From Streptomyces atratus (GTDB lineage Bacteria; Actinomycetota; Actinomycetes; Streptomycetales; Streptomycetaceae): 64,000 nucleotides of DNA. Numbering within the stretch: the stretch's first letter is position 1; each line of letters starts with the position of its first letter. Of the stretch, positions 1 to 64,000 are shown in pieces. The DNA lies in assembly GCF_014648655.1 (NCBI RefSeq), contig NZ_BMRN01000020.1:62001-126000 (forward strand). The letters run 5' to 3'. Made by a program: the position numbers and the translations under genes. The notes under the pieces are model-generated. The model saw nothing but the letters and a program-made list of their open reading frames with translations. It made no database searches and was not told where the DNA came from.

Positions 1-44
1 GACAGGCCGGACCGGCCGGCAACCTCGTCGTCGAGCAGACCACC

Positions 45-1835
45 GTGCCCCGTCAGATGGCGGCACTGCACGTCGAGCGGTACGCCCCGCAGACCACGTT
101 CACCTGTGCGGCACCGGCCGACCTCCTCGACCATCCGGACCCGCTGAGGGCCGCCGACACAGCGGCTGTCGAAAATCTGCTCCGCTGCTGGGTCCGGGAG
201 TGCGACCTGCCCCGGCCGGCCGGGGAAACGCTCCGCATCCCGCTCCCCGTCAGCGGAACCGCTCTGCTCGTCCCCGTCCTCTACTGGTCCGCCACGGGCT
301 GGCACCGCTTCGGCATGCCTGCCCTGGAGGGGGCACCCGAAGGAGCACCGCCCGCCGACGCAGTCACGGTCGCCGCTCTCCTGGGACGCGAGGCCGACCG
401 CCATGAAGGCGCCGACATGGTGGCCCGGGTCGCCGACTCCGTACAGCGGACGGCCGGCTTCATCGCCGAGCGGCGCCGCGCCCCCGGCGCCCCGGCCGAA
501 GCGGACCTCTTCCTCACCGCCGAGCAGTCACTTCTCCTCGGACATCCGCTCCATCCCACCCCCAAGAGCCGTGAAGGCCTCTCGGAATCCGAATCCCGCC
601 TCTACTCACCCGAGTTGCACGGCTCCTTCCCGCTGCACTGGATGGCTGTCGACCGGTCCGTACTGGCCACCGACTCCGCCTGGACCGACGGAGGCCGTCC
701 AGTTTCGGCCACGGAACTGATCACCTCCCATGCCGAAGGGCTGCAACTCCCCGACAACACCACACCGATTCCGCTCCACCCGTGGCAGGCCCGCGAACTC
801 GGACACCGGCCCGCAGTCACCGCCCTGCTCGACGCCGGACTCCTGCACGACCTCGGACCGCACGGGAAGCACTGGCACCCCACCTCATCCGTCCGTACCG
901 TGCATCGGCCCGGTGCGGAGCTCATGCTCAAGCTCTCCCTCGGCGTTCGCATCACCAACTCCCGTCGAGAGAATCTCCGCAAGGAACTCCACCGCGGAGT
1001 GGAGGTCCACCGGCTGCTCCGCAGCGGACTCGCCGCGCAGTGGCACGCCGTCCATCCGGGCTTCGACATCGTCCGTGACCCCGCATGGCTCGCCGTCGAC
1101 GGCCCGGACGGCGAGCCTGTCGCAGGCCTCGACGTGATGCTGCGCCACAACCCGTTCGGTCCGTACGACGACGCGGTCTGCATCGCCGCGCTCACCGCCC
1201 CGCGCCCCTGGCCGGGCCGCACGGGCATGCACTCACGCATCGCCGAGATCGTGATCTCCCTGGCCGCTGCCACTGGAAGAGCCGTAGGTGCCGTCGCCAC
1301 CGAGTGGTTCCTGCGCTACCTCGACCGCGTCGTACGCCCTGTGCTCTGGCTCGACGCCCACGCAGGCGTGGCCCTCGAAGCCCACCAGCAGAACACCCTG
1401 GTGCTGCTCGATCCCCACGGCTGGCCCGTCGGCGGCCGGTACCGCGACAACCAGGGTTACTACTTCCGCGAGTCCCACCGTGCGGCACTGGAGCACCGGC
1501 TCCCAGGCATCGGATCGGTCAGCGACACCTTCGTCTCCGACGCGGTCACCGACGAGCGCTTTGCCTACTACCTCGGCATCAACAATGTGTTCGGCCTGAT
1601 CGGAGCCTTCGGGGCCCAGCACCTCGCCGGCGAGCACGTACTCATCGCCGCGTTCCGTCGATTCCTCGGCTCGGCCGCCGCACTGGGCTCCCCGTTGCCC
1701 GCACATCTGATGGAAAACCCCCATCTGCGGTGCAAGGCCAACCTGCTGACCCGGCTGCACGGCCTCGACGAACTCGTCGGGCCTGTCGACACCCAGTCCG
1801 TCTACGTCACCATTGCCAACCCCCTGTGTGCCTGA
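45..1835 (+). CDS. IucA/IucC-family siderophore synthetase (RhbC-like), 5' end uncertain
   Basis: NRPS-independent siderophore synthetase. The family uses ATP to adenylate a carboxylate such as citrate and couples it to an amine or hydroxylamine in the cytoplasm. Family landmarks appear in order: GHPLHPTPKSREG near residue 166, LHPWQ near 243, SSVRTVH near 280 and EAHQQN near 444, followed by a FhuF-like C-terminal part. The frame is open back to base 3 without a stop, so the real start may lie before the window; GTG 45 and ATG 57 are only the first visible candidates. The acetyltransferase gene follows after 44 bases, then a second synthetase. This is the C-D-F order of rhizobactin-type operons, without the hydroxylase (E) between D and F. 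The substrate cannot be read from the sequence. Confidence 0.85.
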   Translation: MPRQMAALHVERYAPQTTFTCAAPADLLDHPDPLRAADTAAVENLLRCWVRECDLPRPAGETLRIPLPVSGTALLVPVLYWSATGWHRFGMPALEGAPEGAPPADAVTVAALLGREADRHEGADMVARVADSVQRTAGFIAERRRAPGAPAEADLFLTAEQSLLLGHPLHPTPKSREGLSESESRLYSPELHGSFPLHWMAVDRSVLATDSAWTDGGRPVSATELITSHAEGLQLPDNTTPIPLHPWQARELGHRPAVTALLDAGLLHDLGPHGKHWHPTSSVRTVHRPGAELMLKLSLGVRITNSRRENLRKELHRGVEVHRLLRSGLAAQWHAVHPGFDIVRDPAWLAVDGPDGEPVAGLDVMLRHNPFGPYDDAVCIAALTAPRPWPGRTGMHSRIAEIVISLAAATGRAVGAVATEWFLRYLDRVVRPVLWLDAHAGVALEAHQQNTLVLLDPHGWPVGGRYRDNQGYYFRESHRAALEHRLPGIGSVSDTFVSDAVTDERFAYYLGINNVFGLIGAFGAQHLAGEHVLIAAFRRFLGSAAALGSPLPAHLMENPHLRCKANLLTRLHGLDELVGPVDTQSVYVTIANPLCA

Positions 1836-1879
1836 GGGAATATGACCACCGCCTGAACCACCGAGAGGAGAGCGACACC

Positions 1880-2686
1880 ATGGCCCCCGCCGATGCGCAC
1901 ACCGACGCCGGTACCGGCCCTGCCCCACAGGCCGACACAGGCGCCGAGGACACTCTGGACCTGCCGCTCTCCGAAGAACTCCTCGCCCTGTTCGGCGAGG
2001 ACGCACCCGCCACCACGACACGTCCCCGGCCGCCGAACGCGTCCGCGTCATCCGAACCGGACGACGCGGGCCCGGTCACAGGCACGCAGGCAACCATGAG
2101 CAGGCCGGCCGCCTCGGATCTGCTCGACCACCCTGCCGACTGGGGACCGGTCACCACCCCGGCCGGAGTGTTCCAACTCGTCCCCGTGCGACTGGAACGC
2201 GATGTCGCCGTGATCAGTCGTTGGATGAACGACCCCGCAGTCGCCGCATTCTGGGAACTCGCCGGATCCGAATCCGTCACAGCCGACCATCTGCGCCCTC
2301 AACTCGGCGGTGACGGACGCAGCGTCCCGTGCCTCGGCGTGCTGGCAGGCGTCCCCATGAGCTACTGGGAGATCTACCGCGCGGATCTCGATCCGCTGGC
2401 GCGTCACTACCCCGCGCGACCGCACGACACCGGAATCCACCTCCTCATCGGCGGTGTGAACAACCGCGGACGCGGGGTCGGTACCACCCTGCTCCGGGCC
2501 GTCTCCGACCTCGTACTCGACAACCGTCCCCTGTGCGCACGTGTTGTGGCAGAGCCCGACCTGCGTAACACCCCTTCCGTCTCCGCCTTCCTCAGCGCAG
2601 GCTTCCGCTTCTCCGCAGAAGTCGAACTCCCCGACAAACGAGCCGCCCTGATGGTCCGCGACCGAACCCACCGTGCCCAGCTGTGA
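1880..2686 (+). CDS. GNAT acetyltransferase of the siderophore operon (RhbD/IucB-like)
   Basis: Predicted 268-residue acyl-CoA N-acyltransferase. In this family it acylates the hydroxylated side-chain amine of the siderophore precursor to make a hydroxamate. ATG 1880 follows a strong ribosome site (GAGAGGAG). The catalytic domain occupies roughly residues 90-265 and shows HYPARPHDTGIHLLIG, the acyl-CoA loop RGRGVGTTLLRAV, and the closing VAEPDLRNTPSVSAFLSAGF. The first ~85 residues are acidic and Pro/Thr/Ala-rich, with one ordered-looking stretch LPLSEELLALFGED. This extension is unusual for the family, and a second ATG at 2097 would remove most of it. The gene lies between two IucA/IucC synthetases and is probably cotranscribed with them. 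Confidence 0.8.
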   Translation: MAPADAHTDAGTGPAPQADTGAEDTLDLPLSEELLALFGEDAPATTTRPRPPNASASSEPDDAGPVTGTQATMSRPAASDLLDHPADWGPVTTPAGVFQLVPVRLERDVAVISRWMNDPAVAAFWELAGSESVTADHLRPQLGGDGRSVPCLGVLAGVPMSYWEIYRADLDPLARHYPARPHDTGIHLLIGGVNNRGRGVGTTLLRAVSDLVLDNRPLCARVVAEPDLRNTPSVSAFLSAGFRFSAEVELPDKRAALMVRDRTHRAQL

Positions 2687-2746
2687 ACGATCTGCTGCTT
2701 TGCATACACCGCTCGAACCCCATCGGTTTCATCCCGAGGAGTCCCC

Positions 2747-4663
2747 GTGCCGAAATATCCTGCGAGCCGTGATTCGGCGGAGTCTGCCGACCTGCTCAGC
2801 ACGCCAGAACTGAACCGGACGGTCTGGGACAAAGCCGCTGCCCGACTGCTCGCGAAGATGCTCGGTCAATTCGCCTACGAGGAAGTCATCGAGCCGGTCC
2901 GGCAGGCCGACGGGGGCGATACGTACACCCTCGGGCTCGATGACGGTGGAACCCTGAGCTTCAGTGCCCGGCGGGGCGTGTACGGCAGTTGGCACATCGC
3001 CCCCGATTCGGTTCGGGAGACGTGCGGGAGCGCCCGGGAGTCACCGGCGGAATCGATGCGGGAGGGCGTCCGGGGCACGCCTGCCGAGCCATTGCGGGAC
3101 CGGAACACCGACACCGTCTCCTTCCGCGACCCGCTGCAGTTCCTCGCCCGCGCCCGCCACATCCTCGGGATCGACGGTGCCACCCTCGGCCACCTCATCC
3201 GCGAGATCACCACCACCCTCGCCGCCGACGCCCGGCTCGACCACACCGCGCTCTGCGCCGACCGGCTGGCCGATCTCGACTACGCCGAGCTGGAAGGGCA
3301 CCAGACAGGACACCCCTGGCTCGTCGCCAACAAGGGACGCCTCGGCTTCTCCGCCACCGACGCCTCCCGTTACGCACCGGAGGCCCGCACGCCGGTCAGG
3401 CTGCCGTGGATCGCCGTCTCCACCAGGATCGCCGCCTACCGCGGAGTGACCGGCCTGGCCACACCCGAGCAGTTGTACGTGCAGGAACTCGACCCGTCGG
3501 TCCGCGACTCCTTCGCCGCCGTGCTCCGCGCCCGCGGCCTCGATCCCGGCAGCTATCTGTGTCTTCCCGTGCACCCCTGGCAGTGGGACGAATGGATCGT
3601 TCCGGTCTTCGCCCCGGCCATTGCCGCAGGCGACATCGTTCCGCTCCACACCGACGCCGATCTCCGGCTGCCTCAGCAGTCCATCCGCACGTTCACCAAC
3701 GTGGCCCGCCCCGACCGGCACACCGTCAAACTGCCCCTGTCGATCCTCAACACGCTGGTCTGGCGAGGACTGCCGACCGAACGCACCCTCGCGGCCCCCG
3801 CCGTCACCGCCTGGGTCCAGGGTTTGCGCGACCGAGACGCCTTTCTGCGCGACACCTGTCAGGTCATTCTGCTCGGTGAGGTGGCCTCCGTGACCGTCGA
3901 GCATCCGCTCTACGACCACCTCCCGGAGACCCCGTACCAGTTCAAGGAGATCCTCGGTGCGATCTGGCGAGAACCCCTCCAACCCCGGCTCGCGCCGGGA
4001 GAACGGGCCCGGACCCTTGCCTCGCTGCTCCACACCGATCCACAGGGCCGCGCCTTCACAGCCGAGCTCGTCGCCCGCTCGGGGCTCACGCCCACGGCCT
4101 GGCTGACCCGGCTCTTCGCCGCGCTGCTTCCGCCGCTGCTGCACTTCCTCTACCGCTACGGCACCGTGTTCTCCCCGCACGGCGAGAACGCCATCGTCGT
4201 CTTCGACAACCAGGACGTACCGGTACGCCTGGCGATCAAGGACTTCGTGGACGATGTGAACATCAGCGCCCGGCCGCTGCCGGAGCATGAGTCGATGCCA
4301 CAGGACGTACGCCGCATCCTGCTCACCGAGGAGCCTTCCTTCCTCACCCAGTTCATCCACGCCGGACTGTTCATCGGTGTCTTTCGCTTTCTGTCCCCAC
4401 TGTGCGAGGAACAGCTGGGAGTTCCGGAGGACGATTTCTGGTCACTTGTGCGGGCCGAGATCCTGCGGCACCACGCCCGCTTCCCCGAGCTCAAGGAGCG
4501 ATTCGAGATGTTCGACATGCTGACGCCCCGCATCGAACGTCTCTGTCTGAACCGCAACCGCCTGCACGTGGACGGCTACCGGGACCGCCCCCGGCGCCCG
4601 CACGCTGCCATTCACGGGACCGTTCCCAACCCGCTCCACCCCTCCGTCCGAGTCCGGGAGTGA
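2747..4663 (+). CDS. IucA/IucC-family siderophore synthetase (RhbF-like)
   Basis: Second NRPS-independent siderophore synthetase of the operon, 638 residues, expected to complete amide formation on the intermediate made by the first synthetase. GTG 2747 follows GAGGAG. Visible landmarks are EGHQTGHPWLVANKGRLGF near residue 182, LPVHPWQWDEW near 272, QQSIRTFTNV near 309, and GENAIVVFDNQ with the KDFVDD stretch near 480-500 (metal/ATP site and C-terminal FhuF-like region). The first histidine-lysine motif is looser than the usual HPxHPxxK and has GHPWLVANK instead. The gene starts 60 bases after the acetyltransferase. The next gene (DinG-type helicase) appears to have its own leaderless start, so the operon probably ends here. 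Confidence 0.85.
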   Translation: MPKYPASRDSAESADLLSTPELNRTVWDKAAARLLAKMLGQFAYEEVIEPVRQADGGDTYTLGLDDGGTLSFSARRGVYGSWHIAPDSVRETCGSARESPAESMREGVRGTPAEPLRDRNTDTVSFRDPLQFLARARHILGIDGATLGHLIREITTTLAADARLDHTALCADRLADLDYAELEGHQTGHPWLVANKGRLGFSATDASRYAPEARTPVRLPWIAVSTRIAAYRGVTGLATPEQLYVQELDPSVRDSFAAVLRARGLDPGSYLCLPVHPWQWDEWIVPVFAPAIAAGDIVPLHTDADLRLPQQSIRTFTNVARPDRHTVKLPLSILNTLVWRGLPTERTLAAPAVTAWVQGLRDRDAFLRDTCQVILLGEVASVTVEHPLYDHLPETPYQFKEILGAIWREPLQPRLAPGERARTLASLLHTDPQGRAFTAELVARSGLTPTAWLTRLFAALLPPLLHFLYRYGTVFSPHGENAIVVFDNQDVPVRLAIKDFVDDVNISARPLPEHESMPQDVRRILLTEEPSFLTQFIHAGLFIGVFRFLSPLCEEQLGVPEDDFWSLVRAEILRHHARFPELKERFEMFDMLTPRIERLCLNRNRLHVDGYRDRPRRPHAAIHGTVPNPLHPSVRVRE

Positions 4664-4701
4664 TCGCCGTTGTCAGTGGTGCCCCGTAGGCTGGTCGAGC
4701 T

Positions 4702-6672
4702 ATGACAAAGCCATCCCTCCCCGAGCTCCTCCACGCCGCCGTGACCGCCGTCGGTGGTACGGAACGGCCCGGCCAGGCCGCCATGGCCGAAGCCGTTGCC
4801 GAGGCTGTCGACGACAATGCCCATCTGCTCGTCCAGGCCGGCACCGGCACGGGCAAATCCCTCGGCTACCTGGTGCCCGCGCTGGCGCACGGGGAGCGCG
4901 TCGTGGTGGCGACGGCGACGCTGGCATTGCAGCGCCAGCTCGTGGAGCGCGACCTTCCGCGCACGGTCGACGCCCTGCATCCGCTGCTGCGCCGCCGTCC
5001 CCAGTTCGCCATGCTCAAGGGCCGCTCGAACTATCTCTGCCTGCACCGGCTCCATGAAGGAGTGCCCCAGGACGAGGAGGAGGGGCTCTTCGATCAGTTC
5101 GAGGCAGCGGCCCCGTCGAGCAAGCTCGGTCAGGATCTGCTGCGGCTGCGGGACTGGTCGGACGAGACCGAGACCGGCGATCGCGACGACCTCACCCCGG
5201 GCGTATCCGACCGGGCCTGGGCGCAGGTCTCCGTCTCCTCCCGCGAATGCCTGGGCGCCAGCAAGTGCGCGTACGGCGCGGAGTGCTTCGCGGAGCAGGC
5301 CCGTGAGCGTGCCAAGCTCGCCGATGTCGTCGTCACCAATCACGCCCTCCTCGCCATCGATGCCATCGAGGGCGCCCCCGTGCTTCCGCAGCATGAGGTA
5401 CTGATCGTCGACGAGGCCCATGAGCTGGTCTCCAGGGTCACCGGAGTGGCCACCGGCGAGCTCACCCCCGGCCAGGTCAACCGCGCGGTGCGCCGAGCGG
5501 CGAAGCTGGTCAACGAGAAGGCCGCTGACGCCCTGCAGACCGCGTCGGAGGGCTTCGAGCGAGTGATGGAGCTGGCGCTCCCCGGCCGCCTGGAAGAGGT
5601 CCCCGAGGATCTCGGCTACGCACTGCTGGCCCTTCGTGACGCCGCGCGTACGGTGATCTCGGCCCTGGGCGCCACACGGGACAAGTCGGTCCAGGACGAG
5701 GACGCCGTCCGTAAGCAGGCACTCGCATCGGTGGAGACGATTCACGGCGTCGCCGAGCGCATCACCCAGGGCTCGGAGTACGACGTCGTCTGGTACGAGC
5801 GGCATGACCGTTTCGGCGCCTCTGTGCGGGTCGCCCCGCTCTCCGTATCCGGACTTCTGCGCGAGAAGCTCTTCGCCGAGCGGTCCGTCGTCCTCACCTC
5901 GGCCACGCTCAAGCTCGGCGGGGATTTCAACGGGGTGGGGGCGTCGCTCGGACTCGCCCCCGAAGGCACTGAGGGCGACGACATTCCGCAGTGGAAGGGG
6001 CTCGACGTCGGGTCGCCGTTCGACTACCCGAAGCAGGGAATCCTGTACGTCGCCAGGCATCTGGCCACGCCCGGCCGGGAGGGTTCTCGCACCGACATGC
6101 TGGATGAACTCGCCGAACTGGTGGAGGCGGCGGGCGGGCGCACCCTCGGGCTGTTCTCGTCCATGCGGGCGGCCCAGGCCGCCGCCGAGGAACTGCGCGG
6201 TCGGCTCGACAAGCCGATCCTGCTGCAGGGCGAGGAGACCCTCGGAGAGCTGATCAAGAACTTCGCAGCCGATCCCGAGACCTGCCTCTTCGGCACGCTG
6301 TCGCTCTGGCAGGGCGTGGATGTGCCCGGGGCCAGCTGCCAGCTGGTCGTCATGGACAGGATTCCGTTCCCGCGTCCCGACGACCCACTGATGAGCGCAC
6401 GCCAGAAGGCGGTCGAGGAGGCCGGAGGCAATGGGTTCATGGCTGTCGCGGCGACGCATGCCGCGCTGCTGATGGCTCAGGGCGCCGGCCGGCTCGTACG
6501 GGCCACGGGCGACAAGGGTGTGGTCGCGGTGCTCGATCCGCGGCTGGCCAACGCCCGGTACGGCAGCTATTTGCGCGCCTCGCTGCCAGATTTCTGGTAC
6601 ACCACCGACCGCAATCAGGCGCGCCGCTCACTTGCGGCTATCGACGCGACGGCCAAGGCCAACGACCAGTAG
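4702..6672 (+). CDS. dinG: DinG/YoaA-type ATP-dependent DNA helicase
   Basis: Superfamily 2 XPD/DinG-like 5'-3' helicase of 656 residues, acting on damaged or structured DNA. Motifs: Walker A QAGTGTGKSLGYL near residue 41; iron-sulphur cluster cysteines in NYLCLHRL and in SRECLGASKCAYGAECF; DEAH box VLIVDEAHEL near 235; helicase C-terminal motifs QGVDVPGASCQLVVMDR and the arginine-finger segment QGAGRLVRATGDKG near 590. ATG 4702 has no ribosome site. A TAGGCT hexamer at 4687-4692 ends nine bases before it, so the message is probably leaderless. The gene converges on lexA across a terminator hairpin. No SOS box is evident in the short upstream gap. Confidence 0.9.
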   Translation: MTKPSLPELLHAAVTAVGGTERPGQAAMAEAVAEAVDDNAHLLVQAGTGTGKSLGYLVPALAHGERVVVATATLALQRQLVERDLPRTVDALHPLLRRRPQFAMLKGRSNYLCLHRLHEGVPQDEEEGLFDQFEAAAPSSKLGQDLLRLRDWSDETETGDRDDLTPGVSDRAWAQVSVSSRECLGASKCAYGAECFAEQARERAKLADVVVTNHALLAIDAIEGAPVLPQHEVLIVDEAHELVSRVTGVATGELTPGQVNRAVRRAAKLVNEKAADALQTASEGFERVMELALPGRLEEVPEDLGYALLALRDAARTVISALGATRDKSVQDEDAVRKQALASVETIHGVAERITQGSEYDVVWYERHDRFGASVRVAPLSVSGLLREKLFAERSVVLTSATLKLGGDFNGVGASLGLAPEGTEGDDIPQWKGLDVGSPFDYPKQGILYVARHLATPGREGSRTDMLDELAELVEAAGGRTLGLFSSMRAAQAAAEELRGRLDKPILLQGEETLGELIKNFAADPETCLFGTLSLWQGVDVPGASCQLVVMDRIPFPRPDDPLMSARQKAVEEAGGNGFMAVAATHAALLMAQGAGRLVRATGDKGVVAVLDPRLANARYGSYLRASLPDFWYTTDRNQARRSLAAIDATAKANDQ

Positions 6673-6706
6673 CCCGCCCTCGGCCCCCGGTGCCCGGCGG
6701 CACAGG

Positions 6707-6744
6707 CAGGACCCCGGGATCGGCGCAGTGGATCCCGGGGCCTG
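6707..6744. terminator. Bidirectional terminator between dinG and lexA
   Basis: Inverted repeat with arms 6707-6721 and 6731-6744. The core CCCCGGGATC pairs perfectly with GATCCCGGGG, and the loop is nine bases. It sits between two convergent genes. Confidence 0.75.
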
Positions 6745-6762
6745 GTCGGAACCGGCGAGTCT

Positions 6763-7557
6763 TCACACCCGCCGCAGTACCGCCACCACCTTGCCGAGAA
6801 TTGTCGCCTCGTCGCCCGGGATCGGCTGGTACGCGGAGTTGTGCGGGAGCAGCCACACATGGCCGTCCTCGCGCTTGAAACGCTTGACCGTGGCTTCGCC
6901 GTCCAGCATGGCTGCCACGATGTCGCCGTTCTCAGCGACGGGCTGGCGGCGCACGGTGACCCAGTCGCCGTCACAGATCGCCGCCTCGATCATCGAGTCA
7001 CCGACGACCTTGAGGACGAACAGCTCTCCGTCACCGACCAGCTGGCGGGGGAGCGGGAAGACGTCCTCAACCGATTCCTCGGCGAGGATCGGGCCACCGG
7101 CTGCGATCCGGCCGACCAGCGGCACATACGACGCCGCGGGCTTTCCTGTTGTATCGGTGGGCTGCGAGCTGGGCTGGTCCGAACCACGGACCTCGTACGC
7201 CCGCGGGCGATGTGGGTCGCGACGCAGGAAACCCTTGCGTTCCAGGGCCATCAGCTGATGGGCGACGGAGGACGTGCTGGACAGGCCCACCGCCTGACCG
7301 ATCTCCCGCATCGAGGGCGGGTAGCCACGCCGCTGCACGGAGTCCCGGATCACCTCGATCACTCGCCGCTGCCGGTCCGTGAGCCCCGAGCTGTCCGCCC
7401 GGATACCTGGAGGTCGGCCGGGCAATGAGCGCGCCGGGCGCACGGGCTCTGGCCCCTCCGTGTTCGTGACTGAGTCATTCATGGCATGCACCGGCTCGAG
7501 TCGGCTCTGGGAGCGGTCCTGGGCAGTGATGGTGGCACTGTCTGCGGTGGTGGTCAC
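6763..7557 (-). CDS. lexA: LexA, SOS-response repressor
   Basis: Transcriptional repressor of the SOS regulon, 264 residues, inactivated by RecA-stimulated self-cleavage. The winged-helix domain spans about residues 58-125, with recognition-helix region [19 protein letters not shown]. Catalytic features are intact: cleavage bond Ala153-Gly154 in RIAAGGP, nucleophile Ser188 in VVGDSMI and Lys225 in EATVKRF. GTG 7557 is chosen because GAGAGGGG lies just upstream; this gives a Thr/Asp-rich N-terminal extension of ~55 residues, typical of the Streptomyces form as I recall it. Met26 is an alternative start. A near-consensus SOS box lies 63 bases upstream, indicating autoregulation. Confidence 0.96.
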
Positions 7558-7619
7558 GTCGGCCCCTCTCGAATGGTCTCCCTAGCTGGACAACGGTAGT
7601 AGCTTTCGAAAGGTTGCGC

Positions 7620-7633
7620 CAAACACACGTTCG
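7620..7633. promoter_or_regulatory. LexA-binding SOS box of lexA
   Basis: Read on the minus strand the site is CGAACGTGTGTTTG. It matches the Gram-positive/actinobacterial consensus CGAACRNRYGTTYC at every position but the last. It lies upstream of lexA, as expected for autorepression. Confidence 0.85.
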
Positions 7634-7933
7634 AGTGAAAAACGAATAAAAGTCTGTCGTGTGTTCACTGCTGGGTGTATGCGCAATGGCTGGAGTGACC
7701 GGAACCCTGCTTGGACCGACCTCTTGGGCCGACCGGCAATTCGGACTATTACGGTAGCGTTCGCCGGCGCGGCGTCGCCACGCGGGGTGGCCTCCGCGTC
7801 GTTGTCCGAGTCTGACAGCGGGAGCCCCGCAATCCTGGCAGCCGCGCGGTTCCCGTAACCTCGTGCTCGGCCGTACGCTGCCTGCGGTCCGCCCGCGATG
7901 TGCGACACGCGCTAGGGCTGAATGAGCGGCCAA

Positions 7934-7980
7934 ACCCAAGATCTAGTGGTTGGATTGTTCCAACCGCCCAGAAGTTGTGG
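7934..7980. promoter_or_regulatory. Tandem NrdR boxes upstream of nrdRJ
   Basis: Box 1 (7934-7949, ACCCAAGATCTAGTGG) and box 2 (7965-7980, CGCCCAGAAGTTGTGG) resemble the NrdR consensus acaCwAtATaTwGtgt. Their centres are 31 bases apart, three helical turns, which is the usual spacing for NrdR box pairs. Box 1 is the stronger. They imply NrdR autoregulation and dNTP/ATP-dependent control of nrdJ. Confidence 0.75.
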
Positions 7981-8091
7981 TCCCTGGTCCGCCGGGGGTG
8001 CGGCCATCGCCTATGCTTGTGACAGCTTCGAGGGGCCTTGACGGGCCCTGAAGAGGCTATTCAGTCGTGCTGTGAAGGAGGGTTGGGAGCC

Positions 8092-8604
8092 ATGCACTGC
8101 CCCTTCTGCAGGCACCCCGACAGCCGGGTCGTCGACAGTCGCACCACCGATGACGGCACGTCGATCCGCCGTCGCCGTCAGTGCCCCGACTGCTCCCGCC
8201 GTTTCACGACGGTGGAGACCTGCTCGCTGATGGTGGTGAAGCGCAGCGGTGTGACCGAACCCTTCAGTCGTACCAAGGTCATCTCCGGCGTGCGCAAGGC
8301 GTGCCAGGGGCGGCCGGTCACCGAGGACGCCCTCGCCAAGCTCGGCCAGCGGGTCGAGGAGGCGGTGCGTGCCACCGGCAGCGCCGAGCTGACCACCCAT
8401 GACGTGGGTCTGGCCATCCTCGGCCCCCTGCAGGAACTCGACCTCGTCGCGTACCTGCGTTTCGCGTCCGTGTACCGGGCGTTCGACACACTTGAAGACT
8501 TCGAGGCCGCCATCGCGGAACTTCGCGAGCGGCGGCCTCCCGTGGAGGAGCGTGGGAGGGGCGAGACCCTTGAGGTCCCCGTTCCCGCCGTCGCCGCCGA
8601 CTGA
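8092..8604 (+). CDS. nrdR: NrdR, ribonucleotide reductase repressor
   Basis: ATP/dATP-sensing transcriptional repressor of ribonucleotide reductase genes, 170 residues. The N-terminal zinc ribbon has Cys3, Cys6, Cys31 and Cys34 (MHCPFC and RRRRQCPDC), with basic residues for DNA contact. An ATP-cone domain follows from about residue 48 ([20 protein letters not shown]). The C-terminal tail after ~150 is charged and variable. ATG 8092 is preceded by GAAGGAGGG. The gene is followed by nrdJ after 162 bases and preceded by its own operator pair. Confidence 0.96.
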
Positions 8605-8766
8605 GTGACACCGGCCGATCGACACATGTCCGTGGATCGGCGACAGGGCGGCTGCATATAGACCCGCTCCGGGTGCTGTGCGTGGCACCCGAAGTATCAG
8701 AGACAGACTGTGCCCCGGGAAGTTCTGGGCACTTCAGGGCGTTTTTGCCCACATATGGGAGGCGGC

Positions 8767-11670
8767 ATGACAGAGACGGCGAGCGGCCCGGCACGAGGTT
8801 CCCGAGCCAAGGGATCCAAGTCGAGCAAGGGTCTGCGTATCGAGCGCATCCACACCACCCCCGGCGTACATCCGTACGACGAGGTGGCGTGGGAGCGCCG
8901 TGACGTCGTCATGACCAACTGGCGCGACGGCTCGATCAACTTCGAGCAGCGTGGCGTCGAGTTCCCCGACTTCTGGTCGGTGAACGCGGTCAACATCGTC
9001 ACCAGCAAGTACTTCCGCGGGGCCGTCGGCACCCCGCAGCGCGAGACCGGTCTGCGACAGCTCATCGACCGGATCGTGAAGACGTACCGCAAGGCCGGTG
9101 AGGACCACGGCTACTTCGCCTCTCCCGCGGACGCCGAGATCTTCGAGCACGAGCTGGCATACGCCCTCCTGCACCAGATCTTCAGCTTCAACTCGCCGGT
9201 CTGGTTCAACGTCGGAACGCCCCAGCCGCAGCAGGTCTCCGCCTGCTTCATCCTGGCCGTCGACGACTCCATGGAGTCGATCCTCGACTGGTACAAGGAA
9301 GAGGGCATGATCTTCAAGGGCGGCTCCGGCGCCGGCCTGAACCTCTCCCGTATCCGCTCCTCCAAGGAACTGCTGTCCTCCGGTGGCAACGCCTCCGGTC
9401 CTGTCTCCTTCATGCGAGGCGCCGACGCGTCCGCCGGAACGATCAAGTCCGGTGGCGCCACCCGTCGTGCGGCCAAGATGGTCATTCTCGACGTCGACCA
9501 CCCCGACATCGAGAACTTCATCGAGACCAAGGTGAAGGAGGAGGAGAAGATCCGCGCCCTGCGTGACGCGGGCTTCGACATGGACCTGGGCGGGGACGAC
9601 ATCACGTCCGTCCAGTACCAGAACGCCAACAACTCGGTCCGTGTGAACGACGAGTTCATGAAGGCCGTGGAGTCCGGCGGCAAGTTCGGGCTGCGCGCCC
9701 GGATGACCGGTGACGTCATCGAAGAGGTGGAGGCCAAGTCCCTCTTCCGCAAGATGGCCGAGGCGGCCTGGGCCTGTGCCGACCCCGGCATCCAGTACGA
9801 CGACACGATCAACCAGTGGCACACCTGCCCGGAGTCAGGCCGGATCAACGGCTCGAACCCCTGCAGCGAGTACATGCACCTGGACAACACCTCGTGCAAC
9901 CTGGCCTCGCTGAACCTGATGAAGTTCCTCAAGGACGACGGCAAGGGCAACCAGTCCTTCGAGTCCGAGCGCTTCGCCAAGGTCGTCGAGCTCGTCATCA
10001 CCGCGATGGACATCTCCATCTGCTTCGCCGACTTCCCGACCCAGAAGATCGGCGAGAACACCCGCGCCTTCCGTCAGCTCGGTATCGGTTACGCCAACCT
10101 CGGCGCCCTGCTGATGGCGACCGGCCACGCGTACGACAGCGACGGCGGCCGCGCCCTCGCCGGTGCCATCACCTCGCTGATGACCGGCACCTCGTACAAG
10201 CGCTCCGCCGAGCTCGCCGCGGTCGTCGGTCCGTACGACGGCTACGCCCGCAACGCCGAGCCGCACCAGCGCGTCATGAAGCAGCACGCCGACGCCAACG
10301 CCGCGGCCGTCCACATGGACGACCTGGACAACCCGATCTGGGCCGCCGCCACGGAGGCCTGGCAGGACGTGATCCGTCTCGGCGCGAAGAACGGTTTCCG
10401 CAACGCGCAGGCCTCGGTCATCGCCCCCACCGGCACCATCGGTCTCGCGATGTCGTGCGACACCACCGGCCTCGAGCCCGACCTCGCCCTGGTCAAGTTC
10501 AAGAAGCTGGTCGGCGGCGGCTCGATGCAGATCGTCAACGGCACCGTGCCGCAGGCCCTGCGCCGCCTGGGCTACCAGGAGGAGCAGATCGAGGCGATCG
10601 TCGCCCACATCGCCGAGCACGGCAATGTGATCGACGCCCCCGGCCTGAAGACCGAGCACTACGAGGTCTTCGACTGCGCGATGGGCGAGCGTTCCATCTC
10701 CGCGATGGGCCACGTGCGCATGATGGCCGCGATCCAGCCGTGGATCTCCGGCGCGCTCTCCAAGACGGTGAACCTGCCGGAGACGGCCACCGTCGAGGAT
10801 GTCGAAGAGGTCTACTTCGAGGCGTGGAAGATGGGCGTCAAGGCGCTCGCGATCTACCGCGACAACTGCAAGGTCGGCCAGCCCCTCTCCGCGAAGACCA
10901 AGGAAAAGGGAAAGTCCGCAGCGGATGCAGTCACGGCCAAGGCCGAGGAGACCATCCGTACCGCGGTCGAGAAGGTCGTCGAGTACCGCCCGGTCCGTAA
11001 GCGCCTCCCCAAGGGCCGTCCCGGCATCACCACCTCCTTCACGGTGGGCGGCGCCGAGGGCTACATGACCGCCAATTCCTACCCGGACGACGGTCTCGGC
11101 GAGGTCTTCCTGAAGATGTCCAAGCAGGGCTCCACCCTCGCGGGCATGATGGACGCCTTCTCCATCGCAGTCTCGGTCGGTCTGCAGTACGGCGTCCCGC
11201 TGGAGACGTACGTCTCGAAGTTCACCAACATGCGCTTCGAGCCGGCCGGTATGACGGACGACCCGGATGTGCGAATGGCGCAGTCGATCGTCGATTACAT
11301 CTTCCGCCGCCTCGCGCTGGACTTCCTGCCCTTCGAGACTCGCTCGGCACTCGGCATCCACTCGGCCGAGGAGCGCCAGCGGCACCTCGACACCGGTTCG
11401 TACGAGCCCTCCCTGGAGGACGACGAGATGGACGTCGAAGGCCTGGCCCAGTCCGCCCCGGTGCGGACGGAGCCCCTGAAGGCGGTGGCCGCCGTACAGG
11501 AGGCCGAGAATCCGGCCCCGAAGACGGCGCATACCTCGGCGGAGCTCGTCGAGATGCAGCTGGGCATCAGCGCGGACGCGCCGCTCTGCTTCTCCTGCGG
11601 TACGAAGATGCAGCGCGCCGGATCCTGCTACATCTGCGAGGGCTGCGGCTCGACCAGCGGTTGCAGCTGA
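8767..11670 (+). CDS. nrdJ: NrdJ, class II (vitamin B12-dependent) ribonucleotide reductase
   Basis: Adenosylcobalamin-dependent reductase that converts ribonucleotides to deoxyribonucleotides with or without oxygen; 967 residues, a normal length for actinobacterial NrdJ. Active-site loop NPCSE places Asn364, thiyl-radical Cys366 and Glu368. The redox pair is probably Cys160 (ACFILAVDD) and Cys377 (NTSCNLASLN). The C-terminus is a cysteine-rich tail (CFSCGTKM, then CYICEGCG) that should act as the thioredoxin-reducible relay or a zinc ribbon. ATG 8767 follows GGGAGG. An upstream in-frame extension to 8710 has no ribosome site and is rejected. Transcription probably comes with nrdR; the 162-base spacer contains several short hairpins. 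Confidence 0.96.
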   Translation: MTETASGPARGSRAKGSKSSKGLRIERIHTTPGVHPYDEVAWERRDVVMTNWRDGSINFEQRGVEFPDFWSVNAVNIVTSKYFRGAVGTPQRETGLRQLIDRIVKTYRKAGEDHGYFASPADAEIFEHELAYALLHQIFSFNSPVWFNVGTPQPQQVSACFILAVDDSMESILDWYKEEGMIFKGGSGAGLNLSRIRSSKELLSSGGNASGPVSFMRGADASAGTIKSGGATRRAAKMVILDVDHPDIENFIETKVKEEEKIRALRDAGFDMDLGGDDITSVQYQNANNSVRVNDEFMKAVESGGKFGLRARMTGDVIEEVEAKSLFRKMAEAAWACADPGIQYDDTINQWHTCPESGRINGSNPCSEYMHLDNTSCNLASLNLMKFLKDDGKGNQSFESERFAKVVELVITAMDISICFADFPTQKIGENTRAFRQLGIGYANLGALLMATGHAYDSDGGRALAGAITSLMTGTSYKRSAELAAVVGPYDGYARNAEPHQRVMKQHADANAAAVHMDDLDNPIWAAATEAWQDVIRLGAKNGFRNAQASVIAPTGTIGLAMSCDTTGLEPDLALVKFKKLVGGGSMQIVNGTVPQALRRLGYQEEQIEAIVAHIAEHGNVIDAPGLKTEHYEVFDCAMGERSISAMGHVRMMAAIQPWISGALSKTVNLPETATVEDVEEVYFEAWKMGVKALAIYRDNCKVGQPLSAKTKEKGKSAADAVTAKAEETIRTAVEKVVEYRPVRKRLPKGRPGITTSFTVGGAEGYMTANSYPDDGLGEVFLKMSKQGSTLAGMMDAFSIAVSVGLQYGVPLETYVSKFTNMRFEPAGMTDDPDVRMAQSIVDYIFRRLALDFLPFETRSALGIHSAEERQRHLDTGSYEPSLEDDEMDVEGLAQSAPVRTEPLKAVAAVQEAENPAPKTAHTSAELVEMQLGISADAPLCFSCGTKMQRAGSCYICEGCGSTSGCS

Positions 11671-11738
11671 CACCGGGCGCCACCGCGTGGGGCACAGCGT
11701 CCGACGTAACCTGCGCGCCTAGCTGATCAGCAGCTCGT

Positions 11739-11773
11739 ACGAAGGGGATCGACCGATGGTCGGTCCCCTTCGT
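11739..11773. terminator. Strong bidirectional terminator after nrdJ
   Basis: Sixteen-pair hairpin, arms 11739-11754 and 11758-11773, with a three-base loop and a single T-G wobble. It lies between nrdJ and the convergent TerD-like gene. Confidence 0.85.
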
Positions 11774-11834
11774 CGTGCCGCGGCTCCAAGGCAGGGACGG
11801 GACGCGTGCTGCGTGGACCGCGCCCTGTGACATG

Positions 11835-12371
11835 TCACGCTCCGGGCGTGCGGCTTCCCATCATTCCGGCGAACGAATCGGGGTCCCCGTCGAAGCCCCG
11901 GACCGATCCGTGGAACTCCCAACTGTCGGAGGCGCCGCGGATGAACTCGGCGACGGTTGCCGCGGTGGCGGCGCCGACCGCGGAGAAGTCGTCCTCCGCG
12001 AGATTCGTGTAGCCCTCCCGAATCTGAACGCCGGTGTTCGCTATTTCGGCGAATGTCCTGCGGCCGTCGCGCTGCTGAATGGCGACTCCGACGACGACCC
12101 GGGTGTACGTGGTCGACAACCGGCCCAGTTCCAGAGTCATGACCTCGTCGAAACCGAGGCCCTGGCCGGTTCTGCTGTCGCGGTTGAGGGCGATGGTGCC
12201 GTCCGGGGAGCGGCTGTCGAAGTGCACGAGATATGCAGGGCTGCCGTATGGCGCCTCCGCGAGGTAGGTCGCCGCGATGATGTCGAGGTCATGGGCCGGG
12301 GCACCTGGAGGGCTGGGATCCCATTTGAGCCTGACTTCGACCTTCTCTATGTCCTTGTTGGGCGTGCTCAT
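11835..12371 (-). CDS. TerD-family stress protein
   Basis: 178-residue protein of the TerD/TerZ (CABP) family: calcium-binding cytosolic proteins tied to tellurite, phage or envelope stress, with unclear biochemical role. The family core can be read as AYLVHFDSRSPDGTIALNRD followed by RTGQGLGFDEVMTLELGRL, which is where the acidic calcium site normally sits. The segment FAEIANTGVQIREGYTNLAE is the later conserved strand region. One usual acidic residue of the GDNxTGxGxGDDE motif is replaced, so calcium binding may be weaker. ATG 12371 is chosen because GGGAGG lies upstream; 12422 would add a cysteine-containing leader without support. It stands alone, away from other ter genes. Confidence 0.75.
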   Translation of the reverse strand: MSTPNKDIEKVEVRLKWDPSPPGAPAHDLDIIAATYLAEAPYGSPAYLVHFDSRSPDGTIALNRDSRTGQGLGFDEVMTLELGRLSTTYTRVVVGVAIQQRDGRRTFAEIANTGVQIREGYTNLAEDDFSAVGAATAATVAEFIRGASDSWEFHGSVRGFDGDPDSFAGMMGSRTPGA

Positions 12372-12502
12372 CGGACTTGCCTCCCTGGCTTGCCGCTGGT
12401 CCGTTGTCGGGCTACATACCACCCGATCATGTCCGTAACCGACCGTGGATCCAACCGGCTTGGCCGTCGGCGACGGAATCGGGCCACTGCCGGTTCGGCG
12501 GT

Positions 12503-13459
12503 TCAGTGCGGAATCCGGCGCGGTGGTCTCTGGCGGACCTCTTCCCGGAAGACCTCGATGGCGCTGCTGACCTGTCGGATGAGGTGGGTGTGCTCGATGC
12601 GGTCGAGATAGAGGCAGTTGCGGGCCACTCCGTCCAACTCGAAGGCGAAGCAGAGCGTCATCAGAGGGTTGATGAAGAGTTCGCTGCCCCGGGTGCGCGA
12701 GGTGAACTGGGCGTCTCCGAAGGCTCCCTGGACTGCTGCGGCAATCGACCCGTTGACGATGCTGGGGTGGTCAGGAGTGTGGTGCTGAGCATGCGCCACC
12801 GCATCGACGAAGAGGGCGCCTTCGCGTGTCGTACGGGATATGGAGAATGCGCCGAGGAAGGAACCGTCGCGTTCGAGGGCGGCGATGTTCTCCAGTACGA
12901 GGCCGTGGCTCACCCCGTGATAGGCGTCGATACCGAAGCCGACGGACACAACCAGGCTTTCCGGTACGTCGATTGCGGCGAGTGCCGCGACGCTGGTCAG
13001 GTCCTCCTCCGGTGTGCCGAGCCCGGATTCGTCGCCGCGCATCAGGATGTCCGTACCGCCGTCGACCAGGACGACCGCATCGATGTCGTATGTCTCGATC
13101 AACGCCCGGTAGGCGGCGCGCAGCGGTTGCACACCCACTCGGGAGAAGGCGTGCACACTGCTCGGGTAGCTGTGCAGGGCGAGCCACTGGGCGAGGGTGC
13201 GTTCCGGGAAGTAGGCCTGGTGGAGGGCCGTTTCGGGCGTGATGACGGCGACGTCCGGCGCGAGCCAGGCGTCGAGGGGCAGCCCTTCGAGAGCACTGAA
13301 CGACAGATTGGCGAGCTGGACGTGCTTGCCCTGGTGGAGCAGGGAGAGCGCGATGGGGAGGCCCGCGTAGATGTCGAAGCCGCCGCCGGCCCCTGCGACG
13401 AGGATGCGTTCTGCGGATTCGAGTCGGGAGAACAGGGAGTTGGTGTGCAACGAGACCAT
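12503..13459 (-). CDS. DUF1152 family protein
   Basis: About 318 residues. It shows the nucleotide-binding-like glycine-rich start RILVAGAGGGFDIYAGLPI and a conserved VVLVDGGTDILMRGDESGLG segment, typical of DUF1152 proteins. Their reaction is unknown to me. ATG 13459 is chosen conservatively because the family domain starts close behind it. ATG 13468 and 13486 are equally possible and none has a clear ribosome site. The gene is divergent from the YdbC-like gene and the two start about 90 bases apart. Confidence 0.7.
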   Translation of the reverse strand: MVSLHTNSLFSRLESAERILVAGAGGGFDIYAGLPIALSLLHQGKHVQLANLSFSALEGLPLDAWLAPDVAVITPETALHQAYFPERTLAQWLALHSYPSSVHAFSRVGVQPLRAAYRALIETYDIDAVVLVDGGTDILMRGDESGLGTPEEDLTSVAALAAIDVPESLVVSVGFGIDAYHGVSHGLVLENIAALERDGSFLGAFSISRTTREGALFVDAVAHAQHHTPDHPSIVNGSIAAAVQGAFGDAQFTSRTRGSELFINPLMTLCFAFELDGVARNCLYLDRIEHTHLIRQVSSAIEVFREEVRQRPPRRIPH

Positions 13460-13512
13460 GGAGATCATTCTGCGATTCACGGCCATCGATTCGGGCGTAC
13501 TCCAATAGAGCG

Positions 13513-13542
13513 TGACCCGTGCCACGTTCGGCACCGTACGAT
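13513..13542 (+). promoter_or_regulatory. Candidate promoter for a leaderless YdbC-like gene
   Basis: TACGAT at 13537-13542 ends six bases before GTG 13549. A TGACCC element lies at 13513-13518 with an 18-base spacer. The arrangement fits an HrdB-type promoter whose transcript starts at the GTG. Confidence 0.45.
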
Positions 13543-13548
13543 GGCGCG

Positions 13549-14154
13549 GTGCTGGTCAAGTGGATTCGTTGCACCGTGGTGGACCGTCGAGGTTTTGAAC
13601 GGGGACAGCGAAAGTGGGCGGGGCTGCTGGGTGAGCCGGGGTTCAGGGGACAGGGCGGCGGGTGGAGTCGAGGGCGTCCGGAAGTGGCCCACGTCTTTGC
13701 TTTCTGGGAGAACCGCGTCTTCTACGACTCGTTCATGGCGCGTGCGCACGACCGACTGGCTGCCGAGCAGTCCGGCACGTACAGCAGCATCCAGGTCAAG
13801 CTGTTCGAGTACCGCTTCGATGTGAAGACCGGCTTTGAGCCGCGCTTCACCGATGCGGATGTTGTCAGGGTGGCGCACAGCAAGGTGCACGAGGACCGGG
13901 TCGAGCATTTCGCATTGATGCAGGAGCGGGTGTGGAATCCGGCGATGGCCGGATCGCCGGGCATGCTGCGAGGGGTGTTCGGGGAGGCACCGGGGCATGA
14001 GTTCCTCGTGTTGTCCATGTGGCAGTCGAGCGCCGAGCGCGGCAAGTATCGGGCGGGGAGCATTGAGCGGCTGACTCAACGGGCGCGGACCGAGGACGAT
14101 GTGGCGGCGGTGACGGGAGACGTCGTGCAGCTTGAGCCGTCCTGGACAGTGTGA
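13549..14154 (+). CDS. YdbC-like (DUF4937) protein
   Basis: 201-residue protein built of two ferredoxin-like halves. The first starts LVKWIRCTVVDRRGFERGQR and continues with HVFAFWENRVFYDSFM. The second ends with HEFLVLSMWQSSAERGKYR, similar to antibiotic-monooxygenase-type folds. No catalytic residues can be assigned. GTG 13549 is chosen because the family begins at this LVKWIR segment and a -10-like TACGAT sits just upstream, implying a leaderless message. The gene is divergent from DUF1152 and convergent with the TetR gene. Function unknown. Confidence 0.7.
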   Translation: MLVKWIRCTVVDRRGFERGQRKWAGLLGEPGFRGQGGGWSRGRPEVAHVFAFWENRVFYDSFMARAHDRLAAEQSGTYSSIQVKLFEYRFDVKTGFEPRFTDADVVRVAHSKVHEDRVEHFALMQERVWNPAMAGSPGMLRGVFGEAPGHEFLVLSMWQSSAERGKYRAGSIERLTQRARTEDDVAAVTGDVVQLEPSWTV

Positions 14155-14212
14155 TCGGCCGACGCGGATCGGTGTGGCCGGGACGGTGTGCCGGGGGCGA
14201 TTCGGCTGCTGA

Positions 14213-14920
14213 TCAGGCAGGTTCGGCCGAGATGGGTGGAGTCGGGATGGGTGGAGTGCTGAAGACGCCCGCTCGGGCAGCTGCCAGGGCCGCGTCGGCA
14301 GCCCGGTCGGCCAGCGCCTCGTCGACGGGCTCGCGGGTGATGAACAGCCTCAAGAACAAGGGCGAGGCTACGGCCCTGACCAGCGCTCCCGAGTCTGTGT
14401 GCCGCGCCAGTTCGTTGCGGGCGACGGCGCGCGCGACGATGATCTCGCAGCGGGCGAACCGCTCCGCGTAGAAGGCGCTCAGCGCTTCGGCGGCGCGCTG
14501 GGACTGGAAGGCCGCGGCGATGAACGCGGTCGGTGCGGCCGCTGCGGCAGGGTCGGTGAAGGCGTCGGCTGTCATGTGCGCCAGGGCGCGCAGATCGCCT
14601 TCCAGGCTTCCGGTGTCGGGCGGTGCCCAGCCGTCCTCTCCAGCCAGGTCCAGGGCGTCACCGACGAGCCCTTCGAGGTTTCCCCAGCGGCGGTAGAGGG
14701 TGGTCTTGTGGACGCCGGAACGCTCCGCGACGTATTCGACTGTGAGGCCTGGGTAGCCGTGCTCGGCCAGGCCGGTGAGGACAGCATCCCGGACCGCCGC
14801 GCGGGTGCGAGCGGTGCGACCGCCCGGGCGGCGGGTGCCGGGGGCGAGCGGGACTGCCGGAACGTCGGTCTCCGGGGCGGCTTCCTGTCCGGCCTGTCCG
14901 ACGGCCCCTTGTCCAGTCAA
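14213..14920 (-). CDS. TetR-family transcriptional regulator
   Basis: 235-residue one-component repressor. The N-terminal helix-turn-helix spans about residues 40-85: AVRDAVLTGLAEHGYPGLTV, then YVAERSGVHKTTLYRRW. The all-helical ligand domain follows, rich in Ala and Arg. TTG 14920 is preceded by CAGGAG. It diverges from the ABC-F gene. Two near-identical 12-base elements in the shared gap look like its operators, so it probably represses itself and the ABC-F protein until an inducer binds. The inducer is unknown. Confidence 0.88.
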   Translation of the reverse strand: MTGQGAVGQAGQEAAPETDVPAVPLAPGTRRPGGRTARTRAAVRDAVLTGLAEHGYPGLTVEYVAERSGVHKTTLYRRWGNLEGLVGDALDLAGEDGWAPPDTGSLEGDLRALAHMTADAFTDPAAAAAPTAFIAAAFQSQRAAEALSAFYAERFARCEIIVARAVARNELARHTDSGALVRAVASPLFLRLFITREPVDEALADRAADAALAAARAGVFSTPPIPTPPISAEPA

Positions 14921-14933
14921 TGGCTACTCCTGT

Positions 14934-14974
14934 TGCGTTAGTGCGTTCCATTCTGTCATACTCGCGTTAATGCG
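14934..14974. promoter_or_regulatory. Candidate TetR operator pair
   Basis: TGCGTTAGTGCG (14934-14945) and CGCGTTAATGCG (14963-14974) match at 10 of 12 positions and are each close to palindromic. They lie in the gap between the divergent TetR and ABC-F genes, 29 bases apart start to start. Confidence 0.55.
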
Positions 14975-15081
14975 ACATCGGTTGTGTTTATTTGCGGCCG
15001 CGAGGCAGGGCTGTTCTCGGTCGTTCCCTGCCGGTCGCCTCTGTTTCCGTTGCCCGTTGGTTGTCCTGGTTCGGAGGCCCC

Positions 15082-16692
15082 TTGCCCACACAGATCTCTC
15101 TGCATGACGTGACCGTGTCCCGCGGTGAAAGGCTGTTGCTCGACGATGTCTCGCTGGCCGTGCGCCCAGGTGAGCGGATCGGCATCGTGGGGGAGAACGG
15201 TGCGGGGAAGACGACGCTGCTCCGCCTGCTAGCAGGCCTCGAACCGCCCGCTTCCGGTCGGGCGTTCACAGCTGCCGGCCGCGGCACGGGTCTGCTGGCC
15301 CAGACTCCACGGCTGCCGCTTGACAGCACGGTCCAGGACACGATCGACGACGCCCTGGCGGAACTGCGCACCATGGAGCGGAAGTTACGGGAGGCCGAGG
15401 CGGAGCTCGGCACCGCCGACAGCACCGCGCTGGCCGCCTACGGAGACTTGCTCACGGCGTTCGAACTGCGCGGGGGATATGAAGCGGACGCGCGCGTCGA
15501 AAAGGCGATGCACGGCCTCGGCCTGGCACACATACAGCCGGTCAGGAGGCTCAGCAGTCTCTCCGGCGGTGAGCAGGCACGGCTCGGCATCGCCTGTCTG
15601 ATAGCGGCGTCCCCCGAGGTGATGCTGCTCGACGAACCCACCAATCACTTGGACGGAGCCGCTCTCGAATGGCTGGAGAGTGCCCTGCTGTCCCATCCCG
15701 GCACCGTGATCGCCGTGTCCCATGACCGGATCTTCTTGGAACGCGTGGCCACAGCAATCCTGGAGGTCGACTCCGACCGCCGGACGGTTGTGCGCTACGG
15801 CGGTGGATATGCGGGATTCCGGACGGAGCGGAACGCAGCGCGGCGGCGCTGGGAGCAGTCCTATGCACAGTGGTGCGAAGAGACGGCGCAACTGGAGGAG
15901 TACACGGCGACCACGGCTCACGATGTCGCGGTCGGCCGCACCATCAAGGACAACAACAAGATGGCGTACGACCGGGCTGCGGGTCGGGTCCAGGCCTCGG
16001 TGTCCGGGCGGATCCGCAATGCTCGCAGGCGTCTGGAGCATCTGCGGAAGGAGCCTGTCCCCAGGCCGCCGGACCCGCTGCGCTTCACCGCTCGGCCCGC
16101 GGCCGGCGCGACCGAAGGGGAGCTGGTGTCCCTGACGAACATACGGGTCGGTGATCGCCTCGCAGTCGACCGGCTCTGCGTGGCGGCGGGCGGCAGACTG
16201 CTGATTCACGGTGGCAACGGGGCAGGGAAATCCACTCTGCTCCGCGTCATGGCAGGCGTACTCGAACCGGACGCGGGCCGAGTGGTCCGGCGGGGTGGAA
16301 TCGGCTATCTCGCGCAGGAAATACCCATGCACCGCCCGGCGGAGCGTGTGCTCGCGGCATTCGGTCGAGGACTGGCGCTCACCGAAGAAGAACAGGCGGA
16401 ACTGCTGCTTTCGTACGGACTGTTCCGGTCACGTGACCTCCAGGTGCCGGTCGGATCGCTTTCTGCAGGGCAGCGCAGACGGCTCGCCCTTGCCCGTCTG
16501 CTGGCCCGGCCCGCGGACCTGCTGCTGCTCGACGAGCCCGCGAATCATCTGGCACTCGGACTCGTGCAGGAGCTGGAAGAAGCTCTGGCCCTCTGGCAGG
16601 GCGCGCTGGTGGTGGTCTCCCACGACCGGCTGCTGCGCCGCCGCTTCACCGGCGACATCCGTCCGATGGATTCCGGACAACTGCTCGAATGA
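15082..16692 (+). CDS. ABC-F family ATPase (ribosome-protection type)
   Basis: 536-residue cytosolic protein with two ABC ATPase domains and no membrane segment, the layout of ABC-F translation or antibiotic-resistance factors. Domain 1 has Walker A GENGAGKTTLLR near residue 38, signature LSGGEQARLG and Walker B VMLLDEPTNHLD. The charged inter-domain linker is about residues 255-345. Domain 2 has HGGNGAGKSTLLRV, signature LSAGQRRRLALA and LLLLDEPANHL. TTG 15082 follows GGAGG; an upstream in-frame extension to 14992 is rejected. The divergent TetR gene suggests drug-inducible expression, like macrolide- or lincosamide-type ABC-F proteins. Which ribosome drug it counters cannot be said. Confidence 0.85.
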   Translation: MPTQISLHDVTVSRGERLLLDDVSLAVRPGERIGIVGENGAGKTTLLRLLAGLEPPASGRAFTAAGRGTGLLAQTPRLPLDSTVQDTIDDALAELRTMERKLREAEAELGTADSTALAAYGDLLTAFELRGGYEADARVEKAMHGLGLAHIQPVRRLSSLSGGEQARLGIACLIAASPEVMLLDEPTNHLDGAALEWLESALLSHPGTVIAVSHDRIFLERVATAILEVDSDRRTVVRYGGGYAGFRTERNAARRRWEQSYAQWCEETAQLEEYTATTAHDVAVGRTIKDNNKMAYDRAAGRVQASVSGRIRNARRRLEHLRKEPVPRPPDPLRFTARPAAGATEGELVSLTNIRVGDRLAVDRLCVAAGGRLLIHGGNGAGKSTLLRVMAGVLEPDAGRVVRRGGIGYLAQEIPMHRPAERVLAAFGRGLALTEEEQAELLLSYGLFRSRDLQVPVGSLSAGQRRRLALARLLARPADLLLLDEPANHLALGLVQELEEALALWQGALVVVSHDRLLRRRFTGDIRPMDSGQLLE

Positions 16693-16717
16693 GCCGCAGT
16701 CGATCTAGGGTCGGTAC

Positions 16718-17377
16718 ATGGCACGGCCGCAACGCATTGTCCTCGTCCGGCACGGGGAGTCCGAAGGCAACGCCGACGACACGGTGTACGAGCGTGAGCC
16801 GGACCATGCGCTGAGGCTCACCGCCACAGGGCTGCGGCAGGCCAGGGAGACGGGCGTGCGGCTGCGCGAGCTGTTCGACGGCGAGCGGGTCAGCGTGTAT
16901 GTCTCGCCCTATCGCCGCACGCACGAGACGTTCAGGTCCTTCGGGCTGGACCTGGAGCGGGTGCGTGTGAGGGAGGAGCCGCGGCTGCGGGAGCAGGACT
17001 GGGGGAACTGGCAGGACCGGGATGATGTGAGGCTGCAGAAGGCATACCGGGATGCGTACGGTCACTTCTTCTACCGCTTCGCGCAGGGAGAGTCCGGGGC
17101 CGATGTGTACGACAGGGTCGGGGCCTTTCTGGAGAGTCTGCACCGCAGCTTCGAAGCCCCCGACCACCCGCCGAATGTTCTGCTGGTCACGCACGGCCTG
17201 ACCATGCGTTTGTTCTGCATGCGCTGGTTCCACTGGTCGGTGGCAGAGTTCGAGTCACTGTCCAACCCGGGCAACGGGGAGACCCGGACGCTCATACTCG
17301 GAGAGGATGGGCGCTACACCCTTGACCGGCCGTTCGAGCGCTGGCGTACCCCTGAGCCGTACGGCATCACCGGATAG
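16718..17377 (+). CDS. Histidine phosphatase (phosphoglycerate-mutase-like) family protein
   Basis: 219-residue phosphatase of the branch-2-like RHG family. The catalytic LVRHGESEGN is at the N-terminus, with the phosphohistidine in RHG. The second histidine is in VLLVTHGLTMRLF, and the phosphate-clamp arginine in VSPYRRTHET. The REQDWGNWQD stretch is typical of the bacterial family. Substrate unknown. ATG 16718 lacks a ribosome site; TAGGGT at 16706-16711 ends six bases before it, suggesting a leaderless message. It begins 25 bases after the ABC-F gene and is followed after 13 bases by the ADP-ribosylglycohydrolase, so the two may be cotranscribed. Confidence 0.88.
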   Translation: MARPQRIVLVRHGESEGNADDTVYEREPDHALRLTATGLRQARETGVRLRELFDGERVSVYVSPYRRTHETFRSFGLDLERVRVREEPRLREQDWGNWQDRDDVRLQKAYRDAYGHFFYRFAQGESGADVYDRVGAFLESLHRSFEAPDHPPNVLLVTHGLTMRLFCMRWFHWSVAEFESLSNPGNGETRTLILGEDGRYTLDRPFERWRTPEPYGITG

Positions 17378-17389
17378 AGTGGAAGGGCG

Positions 17390-18292
17390 ATGACAACCGC
17401 TGACTCTGCTTCCGACCAACGTTTCGAACGCGCCCTGGCCAGCCTGCGAGGGCTGTCCGTGGGGGACGCACTGGGTTCCCAGTTCTTTGTGCCAGCCAAC
17501 TATCCGCTGCTGAAGCAGCGCGAACTTCCCCCCGGCCCCTGGCAGTGGACGGATGATACCGAGATGGCCTCGTCGGTGCTGGCCGTGCTGGTGGGTCATG
17601 AGCGAATCGACCAGGACGCGCTCGCTCGTTCCTTCGCCGAGCATCATGACTTCGACCGGGGATACGGCCCCGCCGTGAACCGGCTGCTCAGGCTGGTACG
17701 GGAAGGCGGCGACTGGCGGGAGCTGGCGTCGGCGCTGTTCAACGGTCAGGGCTCCTGGGGCAACGGCTCGGCGATGCGCATTGCGCCGCTCGGCGCCTGG
17801 TACGCGGACGACCCGGAGCAGGCCACACACCAGGCCGAGATCTCCTCGTACCCCACGCACCAGCATCGCGAGGCGGTCGTGGGCGCGATGGCCGTTGCGG
17901 CCGCAGCCTCTCTGTCGGCGGCGACCGCGGGACCACCCACCCCGACGGAGCTCCTCGACGGCGTGATCGCACTCGTACCGCGCAGCGCGGTCGGTGCCGG
18001 ACTGCGTCGAGCACGCGACATGCTCGACTACGGCGATGCCGGGACGGTCGCCGCGGTTCTCGGCAATGGCCGACGTACCAGTGCACATGACACTGTTCCG
18101 TTCGCTCTCTGGTCGGCGGCGCGAAGCCTTGGAGACTTCGAGCAGGCTTTCTGGCTGACGGCTCAAGCAGGCGGCGACGTCGACACGACCTGTGCGATCG
18201 TCGGAGGCATCGTCGCAGCGGGCAAGGCAGGCGCACCGCCTGCCGACTGGTCGGCACAGACGGAAGAGCTGCCGGACTGGCTCCCGCGATAG
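17390..18292 (+). CDS. ADP-ribosylglycohydrolase family protein
   Basis: 300-residue DraG/ARH-type hydrolase that removes ADP-ribose from proteins or small molecules using two magnesium ions. Metal-site motifs are present: SVGDALGSQFF near residue 24, WTDDTEMASS near 53, GSWGNGSAMRIAPLGAWY near 118 and AGGDVDTTCAIVGG near 263. ATG 17390 follows GGAAGGG. It sits directly behind the histidine phosphatase. The modified target is unknown. No ADP-ribosyltransferase gene is visible in the window, though an NrtR-like Nudix protein (a family that binds ADP-ribose) is encoded 8.5 kb downstream. Confidence 0.9.
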   Translation: MTTADSASDQRFERALASLRGLSVGDALGSQFFVPANYPLLKQRELPPGPWQWTDDTEMASSVLAVLVGHERIDQDALARSFAEHHDFDRGYGPAVNRLLRLVREGGDWRELASALFNGQGSWGNGSAMRIAPLGAWYADDPEQATHQAEISSYPTHQHREAVVGAMAVAAAASLSAATAGPPTPTELLDGVIALVPRSAVGAGLRRARDMLDYGDAGTVAAVLGNGRRTSAHDTVPFALWSAARSLGDFEQAFWLTAQAGGDVDTTCAIVGGIVAAGKAGAPPADWSAQTEELPDWLPR

Positions 18293-18527
18293 GCCGAAGG
18301 CGACGACAGCGCCGCCCACGATGGCGGCCGCGTCAGCCGGGCCACCCGACTGTCACGGTACTGCCACAGCCCTTCCTCACGCGGTCGGAGACAATAAGGG
18401 GAAGCTACTCTTTCGGCCACGCCGCCCTCGATGATCATCCTGACGGGTGTGCACCGAAATGAGACGCCGGGGTGCCCCCGCGCTGCCCAGTGGCGGTGCG
18501 TGCAGACCCCGGTGGGGGAGGGGTCCC

Positions 18528-20267
18528 ATGTCCGATCACACGTCAGAAACGCCCCGGCAGGAAGCTGCCCCCGAGCGGTCCGAGCCCTCGGGTCAGGCCG
18601 GGACGTCCGAACCGACCGCATTGTCGAAGGCTCCGCTGCCGGAGCCTCGCGGAGCCGCTCCCGAGCCGCCGAAAGTGCCGGCATACGCGCAACCGGACGG
18701 GCAACAGCATTCGCCCAACCCCTGGCAGCCAGGCAAGCCCCAGGCCTCGGCGCTCTCGCGACTGCGCCCGGCCAGACCCGCCATCATTCAGAGCGCGACG
18801 CTCTACTCCGTCCTCGCCACCGCGATACTGAGCGCCCTGCTGCTGGGTGACGGCCTCGGCCTGAACCTGCTGATCGTCGCGGTCCCCGCAGCGCTCGCGG
18901 CCTTCTTCGCCGCGCAGGCGGCCGGCCGCCGCCTGCGCCCTTGGACAGCTGTCTGGGCGGTCGGTGGCTTGGCGCTCCTCGCCGTCCCGGCCCTTCGGGA
19001 CGCCGGATGGCCCACCTTCCTCGCCATTGTGTCGGCCGTCGCACTGGGCTCACTCGCCCTGCACGGCAGTCGCAGCTGGCTCGGGGTGTTTCTCGGCTCA
19101 CTGGGTCTGTTCAGCTCCATCGCCGACGGTCTGGCCTGGGGCGGGCGAGGCGTGCGCGAGCGGATGGCGGGCTCCCGAGGCCGGTTGGGCGTGGTATTCC
19201 GCACCACTGCGGTGGCAGCCGTCCTGCTCATTGTGTTCGGGGCACTGTTCGCAAGCGCCGATGCCGCCTTCGCCGACGTGCTCGGCAACCTGATACCCGA
19301 TGTGTCGGTGGGTGGCAGTCCCTGGCGGTTGTTCCTCTTCGTCGCAGGCCTGATCGGTGCGCTCGCCGCTGCGTACACCGCAGCTGCCCCGGTGCGCTGG
19401 GACGGCATAGCCGTTCGCCCGGGGAAGGCCCGCGGGCGGCTGGAATGGGCCCTGCCGCTCATCGTGCTGAATCTGCTGTTCGCCGTCTTCATCGCCATCC
19501 AGCTCACTGTGCTGCTCGGCGGATACGACAAGGTGATGGCAGAGACCGATCTCAGCTACTCCCAGTACGCCCGGCAGGGTTTCTGGCAGCTTCTCTGGGC
19601 CACACTCCTCACGCTGCTGGTGATCGCACTCGCCCTGCGCTGGTCCCCTCGCGGGCGAGGGAGCGACCGCACTCTCGTCCGGAGCGTGCTCGGCGTGCTC
19701 TGCCTGCTCACCCTCATCGTCGTGGCGTCCGCGCTGAGGCGCATGGACCTGTACGTCGATGCGTACGGTCTGACGCGGCTGCGAATATCCGTGGCTGCGG
19801 TGGAACTCTGGCTGGGCGTGGTGCTCGTCCTGATCACGGCGGCCGGAGTGTTCGGCGCCCGCCTGCTGCCGCGCGCCGTGGCTGCGAGCGCAGCCGTCGC
19901 CGTGCTCGCGTTCGGATTGATCTCGCCCGACGGGCTGATCGCGGAGCAGAACGTTCAGCGGTACCGCAACGACCACTCGATCGACATCGACTACCTGGGA
20001 GGCCTGTCGGCCGACGCCGTACCCGCCTTGGACACACTGCCCGAGCCACTCCGCTCCTGTGCCCTCATGGACATTGAGCGGTCGCTGCGAGACTCCGACG
20101 ATCCCTGGTACGCCACCAGCTGGGGCGAGGCGCGGGCCCGGGACATTCTGAGAAAGCGGAGTTCGAACGATCTGGCGCAGGCATGCAACGCCTCGCGTAC
20201 GAGCGGCGGAGGCAGTGATCGCGGCGGTGACGGAGACGATACCTACGATCCCTACGACCCCTACTGA
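18528..20267 (+). CDS. DUF4153-type multi-pass membrane protein
   Basis: 579-residue inner-membrane protein. A Pro/Ser/Glu-rich cytoplasmic tail of ~85 residues is followed by roughly ten to twelve hydrophobic segments and a hydrophilic C-terminus ending in Asp/Tyr repeats (DDTYDPYDPY). The conserved signature DLYVDAYGLTRLR, which marks this family, is present in the late membrane region, preceded by FWQLLWATLLTLLV. ATG 18528 is chosen for GGGGGAGGGG just upstream. Biochemical role unknown. It stands alone, with a 235-base gap before it and a terminator hairpin after it. Confidence 0.75.
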   Translation: MSDHTSETPRQEAAPERSEPSGQAGTSEPTALSKAPLPEPRGAAPEPPKVPAYAQPDGQQHSPNPWQPGKPQASALSRLRPARPAIIQSATLYSVLATAILSALLLGDGLGLNLLIVAVPAALAAFFAAQAAGRRLRPWTAVWAVGGLALLAVPALRDAGWPTFLAIVSAVALGSLALHGSRSWLGVFLGSLGLFSSIADGLAWGGRGVRERMAGSRGRLGVVFRTTAVAAVLLIVFGALFASADAAFADVLGNLIPDVSVGGSPWRLFLFVAGLIGALAAAYTAAAPVRWDGIAVRPGKARGRLEWALPLIVLNLLFAVFIAIQLTVLLGGYDKVMAETDLSYSQYARQGFWQLLWATLLTLLVIALALRWSPRGRGSDRTLVRSVLGVLCLLTLIVVASALRRMDLYVDAYGLTRLRISVAAVELWLGVVLVLITAAGVFGARLLPRAVAASAAVAVLAFGLISPDGLIAEQNVQRYRNDHSIDIDYLGGLSADAVPALDTLPEPLRSCALMDIERSLRDSDDPWYATSWGEARARDILRKRSSNDLAQACNASRTSGGGSDRGGDGDDTYDPYDPY

Positions 20268-20663
20268 CGTGGGCTGCCCCCCCACAGGTGCAGGCCGAGC
20301 GACCATGGTGGGGCCTGCACCTGCTGTGCGTGTGGCTGTGGCGGCGTGCCCATGCTCTGTGTGACAGTCAGAAGGTCCGCCGCCCCGGCTCGGCGCTGCG
20401 TTCCGTGCTTCGCGAATGTGATGCAGCCACTGCTGAGCACCTCAGCTGGTGATCCTCAGTCGCGTTTCCCTGGGGTCGGCACAACATTTCGTGAGCACCG
20501 CCTTTGTACGTACAGCTCTTCGGACGCATGTACCGCAGCAAACTGAATACCGGGGCCGATGACCGTGTCGCCAGCTGCTCTGCGGCTCGGTGTGCGGCCG
20601 GGGCGGCCGTCGGGCGCCCCGGGGTGTTGTCGGCGTCCCCATCGGCGTACGCTGACAGGCGCC
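20268..20663. other. Gap between DUF4153 gene and rnhB
   Basis: 396 bases. The first 56 hold a terminator hairpin. The last 40 hold a -10-like TACGCT (20648-20653) ten bases before the rnhB ATG. Nothing recognisable lies in between; short open frames there lack starts or family signals. Confidence 0.5.
20285..20323. terminator. Terminator after the DUF4153 gene
   Basis: Perfect 12-base inverted repeat CAGGTGCAGGCC / GGCCTGCACCTG (20285-20296 and 20312-20323) with a 15-base loop. Confidence 0.7.
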
Positions 20664-21374
20664 ATGCCGTACGAACCACCCACGCACACCGTCGAGCGCT
20701 CACTGCGCGCTACCACTGGTGCCAAGACCGTCGCCGGTGTCGACGAGGTCGGACGCGGAGCGTGGGCGGGACCGGTCACTGTGTGTGCGGCCGTCACCGG
20801 CCTTCGCAGACCTCCCGCCGGACTCACCGACTCCAAGCTGATCAGCCCCAAGCGCCGCGCAGAGCTGGCCCCGTTGCTGGAGCGCTGGGTCACTGCGTTC
20901 GGTCTGGGTGATGCCTCTCCGCAGGAGATCGACGACTTGGGGATGACGGCTGCACTGCGCCTCGCCGCTGTGCGTGCCCTCGAAGCCCTGCCGGTGCGGC
21001 CCGACGCGGTGATACTCGATGGCAAACACGACTACCTGGGACGGCCCTGGCAGGTCCGGACAGTGATCAAGGGCGACCAGTCCTGCATCGCGGTGGCGGC
21101 TGCTTCGGTGATCGCGAAGGTCCGGCGGGACACGATGATGGCCGAACTGGGCGCGGATTCCGGCGAGTACGCCGCCTTCGCCTTCGGCGCCAACGCAGGT
21201 TACCCGTCGCCCGTGCACAGGGCCGCGCTGGAGGAGTGGGGACCCACACCCCACCACCGCCTCTCGTGGTCCTACCTCGATGCGCTGCCCAGGTGGCAGC
21301 ACCTCAAGAAGGTCCGCTTCTCCGCCGAAGCGGCTGCACTGGAAAGCGGGGGCCAACTCGGCTTCGACTTCTGA
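20664..21374 (+). CDS. rnhB: Ribonuclease HII
   Basis: 236-residue endonuclease that cleaves RNA in RNA/DNA hybrids and starts removal of misinserted ribonucleotides. The four acidic catalytic residues can be read: Asp27 and Glu28 in [12 protein letters not shown], the aspartate in [11 protein letters not shown], and the one in [20 protein letters not shown]. The tyrosine-containing end of the family ([13 protein letters not shown]) is present. ATG 20664 is chosen because the family N-terminus fits and a TACGCT hexamer lies ten bases upstream. A longer in-frame start at 20559 adds an Arg/Pro-rich leader and is rejected. It is followed by an unrecognised gene and then recQ. Confidence 0.95.
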
Positions 21375-21434
21375 TCGCGCACATGTACCCACCCGCTGAT
21401 GCCTTGCGTGTCGGCGTTTGATAGACAACCACCC

Positions 21435-22055
21435 ATGCCTCTCATCCCCGAGGAGCCTCAGATTCACGAGAGCGTCCAGGGTCCCCGCGTCACTCCGGCC
21501 GCAGGCCGCACCGCGTCGACCCCCCGTCCTGTACCTGGTCCGCGTTCAGCGGCCATGCCACGCCCCGGTCGCCCGGGACCCGGCCCCGCGAGGCCCGCGC
21601 CCCCGGCGCAGCGTCCGCACTCCACCTCTGGCCAGCCGCAGGAGGCCCGGCCGGAGAATCGTTCCGCACCGCAGATCCAGCTGATTCCCGCGTCGGCTGC
21701 CGGCGCACTCGACGCTGCCGACGAAGCGGTGGACCTGCTGCTCGATTCCGGACGCGCACCGGGCGACATCCTGGTGCTCACCACTGGTGAGCAGCACCCG
21801 TGGGCAGCGCACGAACTCTCCTTCGGCGAGGCCGCCTACTGGGCGCAGCACGAGGCCGGCGATGACGTGTTCTACGCCGGTGCCGCGGTCACGGAGCGGG
21901 TGAAGCCCCGCCCCGTGGTGATCGTCGCCGTCAACGGCGACGGCGGTGACGCCGTTGCCGGTGCACTGTCCGGTGCGCGGGAACGCTCCGGTGCCCTGCT
22001 GATCGTCTGCGGGGACCCGCAGACGATCAACACGGTGCTCGGCGCCGACGCCTGA
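21435..22055 (+). CDS. Unrecognised protein with Pro-rich N-terminus
   Basis: 206 residues. Residues 1-90 are Pro/Arg/Gln/Ala-rich and look disordered. Residues 90-206 form a compact alpha/beta domain: QIQLIPASAAGALDAADEAV, then DILVLTTGEQHPWAAHELS, RPVVIVAVNGDGGDAV and GALLIVCGDPQTIN. The strand pattern and the VLTTG / VVIVAVNG / LLIVCGDP segments faintly resemble the C-terminal RecA fold of UvrD-type helicases without its ATP residues. That is only an impression. ATG 21435 has no good ribosome site. The location between rnhB and recQ makes a DNA-metabolism role possible. Function unknown. Confidence 0.6.
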   Translation: MPLIPEEPQIHESVQGPRVTPAAGRTASTPRPVPGPRSAAMPRPGRPGPGPARPAPPAQRPHSTSGQPQEARPENRSAPQIQLIPASAAGALDAADEAVDLLLDSGRAPGDILVLTTGEQHPWAAHELSFGEAAYWAQHEAGDDVFYAGAAVTERVKPRPVVIVAVNGDGGDAVAGALSGARERSGALLIVCGDPQTINTVLGADA

Positions 22056-22080
22056 TCCGTAGGGGACACAGGGCCGTGGT

Positions 22081-22110
22081 GACCCGGCTGCCCGACAGGG
22101 CGGCCGGGTC
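22081..22110. terminator. Terminator between convergent genes
   Basis: Thirteen-pair hairpin, arms 22081-22093 and 22098-22110, with one wobble pair and a four-base loop. Confidence 0.7.
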
Positions 22111-22122
22111 CGCAACCACGGG

Positions 22123-22761
22123 TCAGCGTGCCGCGGTGCGTCGCAGCGCCTGAGTCGCACCGCCGCCGGGGCGCAGCGGGACCGGATCATGGTCGAGCAA
22201 TGTGTCGGCAAGAGCGGACGGCTGCGATGTCGAGCTGGGCCGACGTCCACCCCGGCCCTCGCCCAGCACCTGCCAGCCGCTTCGGGTCAGCGTGATGTAC
22301 GCGCCGCACCGAAGGCCGTGCAATGTGCAGGCGTCCCGCAGGCCCCACATCCACGCTCCATCTTCCTCTGTCCAACGCTCGTCGCCCTCGCGGCAGTAAA
22401 GCAGTACTGCGGTACGGACAGGTGTGCGGCGGCGCAGGTCGTGCGGGATGACCCGTCGCAGATGCCCGAGCAGCGCGTTGCGGAACTCCCAGCCGTCGGC
22501 GGCTATGGAGCGGCGGGCGAACGAGGCGCTGGCCGTAAGGCGTTCCTCATGGTCGAGTACGGCGACCACAGCGGTCGCCGGGGTCGGCCGGTGCCGGGCG
22601 TGCAGGCCGCTGACAACCTCGCGGGGACTGCGCAGCAACGGTATGCCCGCTTCGGCCCACTCGGCCGGTTCGAGCATCCTGGCAAGGCGGTTGGCGGAAT
22701 CGGCAGATGCCGAGGACGCCGACATCGAAGTGGCTGCGGACGGAGCGAATCCGAAGGTCAC
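22123..22761 (-). CDS. Unrecognised conserved-looking protein next to recQ
   Basis: About 212 residues, soluble and Arg/Ala-rich. Readable ordered segments include EPAEWAEAGIPLLRSPREVV, ATAVVAVLDHEERLTASASF, RTAVLLYCREGDERWTEED and CGAYITLTRSGWQVLGEG. I recognise no family motif. GTG 22761 is chosen because GGGAGG sits immediately upstream. The frame stays open to 22962, but that extension has no ribosome site. It lies just downstream of recQ on the same strand and could be cotranscribed with it. Confidence 0.55.
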   Translation of the reverse strand: MTFGFAPSAATSMSASSASADSANRLARMLEPAEWAEAGIPLLRSPREVVSGLHARHRPTPATAVVAVLDHEERLTASASFARRSIAADGWEFRNALLGHLRRVIPHDLRRRTPVRTAVLLYCREGDERWTEEDGAWMWGLRDACTLHGLRCGAYITLTRSGWQVLGEGRGGRRPSSTSQPSALADTLLDHDPVPLRPGGGATQALRRTAAR

Positions 22762-22977
22762 GATCCTCCCTTCGCATACGCGCCCACGGTGCGGGCAGGG
22801 TCGGGTGAGGGCGCACCGCGGCACAGCCCTTCCGGGCCGCGAAAGGGCCGTGCGGGGAGCGGTCCAATTCTTGCTGGCGTATCGGCAGGCGGCAACGAGC
22901 AATTGGCGCAGCTGACGGGAATCAGCCGGAATGACTCTGATATCCCTGCCCACGCCGTGCATGGATGACGCTTCCTG

Positions 22978-25149
22978 TCATGCCTGAACGGCGAGGACCA
23001 GCGGAAATACTCCCTGCGCCCCGGCCCGGCGCAGCAGCCGCGCGGCCACGGCCAGTGTCCAGCCGCTGTCCGAGAGATCGTCCACGAGCAGCACGGGACC
23101 GCCCGCCGCGGCCAAGGCGTCGGCCAGCTCGGGTTCCACGACCAGTGCTTCGTGCAGAGCCCGGACCCGCTGTGCGCTGTTGGCCTGCGAGATCCGTACC
23201 CCGGCGGCCGCCGGTGCATAGGCGACGCTGCCGAGCAGGGGCATCCGGCCGACCTCGGCGATGCGGCTGCTGAGTGACTGGATGAGCTGCGGCTTGCTGC
23301 GCGAGGCGATGGTGACCACCCCGACAGGTCGGGGCGCGGCGTCCTCCGCCCCGGATGCCCAGCCCCCGGGCCCCCTGGCCCAGTCGGCCAGCACGCTTAC
23401 CACCGCGTTGGTCACATCGTCCGGCACGGGGGCATCCGGTGTCTGCGCTGCCAGCATCGGGCGCAGCCGGTTGCCCCAGCCGATGTCGGAGAGCCGGCCC
23501 AGTGCGCGGCCGGTGAACGACAGTTCTCCGGCAGGAATGCGGCCCTTGAGATCGACGCCCACGGCGGCGAGACCGGTCGGCCACATCTTGCGGGGCTCCA
23601 CCTCCACGCCGGGCCTGCCGAGTTCGCCCCGCGCACCGTCCAGGGCCGCATCGGACACGTGGTCGTCGAAGCGGGCTCCCGCGCAGTTGTCGCAGCGCCC
23701 GCATGCGGTTGCCTGCTCGTCGTCCAACTGGCGGCGCAGGAACTCCATCCGGCAGCCGGTTGTCGTCGCGTAATCGCGCATCGCCTGCTGCTCGGAGGCC
23801 CGTTGACGGGCCACCCAGGCGTAGCGCTCGGAGTCGTACACCCAAGACTCACCCGTGGCGATCCAGCCGCCCTTGACCCGCCTGACCGCGCCATCGACAT
23901 CGAGCACCTTGAGCATGGTCTCCAGCCGGGTGCGTCTCAGGTCGACCAACGGCTCCAGAGCCGGCAGTGAAAGCGGACGGCCGGCCTGGGCGAGAGCGTC
24001 GATCGTCCGCCGGACCTGCGCCTCGGGAGGGAAGGCAACCGATGCGAAGTACTGCCAGATCGCCTCGTCCTCCTTGCCCGGGAGCAGCAGCACCTCCGCA
24101 TGCTCGACACCGCGGCCCGCGCGTCCCACCTGCTGGTAGTAGGCGATGGGGGAGGAAGGTGAGCCCAGATGAACGACGAAACCCAGGTCGGGCTTGTCGA
24201 ATCCCATGCCCAGAGCGGACGTTGCCACCAGGGCCTTGACACGGTTGGCAAGGAGATCGTCCTCGGCCTGCTGGCGGTCGGCATTCTCGGTGCGGCCGGT
24301 GTAGGACGCCACCGTGTGCCCGCACTGGCGCAGATATGTGGTGATCTCCTCGGCGGCCGCGACCGTCAGCGTGTAGATGATCCCCGAGCCGGGGAGTTCC
24401 TTGAGATGATCGCCCAGCCAGGCCAGCCGGTGTGCGGCATTGGGCAGTTGAAGGACGCTGAGGCTGAGGCTCTCCCGGTCCAGCGGGCCACGCAGTACGA
24501 GCGCATCCGTACCCGCGCCGGTACCCAGTTGCTCAGCGACATCCGCGGTCACCCGTGCGTTCGCGGTGGCGGTGGTCGCCAGCACGGGTACGTCGGCAGG
24601 CAGGTCGGCCAACATGGTCCGCAGACGTCGGTAGTCGGGCCGGAAGTCATGGCCCCAGTCGGAAATGCAGTGCGCCTCGTCGACCACGAGCAGCCCCGTC
24701 GCGGCGGCAAGCCGGGGCAGGACCTGATCCCGGAAATCGGGATTGTTGAGCCGCTCGGGGCTGACCAACAGCACATCCACCTCCCCGTCCGCCACCTCGG
24801 CCTGGACGGTGTCCCACTCCTCGGTGTTGGACGAATTGATCGTGCGGGCGGTGATTCCGGCCCGGGCCGCTGCCGCGACCTGGTTACGCATCAACGCCAG
24901 CAGCGGCGACACGATCACGGTCGGTCCACCGCCCTGCGCACGGAGCAGCGACGTCGCGACGAAATACACAGCGGACTTGCCCCAGCCGGTTCGCTGGACG
25001 ACCAGGGCTCTGCGCTTGTCGGCGACGAGAGCTTCGATGGCCCGCCACTGGTCCTCCCGCAGCCGTGCAGCACCTGAGGAGTCCCCGACGAGTCGGGCAA
25101 GTACGGAATCGGCCGAGGCCCTGAGCTCTGCGCGGTCTGCGTTGGTCAT
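22978..25149 (-). CDS. recQ: RecQ-family helicase with C-terminal phosphoribosyltransferase-like domain
   Basis: 723-residue 3'-5' DNA helicase. Helicase motifs: Walker [13 protein letters not shown] near residue 54 (GWGKS variant of GTGKS), [20 protein letters not shown] (DEAH) and [13 protein letters not shown]; then [20 protein letters not shown] and [11 protein letters not shown]. Zinc cysteines lie in CRMEFL and [10 protein letters not shown] near 490-510. After an RQC-type region, the last ~170 residues carry [18 protein letters not shown] and a phosphoribosyltransferase-like loop, [14 protein letters not shown]. RecQ itself does not normally have this domain. ATG 25149 (MTNADRAEL) is chosen; ATG 25161 is possible. 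It diverges from the DUF4192 gene across a DnaA-box palindrome. Confidence 0.92.
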
Positions 25150-25197
25150 GCCCCCATGCAACCCGATGGGTACGACAAACCGCGAACGGCCCCGCGG

Positions 25198-25223
25198 CCC
25201 TGTGGATAAAGTTATCCACAGGG
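25198..25223. promoter_or_regulatory. Perfect palindrome made of two inverted DnaA boxes
   Basis: CCCTGTGGATAA (25198-25209) and TTATCCACAGGG (25212-25223) are exact reverse complements around a two-base centre. Each arm contains a DnaA box: TGTGGATAA at 25201-25209 on the minus strand and TTATCCACA at 25212-25220 on the plus strand. It lies between the divergent recQ and DUF4192 starts, 49 and 36 bases away respectively, so it is not a terminator. Confidence 0.7.
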
Positions 25224-25259
25224 GTCGCGGATTCTGGCTGCCCGCGGGACGGTCAAGCC

Positions 25260-26558
25260 ATGAACCAGCACCACGAATCCACCGGTCCGGCCGACGAACA
25301 GCAGATCACTCTGCGGGGTCCTGCCGAACTCGCCGATGCCCTCCCGTATCTCATGGGGTTCCACCCGAACGACAGCGTGGTCATGGTCGCCCTGCACGGC
25401 GGCCGGGGCCGTTTCGGCGGGCGGCTCAGGCTCGGCATCCCGCAGTCACCTCAAGAATGGCCACCCGTCGCCGAGCAGCTGGCCGAGTGCCTGATCAAGG
25501 GGAGCGAGAGGCGTGGGGAGCGCCCTGACGCGATCGTCATCTTCCTCTGCCAGGATCCTGCCGAAGGCGAGAGCGGCAGTCAGATCATGGAGCGGCTGAA
25601 GCCCCTTGCCCAGCGTCTGCGTACGGCCTGCGGTGCGCTCGACGTACCCGTACTCGAAGCGCTCTGCATCTCTGCCGGCCGGTACTGGTCGTACTGCTGC
25701 CCGGACGAGCGTTGCTGCCCGGCCGAAGGAAACCAGCTGGCTCTGCCCGGCACCTCGGTGATGGCGGCTGCCGCCGCATACGCGGGCATTCAAGTGCGCG
25801 GAACGCTTCGGGAGATGGAGGCCAAGCTCGCACCTCTGAACACGACGGTGGCTGCAGAACAGCAACGGGCACTCGACTCGGCCGGGGCCGAGCTGGTGCC
25901 GAAGATCCTCGACGAGGTGGGACGCAAGGACGTGGCCCGAGAGACCTTGGGGCTTGCCCGGAGGCTCATGAAACGCCTCAGGGAGGCGCCGGTTACGGTG
26001 CCCTCCGCGTCGGACATCAGTGACGACCGGCTGATCAGCCATGACGAGGCCGCTGCGGTGATCCTCGGTCTGCAGGACCGGGAAACCCGCGACAAGGCCG
26101 CCGAATGGATGGAGGGGCCCGAAGCCGATTCCGCGTTGCGACTCTGGCGGGCGCTGTCCCGTCGCTGCGTCGCACCGTACGAGGAGCACGCTGCGGCGCC
26201 GCTGACCCTGGCCGGGTGGGTCTCCTGGTCGACGGGCGATGAACCGGGCGCACGGGTCGCGCTGGGTCTCGCCCTGCGGGCGGATCCCGGGTACACCTTT
26301 GCTCAACTTCTCCATGAGGCGTGCAACCAAGGCCTTGATCCGGAGACGCTGCGCCGCTGTCTACGAGGGGAGCGCAGTGCTCGGACGGGCCGTCGCGGCC
26401 ACCGTACGGACCGGAGCACGCGGCCCCGCACGGCACGCCCGACTGCCACACGGCGAAGGAAGACCCGATCCGGCTCCGCCCGCCCCGAAACGACAACCAC
26501 CCGACGCAGGCCAGGGCAAGCCTCCCCCAGCCGTCGCGGGTCCAGGAGCGGTCGATGA
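25260..26558 (+). CDS. DUF4192 family protein
   Basis: 432-residue protein. The DUF4192 domain begins [30 protein letters not shown] and continues with [32 protein letters not shown] and the late segment [23 protein letters not shown]. The family is common in actinobacteria and I know no biochemical function for it. The last ~65 residues are a run of Arg/Thr/Ser with lower third-position GC. The -1 frame over the same bases has markedly higher third-position GC to a stop at 26600-26602, so a one-base error or frameshift near 26360 is possible. ATG 25260 is weakly supported. It diverges from recQ. Confidence 0.75.
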
Positions 26559-26774
26559 CCCTCGTGCCTCGTCGCTCCGACCCAGCAGCTCTCCCCGCCT
26601 GACGGGGGCCGGCAGCGCCCGGACTGCCGTCGTCGACGGCCCCCACGCTGCGGGGACGGCCGGCAGGAGTCGCCATGGTGCGCGGACTCGGCGATCTCCA
26701 GGGCGTCCATGGCAGGTGCCCCGGAGATTCCCGGCCGGCGAGCGGGCCGGGGCCACAGTGAGGAATCTGGCGTC

Positions 26775-27602
26775 ATGACGGACGAAGAGCACGGCGAAGG
26801 GAGTGTTTATCGTCAGGCAGACGACTATGATCACGGCATGCCGCCCTACGACCCGTCGACCTTCCCGCCCTTTGCTGTCACCGTCGACCTGGTCGTGCTC
26901 ACGGTGCGCCGTCATGCGCTCTGCGCGCTGGTGGTACGCCGCGGTGAGCCGCCGTTCCAGGGCCGATGGGCGCTGCCCGGCGGGTTCGTCAAAGCTGATG
27001 AGGATCTCGGAGCCGCAGCAGCGCGCGAACTCGTCGAGGAGACCGGTCTGTGCGCCCAGGATCCCGCAGCCCCGGCGGTCGGCAACGGCGCCCATCTCGA
27101 ACAGCTCGCCACCTACGGCGACCCCGGGCGTGACCCACGGATGAGGGTTGTCAGCGTCGCTCACCTCGCTCTGGCCCCTGATCTTCCGGCCCCCCGGGCG
27201 GGTGGCGATGCGAACAGTGCGCGTTGGGCGCCTGTCGAGGATCTGCTCGGACAGGAGGGTGGCTTCGGCCATGAGGGCGAAAACCAGGCCCCACTCGCCT
27301 TCGATCATGCGCAGATCCTTGCCGACGGGGTCGAACGGGCGCGTTCCAAGATCGAGTACTCCTCTCTGGCCACCGCTTTCTGCCCGCCGGCTTTCACGGT
27401 CGGCGAGCTTCGGAGGGTGTACGAGGCAGTGTGGGGCGTTGTCCTCGACCCGCGGAACTTTCACCGCAAGGTGACAGGCACGCCCGGCTTTCTGGTGCCT
27501 GCCGGCGGGACGACCACTCGGCAGGGCGGCCGCCCTGCCCAGCTCTTCCGGGCCGGCGCGGCCACGGTGCTCAACCCGCCGATGCTGAGGCCAGAAGTCT
27601 GA
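26775..27602 (+). CDS. Nudix protein with C-terminal winged helix (NrtR-like)
   Basis: About 275 residues. The Nudix domain contains a complete Nudix box, GFVKADE followed after seven residues by REL-V-EE-T-GL. The C-terminal part, AFCPPAFTVGELRRVYEAVW then RNFHRKVTGTPGF and GRPAQLFRAG, is the winged-helix region seen in NrtR-type regulators of NAD metabolism. Such proteins sense ADP-ribose and may keep or lose hydrolase activity. The box looks intact, so hydrolysis of ADP-ribose or a related compound is possible. ATG 26775 follows AGGAA. ATG 26838 (MPPYDPSTFPPF) is a good alternative nearer the domain. No NAD biosynthesis gene is in the window. Confidence 0.8.
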   Translation: MTDEEHGEGSVYRQADDYDHGMPPYDPSTFPPFAVTVDLVVLTVRRHALCALVVRRGEPPFQGRWALPGGFVKADEDLGAAAARELVEETGLCAQDPAAPAVGNGAHLEQLATYGDPGRDPRMRVVSVAHLALAPDLPAPRAGGDANSARWAPVEDLLGQEGGFGHEGENQAPLAFDHAQILADGVERARSKIEYSSLATAFCPPAFTVGELRRVYEAVWGVVLDPRNFHRKVTGTPGFLVPAGGTTTRQGGRPAQLFRAGAATVLNPPMLRPEV

Positions 27603-27625
27603 CCTTGCGGAACGCCCGCAAGGTC
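27601..27625. terminator. Terminator overlapping the stop codon of the Nudix gene
   Basis: Ten-base perfect stem GACCTTGCGG / CCGCAAGGTC (27601-27610 and 27616-27625) with a five-base loop. Confidence 0.6.
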
Positions 27626-27714
27626 GGCGCTGCGCAAAAAGTCGGATATGTCGCGTTATCTTGCTGCGGTACCCGCCCTGCCGCCGGGCGGTCTCACCTT
27701 CCGCGAGAGAAGCG

Positions 27715-29478
27715 ATGCTCCAGGTCATCGGACTCACCAGCGCCCGCCACCGTGGCCTTCCGGCTGCCGTGGACGATCTCACCTTCGAAGCCCGGCCGGG
27801 CCGCGTCACCGCACTTCTGGGCGCCCCCGGCTCGGGCAAGACCACAGCCCTCCGCCTGATGCTCGAACTCGACTCGGGGTGGGGGGTCACCTGCTTCCGG
27901 GGCAGACCGCTGCACCGCATCCCGCACCCCGCCCGTGAGGTGGGCGTACTCCTCGGGGACGCACCGGGTCACCCCGCCCGTACCGCCCGCGGCCAGCTCC
28001 GCATGCTCTGCGCCGCCGCAGGCGTACCGGCGTCCCGTGCTGATGAACTGCTCGAGGCCGTCGGTCTTGCCGGACTCCGGGACCAGCGCATCGGCACACT
28101 CCCGCTCGGCATGGACCGCCTGCTCGCCCTCGCTTCGGCGCTGCTCGGCGACCCGCACACGCTCATCCTCGACGACCCCGCCGAAGGTCTCTCTCCGCGC
28201 GAGGAGTGCTGGTTGCGCGGGCTGCTGCAGGCCCATGCCGCCCAGGGCGGGACCGTCCTGTACACCACGACCGATCCCAAGGAGGCCGCGCGAACGGCCG
28301 ACCATGTGGTCACCATCGACGGCGGACGTCTCGTCGCCGACCAGAGCATCAGGGACTTCTCCCGGACCCGCCTCCGCCCCCGGGTCGCAGTCCGTACCCC
28401 ACACGCAGCCCGCCTTGCCGCCGTCGTCAGCCGCGAGGCCCGAGCGGCCAGGCGCTCCGTCGAGGTGGTCACCGAAGCAGGCAGCCTCCTGTCCGTGTAC
28501 GGCTCCACCTGCGCGGAGATCGGCGACGCGGCATTCCGGCACGGGCTTCCGGTGCACCGGCTTGCCGACGAGGTCGGCGACGCCGGTCCCGCAGAACCTG
28601 CAGATGCCGCAGACCCCGCTGTCGGCCAAGGTGAGGGGCAAGCCGAACCGCGACCGCAGGCGCGGGCGGCCGGCTCGGAACTGTCGCCGCCGACCCGACG
28701 CCGCCCGCTCCGTGGTCCGCTCCACCCGCTGCGATACGAACTGCGCCGCCTCCTCGGTGTCAGAACAACAGCCTTGATCGTGGGTGCTGTTCTGGTCGCC
28801 TCGGTCGGGCTCTCCGTCCTCCTCGCCCGCTCCGGCCATGCTCAGCTGCCGAAGGTGTTGGCGGCCTGGCCGTCGCTGCTGCCACTGCCGCCCGCAGCGG
28901 TCGGGGCCGGACTGCTCGGTGCTTTCTCGTTCGGCGACGAGTTCCGCTACCCCGCGCTGGCGGCGGGCAGAGGCAGTGTTCCGCGCCGCCTGGGGTTGCT
29001 TCTTGCGAAGCTCGTGGTGTCAGCGGGCGTCGCCCTGGTGCTCGCTCTGGCTGTCGTGCTGGCCTCCGCCGAAGCCCTTCACCTTGTGTACGGCAACGAG
29101 ATCAAGGTTCCTTCGAATTCGGTTTATCTGGGCGTGAGTTGGGCCGGTCTGACCGTGGGCTGCGCCTGGGCGGGCCTCCTGGCTGCCGGAGTCTTCGGAG
29201 CGACGACGGCCGGTATCGCTGCGGTACTTGCCGTTCCTGTGCTCGTCGTGCCGATTGTCCAGGGCTTGCTGGCGGGTCAGGCATCTCGGTCGGCCGTCGG
29301 CCTTCCAGGCAGGCTCCGTGGACTGGTGTGGCCGCGCTGGCCGCAGGAGACGGACCGATGGGTGGCAGCTGTCGTGCGCGTGGTGGCACACCCCGTGGGG
29401 GCTGCGTTGTCGTTGTCGTTGTCGGTCCTGATCTGTGCGTATCTGTTCACCAGCCTTCGCGGCAGGGTCCGTTGGTGA
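27715..29478 (+). CDS. ABC transporter fusion: ATPase plus membrane domain
   Basis: 587-residue protein with an N-terminal ABC ATPase and a C-terminal permease of about six hydrophobic segments (from residue ~355). Walker A is GAPGSGKTT near residue 37. The signature motif is degenerate (LPLGMDRLLALA instead of LSGGQ), and Walker B reads LILDDPAEGL with Asp where the catalytic Glu normally is. The D-loop and H-loop are weakly conserved. A Pro/Glu/Ala-rich linker (~300-350) joins the halves. ATG 27715 follows GAGAGAAG. Substrate unknown; the architecture resembles small ABC-2 type exporters. The changed catalytic motifs may mean slow or regulatory ATP use. Confidence 0.8.
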   Translation: MLQVIGLTSARHRGLPAAVDDLTFEARPGRVTALLGAPGSGKTTALRLMLELDSGWGVTCFRGRPLHRIPHPAREVGVLLGDAPGHPARTARGQLRMLCAAAGVPASRADELLEAVGLAGLRDQRIGTLPLGMDRLLALASALLGDPHTLILDDPAEGLSPREECWLRGLLQAHAAQGGTVLYTTTDPKEAARTADHVVTIDGGRLVADQSIRDFSRTRLRPRVAVRTPHAARLAAVVSREARAARRSVEVVTEAGSLLSVYGSTCAEIGDAAFRHGLPVHRLADEVGDAGPAEPADAADPAVGQGEGQAEPRPQARAAGSELSPPTRRRPLRGPLHPLRYELRRLLGVRTTALIVGAVLVASVGLSVLLARSGHAQLPKVLAAWPSLLPLPPAAVGAGLLGAFSFGDEFRYPALAAGRGSVPRRLGLLLAKLVVSAGVALVLALAVVLASAEALHLVYGNEIKVPSNSVYLGVSWAGLTVGCAWAGLLAAGVFGATTAGIAAVLAVPVLVVPIVQGLLAGQASRSAVGLPGRLRGLVWPRWPQETDRWVAAVVRVVAHPVGAALSLSLSVLICAYLFTSLRGRVRW

Positions 29479-29638
29479 TCGCAGGGTGGTGGTGAATCGC
29501 TCCGAGCCTCACAACTTCCTAGGAGGTGACCGATTTCAACCAATAAGGCGTCAATTGGGGGGTGGGTGCCGATCACCCTTTCGTGTGCTTTTCACCAAAG
29601 ACCTCAAGGGGCGGCTGGGCCGCGCCGACAAAGGATGC

Positions 29639-30526
29639 GTGAGTACCCTTGCGCACACCATGATGACCGCCGCCCGCTCCGCCGATTCCGGCCTCGCCGG
29701 CCCGGGTGAACTCGACCGCTACCCGTATGCGGAGGCGCCGGCTGGCGAGCGTGCCGCTCTTCGCTCCTGGGACGGTCCCGATGCCGAGCTCGGCCGGGCG
29801 AGCCGACGAGGCTCGGCCAGCCGTGGCCGTGGCCTCCACGGCCAACTCGTTCAGCAGCTGGGACAGATGATCGTCTCCGGCGATCTGGGCGCCGATCGCC
29901 CCCTCGTACCGGAAGAGATCGGTCAGCGTTTCGAGGTCTCCCGCACCGTCGTACGTGAATCGCTGCGCGTTCTTGAGGCCAAAGGCCTGGTCAGCGCCCG
30001 GCCCAATGTGGGTACCCGGGTCCGCCCCGTCAGCGACTGGAATCTGCTGGACCCTGACATCATCGAATGGCGCGCCTTCGGTCCTCAGCGCGAGGATCAG
30101 CGCCGTGAGCTGGGGGAGCTCCGGTGGACGATCGAGCCGCTCGCTGCCCGTCTCGCCGCAGGCCATGGTCGTGAGGACATTCAGCAGCGCCTCGGTGACA
30201 TGGTCGAGATCATGGGGCACGCGCTCGGGCAGGGTGACGGGATCACCTGCTCCCGGGCCGACGTGGAGTTCCATTCCCTGCTCATCCAGGCGGCGGGCAA
30301 TCGCATGCTTGAGCACCTCTCCGGCATCGTCTCGGCGGCGCTGCAGGTCTCGGGTGGTCCCGTCACGGGCTGCGACCGCCCCAGTGAGACATCCCTCGGT
30401 CACCATGCCCGGATCGTCGATGCCCTTGCATCCGGCGACTCGGCGGGCGCCGAAGCCGCCATGCGCCAACTGCTCGTCGTCCAGCCGGAGGTGGAACGGG
30501 TGGTGCCCGCGCCCCGCGAGCACTGA
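29639..30526 (+). CDS. FadR-subfamily GntR transcriptional regulator
   Basis: 295-residue repressor. A basic N-terminal extension of ~65 residues (SRRGSASRGRG) precedes the winged helix: LHGQLVQQLGQMIVSGDLGA, then EEIGQRFEVSRTVVRESLRV and AKGLVSARPNVGTRVRP. The C-terminal all-helical FCD domain (ELRWTIEPLAARLAAGHG, then DVEFHSLLIQAAGN and HHARIVDALASGD) binds carboxylate or sugar-acid ligands in the family and holds metal-site histidines. GTG 29639 is chosen for AAAGGA just upstream. It lies 325 bases before hrdB on the same strand. Regulon and ligand unknown. Confidence 0.87.
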   Translation: MSTLAHTMMTAARSADSGLAGPGELDRYPYAEAPAGERAALRSWDGPDAELGRASRRGSASRGRGLHGQLVQQLGQMIVSGDLGADRPLVPEEIGQRFEVSRTVVRESLRVLEAKGLVSARPNVGTRVRPVSDWNLLDPDIIEWRAFGPQREDQRRELGELRWTIEPLAARLAAGHGREDIQQRLGDMVEIMGHALGQGDGITCSRADVEFHSLLIQAAGNRMLEHLSGIVSAALQVSGGPVTGCDRPSETSLGHHARIVDALASGDSAGAEAAMRQLLVVQPEVERVVPAPREH

Positions 30527-30658
30527 GAGCAACACGGCCAGGGTGTACGAACCACGTGTCGCCGGGCCCCAGTGGTCCGGCGGCACAATTGTGGGGGGAC
30601 GGTACCTCTGGTCACGTTCGTCGCAAATGAGGTGTGACTCGGGCCACGCGGATTGGGC

Positions 30659-30685
30659 GTAACACTCCTCGAAACAGTGCGATGA
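30659..30685 (+). promoter_or_regulatory. Candidate ECF-type hrdB promoter (P1)
   Basis: GTAAC at 30659-30663 and CGATGA at 30680-30685 with a 16-base spacer have the shape of an ECF sigma promoter. The main hrdB promoter of Streptomyces is reported to depend on an ECF sigma factor (ShbA). The match to that promoter is from memory. Confidence 0.4.
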
Positions 30686-30708
30686 CTTAAGAGGTGACCG
30701 CCGCGGAA

Positions 30709-30734
30709 GGAATACAGCAGCCATTCAGTGCGCT
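30709..30734 (+). promoter_or_regulatory. Sigma-R-like hrdB promoter (P2)
   Basis: GGAAT at 30709-30713, an 18-base spacer and GCT at 30732-30734 fit the sigma-R consensus GGAAT-N18-GTT except one base. A sigma-R-dependent second hrdB promoter is known in S. coelicolor, linking hrdB to thiol-oxidative stress. Confidence 0.6.
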
Positions 30735-30850
30735 GTGCAGTTCTGAGGCCAAACCCGCGCCGTCGGTACATTCCCAGCCCGACGGTCGTCGGCTCCAGCC
30801 CACTCCAGGGCCGGGCCGGAAGCCGTTTCCATCGTTCCGAGAGGTTGTTC

Positions 30851-32398
30851 GTGTCGGCCAGCACATCCCGTACGCTCCCGCCGGAGATCGCCGAGTCCGA
30901 GTCTGTGATGGCGCTCATCGAGCGGGGAAAGGCTGATGGGCAGATCGCCGGCGATGACGTGCGTCGGGCCTTCGAGGCTGACCAGATTCCGCCAACCCAG
31001 TGGAAGAATGTTCTGCGCAGCCTCAACCAGATCCTCGAGGAAGAGGGTGTGACGCTGATGGTCAGTGCCGCGGAGCCGTCAAAGCGTGCCCGCAAGAGCG
31101 TCGCAGCAAAGAGCCCGGTCAAGCGCACCGCCACCAAGACTGTCGCGGCCAAGACGACCGTGACCAGGACCGTTGCGGCCACTGCCGCCCCGTCGGCAGA
31201 GACCGTGGACGTGGTGGCTGACGACGCTGCCGCGGCCGGCCCTGCGAAGAAGGCGGCAGCCAAGAAGACGGCCGCCAAGAAGACCGCCGTGAAGAAGACG
31301 GCGGCCAAGAAGACAGCAACGAAGAAGTCCGGAAAGCAGGACGACGAGCTCCTCGACGGCGACGAGGCGGCCGAAGAAGTAAAGGCCGGCAAGGGCGAGG
31401 AAGAGGAGGGCGAGGGCGAGAACAAGGGCTTCGTCCTCTCCGACGACGACGAGGACGACGCACCTGCGCAGCAGGTCGCCGTCGCCGGCGCCACCGCTGA
31501 CCCGGTCAAGGACTACCTGAAGCAGATCGGCAAGGTTCCCCTCCTCAACGCCGAGCAGGAGGTCGAGCTCGCCAAGCGCATCGAGGCCGGTCTGTTCGCC
31601 GAGGACAAGCTGGCGAACTCCGACAAACTCGCGCCGAAGCTCAAGCGCGAACTGGAGATCATCGCCGAGGACGGCCGCCGCGCCAAGAACCACCTGCTGG
31701 AGGCCAACCTCCGTCTCGTGGTTTCGCTGGCCAAGCGCTACACCGGCCGCGGCATGCTCTTCCTGGACCTCATCCAGGAGGGCAACCTCGGTCTGATCCG
31801 CGCGGTCGAGAAGTTCGACTACACCAAGGGCTACAAGTTCTCCACGTACGCCACCTGGTGGATCCGTCAGGCGATCACCCGCGCCATGGCCGACCAGGCC
31901 CGCACCATTCGCATCCCGGTGCACATGGTTGAGGTCATCAACAAGCTCGCCCGTGTACAGCGTCAGATGCTCCAGGACCTGGGCCGCGAGCCCACGCCGG
32001 AGGAGCTGGCCAAGGAACTCGACATGACCCCCGAGAAGGTCATCGAGGTCCAGAAGTACGGTCGTGAGCCGATCTCCCTCCACACCCCGCTGGGTGAAGA
32101 CGGGGACAGCGAGTTCGGTGACCTGATCGAGGACTCCGAGGCGGTCGTCCCGGCCGACGCGGTCAGCTTCACGCTCCTCCAGGAGCAGCTGCACTCGGTG
32201 CTCGACACGCTCTCCGAGCGTGAGGCGGGCGTGGTCTCGATGCGCTTCGGCCTCACCGACGGACAGCCGAAGACGCTGGACGAGATCGGCAAGGTCTACG
32301 GCGTGACGCGCGAGCGCATCCGTCAGATCGAGTCGAAGACCATGTCGAAGCTGCGCCATCCGTCGCGTTCGCAGGTGCTGCGCGACTACCTCGACTAG
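30851..32398 (+). CDS. hrdB: HrdB, principal RNA polymerase sigma factor
   Basis: Essential housekeeping sigma-70 factor, 515 residues. The N-terminus contains region 1.1-like [18 protein letters not shown], followed by a Lys/Ala-rich stretch (about 75-165) and an acidic one (165-215). Region 1.2 starts at [17 protein letters not shown] (~218). Regions 2.1-2.4 include [16 protein letters not shown], then [20 protein letters not shown] for -10 recognition and melting. Region 3 follows, and region 4.2 ends with [19 protein letters not shown] for -35 recognition. GTG 30851 follows GAGAGG and gives the expected [16 protein letters not shown] start. A 17-pair terminator follows the stop. It is controlled by two candidate promoters. 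Confidence 0.97.
31247..31327 (+). repeat. Fifteen-base tandem repeat inside hrdB
   Basis: Five imperfect units starting AAGAAG encode [20 protein letters not shown] and KKTAT, followed by a sixth partial unit. The pattern is histone-H1-like and lies in the variable N-terminal extension. Confidence 0.85.
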
Positions 32399-32416
32399 GT
32401 CCCAGGAGTACACAGA

Positions 32417-32453
32417 CCGAAGGCCCGGCTCCCGTGGGGAGCCGGGCCTTCGG
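32417..32453. terminator. Strong terminator after hrdB
   Basis: Perfect 17-pair hairpin, arms 32417-32433 and 32437-32453, three-base loop. Confidence 0.88.
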
Positions 32454-32529
32454 CCTATCTGCGGGTGCGGTCGGCGACGGGTCGGATGACTCTGGGTGTG
32501 AATGGTTCACCACAGAGTCAGGAGTGTGC

Positions 32530-33360
32530 ATGTCCCGTACAGTTTTTTGCGCCATGGCCGGGGTGTTCGCCCTTGTTGCGGCAACGGCAGCGATACCGCT
32601 CGGATCCCCTGCTGCAGCTGTTTCGGACAGCATCGTCATCGGTGGCCAGCCCGCACACGTCAAGGACAGCCCCTGGGTTGTGGCACTGTCCAGTCGCGAC
32701 CGGTTCGGAGAGACACGCGCCGGGCAGTTCTGCGGCGGTGTCGTGGTGGCGCCGAAGAAGGTACTGACTGCTGCGCACTGCCTGAACCGGGAAGCGCTCG
32801 GCGTCGATGTCGGCGAGTTGCGCGATCTGCGGGTCATCTCCGGCCGGGACGTCCTGCGCGGAACCGGCGGGCAGGAGGCACCGGTACAGGCGGCGTGGAG
32901 TAATCCGGGGTTCGACCCCACCACGAACGCGGGGGACTTGGCGGTGCTCACCCTGGCCGACGCACTGCCCGCCAAGAGCGTGATCCCGATGGCTGAATCC
33001 GGTGACGCGGCATACGAGCCGGGTACCGGCGCCGTCGTCTACGGATGGGGTGACACGACCGGCAATAGCGACTATGCGTCGTCACTCCGCTCCGCCGAAG
33101 TGAGCGTCCTGCCGGACAGCCTGTGCCGGCAGGCCTACCCGGGTGGCAGAGACGGTACGTACGACGCCTCAGCGATGCTCTGCGCGGGCGAACTGCTGGG
33201 CGGGCACGACGCATGCCAGGGCGACAGCGGCGGGCCGCTGGTGGCCCGTGGGCGGCTCATCGGGCTGGTGTCCTGGGGGAACGGCTGCGCCCGGGTCGGG
33301 AGCCCCGGCGTGTACACGCGGATTTCCGCTGCGATCGGCTGGATGCCGGGCGGTAGCTGA
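32530..33360 (+). CDS. Secreted trypsin-like serine protease
   Basis: 276-residue chymotrypsin-family (S1) protease. It starts with a signal peptide (about residues 1-33, ending SPAAA) and a short propeptide before the mature start IVIGGQPA. The catalytic triad is complete: His in LTAAHCLN, Asp in AGDLAVLTL and Ser in CQGDSGGPLV. An aspartate six residues before the serine (GHDACQGDSGG) implies trypsin-like Lys/Arg specificity. Cysteines are placed for the usual disulphides. ATG 32530 follows AGGAG. Exported to the cell surface or medium. Flanked by strong terminators, so it forms a single-gene unit. Confidence 0.93.
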   Translation: MSRTVFCAMAGVFALVAATAAIPLGSPAAAVSDSIVIGGQPAHVKDSPWVVALSSRDRFGETRAGQFCGGVVVAPKKVLTAAHCLNREALGVDVGELRDLRVISGRDVLRGTGGQEAPVQAAWSNPGFDPTTNAGDLAVLTLADALPAKSVIPMAESGDAAYEPGTGAVVYGWGDTTGNSDYASSLRSAEVSVLPDSLCRQAYPGGRDGTYDASAMLCAGELLGGHDACQGDSGGPLVARGRLIGLVSWGNGCARVGSPGVYTRISAAIGWMPGGS

Positions 33361-33384
33361 ACGACATCACTGCGGGTGCGAGAA

Positions 33385-33414
33385 CGGGCGGCTTCCCGAT
33401 CGGGAAGCCGCCCG
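33385..33414. terminator. Terminator between protease gene and DUF7455 gene
   Basis: A perfect 30-base palindrome (CGGGCGGCTTCCCG arm and its exact complement) between two convergent genes. Confidence 0.8.
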
Positions 33415-33460
33415 CCGTCAGGTCCGGGACCTGACCCTGGCTCGTCGTGGATGCGAGGTG

Positions 33461-33694
33461 TCAGTGTTGTTCCTCTTCGGCGGCTTGGGCCTGCACGGCC
33501 GTCAGCCGGTCCGTCTCATCCTGTATTTCCGCGGCGATCTTCTTGAGTTCCGGCTCGAACTTGCGACCGTGGTGGGCGCAGAAGAGCAGTTCACCGCCGC
33601 TGATCAGGACGACGCGCAGATAGGCCTGGGCGCCGCAACGGTCGCAGCGGTCTGCTGCGGTCAGCGGGCTCGCGGGGGTCAGAACAGTAGTCAC
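33461..33694 (-). CDS. Small DUF7455-type protein with cysteine motif
   Basis: 77-residue acidic protein. The central cysteines and histidines (DRCDRCGAQAYLRVVL, then GELLFCAHHGRKFEP) suggest a small zinc-binding knuckle. A helical Glu/Gln-rich tail follows. This small family is common in actinobacteria and its role is unknown. GTG 33694 follows GAAGAGG. It diverges from parE with a 433-base gap between them. Confidence 0.8.
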   Translation of the reverse strand: MTTVLTPASPLTAADRCDRCGAQAYLRVVLISGGELLFCAHHGRKFEPELKKIAAEIQDETDRLTAVQAQAAEEEQH

Positions 33695-34127
33695 GTCGCC
33701 TCTTCTCTAGCTCGACGAGCTGTCGTACCAGGGTCAACATCCAACCAGGCCGAAAACGTTCCCGCTCGTGGCTTTTCTTCGAAACTTCTTCTCAAAATGG
33801 CTGTCTGTTGCCGGTTGGCGGCGAATGTGCCGTATTGCGTAGCGCTACGGTTTCGCGTTGCTTGTCTTGGTGGATCCTCCCGGCTGGCTTGCCGGTTTGT
33901 TCATGAGGACGTGCCCGGAGCCTAAATGGTTCATGCCTGGAAGGGAACGTGATGTTCACGTCACTCCTACGAGGGATCGAACGTGTATGCGAGGCTGGAC
34001 TAGTGTGAGGGTTCTGGAGGGTGGCGTTACAACCGCTCTACCAGGCCTCGGTACCCTCTCAGCGGCGACCGAAGCCGAGCCCGCTACCGACTGGGCCCCA
34101 AATGAAATTCAGCGAGGAGCGAACCGC
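33695..34127. other. Divergent region upstream of parE
   Basis: 433 bases without a gene. Contents: the DUF7455 ribosome site, a perfect palindrome CGTAGCGCTACG (33838-33849), an imperfect GAACGTGATGTTC element (33947-33959), and the parE ribosome site GAGGAG. Local base composition is less GC-rich than the surrounding genes, as expected for a promoter region. In-frame extension of parE to 33858 crosses this and is not supported. Confidence 0.5.
33838..33849. promoter_or_regulatory. Palindrome upstream of parE
   Basis: CGTAGCGCTACG is a perfect 12-base palindrome in non-coding DNA between the DUF7455 gene and parE. It may be an operator. No known regulator is assigned. Confidence 0.35.
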
Positions 34128-36248
34128 GTGACCGCCGATACGTCCGTGCCGTCCACTGCGCTGCTGACTGGAGCAGACCGAGACGGTTCCAACTACACTG
34201 CGCGGCACCTGCTCGTACTCGAGGGGCTCGAAGCGGTTCGCAAGCGTCCCGGGATGTACATCGGGTCCACCGACAGCCGCGGCCTCATGCACTGCCTCTG
34301 GGAGATCATCGACAACTCGGTCGACGAGGCTCTGGGCGGCTACTGCGATCACATCGAGGTCATCCTTCACGACGACAATTCCGTGGAGGTCCGGGACAAC
34401 GGGCGCGGCATCCCTGTCGACGTCGAGCCCAAGACGGGCCTGTCCGGCGTCGAAGTCGTGCTGACAAAGCTGCACGCCGGTGGAAAGTTCGGCGGCGGCT
34501 CCTATGCCGCGTCGGGCGGTCTGCACGGCGTCGGCGCCTCTGTGGTCAACGCGCTTTCCGCCCGGCTGGACGTCGAGGTCGACCGCAACAGCGCGACCCA
34601 CTCGATCAGCTTCCGGCGCGGAGTCCCGGGGATTTTCACCGAGCAGGGGCCTGACAGCCCGTTCGACCCGGCCAACGGCCTGCTCAAGGGCAAGCGGGTG
34701 CCGAAGGCGCGCACCGGCACCAGGGTGCGTTACTGGGCGGACCGGCAGATCTTCCTCAAGGACGCCAAGCTCAACCTGGAGACGCTCCATCAGCGGGCGC
34801 GGCAGACGGCCTTCCTCGTCCCCGGCCTCACGATCGTCGTCCGTGACGAGCGCGCTCTCGACGGCGAGGGCAAGACCGAGGAGACCTTCCGTTTCGACGG
34901 CGGAATCAGTGAATTCTGCGAGTACCTCGCCCAGGACAAGGCGGTCTGCGACGTCCTGCGCCTGACCGGTCAGGGCACTTTCAAGGAAACCGTGCCGGTC
35001 CTGGACGAACGCGGACACATGACGGCGACCGAGGTCACCCGCGAACTCGCCGTCGACATCGCCCTGCGCTGGGGCACCGGATACGACACCAACCTCAAAT
35101 CCTTCGTCAACATCATCGCCACCCCCAAGGGCGGCACCCATGTGACCGGATTTGAACGCTCCGTGACCAAGACGGTCAACGAGGCGCTGCGCTCCGCCAA
35201 GCTGCTCCGCGTCGCCGAGGACGACATCGTCAAGGACGACGCACTGGAGGGTCTCACCGCGGTCGTCACCGTGCGACTGGCGGAGCCGCAGTTCGAGGGC
35301 CAGACCAAGGAGGTGCTCGGCACCTCGGCGGCCAACCGGATCGTCGCCAACGTCGTGGCCAAGGAGCTCAAGGCGTTCCTGACCTCGACGAAGCGTGATG
35401 CCAAGGCCCAGGCCAGGGCGGTCCTGGACAAGGCCGTGGCGGCCGCGCGCACCCGCATCGCGGCCCGCCAGCACAAGGATGCACAGCGCCGCAAGACAGC
35501 GCTGGAGTCCTCCTCGCTGCCGGCGAAGCTCGCCGACTGCCGCAGCGACGACGTGGACCGCAGCGAGCTCTTCATCGTCGAGGGCGACTCCGCGCTCGGT
35601 ACGGCCAAGCTCGCCCGGAACAGCGAGTTCCAGGCACTGCTGCCGATCCGGGGCAAGATCCTCAATGTCCAGAAGGCATCCGTCTCGGACATGCTGAAGA
35701 ACGCCGAGTGCGGTGCGATCATCCAGGTCATAGGAGCCGGGTCGGGACGGACCTTCGACATCGACGCCGCTCGCTACGGGAAGATCGTCCTGCTGGTGGA
35801 CGCCGATGTCGACGGCGCGCACATCCGCATTCTGCTGCTGACGCTGTTCCAGCGCTACATGCGACCCATGGTCGAGGCAGGTCGGGTCTTCGCCGCCGTA
35901 CCCCCGCTGCACCGGATCGAGCTTGTCCAGCCCAAGAAGGGCCAGGACAAGTACATCTACACGTACTCCGACGGCGAGCTGCGTCAGCGGCTGCTGGAAC
36001 TGCAGCGGAAGAACATCCGGTACAAGGACTCGATCCAGCGCTACAAGGGTCTGGGCGAGATGGACGCCGACCAACTGGCGGAAACCACGATGGACCCCCG
36101 GTACCGCACACTGCGGCGGATCAACATCGGCGACCTGGAATCGTCCGAGCAGGTCTTCGATCTGCTGATGGGCAATGAGGTGGCGCCACGCAAGGAGTTC
36201 ATCACCAGCTCGGCCGCCACCCTGGACCGCTCACGCATCGACGCCTGA
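34128..36248 (+). CDS. parE: DNA topoisomerase IV (or gyrase-like) subunit B, ParE
   Basis: 706-residue ATPase subunit of a type IIA topoisomerase. GHKL ATPase motifs: EIIDNSVDEALGG, EVRDNGRGIPVDV and GGLHGVGASVVNALS. Transducer domain to about residue 410, then TOPRIM with FIVEGDSALGTAKLARN (catalytic Glu) and VDADVDGAHIRILL (metal aspartates). The C-terminal PRYRTLRRINIGD segment contacts subunit A. SALGTAK in place of the gyrase SAGGSAK, and the separate parC gene 12 kb away, favour ParE over GyrB. GTG 34128 follows GAGGAG. Followed by a terminator hairpin. Confidence 0.92.
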   Translation: MTADTSVPSTALLTGADRDGSNYTARHLLVLEGLEAVRKRPGMYIGSTDSRGLMHCLWEIIDNSVDEALGGYCDHIEVILHDDNSVEVRDNGRGIPVDVEPKTGLSGVEVVLTKLHAGGKFGGGSYAASGGLHGVGASVVNALSARLDVEVDRNSATHSISFRRGVPGIFTEQGPDSPFDPANGLLKGKRVPKARTGTRVRYWADRQIFLKDAKLNLETLHQRARQTAFLVPGLTIVVRDERALDGEGKTEETFRFDGGISEFCEYLAQDKAVCDVLRLTGQGTFKETVPVLDERGHMTATEVTRELAVDIALRWGTGYDTNLKSFVNIIATPKGGTHVTGFERSVTKTVNEALRSAKLLRVAEDDIVKDDALEGLTAVVTVRLAEPQFEGQTKEVLGTSAANRIVANVVAKELKAFLTSTKRDAKAQARAVLDKAVAAARTRIAARQHKDAQRRKTALESSSLPAKLADCRSDDVDRSELFIVEGDSALGTAKLARNSEFQALLPIRGKILNVQKASVSDMLKNAECGAIIQVIGAGSGRTFDIDAARYGKIVLLVDADVDGAHIRILLLTLFQRYMRPMVEAGRVFAAVPPLHRIELVQPKKGQDKYIYTYSDGELRQRLLELQRKNIRYKDSIQRYKGLGEMDADQLAETTMDPRYRTLRRINIGDLESSEQVFDLLMGNEVAPRKEFITSSAATLDRSRIDA

Positions 36249-36253
36249 GCGTC

Positions 36254-36281
36254 GCCGTCTCCACCCCTGGGTGGAGACGGC
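36254..36281. terminator. Terminator after parE
   Basis: Thirteen-base perfect inverted repeat GCCGTCTCCACCC / GGGTGGAGACGGC immediately after the parE stop. Confidence 0.75.
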
Positions 36282-36376
36282 GGCTCCACCCAGGACCAAC
36301 CCCTGAGCCGATCCTCTGACCTGGTCGTTTCCGTAGCGTCGAAGGCGTTCAACCTTCCCGCATCTCGGAGGCAGCC

Positions 36377-36895
36377 ATGTCCGGGCTTGTCAATGTCCTG
36401 GTGATCGTCGCCGTCATCGCTGTTGTCGTGGTCCGCCAGTGCTCGTCACGGCGGATCTCCGACGACAAGCGCTGGTGGATCCTGCCGGGCATTCTCCTCG
36501 TCATGTCGCTGCGCGAGCCGGGGCTGGTGGATCCGCGTCACGAGGCGCTGTCCGTGGCGGTCCTGGGCGCAGAGCTGGCGGTGGGGCTGGTGACCGGCGC
36601 CGGCTGGGGCCGGACCTCTCGGCTGTGGCGCGAGGCGGACGGCTCGCTGTGGAGCAAGGGCACCAAGGCCACCGTCTTCGTCTGGACAGGGGGACTGGCG
36701 CTGCGGGCGGCCCTCTACGGGGCTGCCGCGCTGATGGGCATACATCAGGGCAGCGCCGCACTGTTGTCGGCTCTCGCGGTTACGTTGGCGGTGCGCAGTG
36801 GTGTGCTGATGTGGCGGGCTGGGCAGATGCGTCCGGCGTACGGTGGCTCCGCCGACGTGATGTCGTCGCAGCCGGCGTGGAAGGACCGTGTGTGA
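36377..36895 (+). CDS. DUF1453-like small membrane protein
   Basis: 172-residue protein with about four to five hydrophobic segments, starting VNVLVIVAVIAVVVV. A Trp-rich turn (DDKRWWILPGILLVMSLREP) and a conserved-looking GAGWGRTSRLWREADGSLW loop suggest the DUF1453/CcdC-like group. No catalytic residues seen. ATG 36377 follows GGAGG. Its last four bases overlap the histidine kinase start, so it is translationally coupled to the two-component system and may be an accessory membrane component of it. Confidence 0.7.
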   Translation: MSGLVNVLVIVAVIAVVVVRQCSSRRISDDKRWWILPGILLVMSLREPGLVDPRHEALSVAVLGAELAVGLVTGAGWGRTSRLWREADGSLWSKGTKATVFVWTGGLALRAALYGAAALMGIHQGSAALLSALAVTLAVRSGVLMWRAGQMRPAYGGSADVMSSQPAWKDRV

Positions 36896-38055
36896 CTCGC
36901 ACGATCTGGACGAGCTGGCCGTCCAGGGAAGCCCTCTCACGGGCGAGCCGCCCCCGCCCACGGGCGGCGATCGCCTGGTCCATCCGGCTGGGTCTGCTCA
37001 CCGCCATGCTCTGGGGCACATTCACCGGCGAACGGTTCGGGCCCTGGGAACTTGCGCTCGGACTGGTGGGCGTACTGGGCTGTGCGGTTGCCGCGTGGGC
37101 GTTCTTCCGGACCAGCCTGGAACACCGGCTGTGGCCATCGCTGGGACTTCTGGTGTTGCTGATGGTGGCGGCACTCGGTGCGCAACAGGCCGGTGCCGGT
37201 GTGCCCGCGATGATCCTGTGGTGCGGTTGCGCGGTCGCCGCGCTGGAGAGGTTGCCGCTCGCGGCGGGCCTTCCGACCACGGCCGTCGCACTCGGCGCGT
37301 ACGGCGCCGTCAACACCGACGGCTGGCTGACCACGGCCATGACCACAGCGGGCCTCTCCCTGGCGGGCTACGTGATCAGACTGGATGCCGAGGCCCGAGG
37401 CAGCACCCAGAGACTTCTCACGCAGGAGCGGGCGGCCCGCGCGGCGGAGGCCGAGACGGCTGCCCTGGACGAGCGGGCCAGGATCGCCCGGGAGATCCAC
37501 GACGTGCTCGCTCACAGCCTCTCGGCGCAGCTGGTACATCTGGAGGCGGCGCGACTGCTGATCGAGCGGGAGCCCGCGGGCGAGTTCCGGGACCGGGTGC
37601 TCGAGCGGGTGGTGGCTGCACGCTCCATGGCGCGTCAGGGGCTTGCGGAGACCCGTCAGGCTCTGTCGGCGCTCCGGGGGGAGGTGTCCCCGGTGGAGGA
37701 TTTCCTGCGGCAGCTGGTGGCCGCGGAGCCCGCCGAGCTCAGCGTGTCGGGGGAACAGAGGGTGCTGACCGCTGAGGCGTCGCAGACGGTCCGGCGGGTG
37801 GCGCAGGAGGCCCTGACCAATGTGCGCAAGCACGCACCGGGGGCCAGGGTCCTGGTACGGCTGGAGTATCTGCCGGACGAAATCGTTCTGAAGGTCCGGG
37901 ACTCGGGTGGGCACGGACACGAGGAGGAGCTCGCCGTCAGTGGCTCCGGATACGGTCTGCTGGGGATGCGGGAGCGAGCTGAGCTGATGGGCGGGACGCT
38001 GGAGGCCGGTCCCGGCGAGGAGGGTTTCGTGGTGAGTCTGCGGGTGCCCGCGTGA
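36892..38055 (+). CDS. NarL-system sensor histidine kinase
   Basis: 387-residue HisKA_3-type kinase. Roughly four to five N-terminal membrane segments (residues ~28-165) are followed by a coiled linker and the phosphoacceptor helix ERARIAREIHDVLAHSLSAQ with its histidine. The ATP domain shows RRVAQEALTNVRKHAPGA (N box), VRDSGGHGHE and SGYGLLGMRERAELMGG. It has no extracellular sensor domain, so it probably senses a membrane-linked signal. GTG 36892 overlaps the preceding gene by four bases, and its own end overlaps the regulator gene. The three genes form one unit. Confidence 0.9.
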   Translation: MTRTIWTSWPSREALSRASRPRPRAAIAWSIRLGLLTAMLWGTFTGERFGPWELALGLVGVLGCAVAAWAFFRTSLEHRLWPSLGLLVLLMVAALGAQQAGAGVPAMILWCGCAVAALERLPLAAGLPTTAVALGAYGAVNTDGWLTTAMTTAGLSLAGYVIRLDAEARGSTQRLLTQERAARAAEAETAALDERARIAREIHDVLAHSLSAQLVHLEAARLLIEREPAGEFRDRVLERVVAARSMARQGLAETRQALSALRGEVSPVEDFLRQLVAAEPAELSVSGEQRVLTAEASQTVRRVAQEALTNVRKHAPGARVLVRLEYLPDEIVLKVRDSGGHGHEEELAVSGSGYGLLGMRERAELMGGTLEAGPGEEGFVVSLRVPA

Positions 38056-38729
38056 ACGCGCGGGTCGTGGTCGCCGATGACCAGTCGGTGGTGCGCGAAG
38101 GAATCGTGATGCTGTTGGGGCTGCTGCCCGGAATCGAGGTGGTCGGGTCGGCGAAGGACGGTGAAGAGGCCGTCGCGCTCGTGGCCGAGCTGGCCCCCGA
38201 CGTGGTTCTCATGGATCTGCGGATGCCCCGTTGCGACGGGGCGGAGGCAACACGGCGGATCCGCAAGGAGTATCCAGGAACCCAGGTGGTGGTGCTCACG
38301 ACATTTGCGGATGACGAATCGCTCTTCCCCGCGCTGCAGGCGGGAGCCCGGGGCTATCTCACCAAGGACGCCGGGGGCGATGAGATCGTGCGGGCCATCC
38401 AGGCCGTGCTGTCGGGCGAGGCCGGGCTCTCGCCGTCCGTGCAGCGCCGTCTGCTGGAGCGCGTCACCACGCAGCCCCCGTCGCCCGGTTCGGCCCCCGA
38501 GCCCCAGCTGCCCGACGGTCTGACACCACGTGAGCTGGAAGTGCTGGTGCTGATCGCGGAGGGGCTGTCCAACCTGGAGATCGCCCGCAGGCTGCACATT
38601 TCGCAGGCCACCGTGAAAAGCCACATCAACAACCTCTTCGCCAAGGCCGGAGTACGCGACCGGGCACAGGCCGTTCGCTATGCGTACGTTCGGGGCCTCG
38701 CACAGCCGCCCGGGTCAACCTTCACCTGA
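38052..38729 (+). CDS. NarL/LuxR-family response regulator
   Basis: 225-residue DNA-binding regulator paired with the upstream kinase. The receiver has VVVADDQSVVREG, the phosphoacceptor aspartate in DVVLMDLRMPRCDG, and later TTFADD and YLTKDAGGDEI. The C-terminal helix-turn-helix is LTPRELEVLVLIAEGLSNLE, then ARRLHISQATVKSHINNLF. GTG start overlaps the kinase stop by four bases. Targets unknown. Confidence 0.92.
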   Translation: MNARVVVADDQSVVREGIVMLLGLLPGIEVVGSAKDGEEAVALVAELAPDVVLMDLRMPRCDGAEATRRIRKEYPGTQVVVLTTFADDESLFPALQAGARGYLTKDAGGDEIVRAIQAVLSGEAGLSPSVQRRLLERVTTQPPSPGSAPEPQLPDGLTPRELEVLVLIAEGLSNLEIARRLHISQATVKSHINNLFAKAGVRDRAQAVRYAYVRGLAQPPGSTFT

Positions 38730-38826
38730 AGTGGTGAAGACGGGCGAATGAATGCCCGAGATCTTCCCGATCTGCCCATTCTTGGGTACACGGCCGAAGT
38801 GGTCTGTGGACAAGGGGAGTTGTTCG

Positions 38827-39303
38827 GTGGAGAAGGAAGCAGGGCACGAGGCCGCAGCGATGCGACTCGACGACCCGTGGGACGACGCGCTGGCCTCCGG
38901 ATGGGGCGAGTCGGATGGTGCAGGGAGCTTTGCTCCCGCCGGACCACCCGGGCACGCTGACCCGCAGCGCGGCCACAGTGCGGCCGGCATCTATCTGGAG
39001 GTGCAGCGCAGCGAGGCCTTCCAGGAAGTGCGCCGTCGGTACCGGCGGTTCGTCATCCCCGCCACCCTCGCCTTCCTCGTCTGGTATCTCGCCTACGTCG
39101 TCGCCGCGATCACCGCACCCGGGCTGATGGCCCGTCCGGTGGCCGGAGCGGTCAATGTCGCGATGGCCGCAGGGCTCGGGCAGTTCCTCACGACGTTTCT
39201 TCTCACCGGGGCATACGCACGTCACGCACGACTTCGCAGGGACCGGGCCGCACTCGATCTGCGCTGGGAGACACAGGAGATGACGCGGGGGATCGGGCGT
39301 TGA
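38827..39303 (+). CDS. DUF485 membrane protein, symporter partner
   Basis: 158-residue protein. An acidic hydrophilic N-terminus of ~60 residues precedes two membrane segments (FVIPATLAFLVWYLAYVVAA and GLGQFLTTFLLTGAYA). The conserved entry EVQRSEAFQEVRRRYRRFV is typical of DUF485/YjcH proteins encoded with acetate-type symporters. GTG 38827 is chosen for GGGGAG upstream. Its stop overlaps the symporter start by four bases, so the two are translationally coupled and probably interact. Confidence 0.85.
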   Translation: MEKEAGHEAAAMRLDDPWDDALASGWGESDGAGSFAPAGPPGHADPQRGHSAAGIYLEVQRSEAFQEVRRRYRRFVIPATLAFLVWYLAYVVAAITAPGLMARPVAGAVNVAMAAGLGQFLTTFLLTGAYARHARLRRDRAALDLRWETQEMTRGIGR

Positions 39304-40892
39304 ACGGGAACCACCAGACCCTGGCGCTCCTGCTGTTCAGCGCCTTCATCGCAGTGACGCTTGCCATCACCACCTGGGTGAGCCGTAACCGGCACGGCTC
39401 GGCAGAGGAGTTCTATGCCGGCGGCCGGTTGTTCTCCCCCATGGAGAACGGTTTCGCCATCGCCGGCGACTACATGTCGGCCGCGTCCTTCCTCGGCATC
39501 TCCGGCCTGATCGCCCTCTTCGGCTACGACGGCATGCTTTACTCGGTCGGGTTCCTCGTCGCCTGGCTCATCGTCCTGCTCCTGGTCGCCGAACTGGTCC
39601 GCAACTGCGGCCGGTTCACACTCGCCGACGTGGTGGCGGCGCGGATGGCGGAGCGCCCGGTCCGGATCGCCGCCGGCACCTCGTCCGTCACTGTCTCCGT
39701 GCTCTATCTCGTCGCACAGATGGTGGGCGCGGGCAGCCTGATCGCGCTGCTTCTCGGCGGTACGAGCAGCGCTGCCCGTTCCTGGACCGTCATCGGTGTC
39801 GGGGCGCTCATGGTGATCTACGTATCGCTCGGCGGGATGCGCGCCACCACCTGGATCCAGATCGTCAAGGCCGTCCTGCTGATTGGGGGAGCGGTCGTGC
39901 TCACCGTGCTCGTCCTGGTCCACTTCCACGGCAACTTCAATGCCCTGCTCAACTCCGCCGCCGAACGGAGCGGGCATGGAAGCCGGTTCCTCTCGCCCGG
40001 CCTCCGGTACGGCGGATCCTGGACGGCACGGATCGACTTCATCAGCCTGGGCCTGGCCCTGGTACTCGGTACGGCGGGGCTGCCGCACATCCTGTCGAGG
40101 TTCTACACCGTGCCCACCGCCCGTGCGGCCCGCCGTTCGGTCGTCTGGTCCATCGGGCTCATCGGAAGCTTCTACCTGATGACGATCGTGCTCGGATTCG
40201 GGGCGGCGGCACTGGTCGGCTCGGCGGAGGTACGAGCGTCGAATTCCGGGGGGAACACAGCGGTTCCGCTGCTGGCCCTGGTGCTCGGCGGTGGCGAAGG
40301 ATCCACAGGGGGAACGATTCTGTTCGCCGTGGTCGCCGCCGTCGCCTTCGCGACCATCCTTGCCGTCGTCGCGGGGATCACCCTCGCCTCGTCCGCCTCT
40401 GTGGCCCATGACCTCTACGCCTCGCTCAGGCGTCCTGGTTCCAAGCAGTACAGGGAGGTCACCGTGGCCCGGGTCGCCGCAGCGGGGATCGGGATGGCCG
40501 CCATCGGGCTCGGTCTGGTCGCCCAGGATCTGAATGTGGCGTTCCTGGTGGGGCTCGCGTTCGCCGTCGCCGCTTCGGCCAACCTCCCCGTGCTGCTGTA
40601 CTCCCTGTTCTGGCGGAACTTCACCACCCGGGGAGCGGTCTGGTCGGTCTACGGCGGGCTGATCCCCGCCGTGCTGCTCGTGCTGCTCTCCCCGGTCGTC
40701 TCCGGCAGCCCCACCTCGCTCTTCCCCGGCGCCGACTTCCAGCTTTTCCCCCTGGAGAACCCCGGCCTGGTCTCCATTCCGCTGGGCTTCCTGGCCGGCT
40801 GGATCGGAACTGTCACGTCCACCGAGCCGCCCGACGCCGCCAAACATGCGGAGACCGAGGTCCGTGCGCTGACCGGGGCAGGGGCGGTGTAG
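39300..40892 (+). CDS. Sodium:solute symporter, ActP-like (acetate/monocarboxylate)
   Basis: 530-residue SSS-family transporter with about 13 membrane segments. Diagnostic features include SAEEFYAGGRLFSPMENGFA, then YMSAASFLGISGLIALFGYD, and the sodium-site region LGTAGLPHILSRFYTVPTA. These match the cation/acetate symporter branch. Substrate could be acetate, propionate, pyruvate or a similar monocarboxylate. TTG 39300 overlaps the DUF485 stop. It converges on a CitAB-like two-component pair and lies near two citrate synthases, which supports a carboxylate substrate. Confidence 0.88.
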   Translation: MNGNHQTLALLLFSAFIAVTLAITTWVSRNRHGSAEEFYAGGRLFSPMENGFAIAGDYMSAASFLGISGLIALFGYDGMLYSVGFLVAWLIVLLLVAELVRNCGRFTLADVVAARMAERPVRIAAGTSSVTVSVLYLVAQMVGAGSLIALLLGGTSSAARSWTVIGVGALMVIYVSLGGMRATTWIQIVKAVLLIGGAVVLTVLVLVHFHGNFNALLNSAAERSGHGSRFLSPGLRYGGSWTARIDFISLGLALVLGTAGLPHILSRFYTVPTARAARRSVVWSIGLIGSFYLMTIVLGFGAAALVGSAEVRASNSGGNTAVPLLALVLGGGEGSTGGTILFAVVAAVAFATILAVVAGITLASSASVAHDLYASLRRPGSKQYREVTVARVAAAGIGMAAIGLGLVAQDLNVAFLVGLAFAVAASANLPVLLYSLFWRNFTTRGAVWSVYGGLIPAVLLVLLSPVVSGSPTSLFPGADFQLFPLENPGLVSIPLGFLAGWIGTVTSTEPPDAAKHAETEVRALTGAGAV

Positions 40893-40923
40893 CCGCGCGT
40901 GCGTACCGTACGGACCGGATCTC

Positions 40924-41607
40924 TCAGGCCTGCCTGCCGGTGGACCAGGTGTAGCGGTGTTCCGGGCGGCCCGTCTCGCCGTACCGCAGCGTCAGCCGCA
41001 CCCTGCCGGTCCTCTCCAGCAGCTTCAGATAGCGCTGGGCGGTCTGCCGGCTCATCCCGGCACTCTCCGCGATCTCCTGCGCGGAGAGTGGTCCTTCGGC
41101 GCTCCGGAGCGCTTGTTTGACCAGCTCCGCCGTGGTCGGTGAGTGGCCCTTGGGCAGGTCGGGTTCGCCCGCCGCCCACAGGGCGCCGAAGAGCCGGTCC
41201 ACCTCACCCTGCTCCGCCTCGCCGCCGCCTTCGAGGGTGTGGCGCAGAGTCGCATACGCCTCCAGCTTGGTACGCAACCCCGCGTAGGTGAACGGCTTCA
41301 CCAGGTACTGCAACGCGCCGTGTCGCATGGCCTCCTGGACGGTGGCGACGTCGCGCGCCGCCGTCACCATGATCACGTCGGTGTGGTGACCGAGCCTGCG
41401 CAGCTCACGCACCATCGTCAGACCGTTGCGTTCGGGCATGTAGTGGTCCAGCAGGACCAGGTCCACACGCTGTTCCTCGATCGTGGCCAGGGCTTCGGCG
41501 GCGGAGTGCGCCTGGGCGGCCACCCGGAATCCCGGCACCCTGGAGACATAGGCCGCATTGACCTTCGCGACCCGGATGTCGTCATCCACGACCAGGACTT
41601 CGATCAC
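40924..41607 (-). CDS. CitB/DctR-type response regulator
   Basis: 227-residue regulator of the DpiA/CitB/DcuR group. Receiver: VLVVDDDIRVAKVNAAYVSR, phosphoacceptor aspartate in DLVLLDHYMPERNGLT, and LVKPFTYAGLRTKLEAY. The C-terminal winged helix (SAQEIAESAGMSRQTAQRYL, then RTGRVRLTLRYGETGRPEH) is typical of citrate or C4-dicarboxylate responders. ATG 41607 overlaps the kinase stop by four bases. Likely targets are the adjacent symporter or citrate synthase genes, by inference only. Confidence 0.9.
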   Translation of the reverse strand: MIEVLVVDDDIRVAKVNAAYVSRVPGFRVAAQAHSAAEALATIEEQRVDLVLLDHYMPERNGLTMVRELRRLGHHTDVIMVTAARDVATVQEAMRHGALQYLVKPFTYAGLRTKLEAYATLRHTLEGGGEAEQGEVDRLFGALWAAGEPDLPKGHSPTTAELVKQALRSAEGPLSAQEIAESAGMSRQTAQRYLKLLERTGRVRLTLRYGETGRPEHRYTWSTGRQA

Positions 41608-43295
41608 TGAGCCTCTCCCACGATGCCGGTTTTCGGTTCGGCCATTTCCCGTTCAGTCATTTCAGGGTCCTGTATGTCCTGGACGGCCAAGGCTTCCGGC
41701 AGCACGACGGTGAACTCGGCGCCACCGTCCGCGGCCCCGTCGACAGTGACTCCGCCACCCTGCCGTTCCGCCAGCCGCCGCACCAGTGCAAGGCCCAGGC
41801 CGCGCTTGCCGTGCGCCGGGAGTGCCTTCGTCGACCAGCCCTCCGTGAAGATCGATTCGCGTTGCCCGGGCGGAACCCCGGGGCCGCTGTCGCGGACCCG
41901 CAGCACCACGGTACGGCCCTCGGCGTGCAGGCCCACCTCGATCAGGGCACCGTCCGCTCCGGCCGCAGCGTCCAGTGCGTTGTCCACGAGGTTGCCGACG
42001 ACGGTGACCAGCCCGCGAGGGTCCACCAGCCGGTCCGGTAGCAGGGTCCCGGGGGCCATGCGGAGCGCGACGCCGCGCTCCGCCGCAACCGTGGCCTTGC
42101 CGACCAGGAGCGCGGCCAGCAGTGGGTCGTGCACCTTCTCGGTGACCTGCTCGGCCGTTGCCCGGTGGACGCCGACGACCTCGGTGACGTACTCCATGGC
42201 GTCCTCGTGCATGTCCAGTTCCAGCAGCCCCAGGAGGGTGTGCATCCGGTTGGCGTGCTCGTGGTCCTGGGCCCGCAGCGCGTCGATCAGGCCACGGGTG
42301 GAGTCGAGCTCGCGGCCGAGATGTTCGAGTTCAGTGCGGTCGCGGAGGGTGGCGACGGCGCCGCCGTCGTCGGTCGGCATCCGGTTGGCGAGCAGGACCC
42401 GGGTGCCCTGCACCGTCAGCAGATCGTCGCCGATCACCCGGCCGGCCAGTACATCGGCGGTCCGCCCCTCGCCGAGCACGGCGTCGAGCGGGCGGCCCGC
42501 GGCATCGGGGCCGAGCCCGAGCAGCCGCTGCGCCTCGTCGTTCAGGAGCCGGATGCGGCCGGTCCGGTCGAGTGCCACGACCCCTTCCCGGATGCCGTGC
42601 AGCATCGCCTCGCGCTCCGTCAGCAGCGCGGAGATATCGGAGAAGGCGAGGTCATGGGTCTGCCGCTGGAGGCGCCGGGAGATCAGACAGGCGGCCAGCG
42701 CCCCGACAGCGAGCGCCCCGCCCGCGTAGGCGAACAGCCCTGGAATCGCCGCGAGGAGCCGGGCGCGGACACTGTCGTACGCGATCCCGACGGAGACCGC
42801 GCCCACGATGTGGTCCGTCCCGTCGCGCAGAGGTACCTTCCCGCGGGCCGAGCGGCCGAGCGTGCCGCTGTCGATCTCCATGACGTTCCGGCCGGCGAGC
42901 GCGTCGCTCGGGTCGGTGGAGACGACCTTGCCGATCTGGTCGGTATCGGTGTGCGACCAGCGCACCCCGCGCCGGTCCATGACGACGATGTACTCGGCGC
43001 CGGTGGCGCGTCTGATCCGCTCGGACGCGGTCTGTACGGGTCCGGTGGGGGCCGGGGCCGTGGAGAGCAGTGACTCCGTGATCTGCGGCTGGGCCGCCGT
43101 GCTCTGCGCGATGGCGAGTGCACGGCGCATCGCCTGATCGTCGAGCTGTGCGCTGAGGGGTGCCAGAAAGAGTCCGGTGGCGAGTACGGTGACACCGGTG
43201 GCGATGGCCAGCTGCATCAGCAGGACCTGGGAGAAGACCCGCTGCGGCCAGCCGAGTCGGCGTGCTCTCCTGGCGGTGGGCGGTGAAGCGCTCAT
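41604..43295 (-). CDS. CitA/DcuS-type sensor histidine kinase
   Basis: 563-residue membrane kinase. A first membrane segment (~22-45) and a second (~187-207) bracket an extracytoplasmic PAS-like (sCache) sensor. This carries the IVVMDRRGVRWSHTDTDQIG and YIVVMD strands characteristic of CitA/DcuS, which bind citrate or dicarboxylates. A cytoplasmic PAS (REGVVALDRTGRIRLLNDEA) follows. The phosphoacceptor region is DHEHANRMHTLLGLLELDM, and the ATP domain has VGNLVDNALDAAAG and GLALVRRLAERQGG. It is coupled to the response regulator by a four-base overlap. Start ATG 43295. Confidence 0.9.
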   Translation of the reverse strand: MSASPPTARRARRLGWPQRVFSQVLLMQLAIATGVTVLATGLFLAPLSAQLDDQAMRRALAIAQSTAAQPQITESLLSTAPAPTGPVQTASERIRRATGAEYIVVMDRRGVRWSHTDTDQIGKVVSTDPSDALAGRNVMEIDSGTLGRSARGKVPLRDGTDHIVGAVSVGIAYDSVRARLLAAIPGLFAYAGGALAVGALAACLISRRLQRQTHDLAFSDISALLTEREAMLHGIREGVVALDRTGRIRLLNDEAQRLLGLGPDAAGRPLDAVLGEGRTADVLAGRVIGDDLLTVQGTRVLLANRMPTDDGGAVATLRDRTELEHLGRELDSTRGLIDALRAQDHEHANRMHTLLGLLELDMHEDAMEYVTEVVGVHRATAEQVTEKVHDPLLAALLVGKATVAAERGVALRMAPGTLLPDRLVDPRGLVTVVGNLVDNALDAAAGADGALIEVGLHAEGRTVVLRVRDSGPGVPPGQRESIFTEGWSTKALPAHGKRGLGLALVRRLAERQGGGVTVDGAADGGAEFTVVLPEALAVQDIQDPEMTEREMAEPKTGIVGEAQ

Positions 43296-43383
43296 CGTAT
43301 GAACGGTAGAGGACTTTCCGACGCTCTCCGAAATTCCCTTCCGCTTTCCGGGATTCTCCTCGTTTCCATATTTCCGTAATCTG

Positions 43384-43408
43384 CTTGCGCTTCTTGCGTA
43401 ATCTTGCG
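43384..43408. promoter_or_regulatory. Three CTTGCG direct repeats before the LacI gene
   Basis: CTTGCG occurs at 43384, 43393 and 43403, spaced 9 and 10 bases, about one helical turn. Streptomyces LacI-type regulators often bind repeated CTTGC-type elements, so this may be the autoregulatory operator. It overlaps the only in-frame upstream start codons. Confidence 0.4.
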
Positions 43409-44427
43409 CGCAGGACGCGACGACTTGCTCAGGTGGCGCAGAAGGTGGGAGTCAGCGAGGCCACGGTCGGCCGGGTGCTCAACGGCAAGCCCGGCGTCCC
43501 GGACGCAACCCGGAAGGCCGTCCTCTCCGCGCTCGACGTCCTCGGTTACGAGCGCCCCACCCGGTTGCGCGGTGAGCGGGCCCGGCTGGTCGGCCTGGTC
43601 CTGCCCGAGCTGCAGAACCCGATCTTCCCCGCCTTTGCCGAGGTCGTCGGCGGCGCGCTCGCCCAGCAGGGACTCACCCCGGTGCTGTGTACCCGGACCA
43701 AGGGTGGCGTCCGAGAGTCCGACTATGTCGAGCTGCTCCTTCAGCAGCAGGTGTCGGGCGTGGTTTTCGCAGGTGGGCTCTACCACCGGGCCGACGCCCG
43801 CACGACCACTACAAGGTGCTCGCCGACCGCAGGATCCCGGTCGTCCTGATCAATGCGGCCATCGATCATCTCGGCTTCCCCGGCATCTCCTGCGACGACT
43901 CCGTTGCCGTGGAACAGGCCTGGCGCCATCTTGTCTCGCTCGGCCACGAGCGCATCGGCCTGGTGCTCGGCCCCTCCGACCACGCCCCCTCGCAGCGCAA
44001 ACTGGCCGCTGCCCGCGCGATCGCCGCGGAGTCGGGCACGACCGTGCCGGACGAGTGGGTGGCCCGGGCCATGTTCTCGCTGGAGGGCGGGCAGGCCGCC
44101 GCCCTGCGCCTGCTCGGCCGGGGCGTCACGGGCATCATCTGCGCCGGCGATCCGCTCGCGCTCGGAGCTGTGCCCGGCGCGCACCGTCGAGGCCTTTCGG
44201 TCCCTGCCGATGTCTCGGTCGTCGGTTACGACGAATCGGCCTTCATGAACTGCACCGAGCCTCCGCTGACCACCGTCCGACAGCCGATCGAGGCCATGGG
44301 TCGCGCCGCCGTCGAGCTGCTCTGTGTGCAGATCGGGGGGCGTACCGTGCCGTCCGACGAGATGCTCTTCGAGCCGGAACCGGTGGTGCGCGGCTCCACC
44401 GTCCGGCCGCCGCGCACCTCTTGCTGA
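43385..44427 (+). pseudogene. LacI-family regulator, frameshifted
   Basis: A complete LacI/GalR-type repressor can be read only by changing frame. The first part gives the helix-turn-helix (LAQVAQKVGVSEATVGRVLN) and the start of the sugar-binding domain, to YHRADA. The second, in the next frame, resumes at PHDHYKVLADRRIPVVLINA and runs to RPPRTSC, with VGYDESAFMNCTEPPLTTVR. Adding one C to the CCC at 43797-43799 joins them seamlessly. Where a LacI start is expected (about 43412) the codon is AGG. The only upstream starts are TTG 43385 and 43394, inside the CTTGCG repeats. It is either a recent pseudogene or a sequencing error in a C run. Its partner genes are probably the nearby carboxylate genes. 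Confidence 0.88.
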
Positions 44428-44456
44428 CCGTCGCGATTTTGCGTTGCACGAGCTGT

Positions 44457-45773
44457 CTAGCGCAGCGGCTCACTCGCGGGGGTGGGCAGCGGCTGAGGGG
44501 GGCGGGGGCCTCCGTACTGGCCGCTGGGGCGCATACGCAGCGGCCGTTCCCCGTACTCCTCCAGTGCATGCGCGATCCAGCCCGCCGTGCGCGACACCGC
44601 GAACACTGTCTCGCCTGCCTCCGCGGCCATGTCCGAGGAGACCGAGAGCACGGCGAGCGCCAGGTCGACATTGGCGTGCAGGGGCGCGTGGCGGGCGGTC
44701 GTGGTGACCACGTCGCGCGCTGCGGCGAGCGCGGGGGCCGCCTGTGGGACGTCTGCGAGCAGGGCGAACAGCGTCTGCGCCCGCGGGTCCTCGGAGGTGT
44801 ACAGGCGGTGGCCGAGGCCCGGGACCCTGCGTCCCGTACGGAGATGATCCGCGACCACCGGTACCGCGCTGCCCCGCTCCAGGACCTCGGTCAGCATTCG
44901 GTGCGCCAGACCGCTCGCGGCCCCGTGCAGCGGGCCCTCCAGGACTCCCAGGCCCGCGGAGACCACCGCGTACGGATGGGCGTGGGCGGATGCGGCGACC
45001 CTGGCGGCCAGTGTCGACGCCGCGAGATCGTGGTCGATCAGCAGGGCGAGGGCGGTGTCCAGCGCGGCGACCGACGGCTCGTCGGCCGGCCGGGCAGTGA
45101 GCTTCGGCCACAGCCGCCGTGCCAGCCCGGCCCCGCTCCTGTCCGCCCTCTCTTCAAGTCCGTCACCCGTCGAAGAAGTGTCCGAGGCCAGGGGTAGCGC
45201 TCCGACCAGGGTTGGAATCAGGCTCCGTGCACTGGCGAGCACTGCCTCGCGTGAGAGGTCGAAGCGGAGCGGGTCGGCGGTCGCCGCGGCGATCACGGCC
45301 ACCCGTAGCCGGTCCGTCGAGCCGCTGTGCGCGGGCAGCGCGTCGACCGCCCGGCGTGCCGCAGTCAGCGCCTCAGCGGGTGCCGTGAAGCGGATGCCGG
45401 GCCGCAGGTCGCCGGTCCAGAGCCATTCGGCGACCTCCTCGTAGGCGTACTGCCTGGCCAGTTCGGTCGCGTCGACGCCACGGAAGTAGTAGCGGTCGCT
45501 CTCGATCAGGGTGATGCCGGTACGGAAGACCAGATCACCGGTGGCAGCCGAGGACTCCCGGCGGCCCGTGCGCCGGGCCAGTGCATCGACCTCCGCGACG
45601 TCGAACGTGCTGCCGCGTCCGCCGGGAGCGCGCCTGCTGCTCAGCTGGCCCCGGCTGACATAGGCGTACACCGTCTCGGGCTTCACGCCGAGGCGCTCAG
45701 CCGTCTCCCGGGTGCTGAGCCGCTGCGGGGCCGTCGCGCCGGGGCCGTCACCGGGTGCTGCTTGATCCTTCAT
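44457..45773 (-). CDS. Citrate synthase-like protein with N-terminal helix-turn-helix
   Basis: 438 residues. The N-terminal excisionase/MerR-like helix-turn-helix (RLSTRETAERLGVKPETVYA and the wing GRGSTFDVAEVDALARR, residues ~20-75) is fused to a citrate synthase domain. The catalytic triad appears intact: His in GPLHG (~281), His in GLGHRLYTSEDPRA (~322) and Asp in HANVDLALAVL (~367). It should condense oxaloacetate with acetyl- or propionyl-CoA, and may also bind DNA. ATG 45773 is chosen; ATG 45791 would add six residues. It diverges from a second citrate synthase across three AT-rich palindromes that could be its own operators. It ends 29 bases from the broken LacI gene. Confidence 0.87.
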   Translation of the reverse strand: MKDQAAPGDGPGATAPQRLSTRETAERLGVKPETVYAYVSRGQLSSRRAPGGRGSTFDVAEVDALARRTGRRESSAATGDLVFRTGITLIESDRYYFRGVDATELARQYAYEEVAEWLWTGDLRPGIRFTAPAEALTAARRAVDALPAHSGSTDRLRVAVIAAATADPLRFDLSREAVLASARSLIPTLVGALPLASDTSSTGDGLEERADRSGAGLARRLWPKLTARPADEPSVAALDTALALLIDHDLAASTLAARVAASAHAHPYAVVSAGLGVLEGPLHGAASGLAHRMLTEVLERGSAVPVVADHLRTGRRVPGLGHRLYTSEDPRAQTLFALLADVPQAAPALAAARDVVTTTARHAPLHANVDLALAVLSVSSDMAAEAGETVFAVSRTAGWIAHALEEYGERPLRMRPSGQYGGPRPPQPLPTPASEPLR

Positions 45774-45792
45774 GTCGCCAACCGTATCCATA

Positions 45793-45852
45793 TTGATGCA
45801 ATCAACATTGACAGGATTGAAGTCAATCATAGATGGTCGAATCAATATTGAT
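45793..45852. promoter_or_regulatory. Three palindromic operators over the divergent citrate synthase promoter
   Basis: Palindromes built on the same half-site: TTGATGCAATCAA (45793-45805), GATTGAAGTCAATC (45815-45828) and ATCAATATTGAT (45841-45852). Their centres are about 22 and 25 bases apart. They surround a promoter for the plus-strand gene, TTGACA (45808-45813), 16 bases, TAGATG (45830-45835). One site lies between -35 and -10, and another at the expected start point. The stretch is strikingly AT-rich for this genome. Confidence 0.7.
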
Positions 45853-45883
45853 GAGATCCATCGGGACGCTCACAGAGGAAGAG

Positions 45884-47044
45884 ATGCCGACCATGACCAG
45901 CGGAACACCGCTCGACGTACCCCGAGGGCTCGCCGGAGTCGTCGTCACCGACACGGCCCTCGGCGATGTCCGCGGGCGCGAGGGCTTCTACCACTACCGG
46001 CAGTACTCGGCGATCGAACTGGCACAGACCCGCAGTTTCGAGGACGTCTGGTACCTGATGTTCGAGGGCGCGCTGCCCGATGCCGCAGCCCGTGCCGAAT
46101 TCGCCGCCCGCACCGCCGCACTGCGCCGACTGCCCGCGGAGGTACGTGAGGCCCTGCCCGCCATAGCCCGCGCGGGAGCCGTCTCCGGACCCCTGGCCGG
46201 CCTGCGCACCGCCCTCTCGCTCCTCGGTGCCTCGGCCGGCTTCCGGCCGGTGTACGACATCGACGCCGACCGGCGCCGCAGCGACGCCCTGGCCGCCTGT
46301 GCCGCAGTCCCCACCGTGCTTACGGCCCTGCACCGGCTCGGCCAGGGCCTCGAACCGGTCGAGCCGCGCGACGATCTGCCCTATGCGGCCAACTACCTCT
46401 ACATGCTCACCGGCTCCATACCGGACGCCGCACGCGTCAGGGCCGTGGAGCAGTACCTGATCTCCACCGTCGACCACGGCTTCAACGCCTCGACCTTCAC
46501 CGGCCGCGTCGTCGCGTCCACCGGTGCCGACGTCGCGGCTTGTCTGGTGGCGGCTGTCGGCGCGCTCTCCGGACCGCTGCACGGCGGAGCGCCCAGCCGC
46601 GCCCTCGACACCCTGGACGCCATCGGCACCCCCGACCGCATCGACGGCTGGATCCGCGAACGGGTGCTCGCGGGCGAGCGGATCATGGGCTTCGGCCACC
46701 CTGTGTACCGCACCGAGGACCCGCGCTCACGCATGCTGCGCGGAATCGCCCAGGGCTTCGGCGGCCCGCTCGTCGACTTCGCCGTCGAGGTCGAACGGCA
46801 GGTCGAGGCGATCCTCGCCGAGCTCAAGCCGGGCCGTGAGCTGCACACCAACGTGGAGTTCTACGCCGGAGTCGTCATGGAGCTGTGCGGGCTGCCGCGT
46901 GAGATGTTCACGCCGACGTTCTGCGCGGCGCGGGTGGTCGGCTGGAGCGCCAATATCCTGGAGCAGGCGGAGGACTCGAAGATCATCCGTCCGGCGGCCC
47001 GATACGTCGGTACGCCCCCGCCGCAGCCGGTCCCGGCGCCCTGA
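45884..47044 (+). CDS. Citrate synthase (CitA-like second synthase)
   Basis: 386-residue citrate or 2-methylcitrate synthase. Conserved catalytic blocks: GPLHGGAPSRALDTLD (~228), MGFGHPVYRTEDPRSR (~266) and HTNVEFYAGVVMELCGLP (~320). The third catalytic position is Glu (NVEF) instead of the usual Asp (NVDF); I believe this occurs in one bacterial subfamily but have not checked. C-terminal GWSANILEQAEDSKIIRPAA is the CoA/oxaloacetate arginine region. ATG 45884 is chosen for GAGGAAGAG upstream; an extension to 45833 would place coding sequence in the operator region. It diverges from the helix-turn-helix synthase. A CobW gene follows after 21 bases. Confidence 0.9.
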   Translation: MPTMTSGTPLDVPRGLAGVVVTDTALGDVRGREGFYHYRQYSAIELAQTRSFEDVWYLMFEGALPDAAARAEFAARTAALRRLPAEVREALPAIARAGAVSGPLAGLRTALSLLGASAGFRPVYDIDADRRRSDALAACAAVPTVLTALHRLGQGLEPVEPRDDLPYAANYLYMLTGSIPDAARVRAVEQYLISTVDHGFNASTFTGRVVASTGADVAACLVAAVGALSGPLHGGAPSRALDTLDAIGTPDRIDGWIRERVLAGERIMGFGHPVYRTEDPRSRMLRGIAQGFGGPLVDFAVEVERQVEAILAELKPGRELHTNVEFYAGVVMELCGLPREMFTPTFCAARVVGWSANILEQAEDSKIIRPAARYVGTPPPQPVPAP

Positions 47045-47065
47045 CGTCCCCGAGGAAGGTTCCCG

Positions 47066-48199
47066 TTGAACCCGTCGTCCCCGCCCCGCAAGCAGCAGAT
47101 CCCGGTCATCGTCCTTGCGGGGTTTCTGGGATCCGGCAAGACGACACTGCTCAACCACCTCCTCCGTAACCGTGCGGGAAACCGGATCGGCGTGATCGTC
47201 AACGACTTCGGCTCCATCGAGATCGACGCCATGACGGTCTCGGGGCAGGTCGGCTCGACGGTTTCGCTGGGCAGCGGATGCCTGTGCTGCGCGGTCGACG
47301 TGAGCGAACTCGACACCTTCCTGGAGACGCTGACCCGGCCCGCCGCCCGCCTCGACGTGATCGTCATCGAGGCCAGCGGACTCGCGGAGCCGCAGGAGCT
47401 CGTGCGCATGCTTCTGGCCAGCGACAATCCGCACATCGTGTACGGGGGACTCGTGGAGGTCGTCGATGCCGCAGAGTTCGACGCCGGCCGGGAGCGCCAT
47501 CCGGAGATCGACCGCCACCTCGCTGTCGCCGATCTCGTCGTGCTCAACAAGACCGACCGGGTCGGGAGCGAGGAACAGGCCCGTATCCGGGACGTCATCG
47601 CTTCGGCAGGTGCCCCGGCCGGCGACGCGGCGGCGGGCGGCAGCGCGGCCGCCGTCATCTGCGCCACGTACGGACGCATCGACCCCCAGCTGCTCTTCGA
47701 TCCGGCGCTGCGGCCGGACGGTGAGGAGAAGGCGCGCCAGCTCACTTTCGAGGATCTGCTCCTGGCGGAGCGGGCCGAGGATGAGGCGGGCGTCGGACAT
47801 GGCCACCATCTGCATGCCGCGTACGAGAGCGTGTCCTTCACCGCGGACGTCCCCATGAACCCCCGCCGATTGATGGAGTTTCTCGACTCCAGGCCGCAGG
47901 GTCTCTACCGGATCAAGGGGTTTGTCGACTTCGGCGTGGGCGACCGCGGCAACAAGTACGTCCTGCACGCGGTCGGCAGGTTCCTGCGGTTCGCCCCGCA
48001 GCCGTGGACCCGCGACGAACCGCGCCTCACGCAGCTGGTGCTGATCGGCTCAGGCATCGATCCGGAGCAGCTGCACAAGGAGCTGGCCGACTGCCGCGAG
48101 AGCGCCACCCCGACGCCTGAGATGACGCAGGACGCCGCACATGAACGAAGCATGTGGGGCGTCCTGCGGTACGTGCAACAGCCCGACGACGACGCGTAG
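47066..48199 (+). CDS. CobW/G3E-family GTPase (metal chaperone type)
   Basis: 377-residue GTP-dependent metallochaperone-like protein. Walker A LAGFLGSGKTTLLNHLL near residue 16; the metal-binding CxCC motif in GSGCLCCAVDVSELD near 70; Walker B VIVIEASGLAEPQEL; and the guanine-specificity motif VVLNKTDRVG near 165. The C-terminal CobW_C domain includes RLMEFLDSRPQGLYRIKGFV. A His-containing loop (GVGHGHHLH) could add metal ligands. TTG 47066 follows GAGGAAGG. It is close behind the citrate synthase and probably cotranscribed. Whether it serves zinc, cobalt or another metal is unknown. Confidence 0.88.
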   Translation: MNPSSPPRKQQIPVIVLAGFLGSGKTTLLNHLLRNRAGNRIGVIVNDFGSIEIDAMTVSGQVGSTVSLGSGCLCCAVDVSELDTFLETLTRPAARLDVIVIEASGLAEPQELVRMLLASDNPHIVYGGLVEVVDAAEFDAGRERHPEIDRHLAVADLVVLNKTDRVGSEEQARIRDVIASAGAPAGDAAAGGSAAAVICATYGRIDPQLLFDPALRPDGEEKARQLTFEDLLLAERAEDEAGVGHGHHLHAAYESVSFTADVPMNPRRLMEFLDSRPQGLYRIKGFVDFGVGDRGNKYVLHAVGRFLRFAPQPWTRDEPRLTQLVLIGSGIDPEQLHKELADCRESATPTPEMTQDAAHERSMWGVLRYVQQPDDDA

Positions 48200-48228
48200 C
48201 GGCAGGCCACCCGTCGTCGGCCGAATGC

Positions 48229-50679
48229 CTACACCGGCCCCGCGATCACCGCGACCGGCTTGGCCAGCGGCGTCCCCGAACCGTCGCGCCGCGGGTCGGG
48301 CTCCGGCAGCTCGGTCGGCGTGCCGTTCTTCTGCGCGGCCCGGGCAGGCGTCGCGCCCGCCCAGCCGAACACCAGAACGTCCTCGCCCTTGAGGAACCGC
48401 TGGCAGCGCACCCCACCGGTGGCCCGGCCCTTGCGCGGATACTGGTCGAACGGGGTCAGCTTGGACGTCAGCACCGAGTCGTCCAGCGTGCCGTGCGAGC
48501 CCGCCACCGTGAACACCACGGCGTCCGCCGCCGGATCGACCGCCGTGAAGGAGATCACCTCGGCATCCGCCGTGAGCTTGATCCCCGCCATGCCTCCCGC
48601 GGGCCGGCCCTGCGGCCGCACCTGTGCCGCCGGGTAACGCAGCAACTGCGCGTCGGACGTGATGAAGACCAGGTCCTCCTCGCCCGTACGCAGTTCGGCC
48701 GCGCCGACGATCCGGTCACCGTCCTTGAGGGTGATGACCTCCAACTCGTCCTTGTTGGCCGGGTAGTCCGGCACGACCCGCTTGACGACCCCCTGAAGAG
48801 TGCCGATCGCCAGGCCGGGGGAGGCCTCGTCGAGCGTGGTGAGGCAGATGACCTCCTCGTCGCTCTCCAGCGTGAGGAACTCCGAAACCATCGCACCGCC
48901 CGAAAGGTTGGGTGCGGCATGGGTGTCCGGCAGCTGGGGCAGATCGATCACCGTGAGCCGCAGCAGCCGCCCCGTGGACGTCACCACGCCCACATCGCCA
49001 CGGGCCGTCGCCGGTACGGCCGACACGATCGCATCGTGCTTGGCACGCTTGGCGTCCTCGGCGAAGACGATCGGATCGTCATTGGCGGTACGGGCGAGCA
49101 GGCCGGTCGAGGACAGCAGCACCCGGCACGGGTCGTCCGCGACCTCCAGCGGCACCGAGGCGACCTGCGCACCGGCCGACTCCAGTAGCACCGTACGCCG
49201 GTCGGTGCCGAACTTCTTGGCGACCGCGGCCAGTTCGGAGGAGACGAGCTTGCGCAGCTCGGTGTCCGATTCGAGGATGGCGGTCAGCTCGTCGATCTCG
49301 GTGTTGAGCCGGTCCCGCTCGCTCTCCAGCTCGATCCGGTCGAACCGGGTCAGCCGGCGCAGCGGGGTGTCCAGGATGTACTGCGTCTGGGTCTCGCTCA
49401 GCGAGAAGTGCTCGATGAGCCGCTCCTTCGCCTGGGCCGAGTTGTCGCTGGACCGGATGAGCCGGATGACCTCGTCGATGTCGATCAGCGCGACGAGCAG
49501 GCCCTCGACCAGATGCAGCCGGTCGCGACGCCTGCCCCGGCGGAACTCGCTGCGCCTGCGCACCACGTCGAAACGGTGGTCGAGATAGACCTCGAGGAGC
49601 TCCTTGAGGCCCAGCGTGAGCGGCTGTCCGTCGACCAGCGCCACGTTGTTGATACCGAAGGAATCCTCCATGGGAGTCAGCTTGTAGAGCTGCTCCAGCA
49701 CGGCCTCCGGCACGAAGCCGTTCTTCACCTCGATGACCAGGCGCAGGCCGTGCTCGCGGTCGGTCAGGTCCTTCACGTCCGCGATGCCCTGGAGCTTCTT
49801 CGCCGAGACCAGATCCTTGATCTTGGCGATCACCTTCTCCGGTCCGACGGCGAAGGGAAGCTCGGTGACGACCAGACCCTTGCGGCGTGCCGTCACATTC
49901 TCCACGGCGACGGTCGCACGGATCTTGAACGTGCCGCGCCCGGCGGCGTACGCGTCCTTGATGCCACCCAGGCCCACGATCCGGCCACCCGTCGGCAGAT
50001 CGGGACCGGGGATGAACCGCATCAGGGTCTCCAGGTCCGCACCTGGATGCTTGATCAGATGGCGGGCGGCGGCGATGACCTCGCCCAGGTTGTGCGGCGG
50101 CATATTGGTCGCCATGCCGACCGCGATCCCGGACGACCCGTTGACCAGGAGGTTCGGGTAAGCGGCCGGGAGAACGGTCGGCTCCTGCTCCTGACCGTCG
50201 TAATTCGACTGGAAAGCGACGGTGTCCTCGTCGATCGACTCCGTCATCAGTGACGTCGCGTCGGCCATCCGGCACTCGGTGTACCGCATGGCGGCCGGCG
50301 GGTCGTCGTTTCCGAGCGAGCCGAAGTTGCCGTGGCCGTCGACCAGGGGGAGCCGCATGGAGAACGGCTGCGCCAGACGGACCAGCGCGTCGTAGATCGA
50401 CGCATCGCCGTGCGGGTGCAACTTACCCATGACCTCGCCGACGACCCGGGCGCACTTCACATAGCCACGGTCGGGGCGCAGGCCCATCTCGTTCATCTGG
50501 TACACGATGCGGCGGTGCACCGGCTTCATGCCGTCACGGGCGTCCGGCAGGGCCCGTGAGTAGATCACCGAGTACGCGTACTCAAGGAAGGAGCCCTGCA
50601 TTTCGTCGACGACGTCGATATCGAGGATCTTCTCCTCGAAGTCGTCCGGCGGCGGGGTCTTCGTGCTGCGGCGGGCCAT
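48229..50679 (-). CDS. parC: DNA topoisomerase IV subunit A, ParC
   Basis: 816-residue DNA-cleaving subunit of the type IIA topoisomerase. Active-site Tyr133 is in AMRYTECRMAD. The quinolone-determining region reads HPHGDASIYDALVRLAQ, with Ser94 and Asp97 at positions matching the common resistance sites. Tower and coiled-coil regions run to ~480 (SETQTQYILDTPLRRLTRFD). The C-terminal beta-pinwheel follows, with repeated VTSTGRLLRLTV-like blades and no clear GyrA box. Length and pairing with the window's ParE support ParC. ATG 50679 follows AAGGAG. Convergent with the CobW gene. Confidence 0.92.
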   Translation of the reverse strand: MARRSTKTPPPDDFEEKILDIDVVDEMQGSFLEYAYSVIYSRALPDARDGMKPVHRRIVYQMNEMGLRPDRGYVKCARVVGEVMGKLHPHGDASIYDALVRLAQPFSMRLPLVDGHGNFGSLGNDDPPAAMRYTECRMADATSLMTESIDEDTVAFQSNYDGQEQEPTVLPAAYPNLLVNGSSGIAVGMATNMPPHNLGEVIAAARHLIKHPGADLETLMRFIPGPDLPTGGRIVGLGGIKDAYAAGRGTFKIRATVAVENVTARRKGLVVTELPFAVGPEKVIAKIKDLVSAKKLQGIADVKDLTDREHGLRLVIEVKNGFVPEAVLEQLYKLTPMEDSFGINNVALVDGQPLTLGLKELLEVYLDHRFDVVRRRSEFRRGRRRDRLHLVEGLLVALIDIDEVIRLIRSSDNSAQAKERLIEHFSLSETQTQYILDTPLRRLTRFDRIELESERDRLNTEIDELTAILESDTELRKLVSSELAAVAKKFGTDRRTVLLESAGAQVASVPLEVADDPCRVLLSSTGLLARTANDDPIVFAEDAKRAKHDAIVSAVPATARGDVGVVTSTGRLLRLTVIDLPQLPDTHAAPNLSGGAMVSEFLTLESDEEVICLTTLDEASPGLAIGTLQGVVKRVVPDYPANKDELEVITLKDGDRIVGAAELRTGEEDLVFITSDAQLLRYPAAQVRPQGRPAGGMAGIKLTADAEVISFTAVDPAADAVVFTVAGSHGTLDDSVLTSKLTPFDQYPRKGRATGGVRCQRFLKGEDVLVFGWAGATPARAAQKNGTPTELPEPDPRRDGSGTPLAKPVAVIAGPV

Positions 50680-50851
50680 CGCTGCTGCGACTCCTTCACG
50701 GATTCTGTTCGGGCAACCTCAGGTTCTGACGCGGACCATTGTGGACCGCCGCACTGACATCGCCGACCTCGACCCGTCCCAAGAGCCGTTCCCGACCCCT
50801 GGCGAGGTGGTTTCACGACCCGTTCCGCGGGGGATGCGCCCCTCTTTCACG

Positions 50852-50877
50852 CGAACTTCCGAGGTATGGGAACTTCG
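50852..50877. promoter_or_regulatory. Imperfect inverted repeat upstream of the M16 genes
   Basis: CGAACTTCC (50852-50860) and GGAACTTCG (50869-50877) form nine-base inverted arms with one central mismatch, and also a GAACTTC direct repeat. They lie in the gap between parC and the peptidase operon. Confidence 0.3.
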
Positions 50878-50949
50878 CCAGGTGTCTGTGCGCTTGCTTA
50901 CAGTGGCAGGTCTCGCAGGAAATCCAGTATCGCGATCGAAGGGACGTAC

Positions 50950-52338
50950 ATGCCCATGGGTCACACGGCCACAGCCCAGGCCGGCTCAGGCGGCTTGACA
51001 GCGACCGAGCACCGTCTGGCCAACGGCCTGCGCGTGGTGCTCTCCGAGGACCATCTGACCCCGGTCGCCGCGGTCTGCCTCTGGTACGACGTCGGCTCGC
51101 GCCACGAGGTCAAGGGACGCACCGGTCTGGCTCACCTCTTCGAACACCTGATGTTCCAGGGATCCGGCCAGGTCAAGGGGAACGGACACTTCGAGCTGGT
51201 GCAGGGAGCCGGAGGTTCGCTCAACGGGACCACCAGCTTCGAGCGCACCAACTACTTCGAGACCATGCCCACGCACCAGCTGGAGCTGGCTCTCTGGCTC
51301 GAGGCCGACCGGATGGGCTCGCTGCTCGCCGCGCTCGACGAGGAGTCCATGGAGAACCAGCGCGACGTCGTCAAGAACGAGCGCCGCCAGCGCTACGACA
51401 ACGTCCCCTACGGCACGGCGTTCGAGAAGCTGACGGCACTGGCCTACCCCGAGGGTCACCCGTACCACCACACGCCGATCGGCTCGATGGCGGACCTGGA
51501 CGCCGCGACCCTCGAGGACGCCCGTGCCTTCTTCCGTACGTACTACGCGCCCAACAACGCGGTGCTCTCGGTCGTCGGCGACATCGACCCCGAGCAGACC
51601 CTCGCCTGGATCGAGAAGTACTTCGGCTCCATCCCGTCCCACGACGGCAAGCGGCCGCCGCGTGACGGCACGCTCCCCGAGATCATCGGCGAGCAGCTGC
51701 GCGAAGAGGTGCAGGAAGAGGTTCCGGCACGGGCGCTGATGGCCGCCTACCGGCTGCCGCACGACGGCACCCGTGAGTGTGACGCGGCAGACCTTGCGCT
51801 GACCGTGCTCGGCGGTGGCGAGTCGTCGCGGCTGCACAACCGCCTGGTCCGCCGCGACCGCACAGCCGTGGCGGCCGGGTTCGGGCTGCTGAGGCTGGCC
51901 GGTGCGCCCTCGCTCGGCTGGCTCGACGTCAAGACGTCCGGCGGCGTCGAGGTGCCGCAGATCGAGGCCGCGGTCGACGAGGAGCTTGCCCGGTTCGCCG
52001 CCGAGGGCCCCACGCCCGAGGAAATGGAACGTGCTCAGGCCCAGTTGGAGCGCGAGTGGCTGGACCGGCTCGGTACGGTCGCGGGCCGCGCCGACGAACT
52101 CTGCCGGTTCACCGTGCTGTTCGGCGACCCGCAGCTCGCCCTGACCGCCGTACAGCGGGTGCTCGATGTCACCGCGGCAGAGGTCCAGGCGGTCGCCAAG
52201 GCCCAGCTGCGCCCCGACAACCGGGCGGTGCTGGTCTATGAGCCGCTCGAATCGGCCGAGCCCGCAGATGCAGCGGACACCGAGACCGGCGCCGACGGCG
52301 CCGACGACACCGACGCGCACGAAGGAGCGGACAAGTGA
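50950..52338 (+). CDS. M16 zinc metallopeptidase, catalytic partner
   Basis: 462-residue pitrilysin/processing-peptidase family protein. The inverted zinc motif HxxEH is intact: His62, Glu65 and His66 in LAHLFEHLMF. The third zinc ligand is probably a Glu in the MENQRDVVKNERRQ segment (~135-145). Expected to cleave peptides in a closed chamber. ATG 50950 follows AAGGGAC; ATG 50956 is close behind. No signal peptide is obvious, so it is probably cytoplasmic. The C-terminus is an acidic Asp/Ala/Thr tail. Its stop overlaps the start of a second M16 gene, forming an alpha/beta-type pair. Confidence 0.9.
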   Translation: MPMGHTATAQAGSGGLTATEHRLANGLRVVLSEDHLTPVAAVCLWYDVGSRHEVKGRTGLAHLFEHLMFQGSGQVKGNGHFELVQGAGGSLNGTTSFERTNYFETMPTHQLELALWLEADRMGSLLAALDEESMENQRDVVKNERRQRYDNVPYGTAFEKLTALAYPEGHPYHHTPIGSMADLDAATLEDARAFFRTYYAPNNAVLSVVGDIDPEQTLAWIEKYFGSIPSHDGKRPPRDGTLPEIIGEQLREEVQEEVPARALMAAYRLPHDGTRECDAADLALTVLGGGESSRLHNRLVRRDRTAVAAGFGLLRLAGAPSLGWLDVKTSGGVEVPQIEAAVDEELARFAAEGPTPEEMERAQAQLEREWLDRLGTVAGRADELCRFTVLFGDPQLALTAVQRVLDVTAAEVQAVAKAQLRPDNRAVLVYEPLESAEPADAADTETGADGADDTDAHEGADK

Positions 52339-53747
52339 CCGACGCTGCCGCGACTGGAGTTTCGATGCAGTACCACCCGCAGCCGGCCCCCGGCCTCGCC
52401 CGCCCCTGGGCCTTCCCCGCGCCAGAGCGTGGCGCCCTGCCCAACGGCCTCACGGTGCTGCGCTGCCACCGCCCCGGCCAGCAGGTCGTGGCGGTCGAGA
52501 TCTTCCTCGACGCCCCGCTGGACGCCGAGCCCGAGGGCCTCGACGGCGTGGCCACGATCATGTCGCGGGCGCTGTCCGAGGGCACCGACAAGCACACCGC
52601 CGAGGAGTTCGCCGCCGAGCTGGAGCGCTGCGGCGCCACCCTCGACGCGCACGCCGACCACCCCGGCGTCCGGGTCTCCCTGGAGGTCCCGGCCTCCCGG
52701 CTGGCCAAGGCGCTCGCGCTGGTCGCCGAGGCGCTGCGGGCGCCCGCCTTCGCCGACAGCGAGATCGAACGGCTGGTACGCAACCGGCTCGACGAGATCC
52801 CGCACGAGCAGGCCAACCCGGCCCGGCGCGCCGCCAAGCAGCTCTCCAAGGAGCTCTTCCCGGCCGCGGCGCGGATGTCGCGCCCGCGCCAGGGCACCGA
52901 GGAGACGGTGGAACGGATCGACTCGGCGGCCGTGCGTGCCTTCTTCGACGCCCACGTCCGACCGTCCACGGCGACCGCCGTGGTCGTCGGTGACCTCACC
53001 GGCATCGACCTGGACGCCCTGCTCGCCGACACTCTCGGCGACTGGTCGGGAGACACCGCAGAGCCTCGTCCCGCCCCGCCGATCACCGCCGACGACACCG
53101 GCCGAGTGGTGATCGTCGACCGTCCGGGTGCGGTGCAGACACAGCTGCTGATCGGCCGGATCGGCGCCGACCGGCACGACAGCGTGTGGCCGGCCCAGGT
53201 GCTGGGCACGTACTGCCTGGGCGGCACGCTCACCTCCCGGCTGGACCGTGTGCTGCGCGAGGAGAAGGGCTACACCTACGGGGTACGGGCCTTCGCCCAG
53301 GTGCTGCGGTCGTCGGCCCCGGATTCCGCCTCGGGGGCGAGTGGTGCCGCGATGCTCGCCATCAGCGGATCGGTGGACACGGAGTCCACGGGACCGGCGC
53401 TGAAGGACCTGTGGACGGTCCTGCGGACCCTGGCGGCCGAGGGACTGACCGATGAAGAGCGTGAGACGGCCGTGCAGAACCTCGTGGGTGTCGCACCGCT
53501 GAAGTTCGAGACGGCGGCCTCGGTCGCGGGCACGCTCGCCGACCAGGTCGAGCAGCACCTCCCGGACGACTACCAGGCACAGTTGTACGCCCGGCTCGCG
53601 GAGACCGGCACGGTCGAGGCGACCGCTGCGGTGGTCAACGCATTCCCGGGTGACCGGCTGGTCACGATCCTCGTCGGTGACGCGTCACAGATCGAGGATC
53701 CGGTCCGGGCCCTGGGCATCGGAGAGGTGTCGGTGGTCGCCGGCTGA
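52335..53747 (+). CDS. M16 family protein, zinc-less partner subunit
   Basis: 470-residue M16-fold protein. The position of the HxxEH zinc motif reads LDGVATIMSRALSEGT, with no histidines, so it cannot be an active peptidase on its own. The substrate-binding Arg/Tyr motif of the non-catalytic subunit (LTSRLDRVLREEKGYTYG) is well kept. It probably forms a heterodimer with the upstream active subunit, as in mitochondrial processing peptidase and SPH2681/2682-type bacterial pairs. GTG 52335 overlaps the upstream stop by four bases. Followed by a terminator. Confidence 0.9.
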   Translation: MTDAAATGVSMQYHPQPAPGLARPWAFPAPERGALPNGLTVLRCHRPGQQVVAVEIFLDAPLDAEPEGLDGVATIMSRALSEGTDKHTAEEFAAELERCGATLDAHADHPGVRVSLEVPASRLAKALALVAEALRAPAFADSEIERLVRNRLDEIPHEQANPARRAAKQLSKELFPAAARMSRPRQGTEETVERIDSAAVRAFFDAHVRPSTATAVVVGDLTGIDLDALLADTLGDWSGDTAEPRPAPPITADDTGRVVIVDRPGAVQTQLLIGRIGADRHDSVWPAQVLGTYCLGGTLTSRLDRVLREEKGYTYGVRAFAQVLRSSAPDSASGASGAAMLAISGSVDTESTGPALKDLWTVLRTLAAEGLTDEERETAVQNLVGVAPLKFETAASVAGTLADQVEQHLPDDYQAQLYARLAETGTVEATAAVVNAFPGDRLVTILVGDASQIEDPVRALGIGEVSVVAG

Positions 53748-53781
53748 CGGGCGTCACCCGTCGTGGACACCGGACGACCGG

Positions 53782-53819
53782 CCGGGCCGAGGCGGGCGAC
53801 CCCCGCCCGCCCGGCCCGG
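53782..53819. terminator. Terminator of the M16 operon
   Basis: GC-rich hairpin: GGCGGGCG / CGCCCGCC plus an outer CCGGGCC / GGCCCGG, separated by a small bulge, with a five-base loop. Confidence 0.75.
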
Positions 53820-53916
53820 TGCGTGTGACAGCCCACCGGTCGACTTTCACGTCCGACCGCGCACCGAAGGTATCGACCGGCCCACCGACCCGTCATATAC
53901 CTGCATATCGGGACAT

Positions 53917-53961
53917 GAGGAAGACTCCTGTGAGCGAAATCTCGCCGGAGTCTTCCTCTTT
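53917..53961 (+). terminator. Second hairpin with T-rich tail upstream of the riboswitch
   Basis: Perfect 12-base stem GAGGAAGACTCC / GGAGTCTTCCTC (53917-53928 and 53947-53958), 18-base loop, followed by TTTGT. It looks like an intrinsic terminator on the plus strand, although the M16 terminator is already 100 bases upstream. It could end a small unannotated transcript. Confidence 0.5.
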
Positions 53962-54025
53962 GTCCATTTCGGCGGGAAGGTTGCCTGTCTGCCCTGTGGG
54001 ATGCGCTACAAAACGGCCTGTCCGT

Positions 54026-54055
54026 TTGGTGAATGCGAGTGACCCCGCTTAGCGT
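54026..54055 (+). promoter_or_regulatory. Promoter of the riboswitch-controlled peptidase gene
   Basis: TTGGTG at 54026-54031 and TAGCGT at 54050-54055 with an 18-base spacer fit the HrdB consensus. The start point would be near 54062, giving a leader of about 218 bases that contains the whole riboswitch. Confidence 0.6.
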
Positions 54056-54102
54056 CGGCTGGGCTGTCCGTCACTCGTATGCCGCATCCGTGACGTACCG
54101 GG

Positions 54103-54260
54103 CAGCCATCGCCGAGTCCCCGTCAGGCGCGAGCCTGGGGAGCCGGGGACCCATGCAGTCCCTGGGGTGAATCGGATGCCTGAGCCCGGATGAGGCCGGG
54201 GCACCCGTAGGAGACCTTCCTGCTCCGAACCCGTCAGCTAACCCGGTAGGCGAGAAGGAA
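54103..54260 (+). ncRNA. c-di-AMP (ydaO-yuaA) riboswitch
   Basis: The conserved aptamer blocks are present in order: GCCGGGGACCCA near 54142, GGGGTGAATC near 54164 and the 3' hallmark CCGAACCCGTCAGCTAACCC (54225-54244) followed by GGTAGGCG. This class binds cyclic di-AMP. In Streptomyces it commonly sits before cell-wall hydrolase genes and switches them off at high c-di-AMP. Here it lies directly before the M23 peptidase gene. Exact boundaries are approximate. Confidence 0.92.
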
Positions 54261-54279
54261 GGAAAGGATCAGCCACTTC

Positions 54280-55092
54280 ATGGCGTTCACCCGTGCCACC
54301 GGGAAGCATCGTGCCCCGAGCCGACTGACGCGCGGCAGCGCGAAGATCGCCGGCGCCGCGGCTCTGGCCACCACCGGCGTCATCGGCGGCATGGCCTCTC
54401 CGGCCCTCGCTGCGGACTCCTCCATCAGCGAGACCGGTCTGAACCAGGTCATCGCCATCGAGGGCGCCCTCGCCGACCAGATCGACGCCCAGGCCGACGC
54501 ACAGAAGCACCAGGCCGATGTCGCGGCTAAGGCGAAGGCGGAGGCCCAGCGGAAGGCCGAGGCCAAGAAGAGGGCCGAAGCCAAGAAGATGGCCGAAGCG
54601 AAGGCCAAGGCCGAGGCGAAGCGCGCGGCCGAGGCGCGCGCCGAGAAGGCCCGCGCCGCCCGGTCCGCCGAGCGCACCCGCCTGGGTTCCTTCCAGCTCC
54701 CGGTCGCCGGTTCGTACGTCACCACCGGCTACAAGTCCAGTGGCTCGCTCTGGTCCTCCGGCAGCCACTCGGGCATCGACTTCCACGCCGCGTCCGGCAG
54801 CTCCGTCGTCGCCGTCGGCGCCGGTACGGTCGTCGAGGCCGGCTGGGGAGGCGCGTACGGCAACAACATCGTGCTCCGGATGACGGACGGCACGTACACG
54901 CAGTACGGCCACCTCTCCTCGATCGGCGTCTCCGTCGGCCAGAGCGTCGGCGCGGGCCAGCAGATCGGCCTCTCCGGCTCGACCGGCAACTCCACCGGTC
55001 CGCACCTCCACTTCGAGGCCCGGACCACGCCGTCGTACGGCTCCGACATGGACCCCGTCGCGTACCTGCGCGCCCACGGCGTCAACGTCTGA
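54280..55092 (+). CDS. Secreted M23 (LytM-type) peptidoglycan peptidase
   Basis: 270-residue exported zinc peptidase that cuts peptide cross-links in the cell wall. A signal peptide (about residues 1-44, ending SPALA-A) is followed by a long Ala/Lys/Glu coiled coil (~60-125) and the LytM domain (~140-262). Zinc ligands and catalytic histidine are visible in HSGIDFHA, YGHLSSIGV and GPHLHFEART. The coiled coil probably positions or restrains the enzyme. ATG 54280 follows GGAAAGGA. Expression should be under c-di-AMP control through the upstream riboswitch, which links it to osmotic state, growth or spore germination. Confidence 0.93.
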   Translation: MAFTRATGKHRAPSRLTRGSAKIAGAAALATTGVIGGMASPALAADSSISETGLNQVIAIEGALADQIDAQADAQKHQADVAAKAKAEAQRKAEAKKRAEAKKMAEAKAKAEAKRAAEARAEKARAARSAERTRLGSFQLPVAGSYVTTGYKSSGSLWSSGSHSGIDFHAASGSSVVAVGAGTVVEAGWGGAYGNNIVLRMTDGTYTQYGHLSSIGVSVGQSVGAGQQIGLSGSTGNSTGPHLHFEARTTPSYGSDMDPVAYLRAHGVNV

Positions 55093-55118
55093 CCGACGCT
55101 CCACACGCAGCACCCCTT

Positions 55119-55149
55119 CGAAGGCCCCGGCAGCACGCCGGGGCCTTCG
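55119..55149. terminator. Terminator after the M23 peptidase gene
   Basis: Perfect 13-base stem CGAAGGCCCCGGC / GCCGGGGCCTTCG with a five-base loop. Confidence 0.85.
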
Positions 55150-55320
55150 CCGTGCCCGGCCTCCGTGCCCGCCCGTAGTACCTGCTCCCCGAACCTTCCT
55201 GTGGCCAAAAGATATTCATGAATTTCCACCCGGCATCGGAAATGCGGCCACATTGCAATAGAGTCGCAGAACAGGCGTCGGTCGGCCGCGTTTCGCGGGG
55301 ATTAAGGCGGAGGTTCGGAC

Positions 55321-56034
55321 ATGCGCATTCCGGCGCATTCGGTATGCACGGCAATCCGTGACGACATCGTCTCGGGTGTCTTCGAACGCGGAAGCCGGCT
55401 CACCGAGGAGTTGCTGGCGCGCCGTTACGGGGTCTCCCGTGTCCCGGTACGGGAAGCGCTGCGCACCCTGGAGTCCGAGGGCTTCGTGGTCACCCGCCGG
55501 CACGCGGGCGCCTGCGTCGCCGAGCCCTCCGAGGAGGAGGCCGCCGACCTCCTGGAGGTCCGGATGCTGCTGGAGCCGCTCGGTGCCGCGCGCGCCGCGC
55601 AGCGCCGCACCGAGGCGCATCTCAAGGTATTGCGCGGTCTGGTCAGGCTCGGCCAGGAGCGGGCCCGACGGGGCGAGGGGGAGGACCTGCGCTCACTGGG
55701 CGGCTGGTTCCACGAGACGTTGGCACAGGCCTCCGGCAGTCCCGGCCTGATCGCGCTGCTCACCCAGCTCCGGCACAAGATCGCCTGGATGTACACGGTC
55801 GAGCAGCCGGCCCGCCCGGTGGACTCCTGGGCCGAGCGCGGGGCCATTGTGGACGCGGTGGCGCGGCGTGATGCGGAACGGGCCAGGGTGCTGGCCGCCC
55901 AGCACGCCGAACGGGCCGCGGCCGCGCACCGGCCGCGCCGCGCCGACCGGCCGGGCCGCCGGCCCGGCACCTCGCGCACCGACCGGGTGAGGACTTCGCA
56001 ACATTCCGTAAACACCACAGGCATTCAGCATTAA
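55321..56034 (+). CDS. GntR-family regulator with FCD domain
   Basis: 237-residue repressor. Winged helix: VCTAIRDDIVSGVFERGSRL, then LARRYGVSRVPVREALRTLE and GFVVTRRHAGACVA. The FCD ligand domain includes EVRMLLEPLGAARAAQRR, then LGGWFHETLAQASGSP and RGAIVDAVARRDAERAR. It ends in an Arg/Pro-rich tail (HRPRRADRPGRRPG). ATG 55321 follows GGAGG. The ligand is probably a small carboxylate but this cannot be told from sequence. Single-gene unit, convergent with ptsH. Confidence 0.88.
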   Translation: MRIPAHSVCTAIRDDIVSGVFERGSRLTEELLARRYGVSRVPVREALRTLESEGFVVTRRHAGACVAEPSEEEAADLLEVRMLLEPLGAARAAQRRTEAHLKVLRGLVRLGQERARRGEGEDLRSLGGWFHETLAQASGSPGLIALLTQLRHKIAWMYTVEQPARPVDSWAERGAIVDAVARRDAERARVLAAQHAERAAAAHRPRRADRPGRRPGTSRTDRVRTSQHSVNTTGIQH

Positions 56035-56127
56035 CAATTACGTCGTATACAAAGAGTCGTGATTCTGTGAGGGCTTTCTTGGGGTGCCCGAATTTACTCC
56101 GGTCGCCCCGGGTCGGGAAAGCGAAAA

Positions 56128-56158
56128 AGCCGCGGCCCTCAATAAGGGTGCCGCGGCT
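56128..56158 (-). terminator. Intrinsic terminator of ptsH
   Basis: Stem AGCCGCGGC / GCCGCGGCT with a 13-base interior that includes a short CCT/AGG inner pairing. On the minus strand it is followed by TTTTT, a classic terminator downstream of ptsH. Confidence 0.85.
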
Positions 56159-56175
56159 CGCTCGCAGAAAATGGT

Positions 56176-56457
56176 TCAGACGGTCTCCGGAAGCTCATCG
56201 AGCCCTTCGGCGACCAGCTTCGCCAGACGGTCCAGGGCGGCTTCGGAGTCGTCGGCCTCGGACGCGAGCACGATTTCCTCGCCGCCGTGCGCGCCGAGAC
56301 CGAGCACCGCGAGCATGGAGGCGGCGTTCACCGGGTTGCCGTCGGCCTTGGAGATCGTCACAGGGACGCCGGAAGCCGTAGCGGCACGGACGAAGATGGA
56401 AGCGGGGCGGGCGTGCAGGCCCTCGGCCCAACCGACGTTGACGCGGCGCTCAGCCAT
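56176..56457 (-). CDS. ptsH: HPr, phosphocarrier protein of the sugar phosphotransferase system
   Basis: 93-residue cytosolic phosphocarrier between enzyme I and the sugar-specific EIIA components. Phospho-site His15 is in GLHARPAS. Ser47 is in the position of the regulatory serine of Gram-positive HPr (NAASMLAVLGLGAHGGEEI), though the surrounding motif is not the typical kinase site. ATG 56457 follows AAGGG; GTG 56472 would add five residues (MKGRT). Monocistronic, ended by a T-tailed terminator. Confidence 0.96.
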   Translation of the reverse strand: MAERRVNVGWAEGLHARPASIFVRAATASGVPVTISKADGNPVNAASMLAVLGLGAHGGEEIVLASEADDSEAALDRLAKLVAEGLDELPETV

Positions 56458-56629
56458 GGTTCTGCCCTTCACGAATCAATGGTTGTCTAGACCAGTCTCT
56501 CATGTGGTGCGCAATGCTCCGGCCGCCCCGCGGCACGCCCACAACCCGTGCTGTTCCGCCGATCGGCCCCCTCAGACTGCCCCGGCCCCAAGATCTACGC
56601 GACCGCTGACGGAGCCGTAGTCTTTGCGC

Positions 56630-59551
56630 ATGCAGCCCTCGCCGGAGCAGAGTCCGCATCACGCGTACCCCGACCACTGGGAAGCGGACGTGGTCCTCCG
56701 CGACGGAGGAACCGCCCGGATCAGGCCCATCACCACGGACGACGCCGAGCGGCTGGTCAGCTTCTACGAGCAGGTCTCCGACGAGTCGAAGTACTACCGC
56801 TTCTTCGCCCCGTACCCCCGTCTGTCCGACAGGGACGTGCACCGCTTCACCCATCACGACTACGTCGACCGGGTGGGGCTCGCGGTCACGGTCGGCGGCG
56901 AGTTCATCGCGACCGTCCGCTACGACCGGATCGACGAGCGGGGCAGGCCCGCCTCCGCGCCCGCCGACGAGGCCGAGGTCGCCTTCCTCGTCCAGGACGC
57001 GCATCAGGGCCGGGGCGTGGCATCGGCGCTTCTCGAACACATCGCCGCCGTCGCCCGCGAGCGAGGCATCCGCCGCTTCGCTGCCGAGGTGCTGCCCGCA
57101 AACAACAAGATGATCAAGGTGTTCCGGGACGCCGGGTACACCCAGCAGCGCAGCTTCGAGGACGGCTCCGTCCATCTCACCCTGGACCTGGAACCGACCG
57201 CGGAGTCACTCGCCGTGCAGCGCGGCCGTGAGCAGCGGGCCGAGGCGCGCTCCGTGCAACGGCTGCTCGCCCCCGGATCCGTCGCCGTCATCGGCGCGGG
57301 CCGGACTCCCGGCGGGGTCGGCCGCACGGTCCTGCGCAACCTTCTCGGGGCCGGCTTCACCGGCCGTACTTACGCAGTGAACCGCGCCTTCGCCGCCGAC
57401 CAGGGCACGATCGACGGTGTCCCCGCCCACCGTTGCGTCGGCGAGATCGACGAGCAGGTGGATCTCGCGGTCGTCGCCGTCCCTGCCGACCGGGTTCCGG
57501 AGGCCGTCGCCGACTGCGGTGAGCACGGTGTCCAGGGCCTGGTCGTCCTCTCCGCCGGGTACGCCGAATGGGGCGCCGAAGGCAGGGAACGGCAGCGTGA
57601 ACTGGTCCGCCAGGCCCGCTCGTACGGGATGCGGATCATCGGCCCGAATGCCTTCGGAATCATCAACAACTCCCAAGCCGTCCGGTTGAACGCCTCCCTC
57701 GCCCCCGAGCCGCCCGCCCCCGGACGCATCGGCCTCTTCACGCAGTCCGGAGCGATCGGCATCGCGCTGCTCTCCGGGCTCTACCGGCGTGGCGCAGGCC
57801 TGTCCACCTTCATCTCCGCCGGTAACCGTGCCGACATCTCGGGCAACGACTTCCTGCAGTACTGGTACGAGGACCCGGACACCGATGTCGCCCTGCTGTA
57901 CCTCGAATCGCTCGGCAACCCCCGCAAGTTCACCCGCCTCGCGCGGCGCACCGCGGCGGTGAAGCCGGTGGTCGTGGTGAAGGGCGCCCGGCACAGCGGC
58001 TCCACCCCGCCCGGCCATGCGGTGCCGGTCAGCCGGATCCCGGATACGACGGTCTCCGCGCTCATGCGGCAGGCGGGCGTGATCCGCGTCGACACCGTGA
58101 CGGAGATGGTCGATGCGGGTCTCCTCCTCGCCGATCAGCCCCTCCCGGCGGGCCCGCGGGTCGCGATCCTCGGCAACTCCGAATCGCTCGGTCTGCTCAC
58201 GTACGACGCCTGCCTGGCCGAGGGGCTGCGCCCGCGCCCGCCCCGTGACCTCACCACCGCCGCCACTCCGCAGGACTTCCGGGATGCCCTGGCCGAGGCC
58301 CTCGCCGACGAGGGCTGCGACTCGGTGGTCGTGACGGCGATCCCGTGGGTGGGCGAGAACGGCGAGGCGGAATCGGGCGACGGCGAGGTGCTGGCGACCG
58401 CTCTGCACGAGGCCGCCGCGGCCGGTCCCGCCAAGCCGGTGGCCGTCGTCCATGTGGAGATCGGCGGCCTGGCGGAGGCCCTCGCCGCGGCCACCAGCAC
58501 GGTCGCACTGCCGCGTCCTTCGGCACAGTCCTCCGCGGCCGCGACACCCCCTCGCGCCGGAGCCGTCACCACGACCGGCCCCGGCCCTGCGACTCCCTCA
58601 GCACCGGCAACCGGCAGCGGCAAAGCCACCACCGCCGCCGATGCGGGCACTGACGGCGACCCCGGCGTCCGGGCCGGCCGGATTCCCGCCTACCCCGCCG
58701 CCGAACGGGCCGTGCGTGCCCTGGCCGAAGCGGTGAGGTATGCGCAGTGGCGACGGCAGGCCGCCGTGCCCGGCAAGGTGCCCGAGTTCCTCGACGACAC
58801 CATCGACGAGCCGGGCGCCGCCGACCTGATCGACACCCTCCTCGGCCCCGACCCCGACCCACGGGGCAGACCGCTCGCCCACGACGAGGCGCGCGAACTC
58901 CTGGGCCGCTACGGCATCACCGTACGGCCGACGCTTCCGGCCCCCGACCCGGAAGCCGCTGTCGCCGCGGCGGCACAGTTCGGCTATCCCGTGGCGCTCA
59001 AGACCACCGCGCCCCATCTTCGCCACCGTGCCGATCTCGGCGGTGTCCGGCTGGACCTCGCCAACGAGGGCGTGTTGCGCCGGGCGTACGGCGAACTGAC
59101 CGACCTGCTCGGCAGGCCCGCCGAGCTCCAGCCCGTCGTCCAGGCCATGGCGCCGCGCGGCGTCGACACCGTCGTACGGGCCACGATCGACCCGGCGGCG
59201 GGTGCCGTCCTCTCCTTCGGGCTCGCGGGCGCGCCCTCCGAGCTTCTCGGCGACACCGCCCACCGCCTCGTTCCGGCCACCGACCGCGACGCCGCCGAGC
59301 TGATCCGGTCCATCCGGGCGGCGCCGGTGCTGTTCGGCTGGCGTGGCGCGGCGCCCGTGGACACCGCGGCGCTGGAAGAGCTGCTGCTGCGGGTGTCCCG
59401 GCTGGTCGACGACCATCCCGAGGTGGTCTCCATCGCCCTGGAACCGGTCGTGGTCGCCACCCAGGGGCTGACCGTCCTCGGTGCGAGCGTCCGGCTCTCG
59501 CCGCCCCCGGCCCGCACCGACCTCGGCCCCCGACGCCTCCCCAACTACTGA
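56630..59551 (+). CDS. PatA-like protein: GNAT acetyltransferase fused to NDP-forming acyl-CoA synthetase
   Basis: 973-residue protein. The N-terminal GNAT domain (~20-190) has the acetyl-CoA loop VQDAHQGRGVASALLEHIAA. It is followed by a CoA-binding Rossmann domain (SVAVIGAGRTPGGVGRTVLR), succinyl-CoA-ligase-like domains (GRIGLFTQSGAIGIALLSGL), a low-complexity Ala/Thr/Pro linker (~615-700) and an ATP-grasp domain (ARELLGRYGITVRPTLPAPD onward). The GNAT-first order is that of S. lividans PatA, which acetylates acyl-CoA synthetases, and the reverse of enterobacterial Pat. The phosphohistidine loop usually reads SHTG; here it reads GHAVPVSR, so the synthetase half is probably only a ligand sensor. 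ATG 56630 is likely leaderless (TAGTCT at 56618-56623). Confidence 0.87.
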   Translation: MQPSPEQSPHHAYPDHWEADVVLRDGGTARIRPITTDDAERLVSFYEQVSDESKYYRFFAPYPRLSDRDVHRFTHHDYVDRVGLAVTVGGEFIATVRYDRIDERGRPASAPADEAEVAFLVQDAHQGRGVASALLEHIAAVARERGIRRFAAEVLPANNKMIKVFRDAGYTQQRSFEDGSVHLTLDLEPTAESLAVQRGREQRAEARSVQRLLAPGSVAVIGAGRTPGGVGRTVLRNLLGAGFTGRTYAVNRAFAADQGTIDGVPAHRCVGEIDEQVDLAVVAVPADRVPEAVADCGEHGVQGLVVLSAGYAEWGAEGRERQRELVRQARSYGMRIIGPNAFGIINNSQAVRLNASLAPEPPAPGRIGLFTQSGAIGIALLSGLYRRGAGLSTFISAGNRADISGNDFLQYWYEDPDTDVALLYLESLGNPRKFTRLARRTAAVKPVVVVKGARHSGSTPPGHAVPVSRIPDTTVSALMRQAGVIRVDTVTEMVDAGLLLADQPLPAGPRVAILGNSESLGLLTYDACLAEGLRPRPPRDLTTAATPQDFRDALAEALADEGCDSVVVTAIPWVGENGEAESGDGEVLATALHEAAAAGPAKPVAVVHVEIGGLAEALAAATSTVALPRPSAQSSAAATPPRAGAVTTTGPGPATPSAPATGSGKATTAADAGTDGDPGVRAGRIPAYPAAERAVRALAEAVRYAQWRRQAAVPGKVPEFLDDTIDEPGAADLIDTLLGPDPDPRGRPLAHDEARELLGRYGITVRPTLPAPDPEAAVAAAAQFGYPVALKTTAPHLRHRADLGGVRLDLANEGVLRRAYGELTDLLGRPAELQPVVQAMAPRGVDTVVRATIDPAAGAVLSFGLAGAPSELLGDTAHRLVPATDRDAAELIRSIRAAPVLFGWRGAAPVDTAALEELLLRVSRLVDDHPEVVSIALEPVVVATQGLTVLGASVRLSPPPARTDLGPRRLPNY

Positions 59552-59679
59552 CCGGCGGCGCACCGTTTCGTCCCCGACCGCCGGGCGGGCGCGAAACCGG
59601 GTCCCTTCACCGCTGGGCCCCGTTCCGCTCTGCCGCACAACGTCCCCGGCAGTCATCCGTCCCCCGTAGGATGGTCCTC

Positions 59680-60276
59680 ATGGCAAAGACCGGTACGACG
59701 ACCCAGGGGCTGCGCGCGGCGATCGAGCGCAGCGGCTACTACCCGGCCCTCGTGGCCGAGGCGGTGGAGGCCGCCGTGGGCGGTGAGCCGGTCGCTTCGT
59801 ACCTGGTGCACCAGGAGACCACCTTCGATTCGAACGAGGTGCGCCGCCATGTCACGGTCCTGGTCCTGACGGACAACCGTTTCATCGTCAGCCACACCGA
59901 CGAGCAGAACGCGGACACCAGCTCCCCGACGCCGTACGCCACGACGTCCACCGAGTCGGTCAAGCTCGACCGGATCTCGTCGGTCGTGGTCAGCCGTGTC
60001 GTGGCCAACCCCGAGAAGTACGTACCGGGCACGCTGCCCCGCGAGGTCGTCCTCACCATCGGATGGGGCGCGGTCTCCCGGATCGACCTGGAGCCGGCCG
60101 CCTGCGGCGACCCCAACTGCGAGGCCGACCACGGCTACACCGGCAGCTCCACCGCCGACGATCTGAGCCTGCGGGTCAGCGAGGCCGGTGACGGCCCGGA
60201 CACCGTGCGCCAGACCCTTGCCTTCGCCCAGGCGCTCTCCGAGGCCACGGCCGCGACCGAGGCGACCGGCCGCTGA
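59680..60276 (+). CDS. DUF5998 family protein
   Basis: 198-residue actinobacterial protein. Readable blocks: GLRAAIERSGYYPALVAEAV, then SYLVHQETTFDSNEVRRHVT and LVLTDNRFIVSHTDE; further on KLDRISSVVVSRVV, GWGAVSRIDLEPAACGDPNC and ADDLSLRVSEAGDG. The strand-rich middle resembles a PH-like fold. One CGDPNCEADHGY segment could bind a metal. No function is known to me. ATG 59680 lacks a ribosome site; TAGGAT at 59667-59672 suggests a leaderless message. Its stop shares one base with the next start, so the two genes are coupled. Confidence 0.8.
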   Translation: MAKTGTTTQGLRAAIERSGYYPALVAEAVEAAVGGEPVASYLVHQETTFDSNEVRRHVTVLVLTDNRFIVSHTDEQNADTSSPTPYATTSTESVKLDRISSVVVSRVVANPEKYVPGTLPREVVLTIGWGAVSRIDLEPAACGDPNCEADHGYTGSSTADDLSLRVSEAGDGPDTVRQTLAFAQALSEATAATEATGR

Positions 60277-61463
60277 TGGTCCAGCCGGCCTGGCAGGACC
60301 CCGTTCTGCTCCCCGTCGACACCGCCCCCGTCCCGGAGTACGGCAGCGGCTCCCTCTCCGACCTGCTGCCCACGCTTGCCGCCGGACTGGGCGTACCCGG
60401 CTTCACCGCCGTGATCCCCGAACTCACCCCCGCCGACCGGAACTGCGTGTTCCTGATAGACGGTCTCGGCTGGGAGCAGATCAAGGCCCACCCGGACGAG
60501 GCACCGTTTCTGCACTCCCTGCTGCCCACCTCGCGCGGCGGCACCGGCCGTCCGATCACGGCGGGCTTCCCGGCTACCACCGCGACCTCACTGGCCTCGG
60601 TCGGCACCGGACGTCCGCCGGGGGAGCACGGCCTTCCCGGCTACACCGCGCGCAATCCGGAGACCGGCGAGCTGATGAACCAGCTCCGCTGGCAGCCCTG
60701 GACCTCGCCGAAAGCCTGGCAGCCGTACCCCACCGTCTTCAAGCTCGCCGACGCCGCGGGTGTGCGCACCGCCCAGGTCTCCGCCCCCGCCTTCGAGCAG
60801 ACTCCGCTCACCAAGATTGCGCTCAGCGGGGGCTCGTTCCTCGGCCGGCTGTCCGGCGAGGAGCGGATGGACGTCGCCGCCGAACGGCTTGCCGCAGGTG
60901 ACCGGTCGCTCGTCTACACGTACTACAGCGAGGTCGACGGCAAGGGCCACCGCTTCGGCGTCGATTCCGACGCCTGGCGCGGACAGCTGATGTACGTGGA
61001 CGGGCTGGCCCGGCGGCTGGCCGAACAGCTCCCGCCCCGCTCGGCCCTGTACATCACCGCCGACCACGGCATGATCGACATCCCCTTCGACGAGCAGTCC
61101 CGGATCGACTTCGACGAGGACTGGGAGCTGAGCGCGGGGGTCGCCCTGCTCGGCGGTGAGGGCCGGGCCCGTCATGTGTACGCCGTCCCGGGGGCCGAGA
61201 ACGATGTGCTGACCGTCTGGCGGGAAGTGCTCGGCGAGCAGTTCTGGGTGGCGAGCCGGGACGAGGCGATCGCGGCCGGCTGGTTCGGCCCGAAGATCGA
61301 CGAACGTGTCCACGGCAGGATCGGCGACGTCGTCGCGGCGGCCCGCGACGACGTGGTGATCACCGCTTCGGTCAATGAGCCGCACGAGTCCGCGATGGTC
61401 GGCATGCATGGTTCCATGACCCCCGTCGAGCAGTTCGTCCCGCTGCTCGAAGTACGCTCGTAG
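60276..61463 (+). CDS. Nucleotide pyrophosphatase/phosphodiesterase family protein (alkaline-phosphatase fold)
   Basis: 395-residue metal-dependent phosphoesterase. Metal and nucleophile sites are visible: Asp in CVFLIDGLGWEQ (~60), the Thr nucleophile in GFPATTATSLASVGTG (~98), YSEVDGKGHRFG (~217), ITADHGMIDIP (~264) and GMHGSMTP (~371). Likely substrates are phosphodiesters or nucleotide pyrophosphates; not resolvable here. No signal peptide, so probably cytoplasmic. ATG 60276 overlaps the DUF5998 stop by one base, a conserved-looking pairing that suggests joint function. Confidence 0.88.
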   Translation: MVQPAWQDPVLLPVDTAPVPEYGSGSLSDLLPTLAAGLGVPGFTAVIPELTPADRNCVFLIDGLGWEQIKAHPDEAPFLHSLLPTSRGGTGRPITAGFPATTATSLASVGTGRPPGEHGLPGYTARNPETGELMNQLRWQPWTSPKAWQPYPTVFKLADAAGVRTAQVSAPAFEQTPLTKIALSGGSFLGRLSGEERMDVAAERLAAGDRSLVYTYYSEVDGKGHRFGVDSDAWRGQLMYVDGLARRLAEQLPPRSALYITADHGMIDIPFDEQSRIDFDEDWELSAGVALLGGEGRARHVYAVPGAENDVLTVWREVLGEQFWVASRDEAIAAGWFGPKIDERVHGRIGDVVAAARDDVVITASVNEPHESAMVGMHGSMTPVEQFVPLLEVRS

Positions 61464-61544
61464 GCGCGTTTTCCCTCTCCAGCGTTCCCCCACCACCATT
61501 TCCCCTGCCCCGCTTCGCCCCGCCCGAAAGGTGCTCAGCCCCTC

Positions 61545-62195
61545 ATGCCCGAGCTTGTGTTCTTCTCCGGAACGATGGACTGCGGAAAGAGCACACTGGC
61601 GCTACAGATTGCGCACAACCGGTCGGCGAGAGGGCTGCAGGGTCTGAACTTCACTCGGGATGACCGCGCGGGGGAGGGGAAGCTCTCTTCACGGCTCGGG
61701 CTGGTGACCGAGGCGGTCGAGGCGGTGGCGGGCATGGATCTGTATGCCTATGTCGTCGACCGGGTGTCGCAGGGCGGCAAGGTCGACTACTTGATCGTGG
61801 ACGAGGCGCAGTTCCTGGAGCCGGTGCAGATCGATCAATTGGCGCGGGTCGTGGATGACTTGGGTCTGGATGTCTTTTCCTTCGGGATCACCACCGACTT
61901 CCGCACGAAGCTCTTCCCTGGATCGCGGCGGCTGATCGAGCTGGCGGACCGAGTGGAGACGCTTCAGGTGGAAGCGATGTGCTGGTGCGGGGCGCGTGCT
62001 ACGCACAATGCCCGCACGGTGGGCGGCGAGATGGTGGTGGAAGGTGAGCAGGTTGTGGTCGGTGACGTGAGTAGCCCCGCTACGGAGGTCGGCTACGAGG
62101 TGTTGTGCCGGCGTCACCATCGTCGCCGTATGACGAGCGGTTCTGTCCGTGCCGGCGCGCTCTCGCCGGACGTCCTGCCGGTGGCCTCCGACTGA
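61545..62195 (+). CDS. tdk: Thymidine kinase
   Basis: 216-residue type II thymidine kinase that salvages thymidine to dTMP with ATP. P-loop GTMDCGKSTLALQIAHN near residue 8; Walker B with catalytic Glu in YLIVDEAQFLEP (~85); lasso region; and zinc cysteines CWCGARATHNAR (~146-149) plus the late cysteine in YEVLCRRHHRRR, where one usual Cys appears to be His. ATG 61545 follows AAAGGTG. Downstream is a long hairpin shared with the convergent gene. Confidence 0.94.
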   Translation: MPELVFFSGTMDCGKSTLALQIAHNRSARGLQGLNFTRDDRAGEGKLSSRLGLVTEAVEAVAGMDLYAYVVDRVSQGGKVDYLIVDEAQFLEPVQIDQLARVVDDLGLDVFSFGITTDFRTKLFPGSRRLIELADRVETLQVEAMCWCGARATHNARTVGGEMVVEGEQVVVGDVSSPATEVGYEVLCRRHHRRRMTSGSVRAGALSPDVLPVASD

Positions 62196-62537
62196 GGGAG
62201 TCGGCCGAAAAGGCCGTGGTTTCACTGTGCGGTGGTCTGCAGAGCCTCTCGGCATCCGCTTCCACCCGATATCCCTTCTGGTGCGTGGGCGCCCCCGCCT
62301 GCTGGATGCCCGCCGGCGGGGTCGCCCACTGAAGCGCCGTGCGGTGGCGACACTTCACGGCCGGGCGAGCCCGTGGCACCACAGCGGCACGGGTGCGGCA
62401 GGTGCCCTGATCCCCGGAGGTGAAGGCCTCCTGGGGATCGGGGCGCCTGCCGCGTTCGTATGGTGCGCGGGGCGCGGGCGGACCGGTCCGCCCGCCGGTG
62501 ACGCAGCCGGATTCTCAGTGGTGTCCGAGCCGGTTTC
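62196..62537. other. Gap between tdk and the Ala-rich membrane protein gene
   Basis: 342 bases between convergent genes. Apart from the large terminator hairpin at 62398-62450 I see nothing recognisable. Open frames across it have no ribosome site or family motif. Confidence 0.55.
62398..62450. terminator. Long bidirectional terminator after tdk
   Basis: Arms 62398-62420 and 62427-62450 pair over about 20 of 23 positions (core GATCCCC / GGGGATC and GAGG / CCTC), with a six-base loop. Confidence 0.8.
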
Positions 62538-63989
62538 TCAGCCGGTGCAGGTCACCTTCAGCGCGGATATCGCGTGGTGCTCGTAGTTGTTGTCCTCGCC
62601 CCGGTCGTGCAGTTGCACGGAGAGCTTCTTGGCGTCGACGGAGAAGGTGCCCGGCACGTTGTACCAGGTGCCGCGACGCTCCTGCTGGCGGACGTAGTAG
62701 GAGCCGACCAGGTTGCTGGTCCTGGGCAGGAACCGGTCGTACACGGTGTAATAGCTCGGGTTGCCACCGACCCGCGCGATGTCGGAACTCCCGGGCACGT
62801 GGACGGAGATGCTGCACTTCCTGGCGGTGTCGGGCAGGTCGAACAGCCAGGTCGCCGATCCGCCCGAGTCCTTGGAGGAACTGCCGGACATGGGCATGGA
62901 AAGGTACTTCCCCGCGCAGCCGTACCCGCCGAAGCCACCGCTGTGGGTGGCCCAGCCCTCCTTGCCGTCGCTGTAGTAACCCGACTTCTGGAAGCGCTGG
63001 GTGGGGCACTCCGGTCCGGACACGCCGCTGTACACCACGGCGGGTGCCGACTTGGGCGCCGAACCGGCCGGGGGGGCCTTGGTGGGAGTGTCCGAGCCCG
63101 TGTCGGCGGGGGCCTTGTTGCCGGAACCGCTCTTCTCCGTCTTGTCGGCCGCGCCCGTGGTGCTGCGCTTGGCGCCCTTGGCACCCTTGGCGCCTTTGGT
63201 CTCTGCCTCGGCCGACCCGTCCGCGGGCTTCCGGCCGCCCCCCGTGTCCGCGCGTACGTCACCGACGGGGCCCTTGTCACCCCGGGCCGGGGTGTCACCC
63301 CGCTTGTCGCCACCGGCGGCCCGTTTGCCCTCGGGGCTGTCGGGGTCGGTGCCCGGTACGTAACCACCGGCCCGGCCGTCCTCCTTCCACGCCGCCGCCG
63401 CTTCGCGGCTCTCGGGCTTGGCCTCGTCCTTCTGGGCGCCGGCCACGACGAACGGGGTCGCGAGGAGCAGCGCACCGGCGAAGGCGGCCGCGACCACCAT
63501 CGGGCGCGACACCCGGCCGGGGCGCTCCGGGGCACCGCCCTCCCCCGCAGCGCCGCCGCCGGGAGGGCTGGACGAAGCCGCGGCGGAGACGGCGGCCGTG
63601 GCGGTGGCCCGACCGGCCGCGACGGCCGCCGCGGTGGAAGCGGCCGTCGAGGCAGCGACAGCCGGCTCCGTCGCGGTCGAAGCGGTCTCCGTGGAAGCTG
63701 TCTCCTCGGATGCGGAGGGCCCACCCGCGGGCGTCGATTCCGCGGCGGCCGTGGCGGACGACGACGTGCTCGCCCCGGCCGTCTTCCCGGCGGTGCTCTC
63801 CGCGACATCCGACGAGGCCGCGGAGGCAGTGCCCGCAGCAGTGGTGGTGGCGGTGGTGGTGGCCACCACCGCGGTCTTTCCGGCCGTCGGTGCCGCCTCT
63901 TCCTGGGCAACCGCCGAGTCCTCACCGCCCGGTTGTCCCTCGGGCTCGGACGTGGTCCTGCCGATGGAGACCCCGGCCGCGTGCACCAC
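62538..63989 (-). CDS. Ala/Thr/Ser-rich single-pass membrane protein with C-terminal globular domain (5' partial)
   Basis: At least 483 residues; the frame is open to the window end, so the true start probably lies outside. Residues ~1-155 are a low-complexity Ala/Thr/Ser/Glu stretch, followed by one membrane segment (VVAAAFAGALLLATPFVVAG, ~165-185). A charged Lys/Gly/Asp/Pro linker follows (~185-320). The last ~160 residues form a folded domain with four cysteines (SGPECPTQ, GGYGCAGK, ARKCSISV, KVTCTG), many aromatic residues and YYTVYDRFLPR, SYYVRQQERRGTWYNV and KKLSVQLHDRGEDN. It resembles a jelly-roll or carbohydrate-binding/golvesin-like module exposed outside the cell. Function unknown. 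Confidence 0.75.
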   Translation of the reverse strand: MVHAAGVSIGRTTSEPEGQPGGEDSAVAQEEAAPTAGKTAVVATTTATTTAAGTASAASSDVAESTAGKTAGASTSSSATAAAESTPAGGPSASEETASTETASTATEPAVAASTAASTAAAVAAGRATATAAVSAAASSSPPGGGAAGEGGAPERPGRVSRPMVVAAAFAGALLLATPFVVAGAQKDEAKPESREAAAAWKEDGRAGGYVPGTDPDSPEGKRAAGGDKRGDTPARGDKGPVGDVRADTGGGRKPADGSAEAETKGAKGAKGAKRSTTGAADKTEKSGSGNKAPADTGSDTPTKAPPAGSAPKSAPAVVYSGVSGPECPTQRFQKSGYYSDGKEGWATHSGGFGGYGCAGKYLSMPMSGSSSKDSGGSATWLFDLPDTARKCSISVHVPGSSDIARVGGNPSYYTVYDRFLPRTSNLVGSYYVRQQERRGTWYNVPGTFSVDAKKLSVQLHDRGEDNNYEHHAISALKVTCTG

Positions 63990-64000
63990 CGCCGGGGTCT

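Follow-up and report, generated by a model that had tools for sequence, protein, structure and literature searches.

A citrate synthase-like protein with a helix-turn-helix domain and its predicted operator: a probable one-component regulator of a divergent citrate synthase gene in Streptomyces

In a 64-kb stretch of Streptomyces DNA, referred to below as the window, a gene was found for a protein, HTH-CS, in which a winged helix-turn-helix domain is fused to a citrate synthase domain. We consider it probable (roughly 0.72) that HTH-CS is a one-component regulator which, with a synthase fold as its sensor, reads a TCAAY/RTTGA operator and most likely represses the divergent gene for a second citrate synthase, CS2. 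The best supported elements are the HTH-CS family, its predicted operator and the co-occurrence of both; DNA binding, repression or activation, the ligand and the remaining catalysis of HTH-CS are what we infer. HTH-CS is very probably the factor reading these half-sites. Since it travels with a matching motif in two large bacterial groups, the family very probably represents an undescribed gene switch that reads a central metabolite.

The HTH-CS gene (44460–45773, minus strand; stop codon 44457–44459) encodes 438 amino acids with a winged helix-turn-helix of the BldC/MerR type. An earlier sequence-only reading of this DNA had placed its start codon at 45773 and the CS2 start at 45884, both correctly, and M1 of HTH-CS was invariant in a 34-row alignment. 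The fusion proposed by that reading was confirmed by profile search. HTH_17 (PF12728) matched residues 19–68 (45570–45719, minus strand; recognition helix region KPETVYAYVSRG) with an E value of 4e-7 and 30.6 bits against the Pfam cut-off of 27, and Citrate_synt (PF00285) matched residues 81–416 (44526–45533, minus strand) with an E value of 7e-59 and 200 bits against the cut-off of 27. The model of the helix-turn-helix gave BldC–DNA (6ama) as the Foldseek top match (E 9e-4); the MerR and MerR_1 profiles stayed below their cut-offs, and the BldC family model scored only 20.4 against its own cut-off of 77. With a profile above cut-off and a winged-helix fold, the domain was assigned to the HTH_17/BldC-type winged helices, and it resembles the BldC/Xis-type winged helices of the MerR superfamily (6ama, 6amk, 4j2n) in predicted fold, closest solved structures and HTH_17 match. 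BldC is small, lacks a sensor domain and binds direct repeats; HTH-CS differs in its inverted half-sites and its citrate synthase domain. A helix region of the YAYVSRG type was conserved in HTH-CS across phyla.

The synthase part has the fold and the catalytic positions of citrate synthases (B. subtilis CitA 2c6x, 2p2w, and T. thermophilus 1iom). Alignment to solved synthases put H283, H322 and D370, which we take to play the catalytic roles, at these positions, and with His, His and Asp in place and a domain above cut-off the protein belongs to PF00285. Unlike citrate synthases, HTH-CS has an N-terminal DNA-binding domain, scores far below the cut-off of every NCBIfam synthase model listed, and stands apart in the tree, in which one 100/100 branch separated it from the 22 sampled plain synthases (one HTH-CS, L266, is carried there under the partner label). 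Residue columns were read from pairwise alignments, leaving out loci with alignments not spanning residues 30–405 and 8 ungrouped loci. H283, H322 and D370 were kept in 110 of 110 Streptomyces loci and in most others; L266 has lost the catalytic residues, and in six further non-Streptomyces loci H322 was substituted or fell in a gap, possibly through misalignment. R331 and R395, found in HTH-CS together with R415, were present in all 180 grouped loci including three without H283, as would be expected of a carboxylate sensor. The catalytic residues, nearly always kept, are not needed by a pure sensor, and this observation speaks against our preferred explanation. CS2 (45884–47044, plus strand), the divergent partner and presumed target, scored 336.7 bits against NF009005 (cut-off 332), and its motif LHTNVEF has Glu in place of the catalytic Asp, so that HTH-CS holds the more canonical triad. 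The HTH-CS proteins are annotated as citrate synthases.

The region between the two genes was confirmed to be an AT-rich island, with a GC content of 0.42–0.44 in 100-base windows and 0.64–0.81 in the other windows computed. The predicted operator O1, RTTGA-n5-TCAAYRTTGA, is composed of three half-sites (45792–45811, plus strand) and was found in 107 of 108 Streptomyces regions. The right half of its core palindrome TCAACATTGA (45802–45811) overlaps the −35 hexamer TTGACA of the CS2 promoter (45808–45813, plus strand); TCAAYRTTGAC was present in all 108 regions, and TTGACA within the core in 103. By consensus reading, a −10-like hexamer, TAGATG (TrGACA in most relatives), follows after a 16-bp spacer (45830–45835, plus strand). 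A second palindrome, GATTGAAGTCAATC, is located between the two hexamers, as claimed earlier (45815–45828), and a third, ATCAATATTGAT, downstream of the −10 (45841–45852). Classical MerR regulators have their operator in a long −35/−10 spacer; here the core lies on the −35 and the spacer measures 16 bp, so HTH-CS was not classed with them. The sequence AGAGGAAG (45874–45881, plus strand) looks, by eye, like the ribosome-binding site of CS2, and the gene for a CobW-family GTPase, 21 bp past CS2 (47066–48199, plus strand), probably forms one operon with it, judged from the spacing. Directly upstream of the HTH-CS start, the box ACCGTATCC (GGATACGGT on the HTH-CS strand; 45781–45789, minus strand), conserved as ACCGTA[TC] in 101 of 108 regions, is possibly the −10 of a leaderless HTH-CS transcript.

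Within the window, TCAANNTTGA occurred twice, both times in this intergenic region (0.14 expected; 1 of 100 shuffles equalled two), and RTTGA-n5-TCAAYRTTGA with at most two mismatches four times, all here (0.05 expected). The exact long pattern matched once in the 9.8-Mb genome, at the HTH-CS/CS2 intergenic region, and TCAANNTTGA was absent from the 4-kb loci of two further synthase genes in the genome. The three palindromes of the sequence-only reading are all real at this locus, but conservation as a unit held for the first, composite one only. Full forms of the second (ATTGAnnTCAAT) and of the third (TCAATATTGA) were each found in 4 of the 108 regions, and 22 had the second in the less strict form TTGA-n1/2-TCAA, whereas the half-sites at their positions, the right one of the second and the left one of the third, were conserved in 101 and 95 regions. 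Three equal operators were thus rejected for one composite operator plus half-sites. The 108 regions are distinct, L003 (L001's place) and duplicates being left out of the count; excluded from the locus set were L002 and L004, which are other synthases, and L029, in which CS2 is broken. The distance from the core to the −10 box was 18 bp in 98 of 99 Streptomyces regions; that to the HTH-CS start ranged from about 27 to 198 bp in no fixed phase. The exact long pattern was located near HTH-CS in 56 of the 62 fusion-bearing genomes of the genus, and four of the other six have TCAANNTTGA. Among genomes without the fusion, used as the negative control, 4 of 39 gave a pattern match, all with one sequence that is present also in this genome at C6:369236. 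In the class sample, G169 alone qualified as carrying a CS2 orthologue without HTH-CS, and its contig ends within CS2. Two genomes, G013 and G146, have lost CS2 and the operator, the exact pattern being absent elsewhere in both, and retain HTH-CS, which may thus have another role.

Outside Streptomyces, the motif stayed with the fusion. Among 62 other actinobacterial loci (all counted from L115–L141 and L207–L246), the TCAANNTTGA core was detected in 50, an inverted half-site pair at 5–6 bp in 50, and one or the other in 61; in 25 hand-picked representatives the core was present in 22 (0.04 expected from shuffles). Members of the family occur in Actinomycetes and on plasmids of alpha-, beta- and gammaproteobacteria. 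Among 12 promoter regions from Proteobacteria, 11 carried the TCAANNTTGA core (0.06 expected), the operon promoter being used for L256, L261 and L262 after the gene order had been seen. Where HTH-CS is the last gene of an operon, the motif was found at the operon promoter, and in L280 and L287 it can abut the HTH-CS start codon. The third half-site stands at 5, 6 or 9 bp depending on the group. On proteobacterial plasmids, the respaced motif occurred at HTH-CS cassettes in 13 of 13 places in the 12 records (11.5 Mb) that defined it, and in 10 of 12 places in 12 held-out records, chosen from 60 listed of 178. One of the held-out places revealed a second HTH-CS cassette, two were not at HTH-CS, and 3 of the 12 held-out HTH-CS loci had no exact motif. 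In genus g53, TCAANNTTGA was missing from 10 of 11 loci, with TCAAY-n1-RTTGA in nine instead, and no core was detected upstream of L266 or the paralogue L144. The motif remained at HTH-CS next to an HMGL-type enzyme instead of CS2 in four of the 62 actinobacterial loci (L229, L235, L237, L239), as well as in 2-hydroxyacid dehydrogenase operons and with CoA transferases. As the motif is kept where CS2 is absent or replaced, it follows the fusion whatever the neighbouring gene, and a CS2 promoter element unrelated to the fusion was rejected. The co-occurrence of palindrome and fused domain, proposed at the outset as a check, was thereby observed in Streptomyces, in 61 of 62 other actinobacterial loci and, often without CS2, in a second phylum.

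In the mechanism that we propose, the citrate synthase fold would serve for dimer formation and effector binding, and the paired winged helices of the dimer would read TCAAY|RTTGA, helped by the third half-site at group-specific spacing. As the Streptomyces operator overlaps the −35 of CS2, HTH-CS on O1 would most likely block RNA polymerase at this promoter. A ligand in the pocket, which may be oxaloacetate, a related C4 or 2-hydroxy acid, citrate or an acyl-CoA, would alter synthase closure, upon which HTH-CS would leave the DNA. The original proposal, that the fusion represses both its own and its neighbour's gene, is thus supported in part. Self-repression is the weaker half in Streptomyces, since the operator keeps a fixed phase to the CS2 promoter and not to the HTH-CS start, and the CS2-less G013 and G146 have no operator.

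An operator on the −35 is compatible with activation, too. HTH-CS could bind there as a ligand-switched activator of the divergent gene, in a class II-like arrangement with the outer palindrome centred near −45. Activators are common among divergently encoded regulators, the outer palindrome (its position reckoned by hand) lies just upstream of the −35, and the −10-like box departs from consensus. We regard activation as rather unlikely, because the core overlaps a perfect TTGACA, further half-sites occur within the spacer and around the start region, and the motif abutting the start codon in L280 and L287 takes a repressor-like position. A different owner of the conserved block is suggested by work in S. 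coelicolor, in which a probe from the sco5831–sco5832 intergenic region carrying the site TTGACTTAACTGTCCA was shifted by MtrA, and expression of the two genes was raised at late times in the mtrA mutant (PMC12323332). Judged from the gene pair, the shared intergenic region and the matching site, sco5831–sco5832 (citA3–citA4) is very probably the same locus. That paper treats both products as citrate synthases, and the parts of it at hand mention neither a DNA-binding domain of sco5831 nor an operator. By analogy only (PMC12323332, Table 1), the matching stretch here is at 45830–45845 on the minus strand, overlapping the −10 and the third half-site. In 99 of 108 Streptomyces regions TrGACAGT or a close variant was present; the block is imperfect in the window. 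The block might then belong to MtrA, or to GlnR, for which similar sites are claimed, HTH-CS being only an enzyme with an idle DNA-binding domain. This we find improbable, as the MtrA-like stretch lies downstream of O1 and leaves TCAAYRTTGA unexplained, Proteobacteria have this core upstream of HTH-CS too, and a global regulator would have many such sites, whereas this genome has a single exact match to O1. With MtrA reported to bind the probably orthologous region and to lower both genes, control would be layered. The product of a nearby regulator gene of the LacI family (43385–44427) was rejected as the reader and has next to no likelihood: its reading frame is broken within the window, most of the gene is missing at this place in L034, whose HTH-CS shares 97% identity, and the L036 and L037 loci gave no nucleotide match to it, the operator persisting in all three.

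Whether HTH-CS remains an enzyme bears on the nature of its signal. It could be both a repressor and a functional citrate (or 2-methylcitrate) synthase, in effect a trigger enzyme acting as its own repressor in two phyla, with occupancy or turnover setting its hold on the operator. The near-constant catalytic residues, a triad more canonical than that of CS2, and the retention of HTH-CS in two genomes without CS2 or operator speak for this possibility, which the sub-cut-off synthase scores and the separate tree branch make doubtful. Were it true, the supply of oxaloacetate and acyl-CoA would be sensed directly, by way of the reaction with which the Krebs cycle begins, and a second synthase (of Si type or, in some lineages, an HMGL-type enzyme) would be swapped in when needed. 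An E. coli gltA mutant was complemented by Caulobacter CitB but not by CitC (CCNA_03758), of the next locus tag, which bears on HTH-CS only if CitC is one (PMC7083601). The CitA checkpoint of that organism is likewise a citrate synthase with a regulatory role besides catalysis; unlike HTH-CS it acts on CtrA, and the main text of the paper, as far as at hand, mentions no helix-turn-helix (PMC7083601).

In joining an enzyme fold to a domain that binds DNA and controls metabolic genes, HTH-CS would resemble several known regulators. PutA, BirA and NadR are active trigger enzymes, and the MocR/GntR proteins combine a winged helix with an aminotransferase fold. We know of no such enzyme-derived regulator built on citrate synthase, and no DNA-binding citrate synthase was found by title or abstract start in the open-licence PMC literature, a scope outside which most subscription papers fall. 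To our knowledge, little has been established about how bacteria sense oxaloacetate, acetyl-CoA or related acids at the entry to the Krebs cycle. In the HTH-CS family the fold of citrate synthase would be brought to DNA, and the predicted operator is so short and constant that a simple gel shift could test it. Because its members are annotated as citrate synthases, metabolic models may mistake a regulator for an enzyme; and because the motif singles out HTH-CS cassettes in whole plasmids, the regulons of this family should be predictable.

HTH-CS (44460–45773, minus strand, 438 residues) carries a BldC/MerR-type winged helix (HTH_17, residues 19–68, E 4e-7) joined to a citrate synthase domain (residues 81–416, E 7e-59). 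The proposal of the sequence-only reading that it is a helix-turn-helix fusion with an intact catalytic triad was borne out by the domain search and by retention of H283, H322 and D370 in 110/110 Streptomyces loci. In the AlphaFold2 model (mean pLDDT 78), the winged helix is formed by a strand at 18–20 and helices at 21–28, 32–40 and 59–68, and is followed by a loosely placed linker and a citrate synthase fold, the model giving a TM near 0.6 against solved synthases. When modelled alone (pLDDT 86), the helix-turn-helix was nearest to DNA-bound BldC (6ama) and phage Xis. The segment around YAYVSRG is conserved with minor changes from Streptomyces through Agrobacterium. Outside the 110 loci, H283 is missing in three HTH-CS (L266, L240 and L144) and D370 also in L266 and L240; six more loci show something other than His at the H322 position, which may reflect misalignment. 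R331 and R395 were present in 180/180 grouped loci, some of them near-identical, even where H283 is lost, which would fit continued binding of a carboxylate ligand. Phylogenetic analysis of 56 synthase domains placed the small set of 22 plain synthases and all HTH-CS, L266 included, on opposite sides of a branch with 100/100 support. One Streptomyces carries an additional, distantly related HTH-CS, L144 (4222–5481; G003:C22), with 31% identity, loss of the first catalytic His and a normal citrate synthase gene nearby; no operator-like array was found upstream of it, and from its sequence it looks like a pseudo-enzyme regulator.

The starts of HTH-CS and of the divergent plain citrate synthase CS2 (45884–47044, plus strand; cut-off of NF009005 reached) are separated by 110 bp with a GC content of ~0.43, against 0.64–0.81 in the surrounding region; gene order and domain search place a CobW-family GTPase gene 21 bp after CS2 on the same strand. 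Reading of the intergenic sequence gave TTGACA at 45808–45813 and, 16 bp beyond, TAGATG at 45830–45835, both on the plus strand. TCAANNTTGA occurs twice in the whole window, both times in this intergenic region (0.14 expected), and the operator RTTGA-n5-TCAAYRTTGA has a single exact match in the host genome (9.8 Mb in 243 contigs). CS2 resembles B. subtilis CitA (2c6x) in having Glu at the catalytic-Asp position of citrate synthases (LHTNVEF); NVEF is also found in the partner synthases of Agrobacterium and Ensifer. Near the pair, inspection by eye located a solute:sodium symporter (39300–40892, plus strand) and, on the minus strand, a response regulator (40924–41607) and a CitA/DcuS-like sensor kinase (41604–43295), possibly for dicarboxylate sensing. 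A LacI-family regulator gene (43385–44427, plus strand) is split between two reading frames, one ORF encoding the HTH half and the other the sugar-binding half, with an overlap at 43687–43849; the close relative L034 lacks most of this gene at the equivalent place.

Conservation was then compared among Streptomyces loci, of which 113 were fetched; the synthases lie back to back in 110, after removal of two other synthase genes and of L029 with its broken CS2. The core TCAAYRTTGAC was found in 108/108 distinct intergenic regions, the three-half-site form of the operator in 107 and TTGACA inside the core in 103. All three palindromes claimed from the sequence are present in the window (45792–45811, 45815–45828 and 45841–45852), and the second indeed falls inside the 16-bp gap between TTGACA and TAGATG, but the second and the third are full in only 4/108 regions each. 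The second is present in a looser form in 22/108, and a half-site is kept at its position in 101/108 and at that of the third in 95/108. The distance from the core end to a TrGACAGT-like box is 18 bp in 98/99 regions, whereas that from the operator to the HTH-CS start varies from about 27 to 198 bp, indicating that the operator is fixed to the CS2 promoter.

Co-occurrence of operator and fusion in Streptomyces, the check suggested in the sequence-only reading, was observed in a genus sample of 101 genomes. HTH-CS (E ≤ 1.1e-160) is present in 62, and in 56 of these an exact TTGA-n5-TCAAYRTTGA is found no more than 400 bp from the HTH-CS start. Four of the remaining six carry TCAANNTTGA with spacing or one base altered; in G032, CS2 is now on the same strand as HTH-CS and the pattern adjoins CS2, a decaying copy persisting at HTH-CS; the sixth, G013, retains neither CS2 nor the operator. 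Among 39 fusion-free genomes the pattern matched in four, every time as TTGATAATCTCAACGTTGA; the comparison with the fusion-bearing genomes gives a Fisher p of 1.5e-16, uncorrected for shared ancestry. This 19-bp match occurs in many actinomycetes, whether or not they carry HTH-CS (G002, G021, G051, G085 and others), including the host genome (G000:C6:369236–369254) on a contig without synthase match. In a class sample of 394 genomes, HTH-CS is present in 66, 43 of which carry the n5/6 pattern within 600 bp of it; fusion-bearing genomes hold 11 further pattern places elsewhere, and the pattern is found somewhere in 50/328 genomes without the fusion. CS2 (E ≤ 1e-100) is present in 57/394, and since the only one without the fusion (G169) lies at a contig end, CS2 alone is unusable as a control.

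The reverse control works: the link between motif and fusion survives replacement of CS2. In 62 non-Streptomyces actinobacterial loci, TCAANNTTGA was detected in 50, the RTTGA-n5/6-TCAAY pair in 50 and either in 61; in one genus (g53) the core is missing in 10/11 loci, mostly with TCAAY-n1-RTTGA instead. An HMGL-type enzyme, assigned by profile search in L235 and by eye in L229, L237 and L239, is divergent from HTH-CS in these four loci with the motif in between. The L235 partner belongs to PF00682, with homocitrate synthase as the best NCBIfam model, below its cut-off; the four partners, relatives of homocitrate and isopropylmalate synthases, are candidate Re-citrate or homocitrate synthases under the same operator. 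Plasmid-borne HTH-CS of Proteobacteria (~29–43% identical over the aligned part) is divergent from a citrate synthase in Chelatococcus, Agrobacterium fabrum C58, Ensifer and Pararhizobium, and elsewhere from 2-hydroxyacid dehydrogenase operons, transporters or CoA transferases. In two Burkholderia records and one Paraburkholderia record, HTH-CS closes an operon and the motif lies at the operon promoter, away from HTH-CS. Upstream, TCAANNTTGA was present in 22/25 hand-picked actinobacterial representatives and 11/12 proteobacterial promoters, where dinucleotide shuffles gave expectations of 0.04 and 0.06, respectively.

The pattern TCAANNTTGA-n9-TCAAY, drawn up from the first 12 proteobacterial records, gave 13 places in 11.5 Mb, spread over 11 records, and none when read backward in the same sequence. 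Every one of these falls at an HTH-CS cassette: 11 cassettes were already known, and two are second copies uncovered via the motif. Twelve further, previously unexamined records (10.2 Mb) gave 12 places in 11 records. Eight are immediately 5′ of HTH-CS (L280, L281, L282, L284, L285, L286, L287 and L289), one marks an additional HTH-CS cassette in Comamonas antarctica and one, by eye, lies at a Burkholderia-type operon promoter in Caballeronia; of the other two, one is unexplained and one, possibly marking a distant target, is 5′ of an ORF resembling an aromatic-ring hydroxylase (L294, NZ_CP049159.1 near 520099). L288 and L290 carry a one-mismatch motif at HTH-CS and L283 the core alone; the YAYVSRG-type segment is present in 12/12 held-out proteins.

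The locus seems prone to rearrangement in Streptomyces, CS2 being broken, moved, inverted or duplicated in L029/L134 (G095), L247–L249 (G353), L145 (G032) and L251 (G406), with a break near codon 40 twice (the HTH-CS-adjacent copy in G095 and G353, where fusion and operator persist). G353 has an extra CS2 ~20 kb from HTH-CS with an operator copy of its own, and G406 retains an intact operator, with CS2 reduced to fragments. G013 and G146 have lost CS2 together with the operator but retain HTH-CS with its own start box; no exact operator pattern was found elsewhere in these two genomes. The operator moving or disappearing with CS2 indicates that it serves CS2 first, and the retention of HTH-CS without it leaves room for catalysis or distant targets. 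Self-control, also proposed in the sequence-only reading, is likelier in Proteobacteria, because the motif can directly touch the HTH-CS start codon there (L280 and L287).

HTH-CS and its operator as one conserved unit is the best-supported part of the model. An HTH-CS dimer would place two winged helices on TCAAY|RTTGA, the additional half-site would tighten its hold, and RNA polymerase would be excluded from the CS2 −35; a ligand in the synthase pocket would weaken the grip on DNA. Since the core extends over the −35 and more half-sites lie downstream, repression is the likelier mode, and activation of CS2 by HTH-CS the less likely alternative. From gene order, names and a matching site, sco5831 and sco5832 of S. 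coelicolor are probably orthologues of the HTH-CS/CS2 pair. MtrA is reported to bind a probe from this S. coelicolor region, and both genes are reported to be more highly expressed at late times when MtrA is missing (PMC12323332); the site in the probe corresponds to the sequence over the −10 here. MtrA would thus add a second layer of control. The SCO5831 protein is reported as more abundant under ample phosphate (PMC9739823, PMC8981147), and its gene is listed in an expression table (PMC7324645).

In Caulobacter, CitB is reported to complement E. coli gltA and CitC not to, the two having consecutive locus tags (PMC7083601); CitC may be an HTH-CS. Databases annotate HTH-CS proteins as citrate synthase or citrate synthase family protein, and a search of titles and abstract openings in the open-licence PMC literature turned up no description of a citrate synthase that binds DNA. 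Proteins that combine an enzyme fold with a DNA-binding domain are already known from PutA, NadR, BirA and MocR, so HTH-CS is placed within that kind as a new family with a predicted operator.
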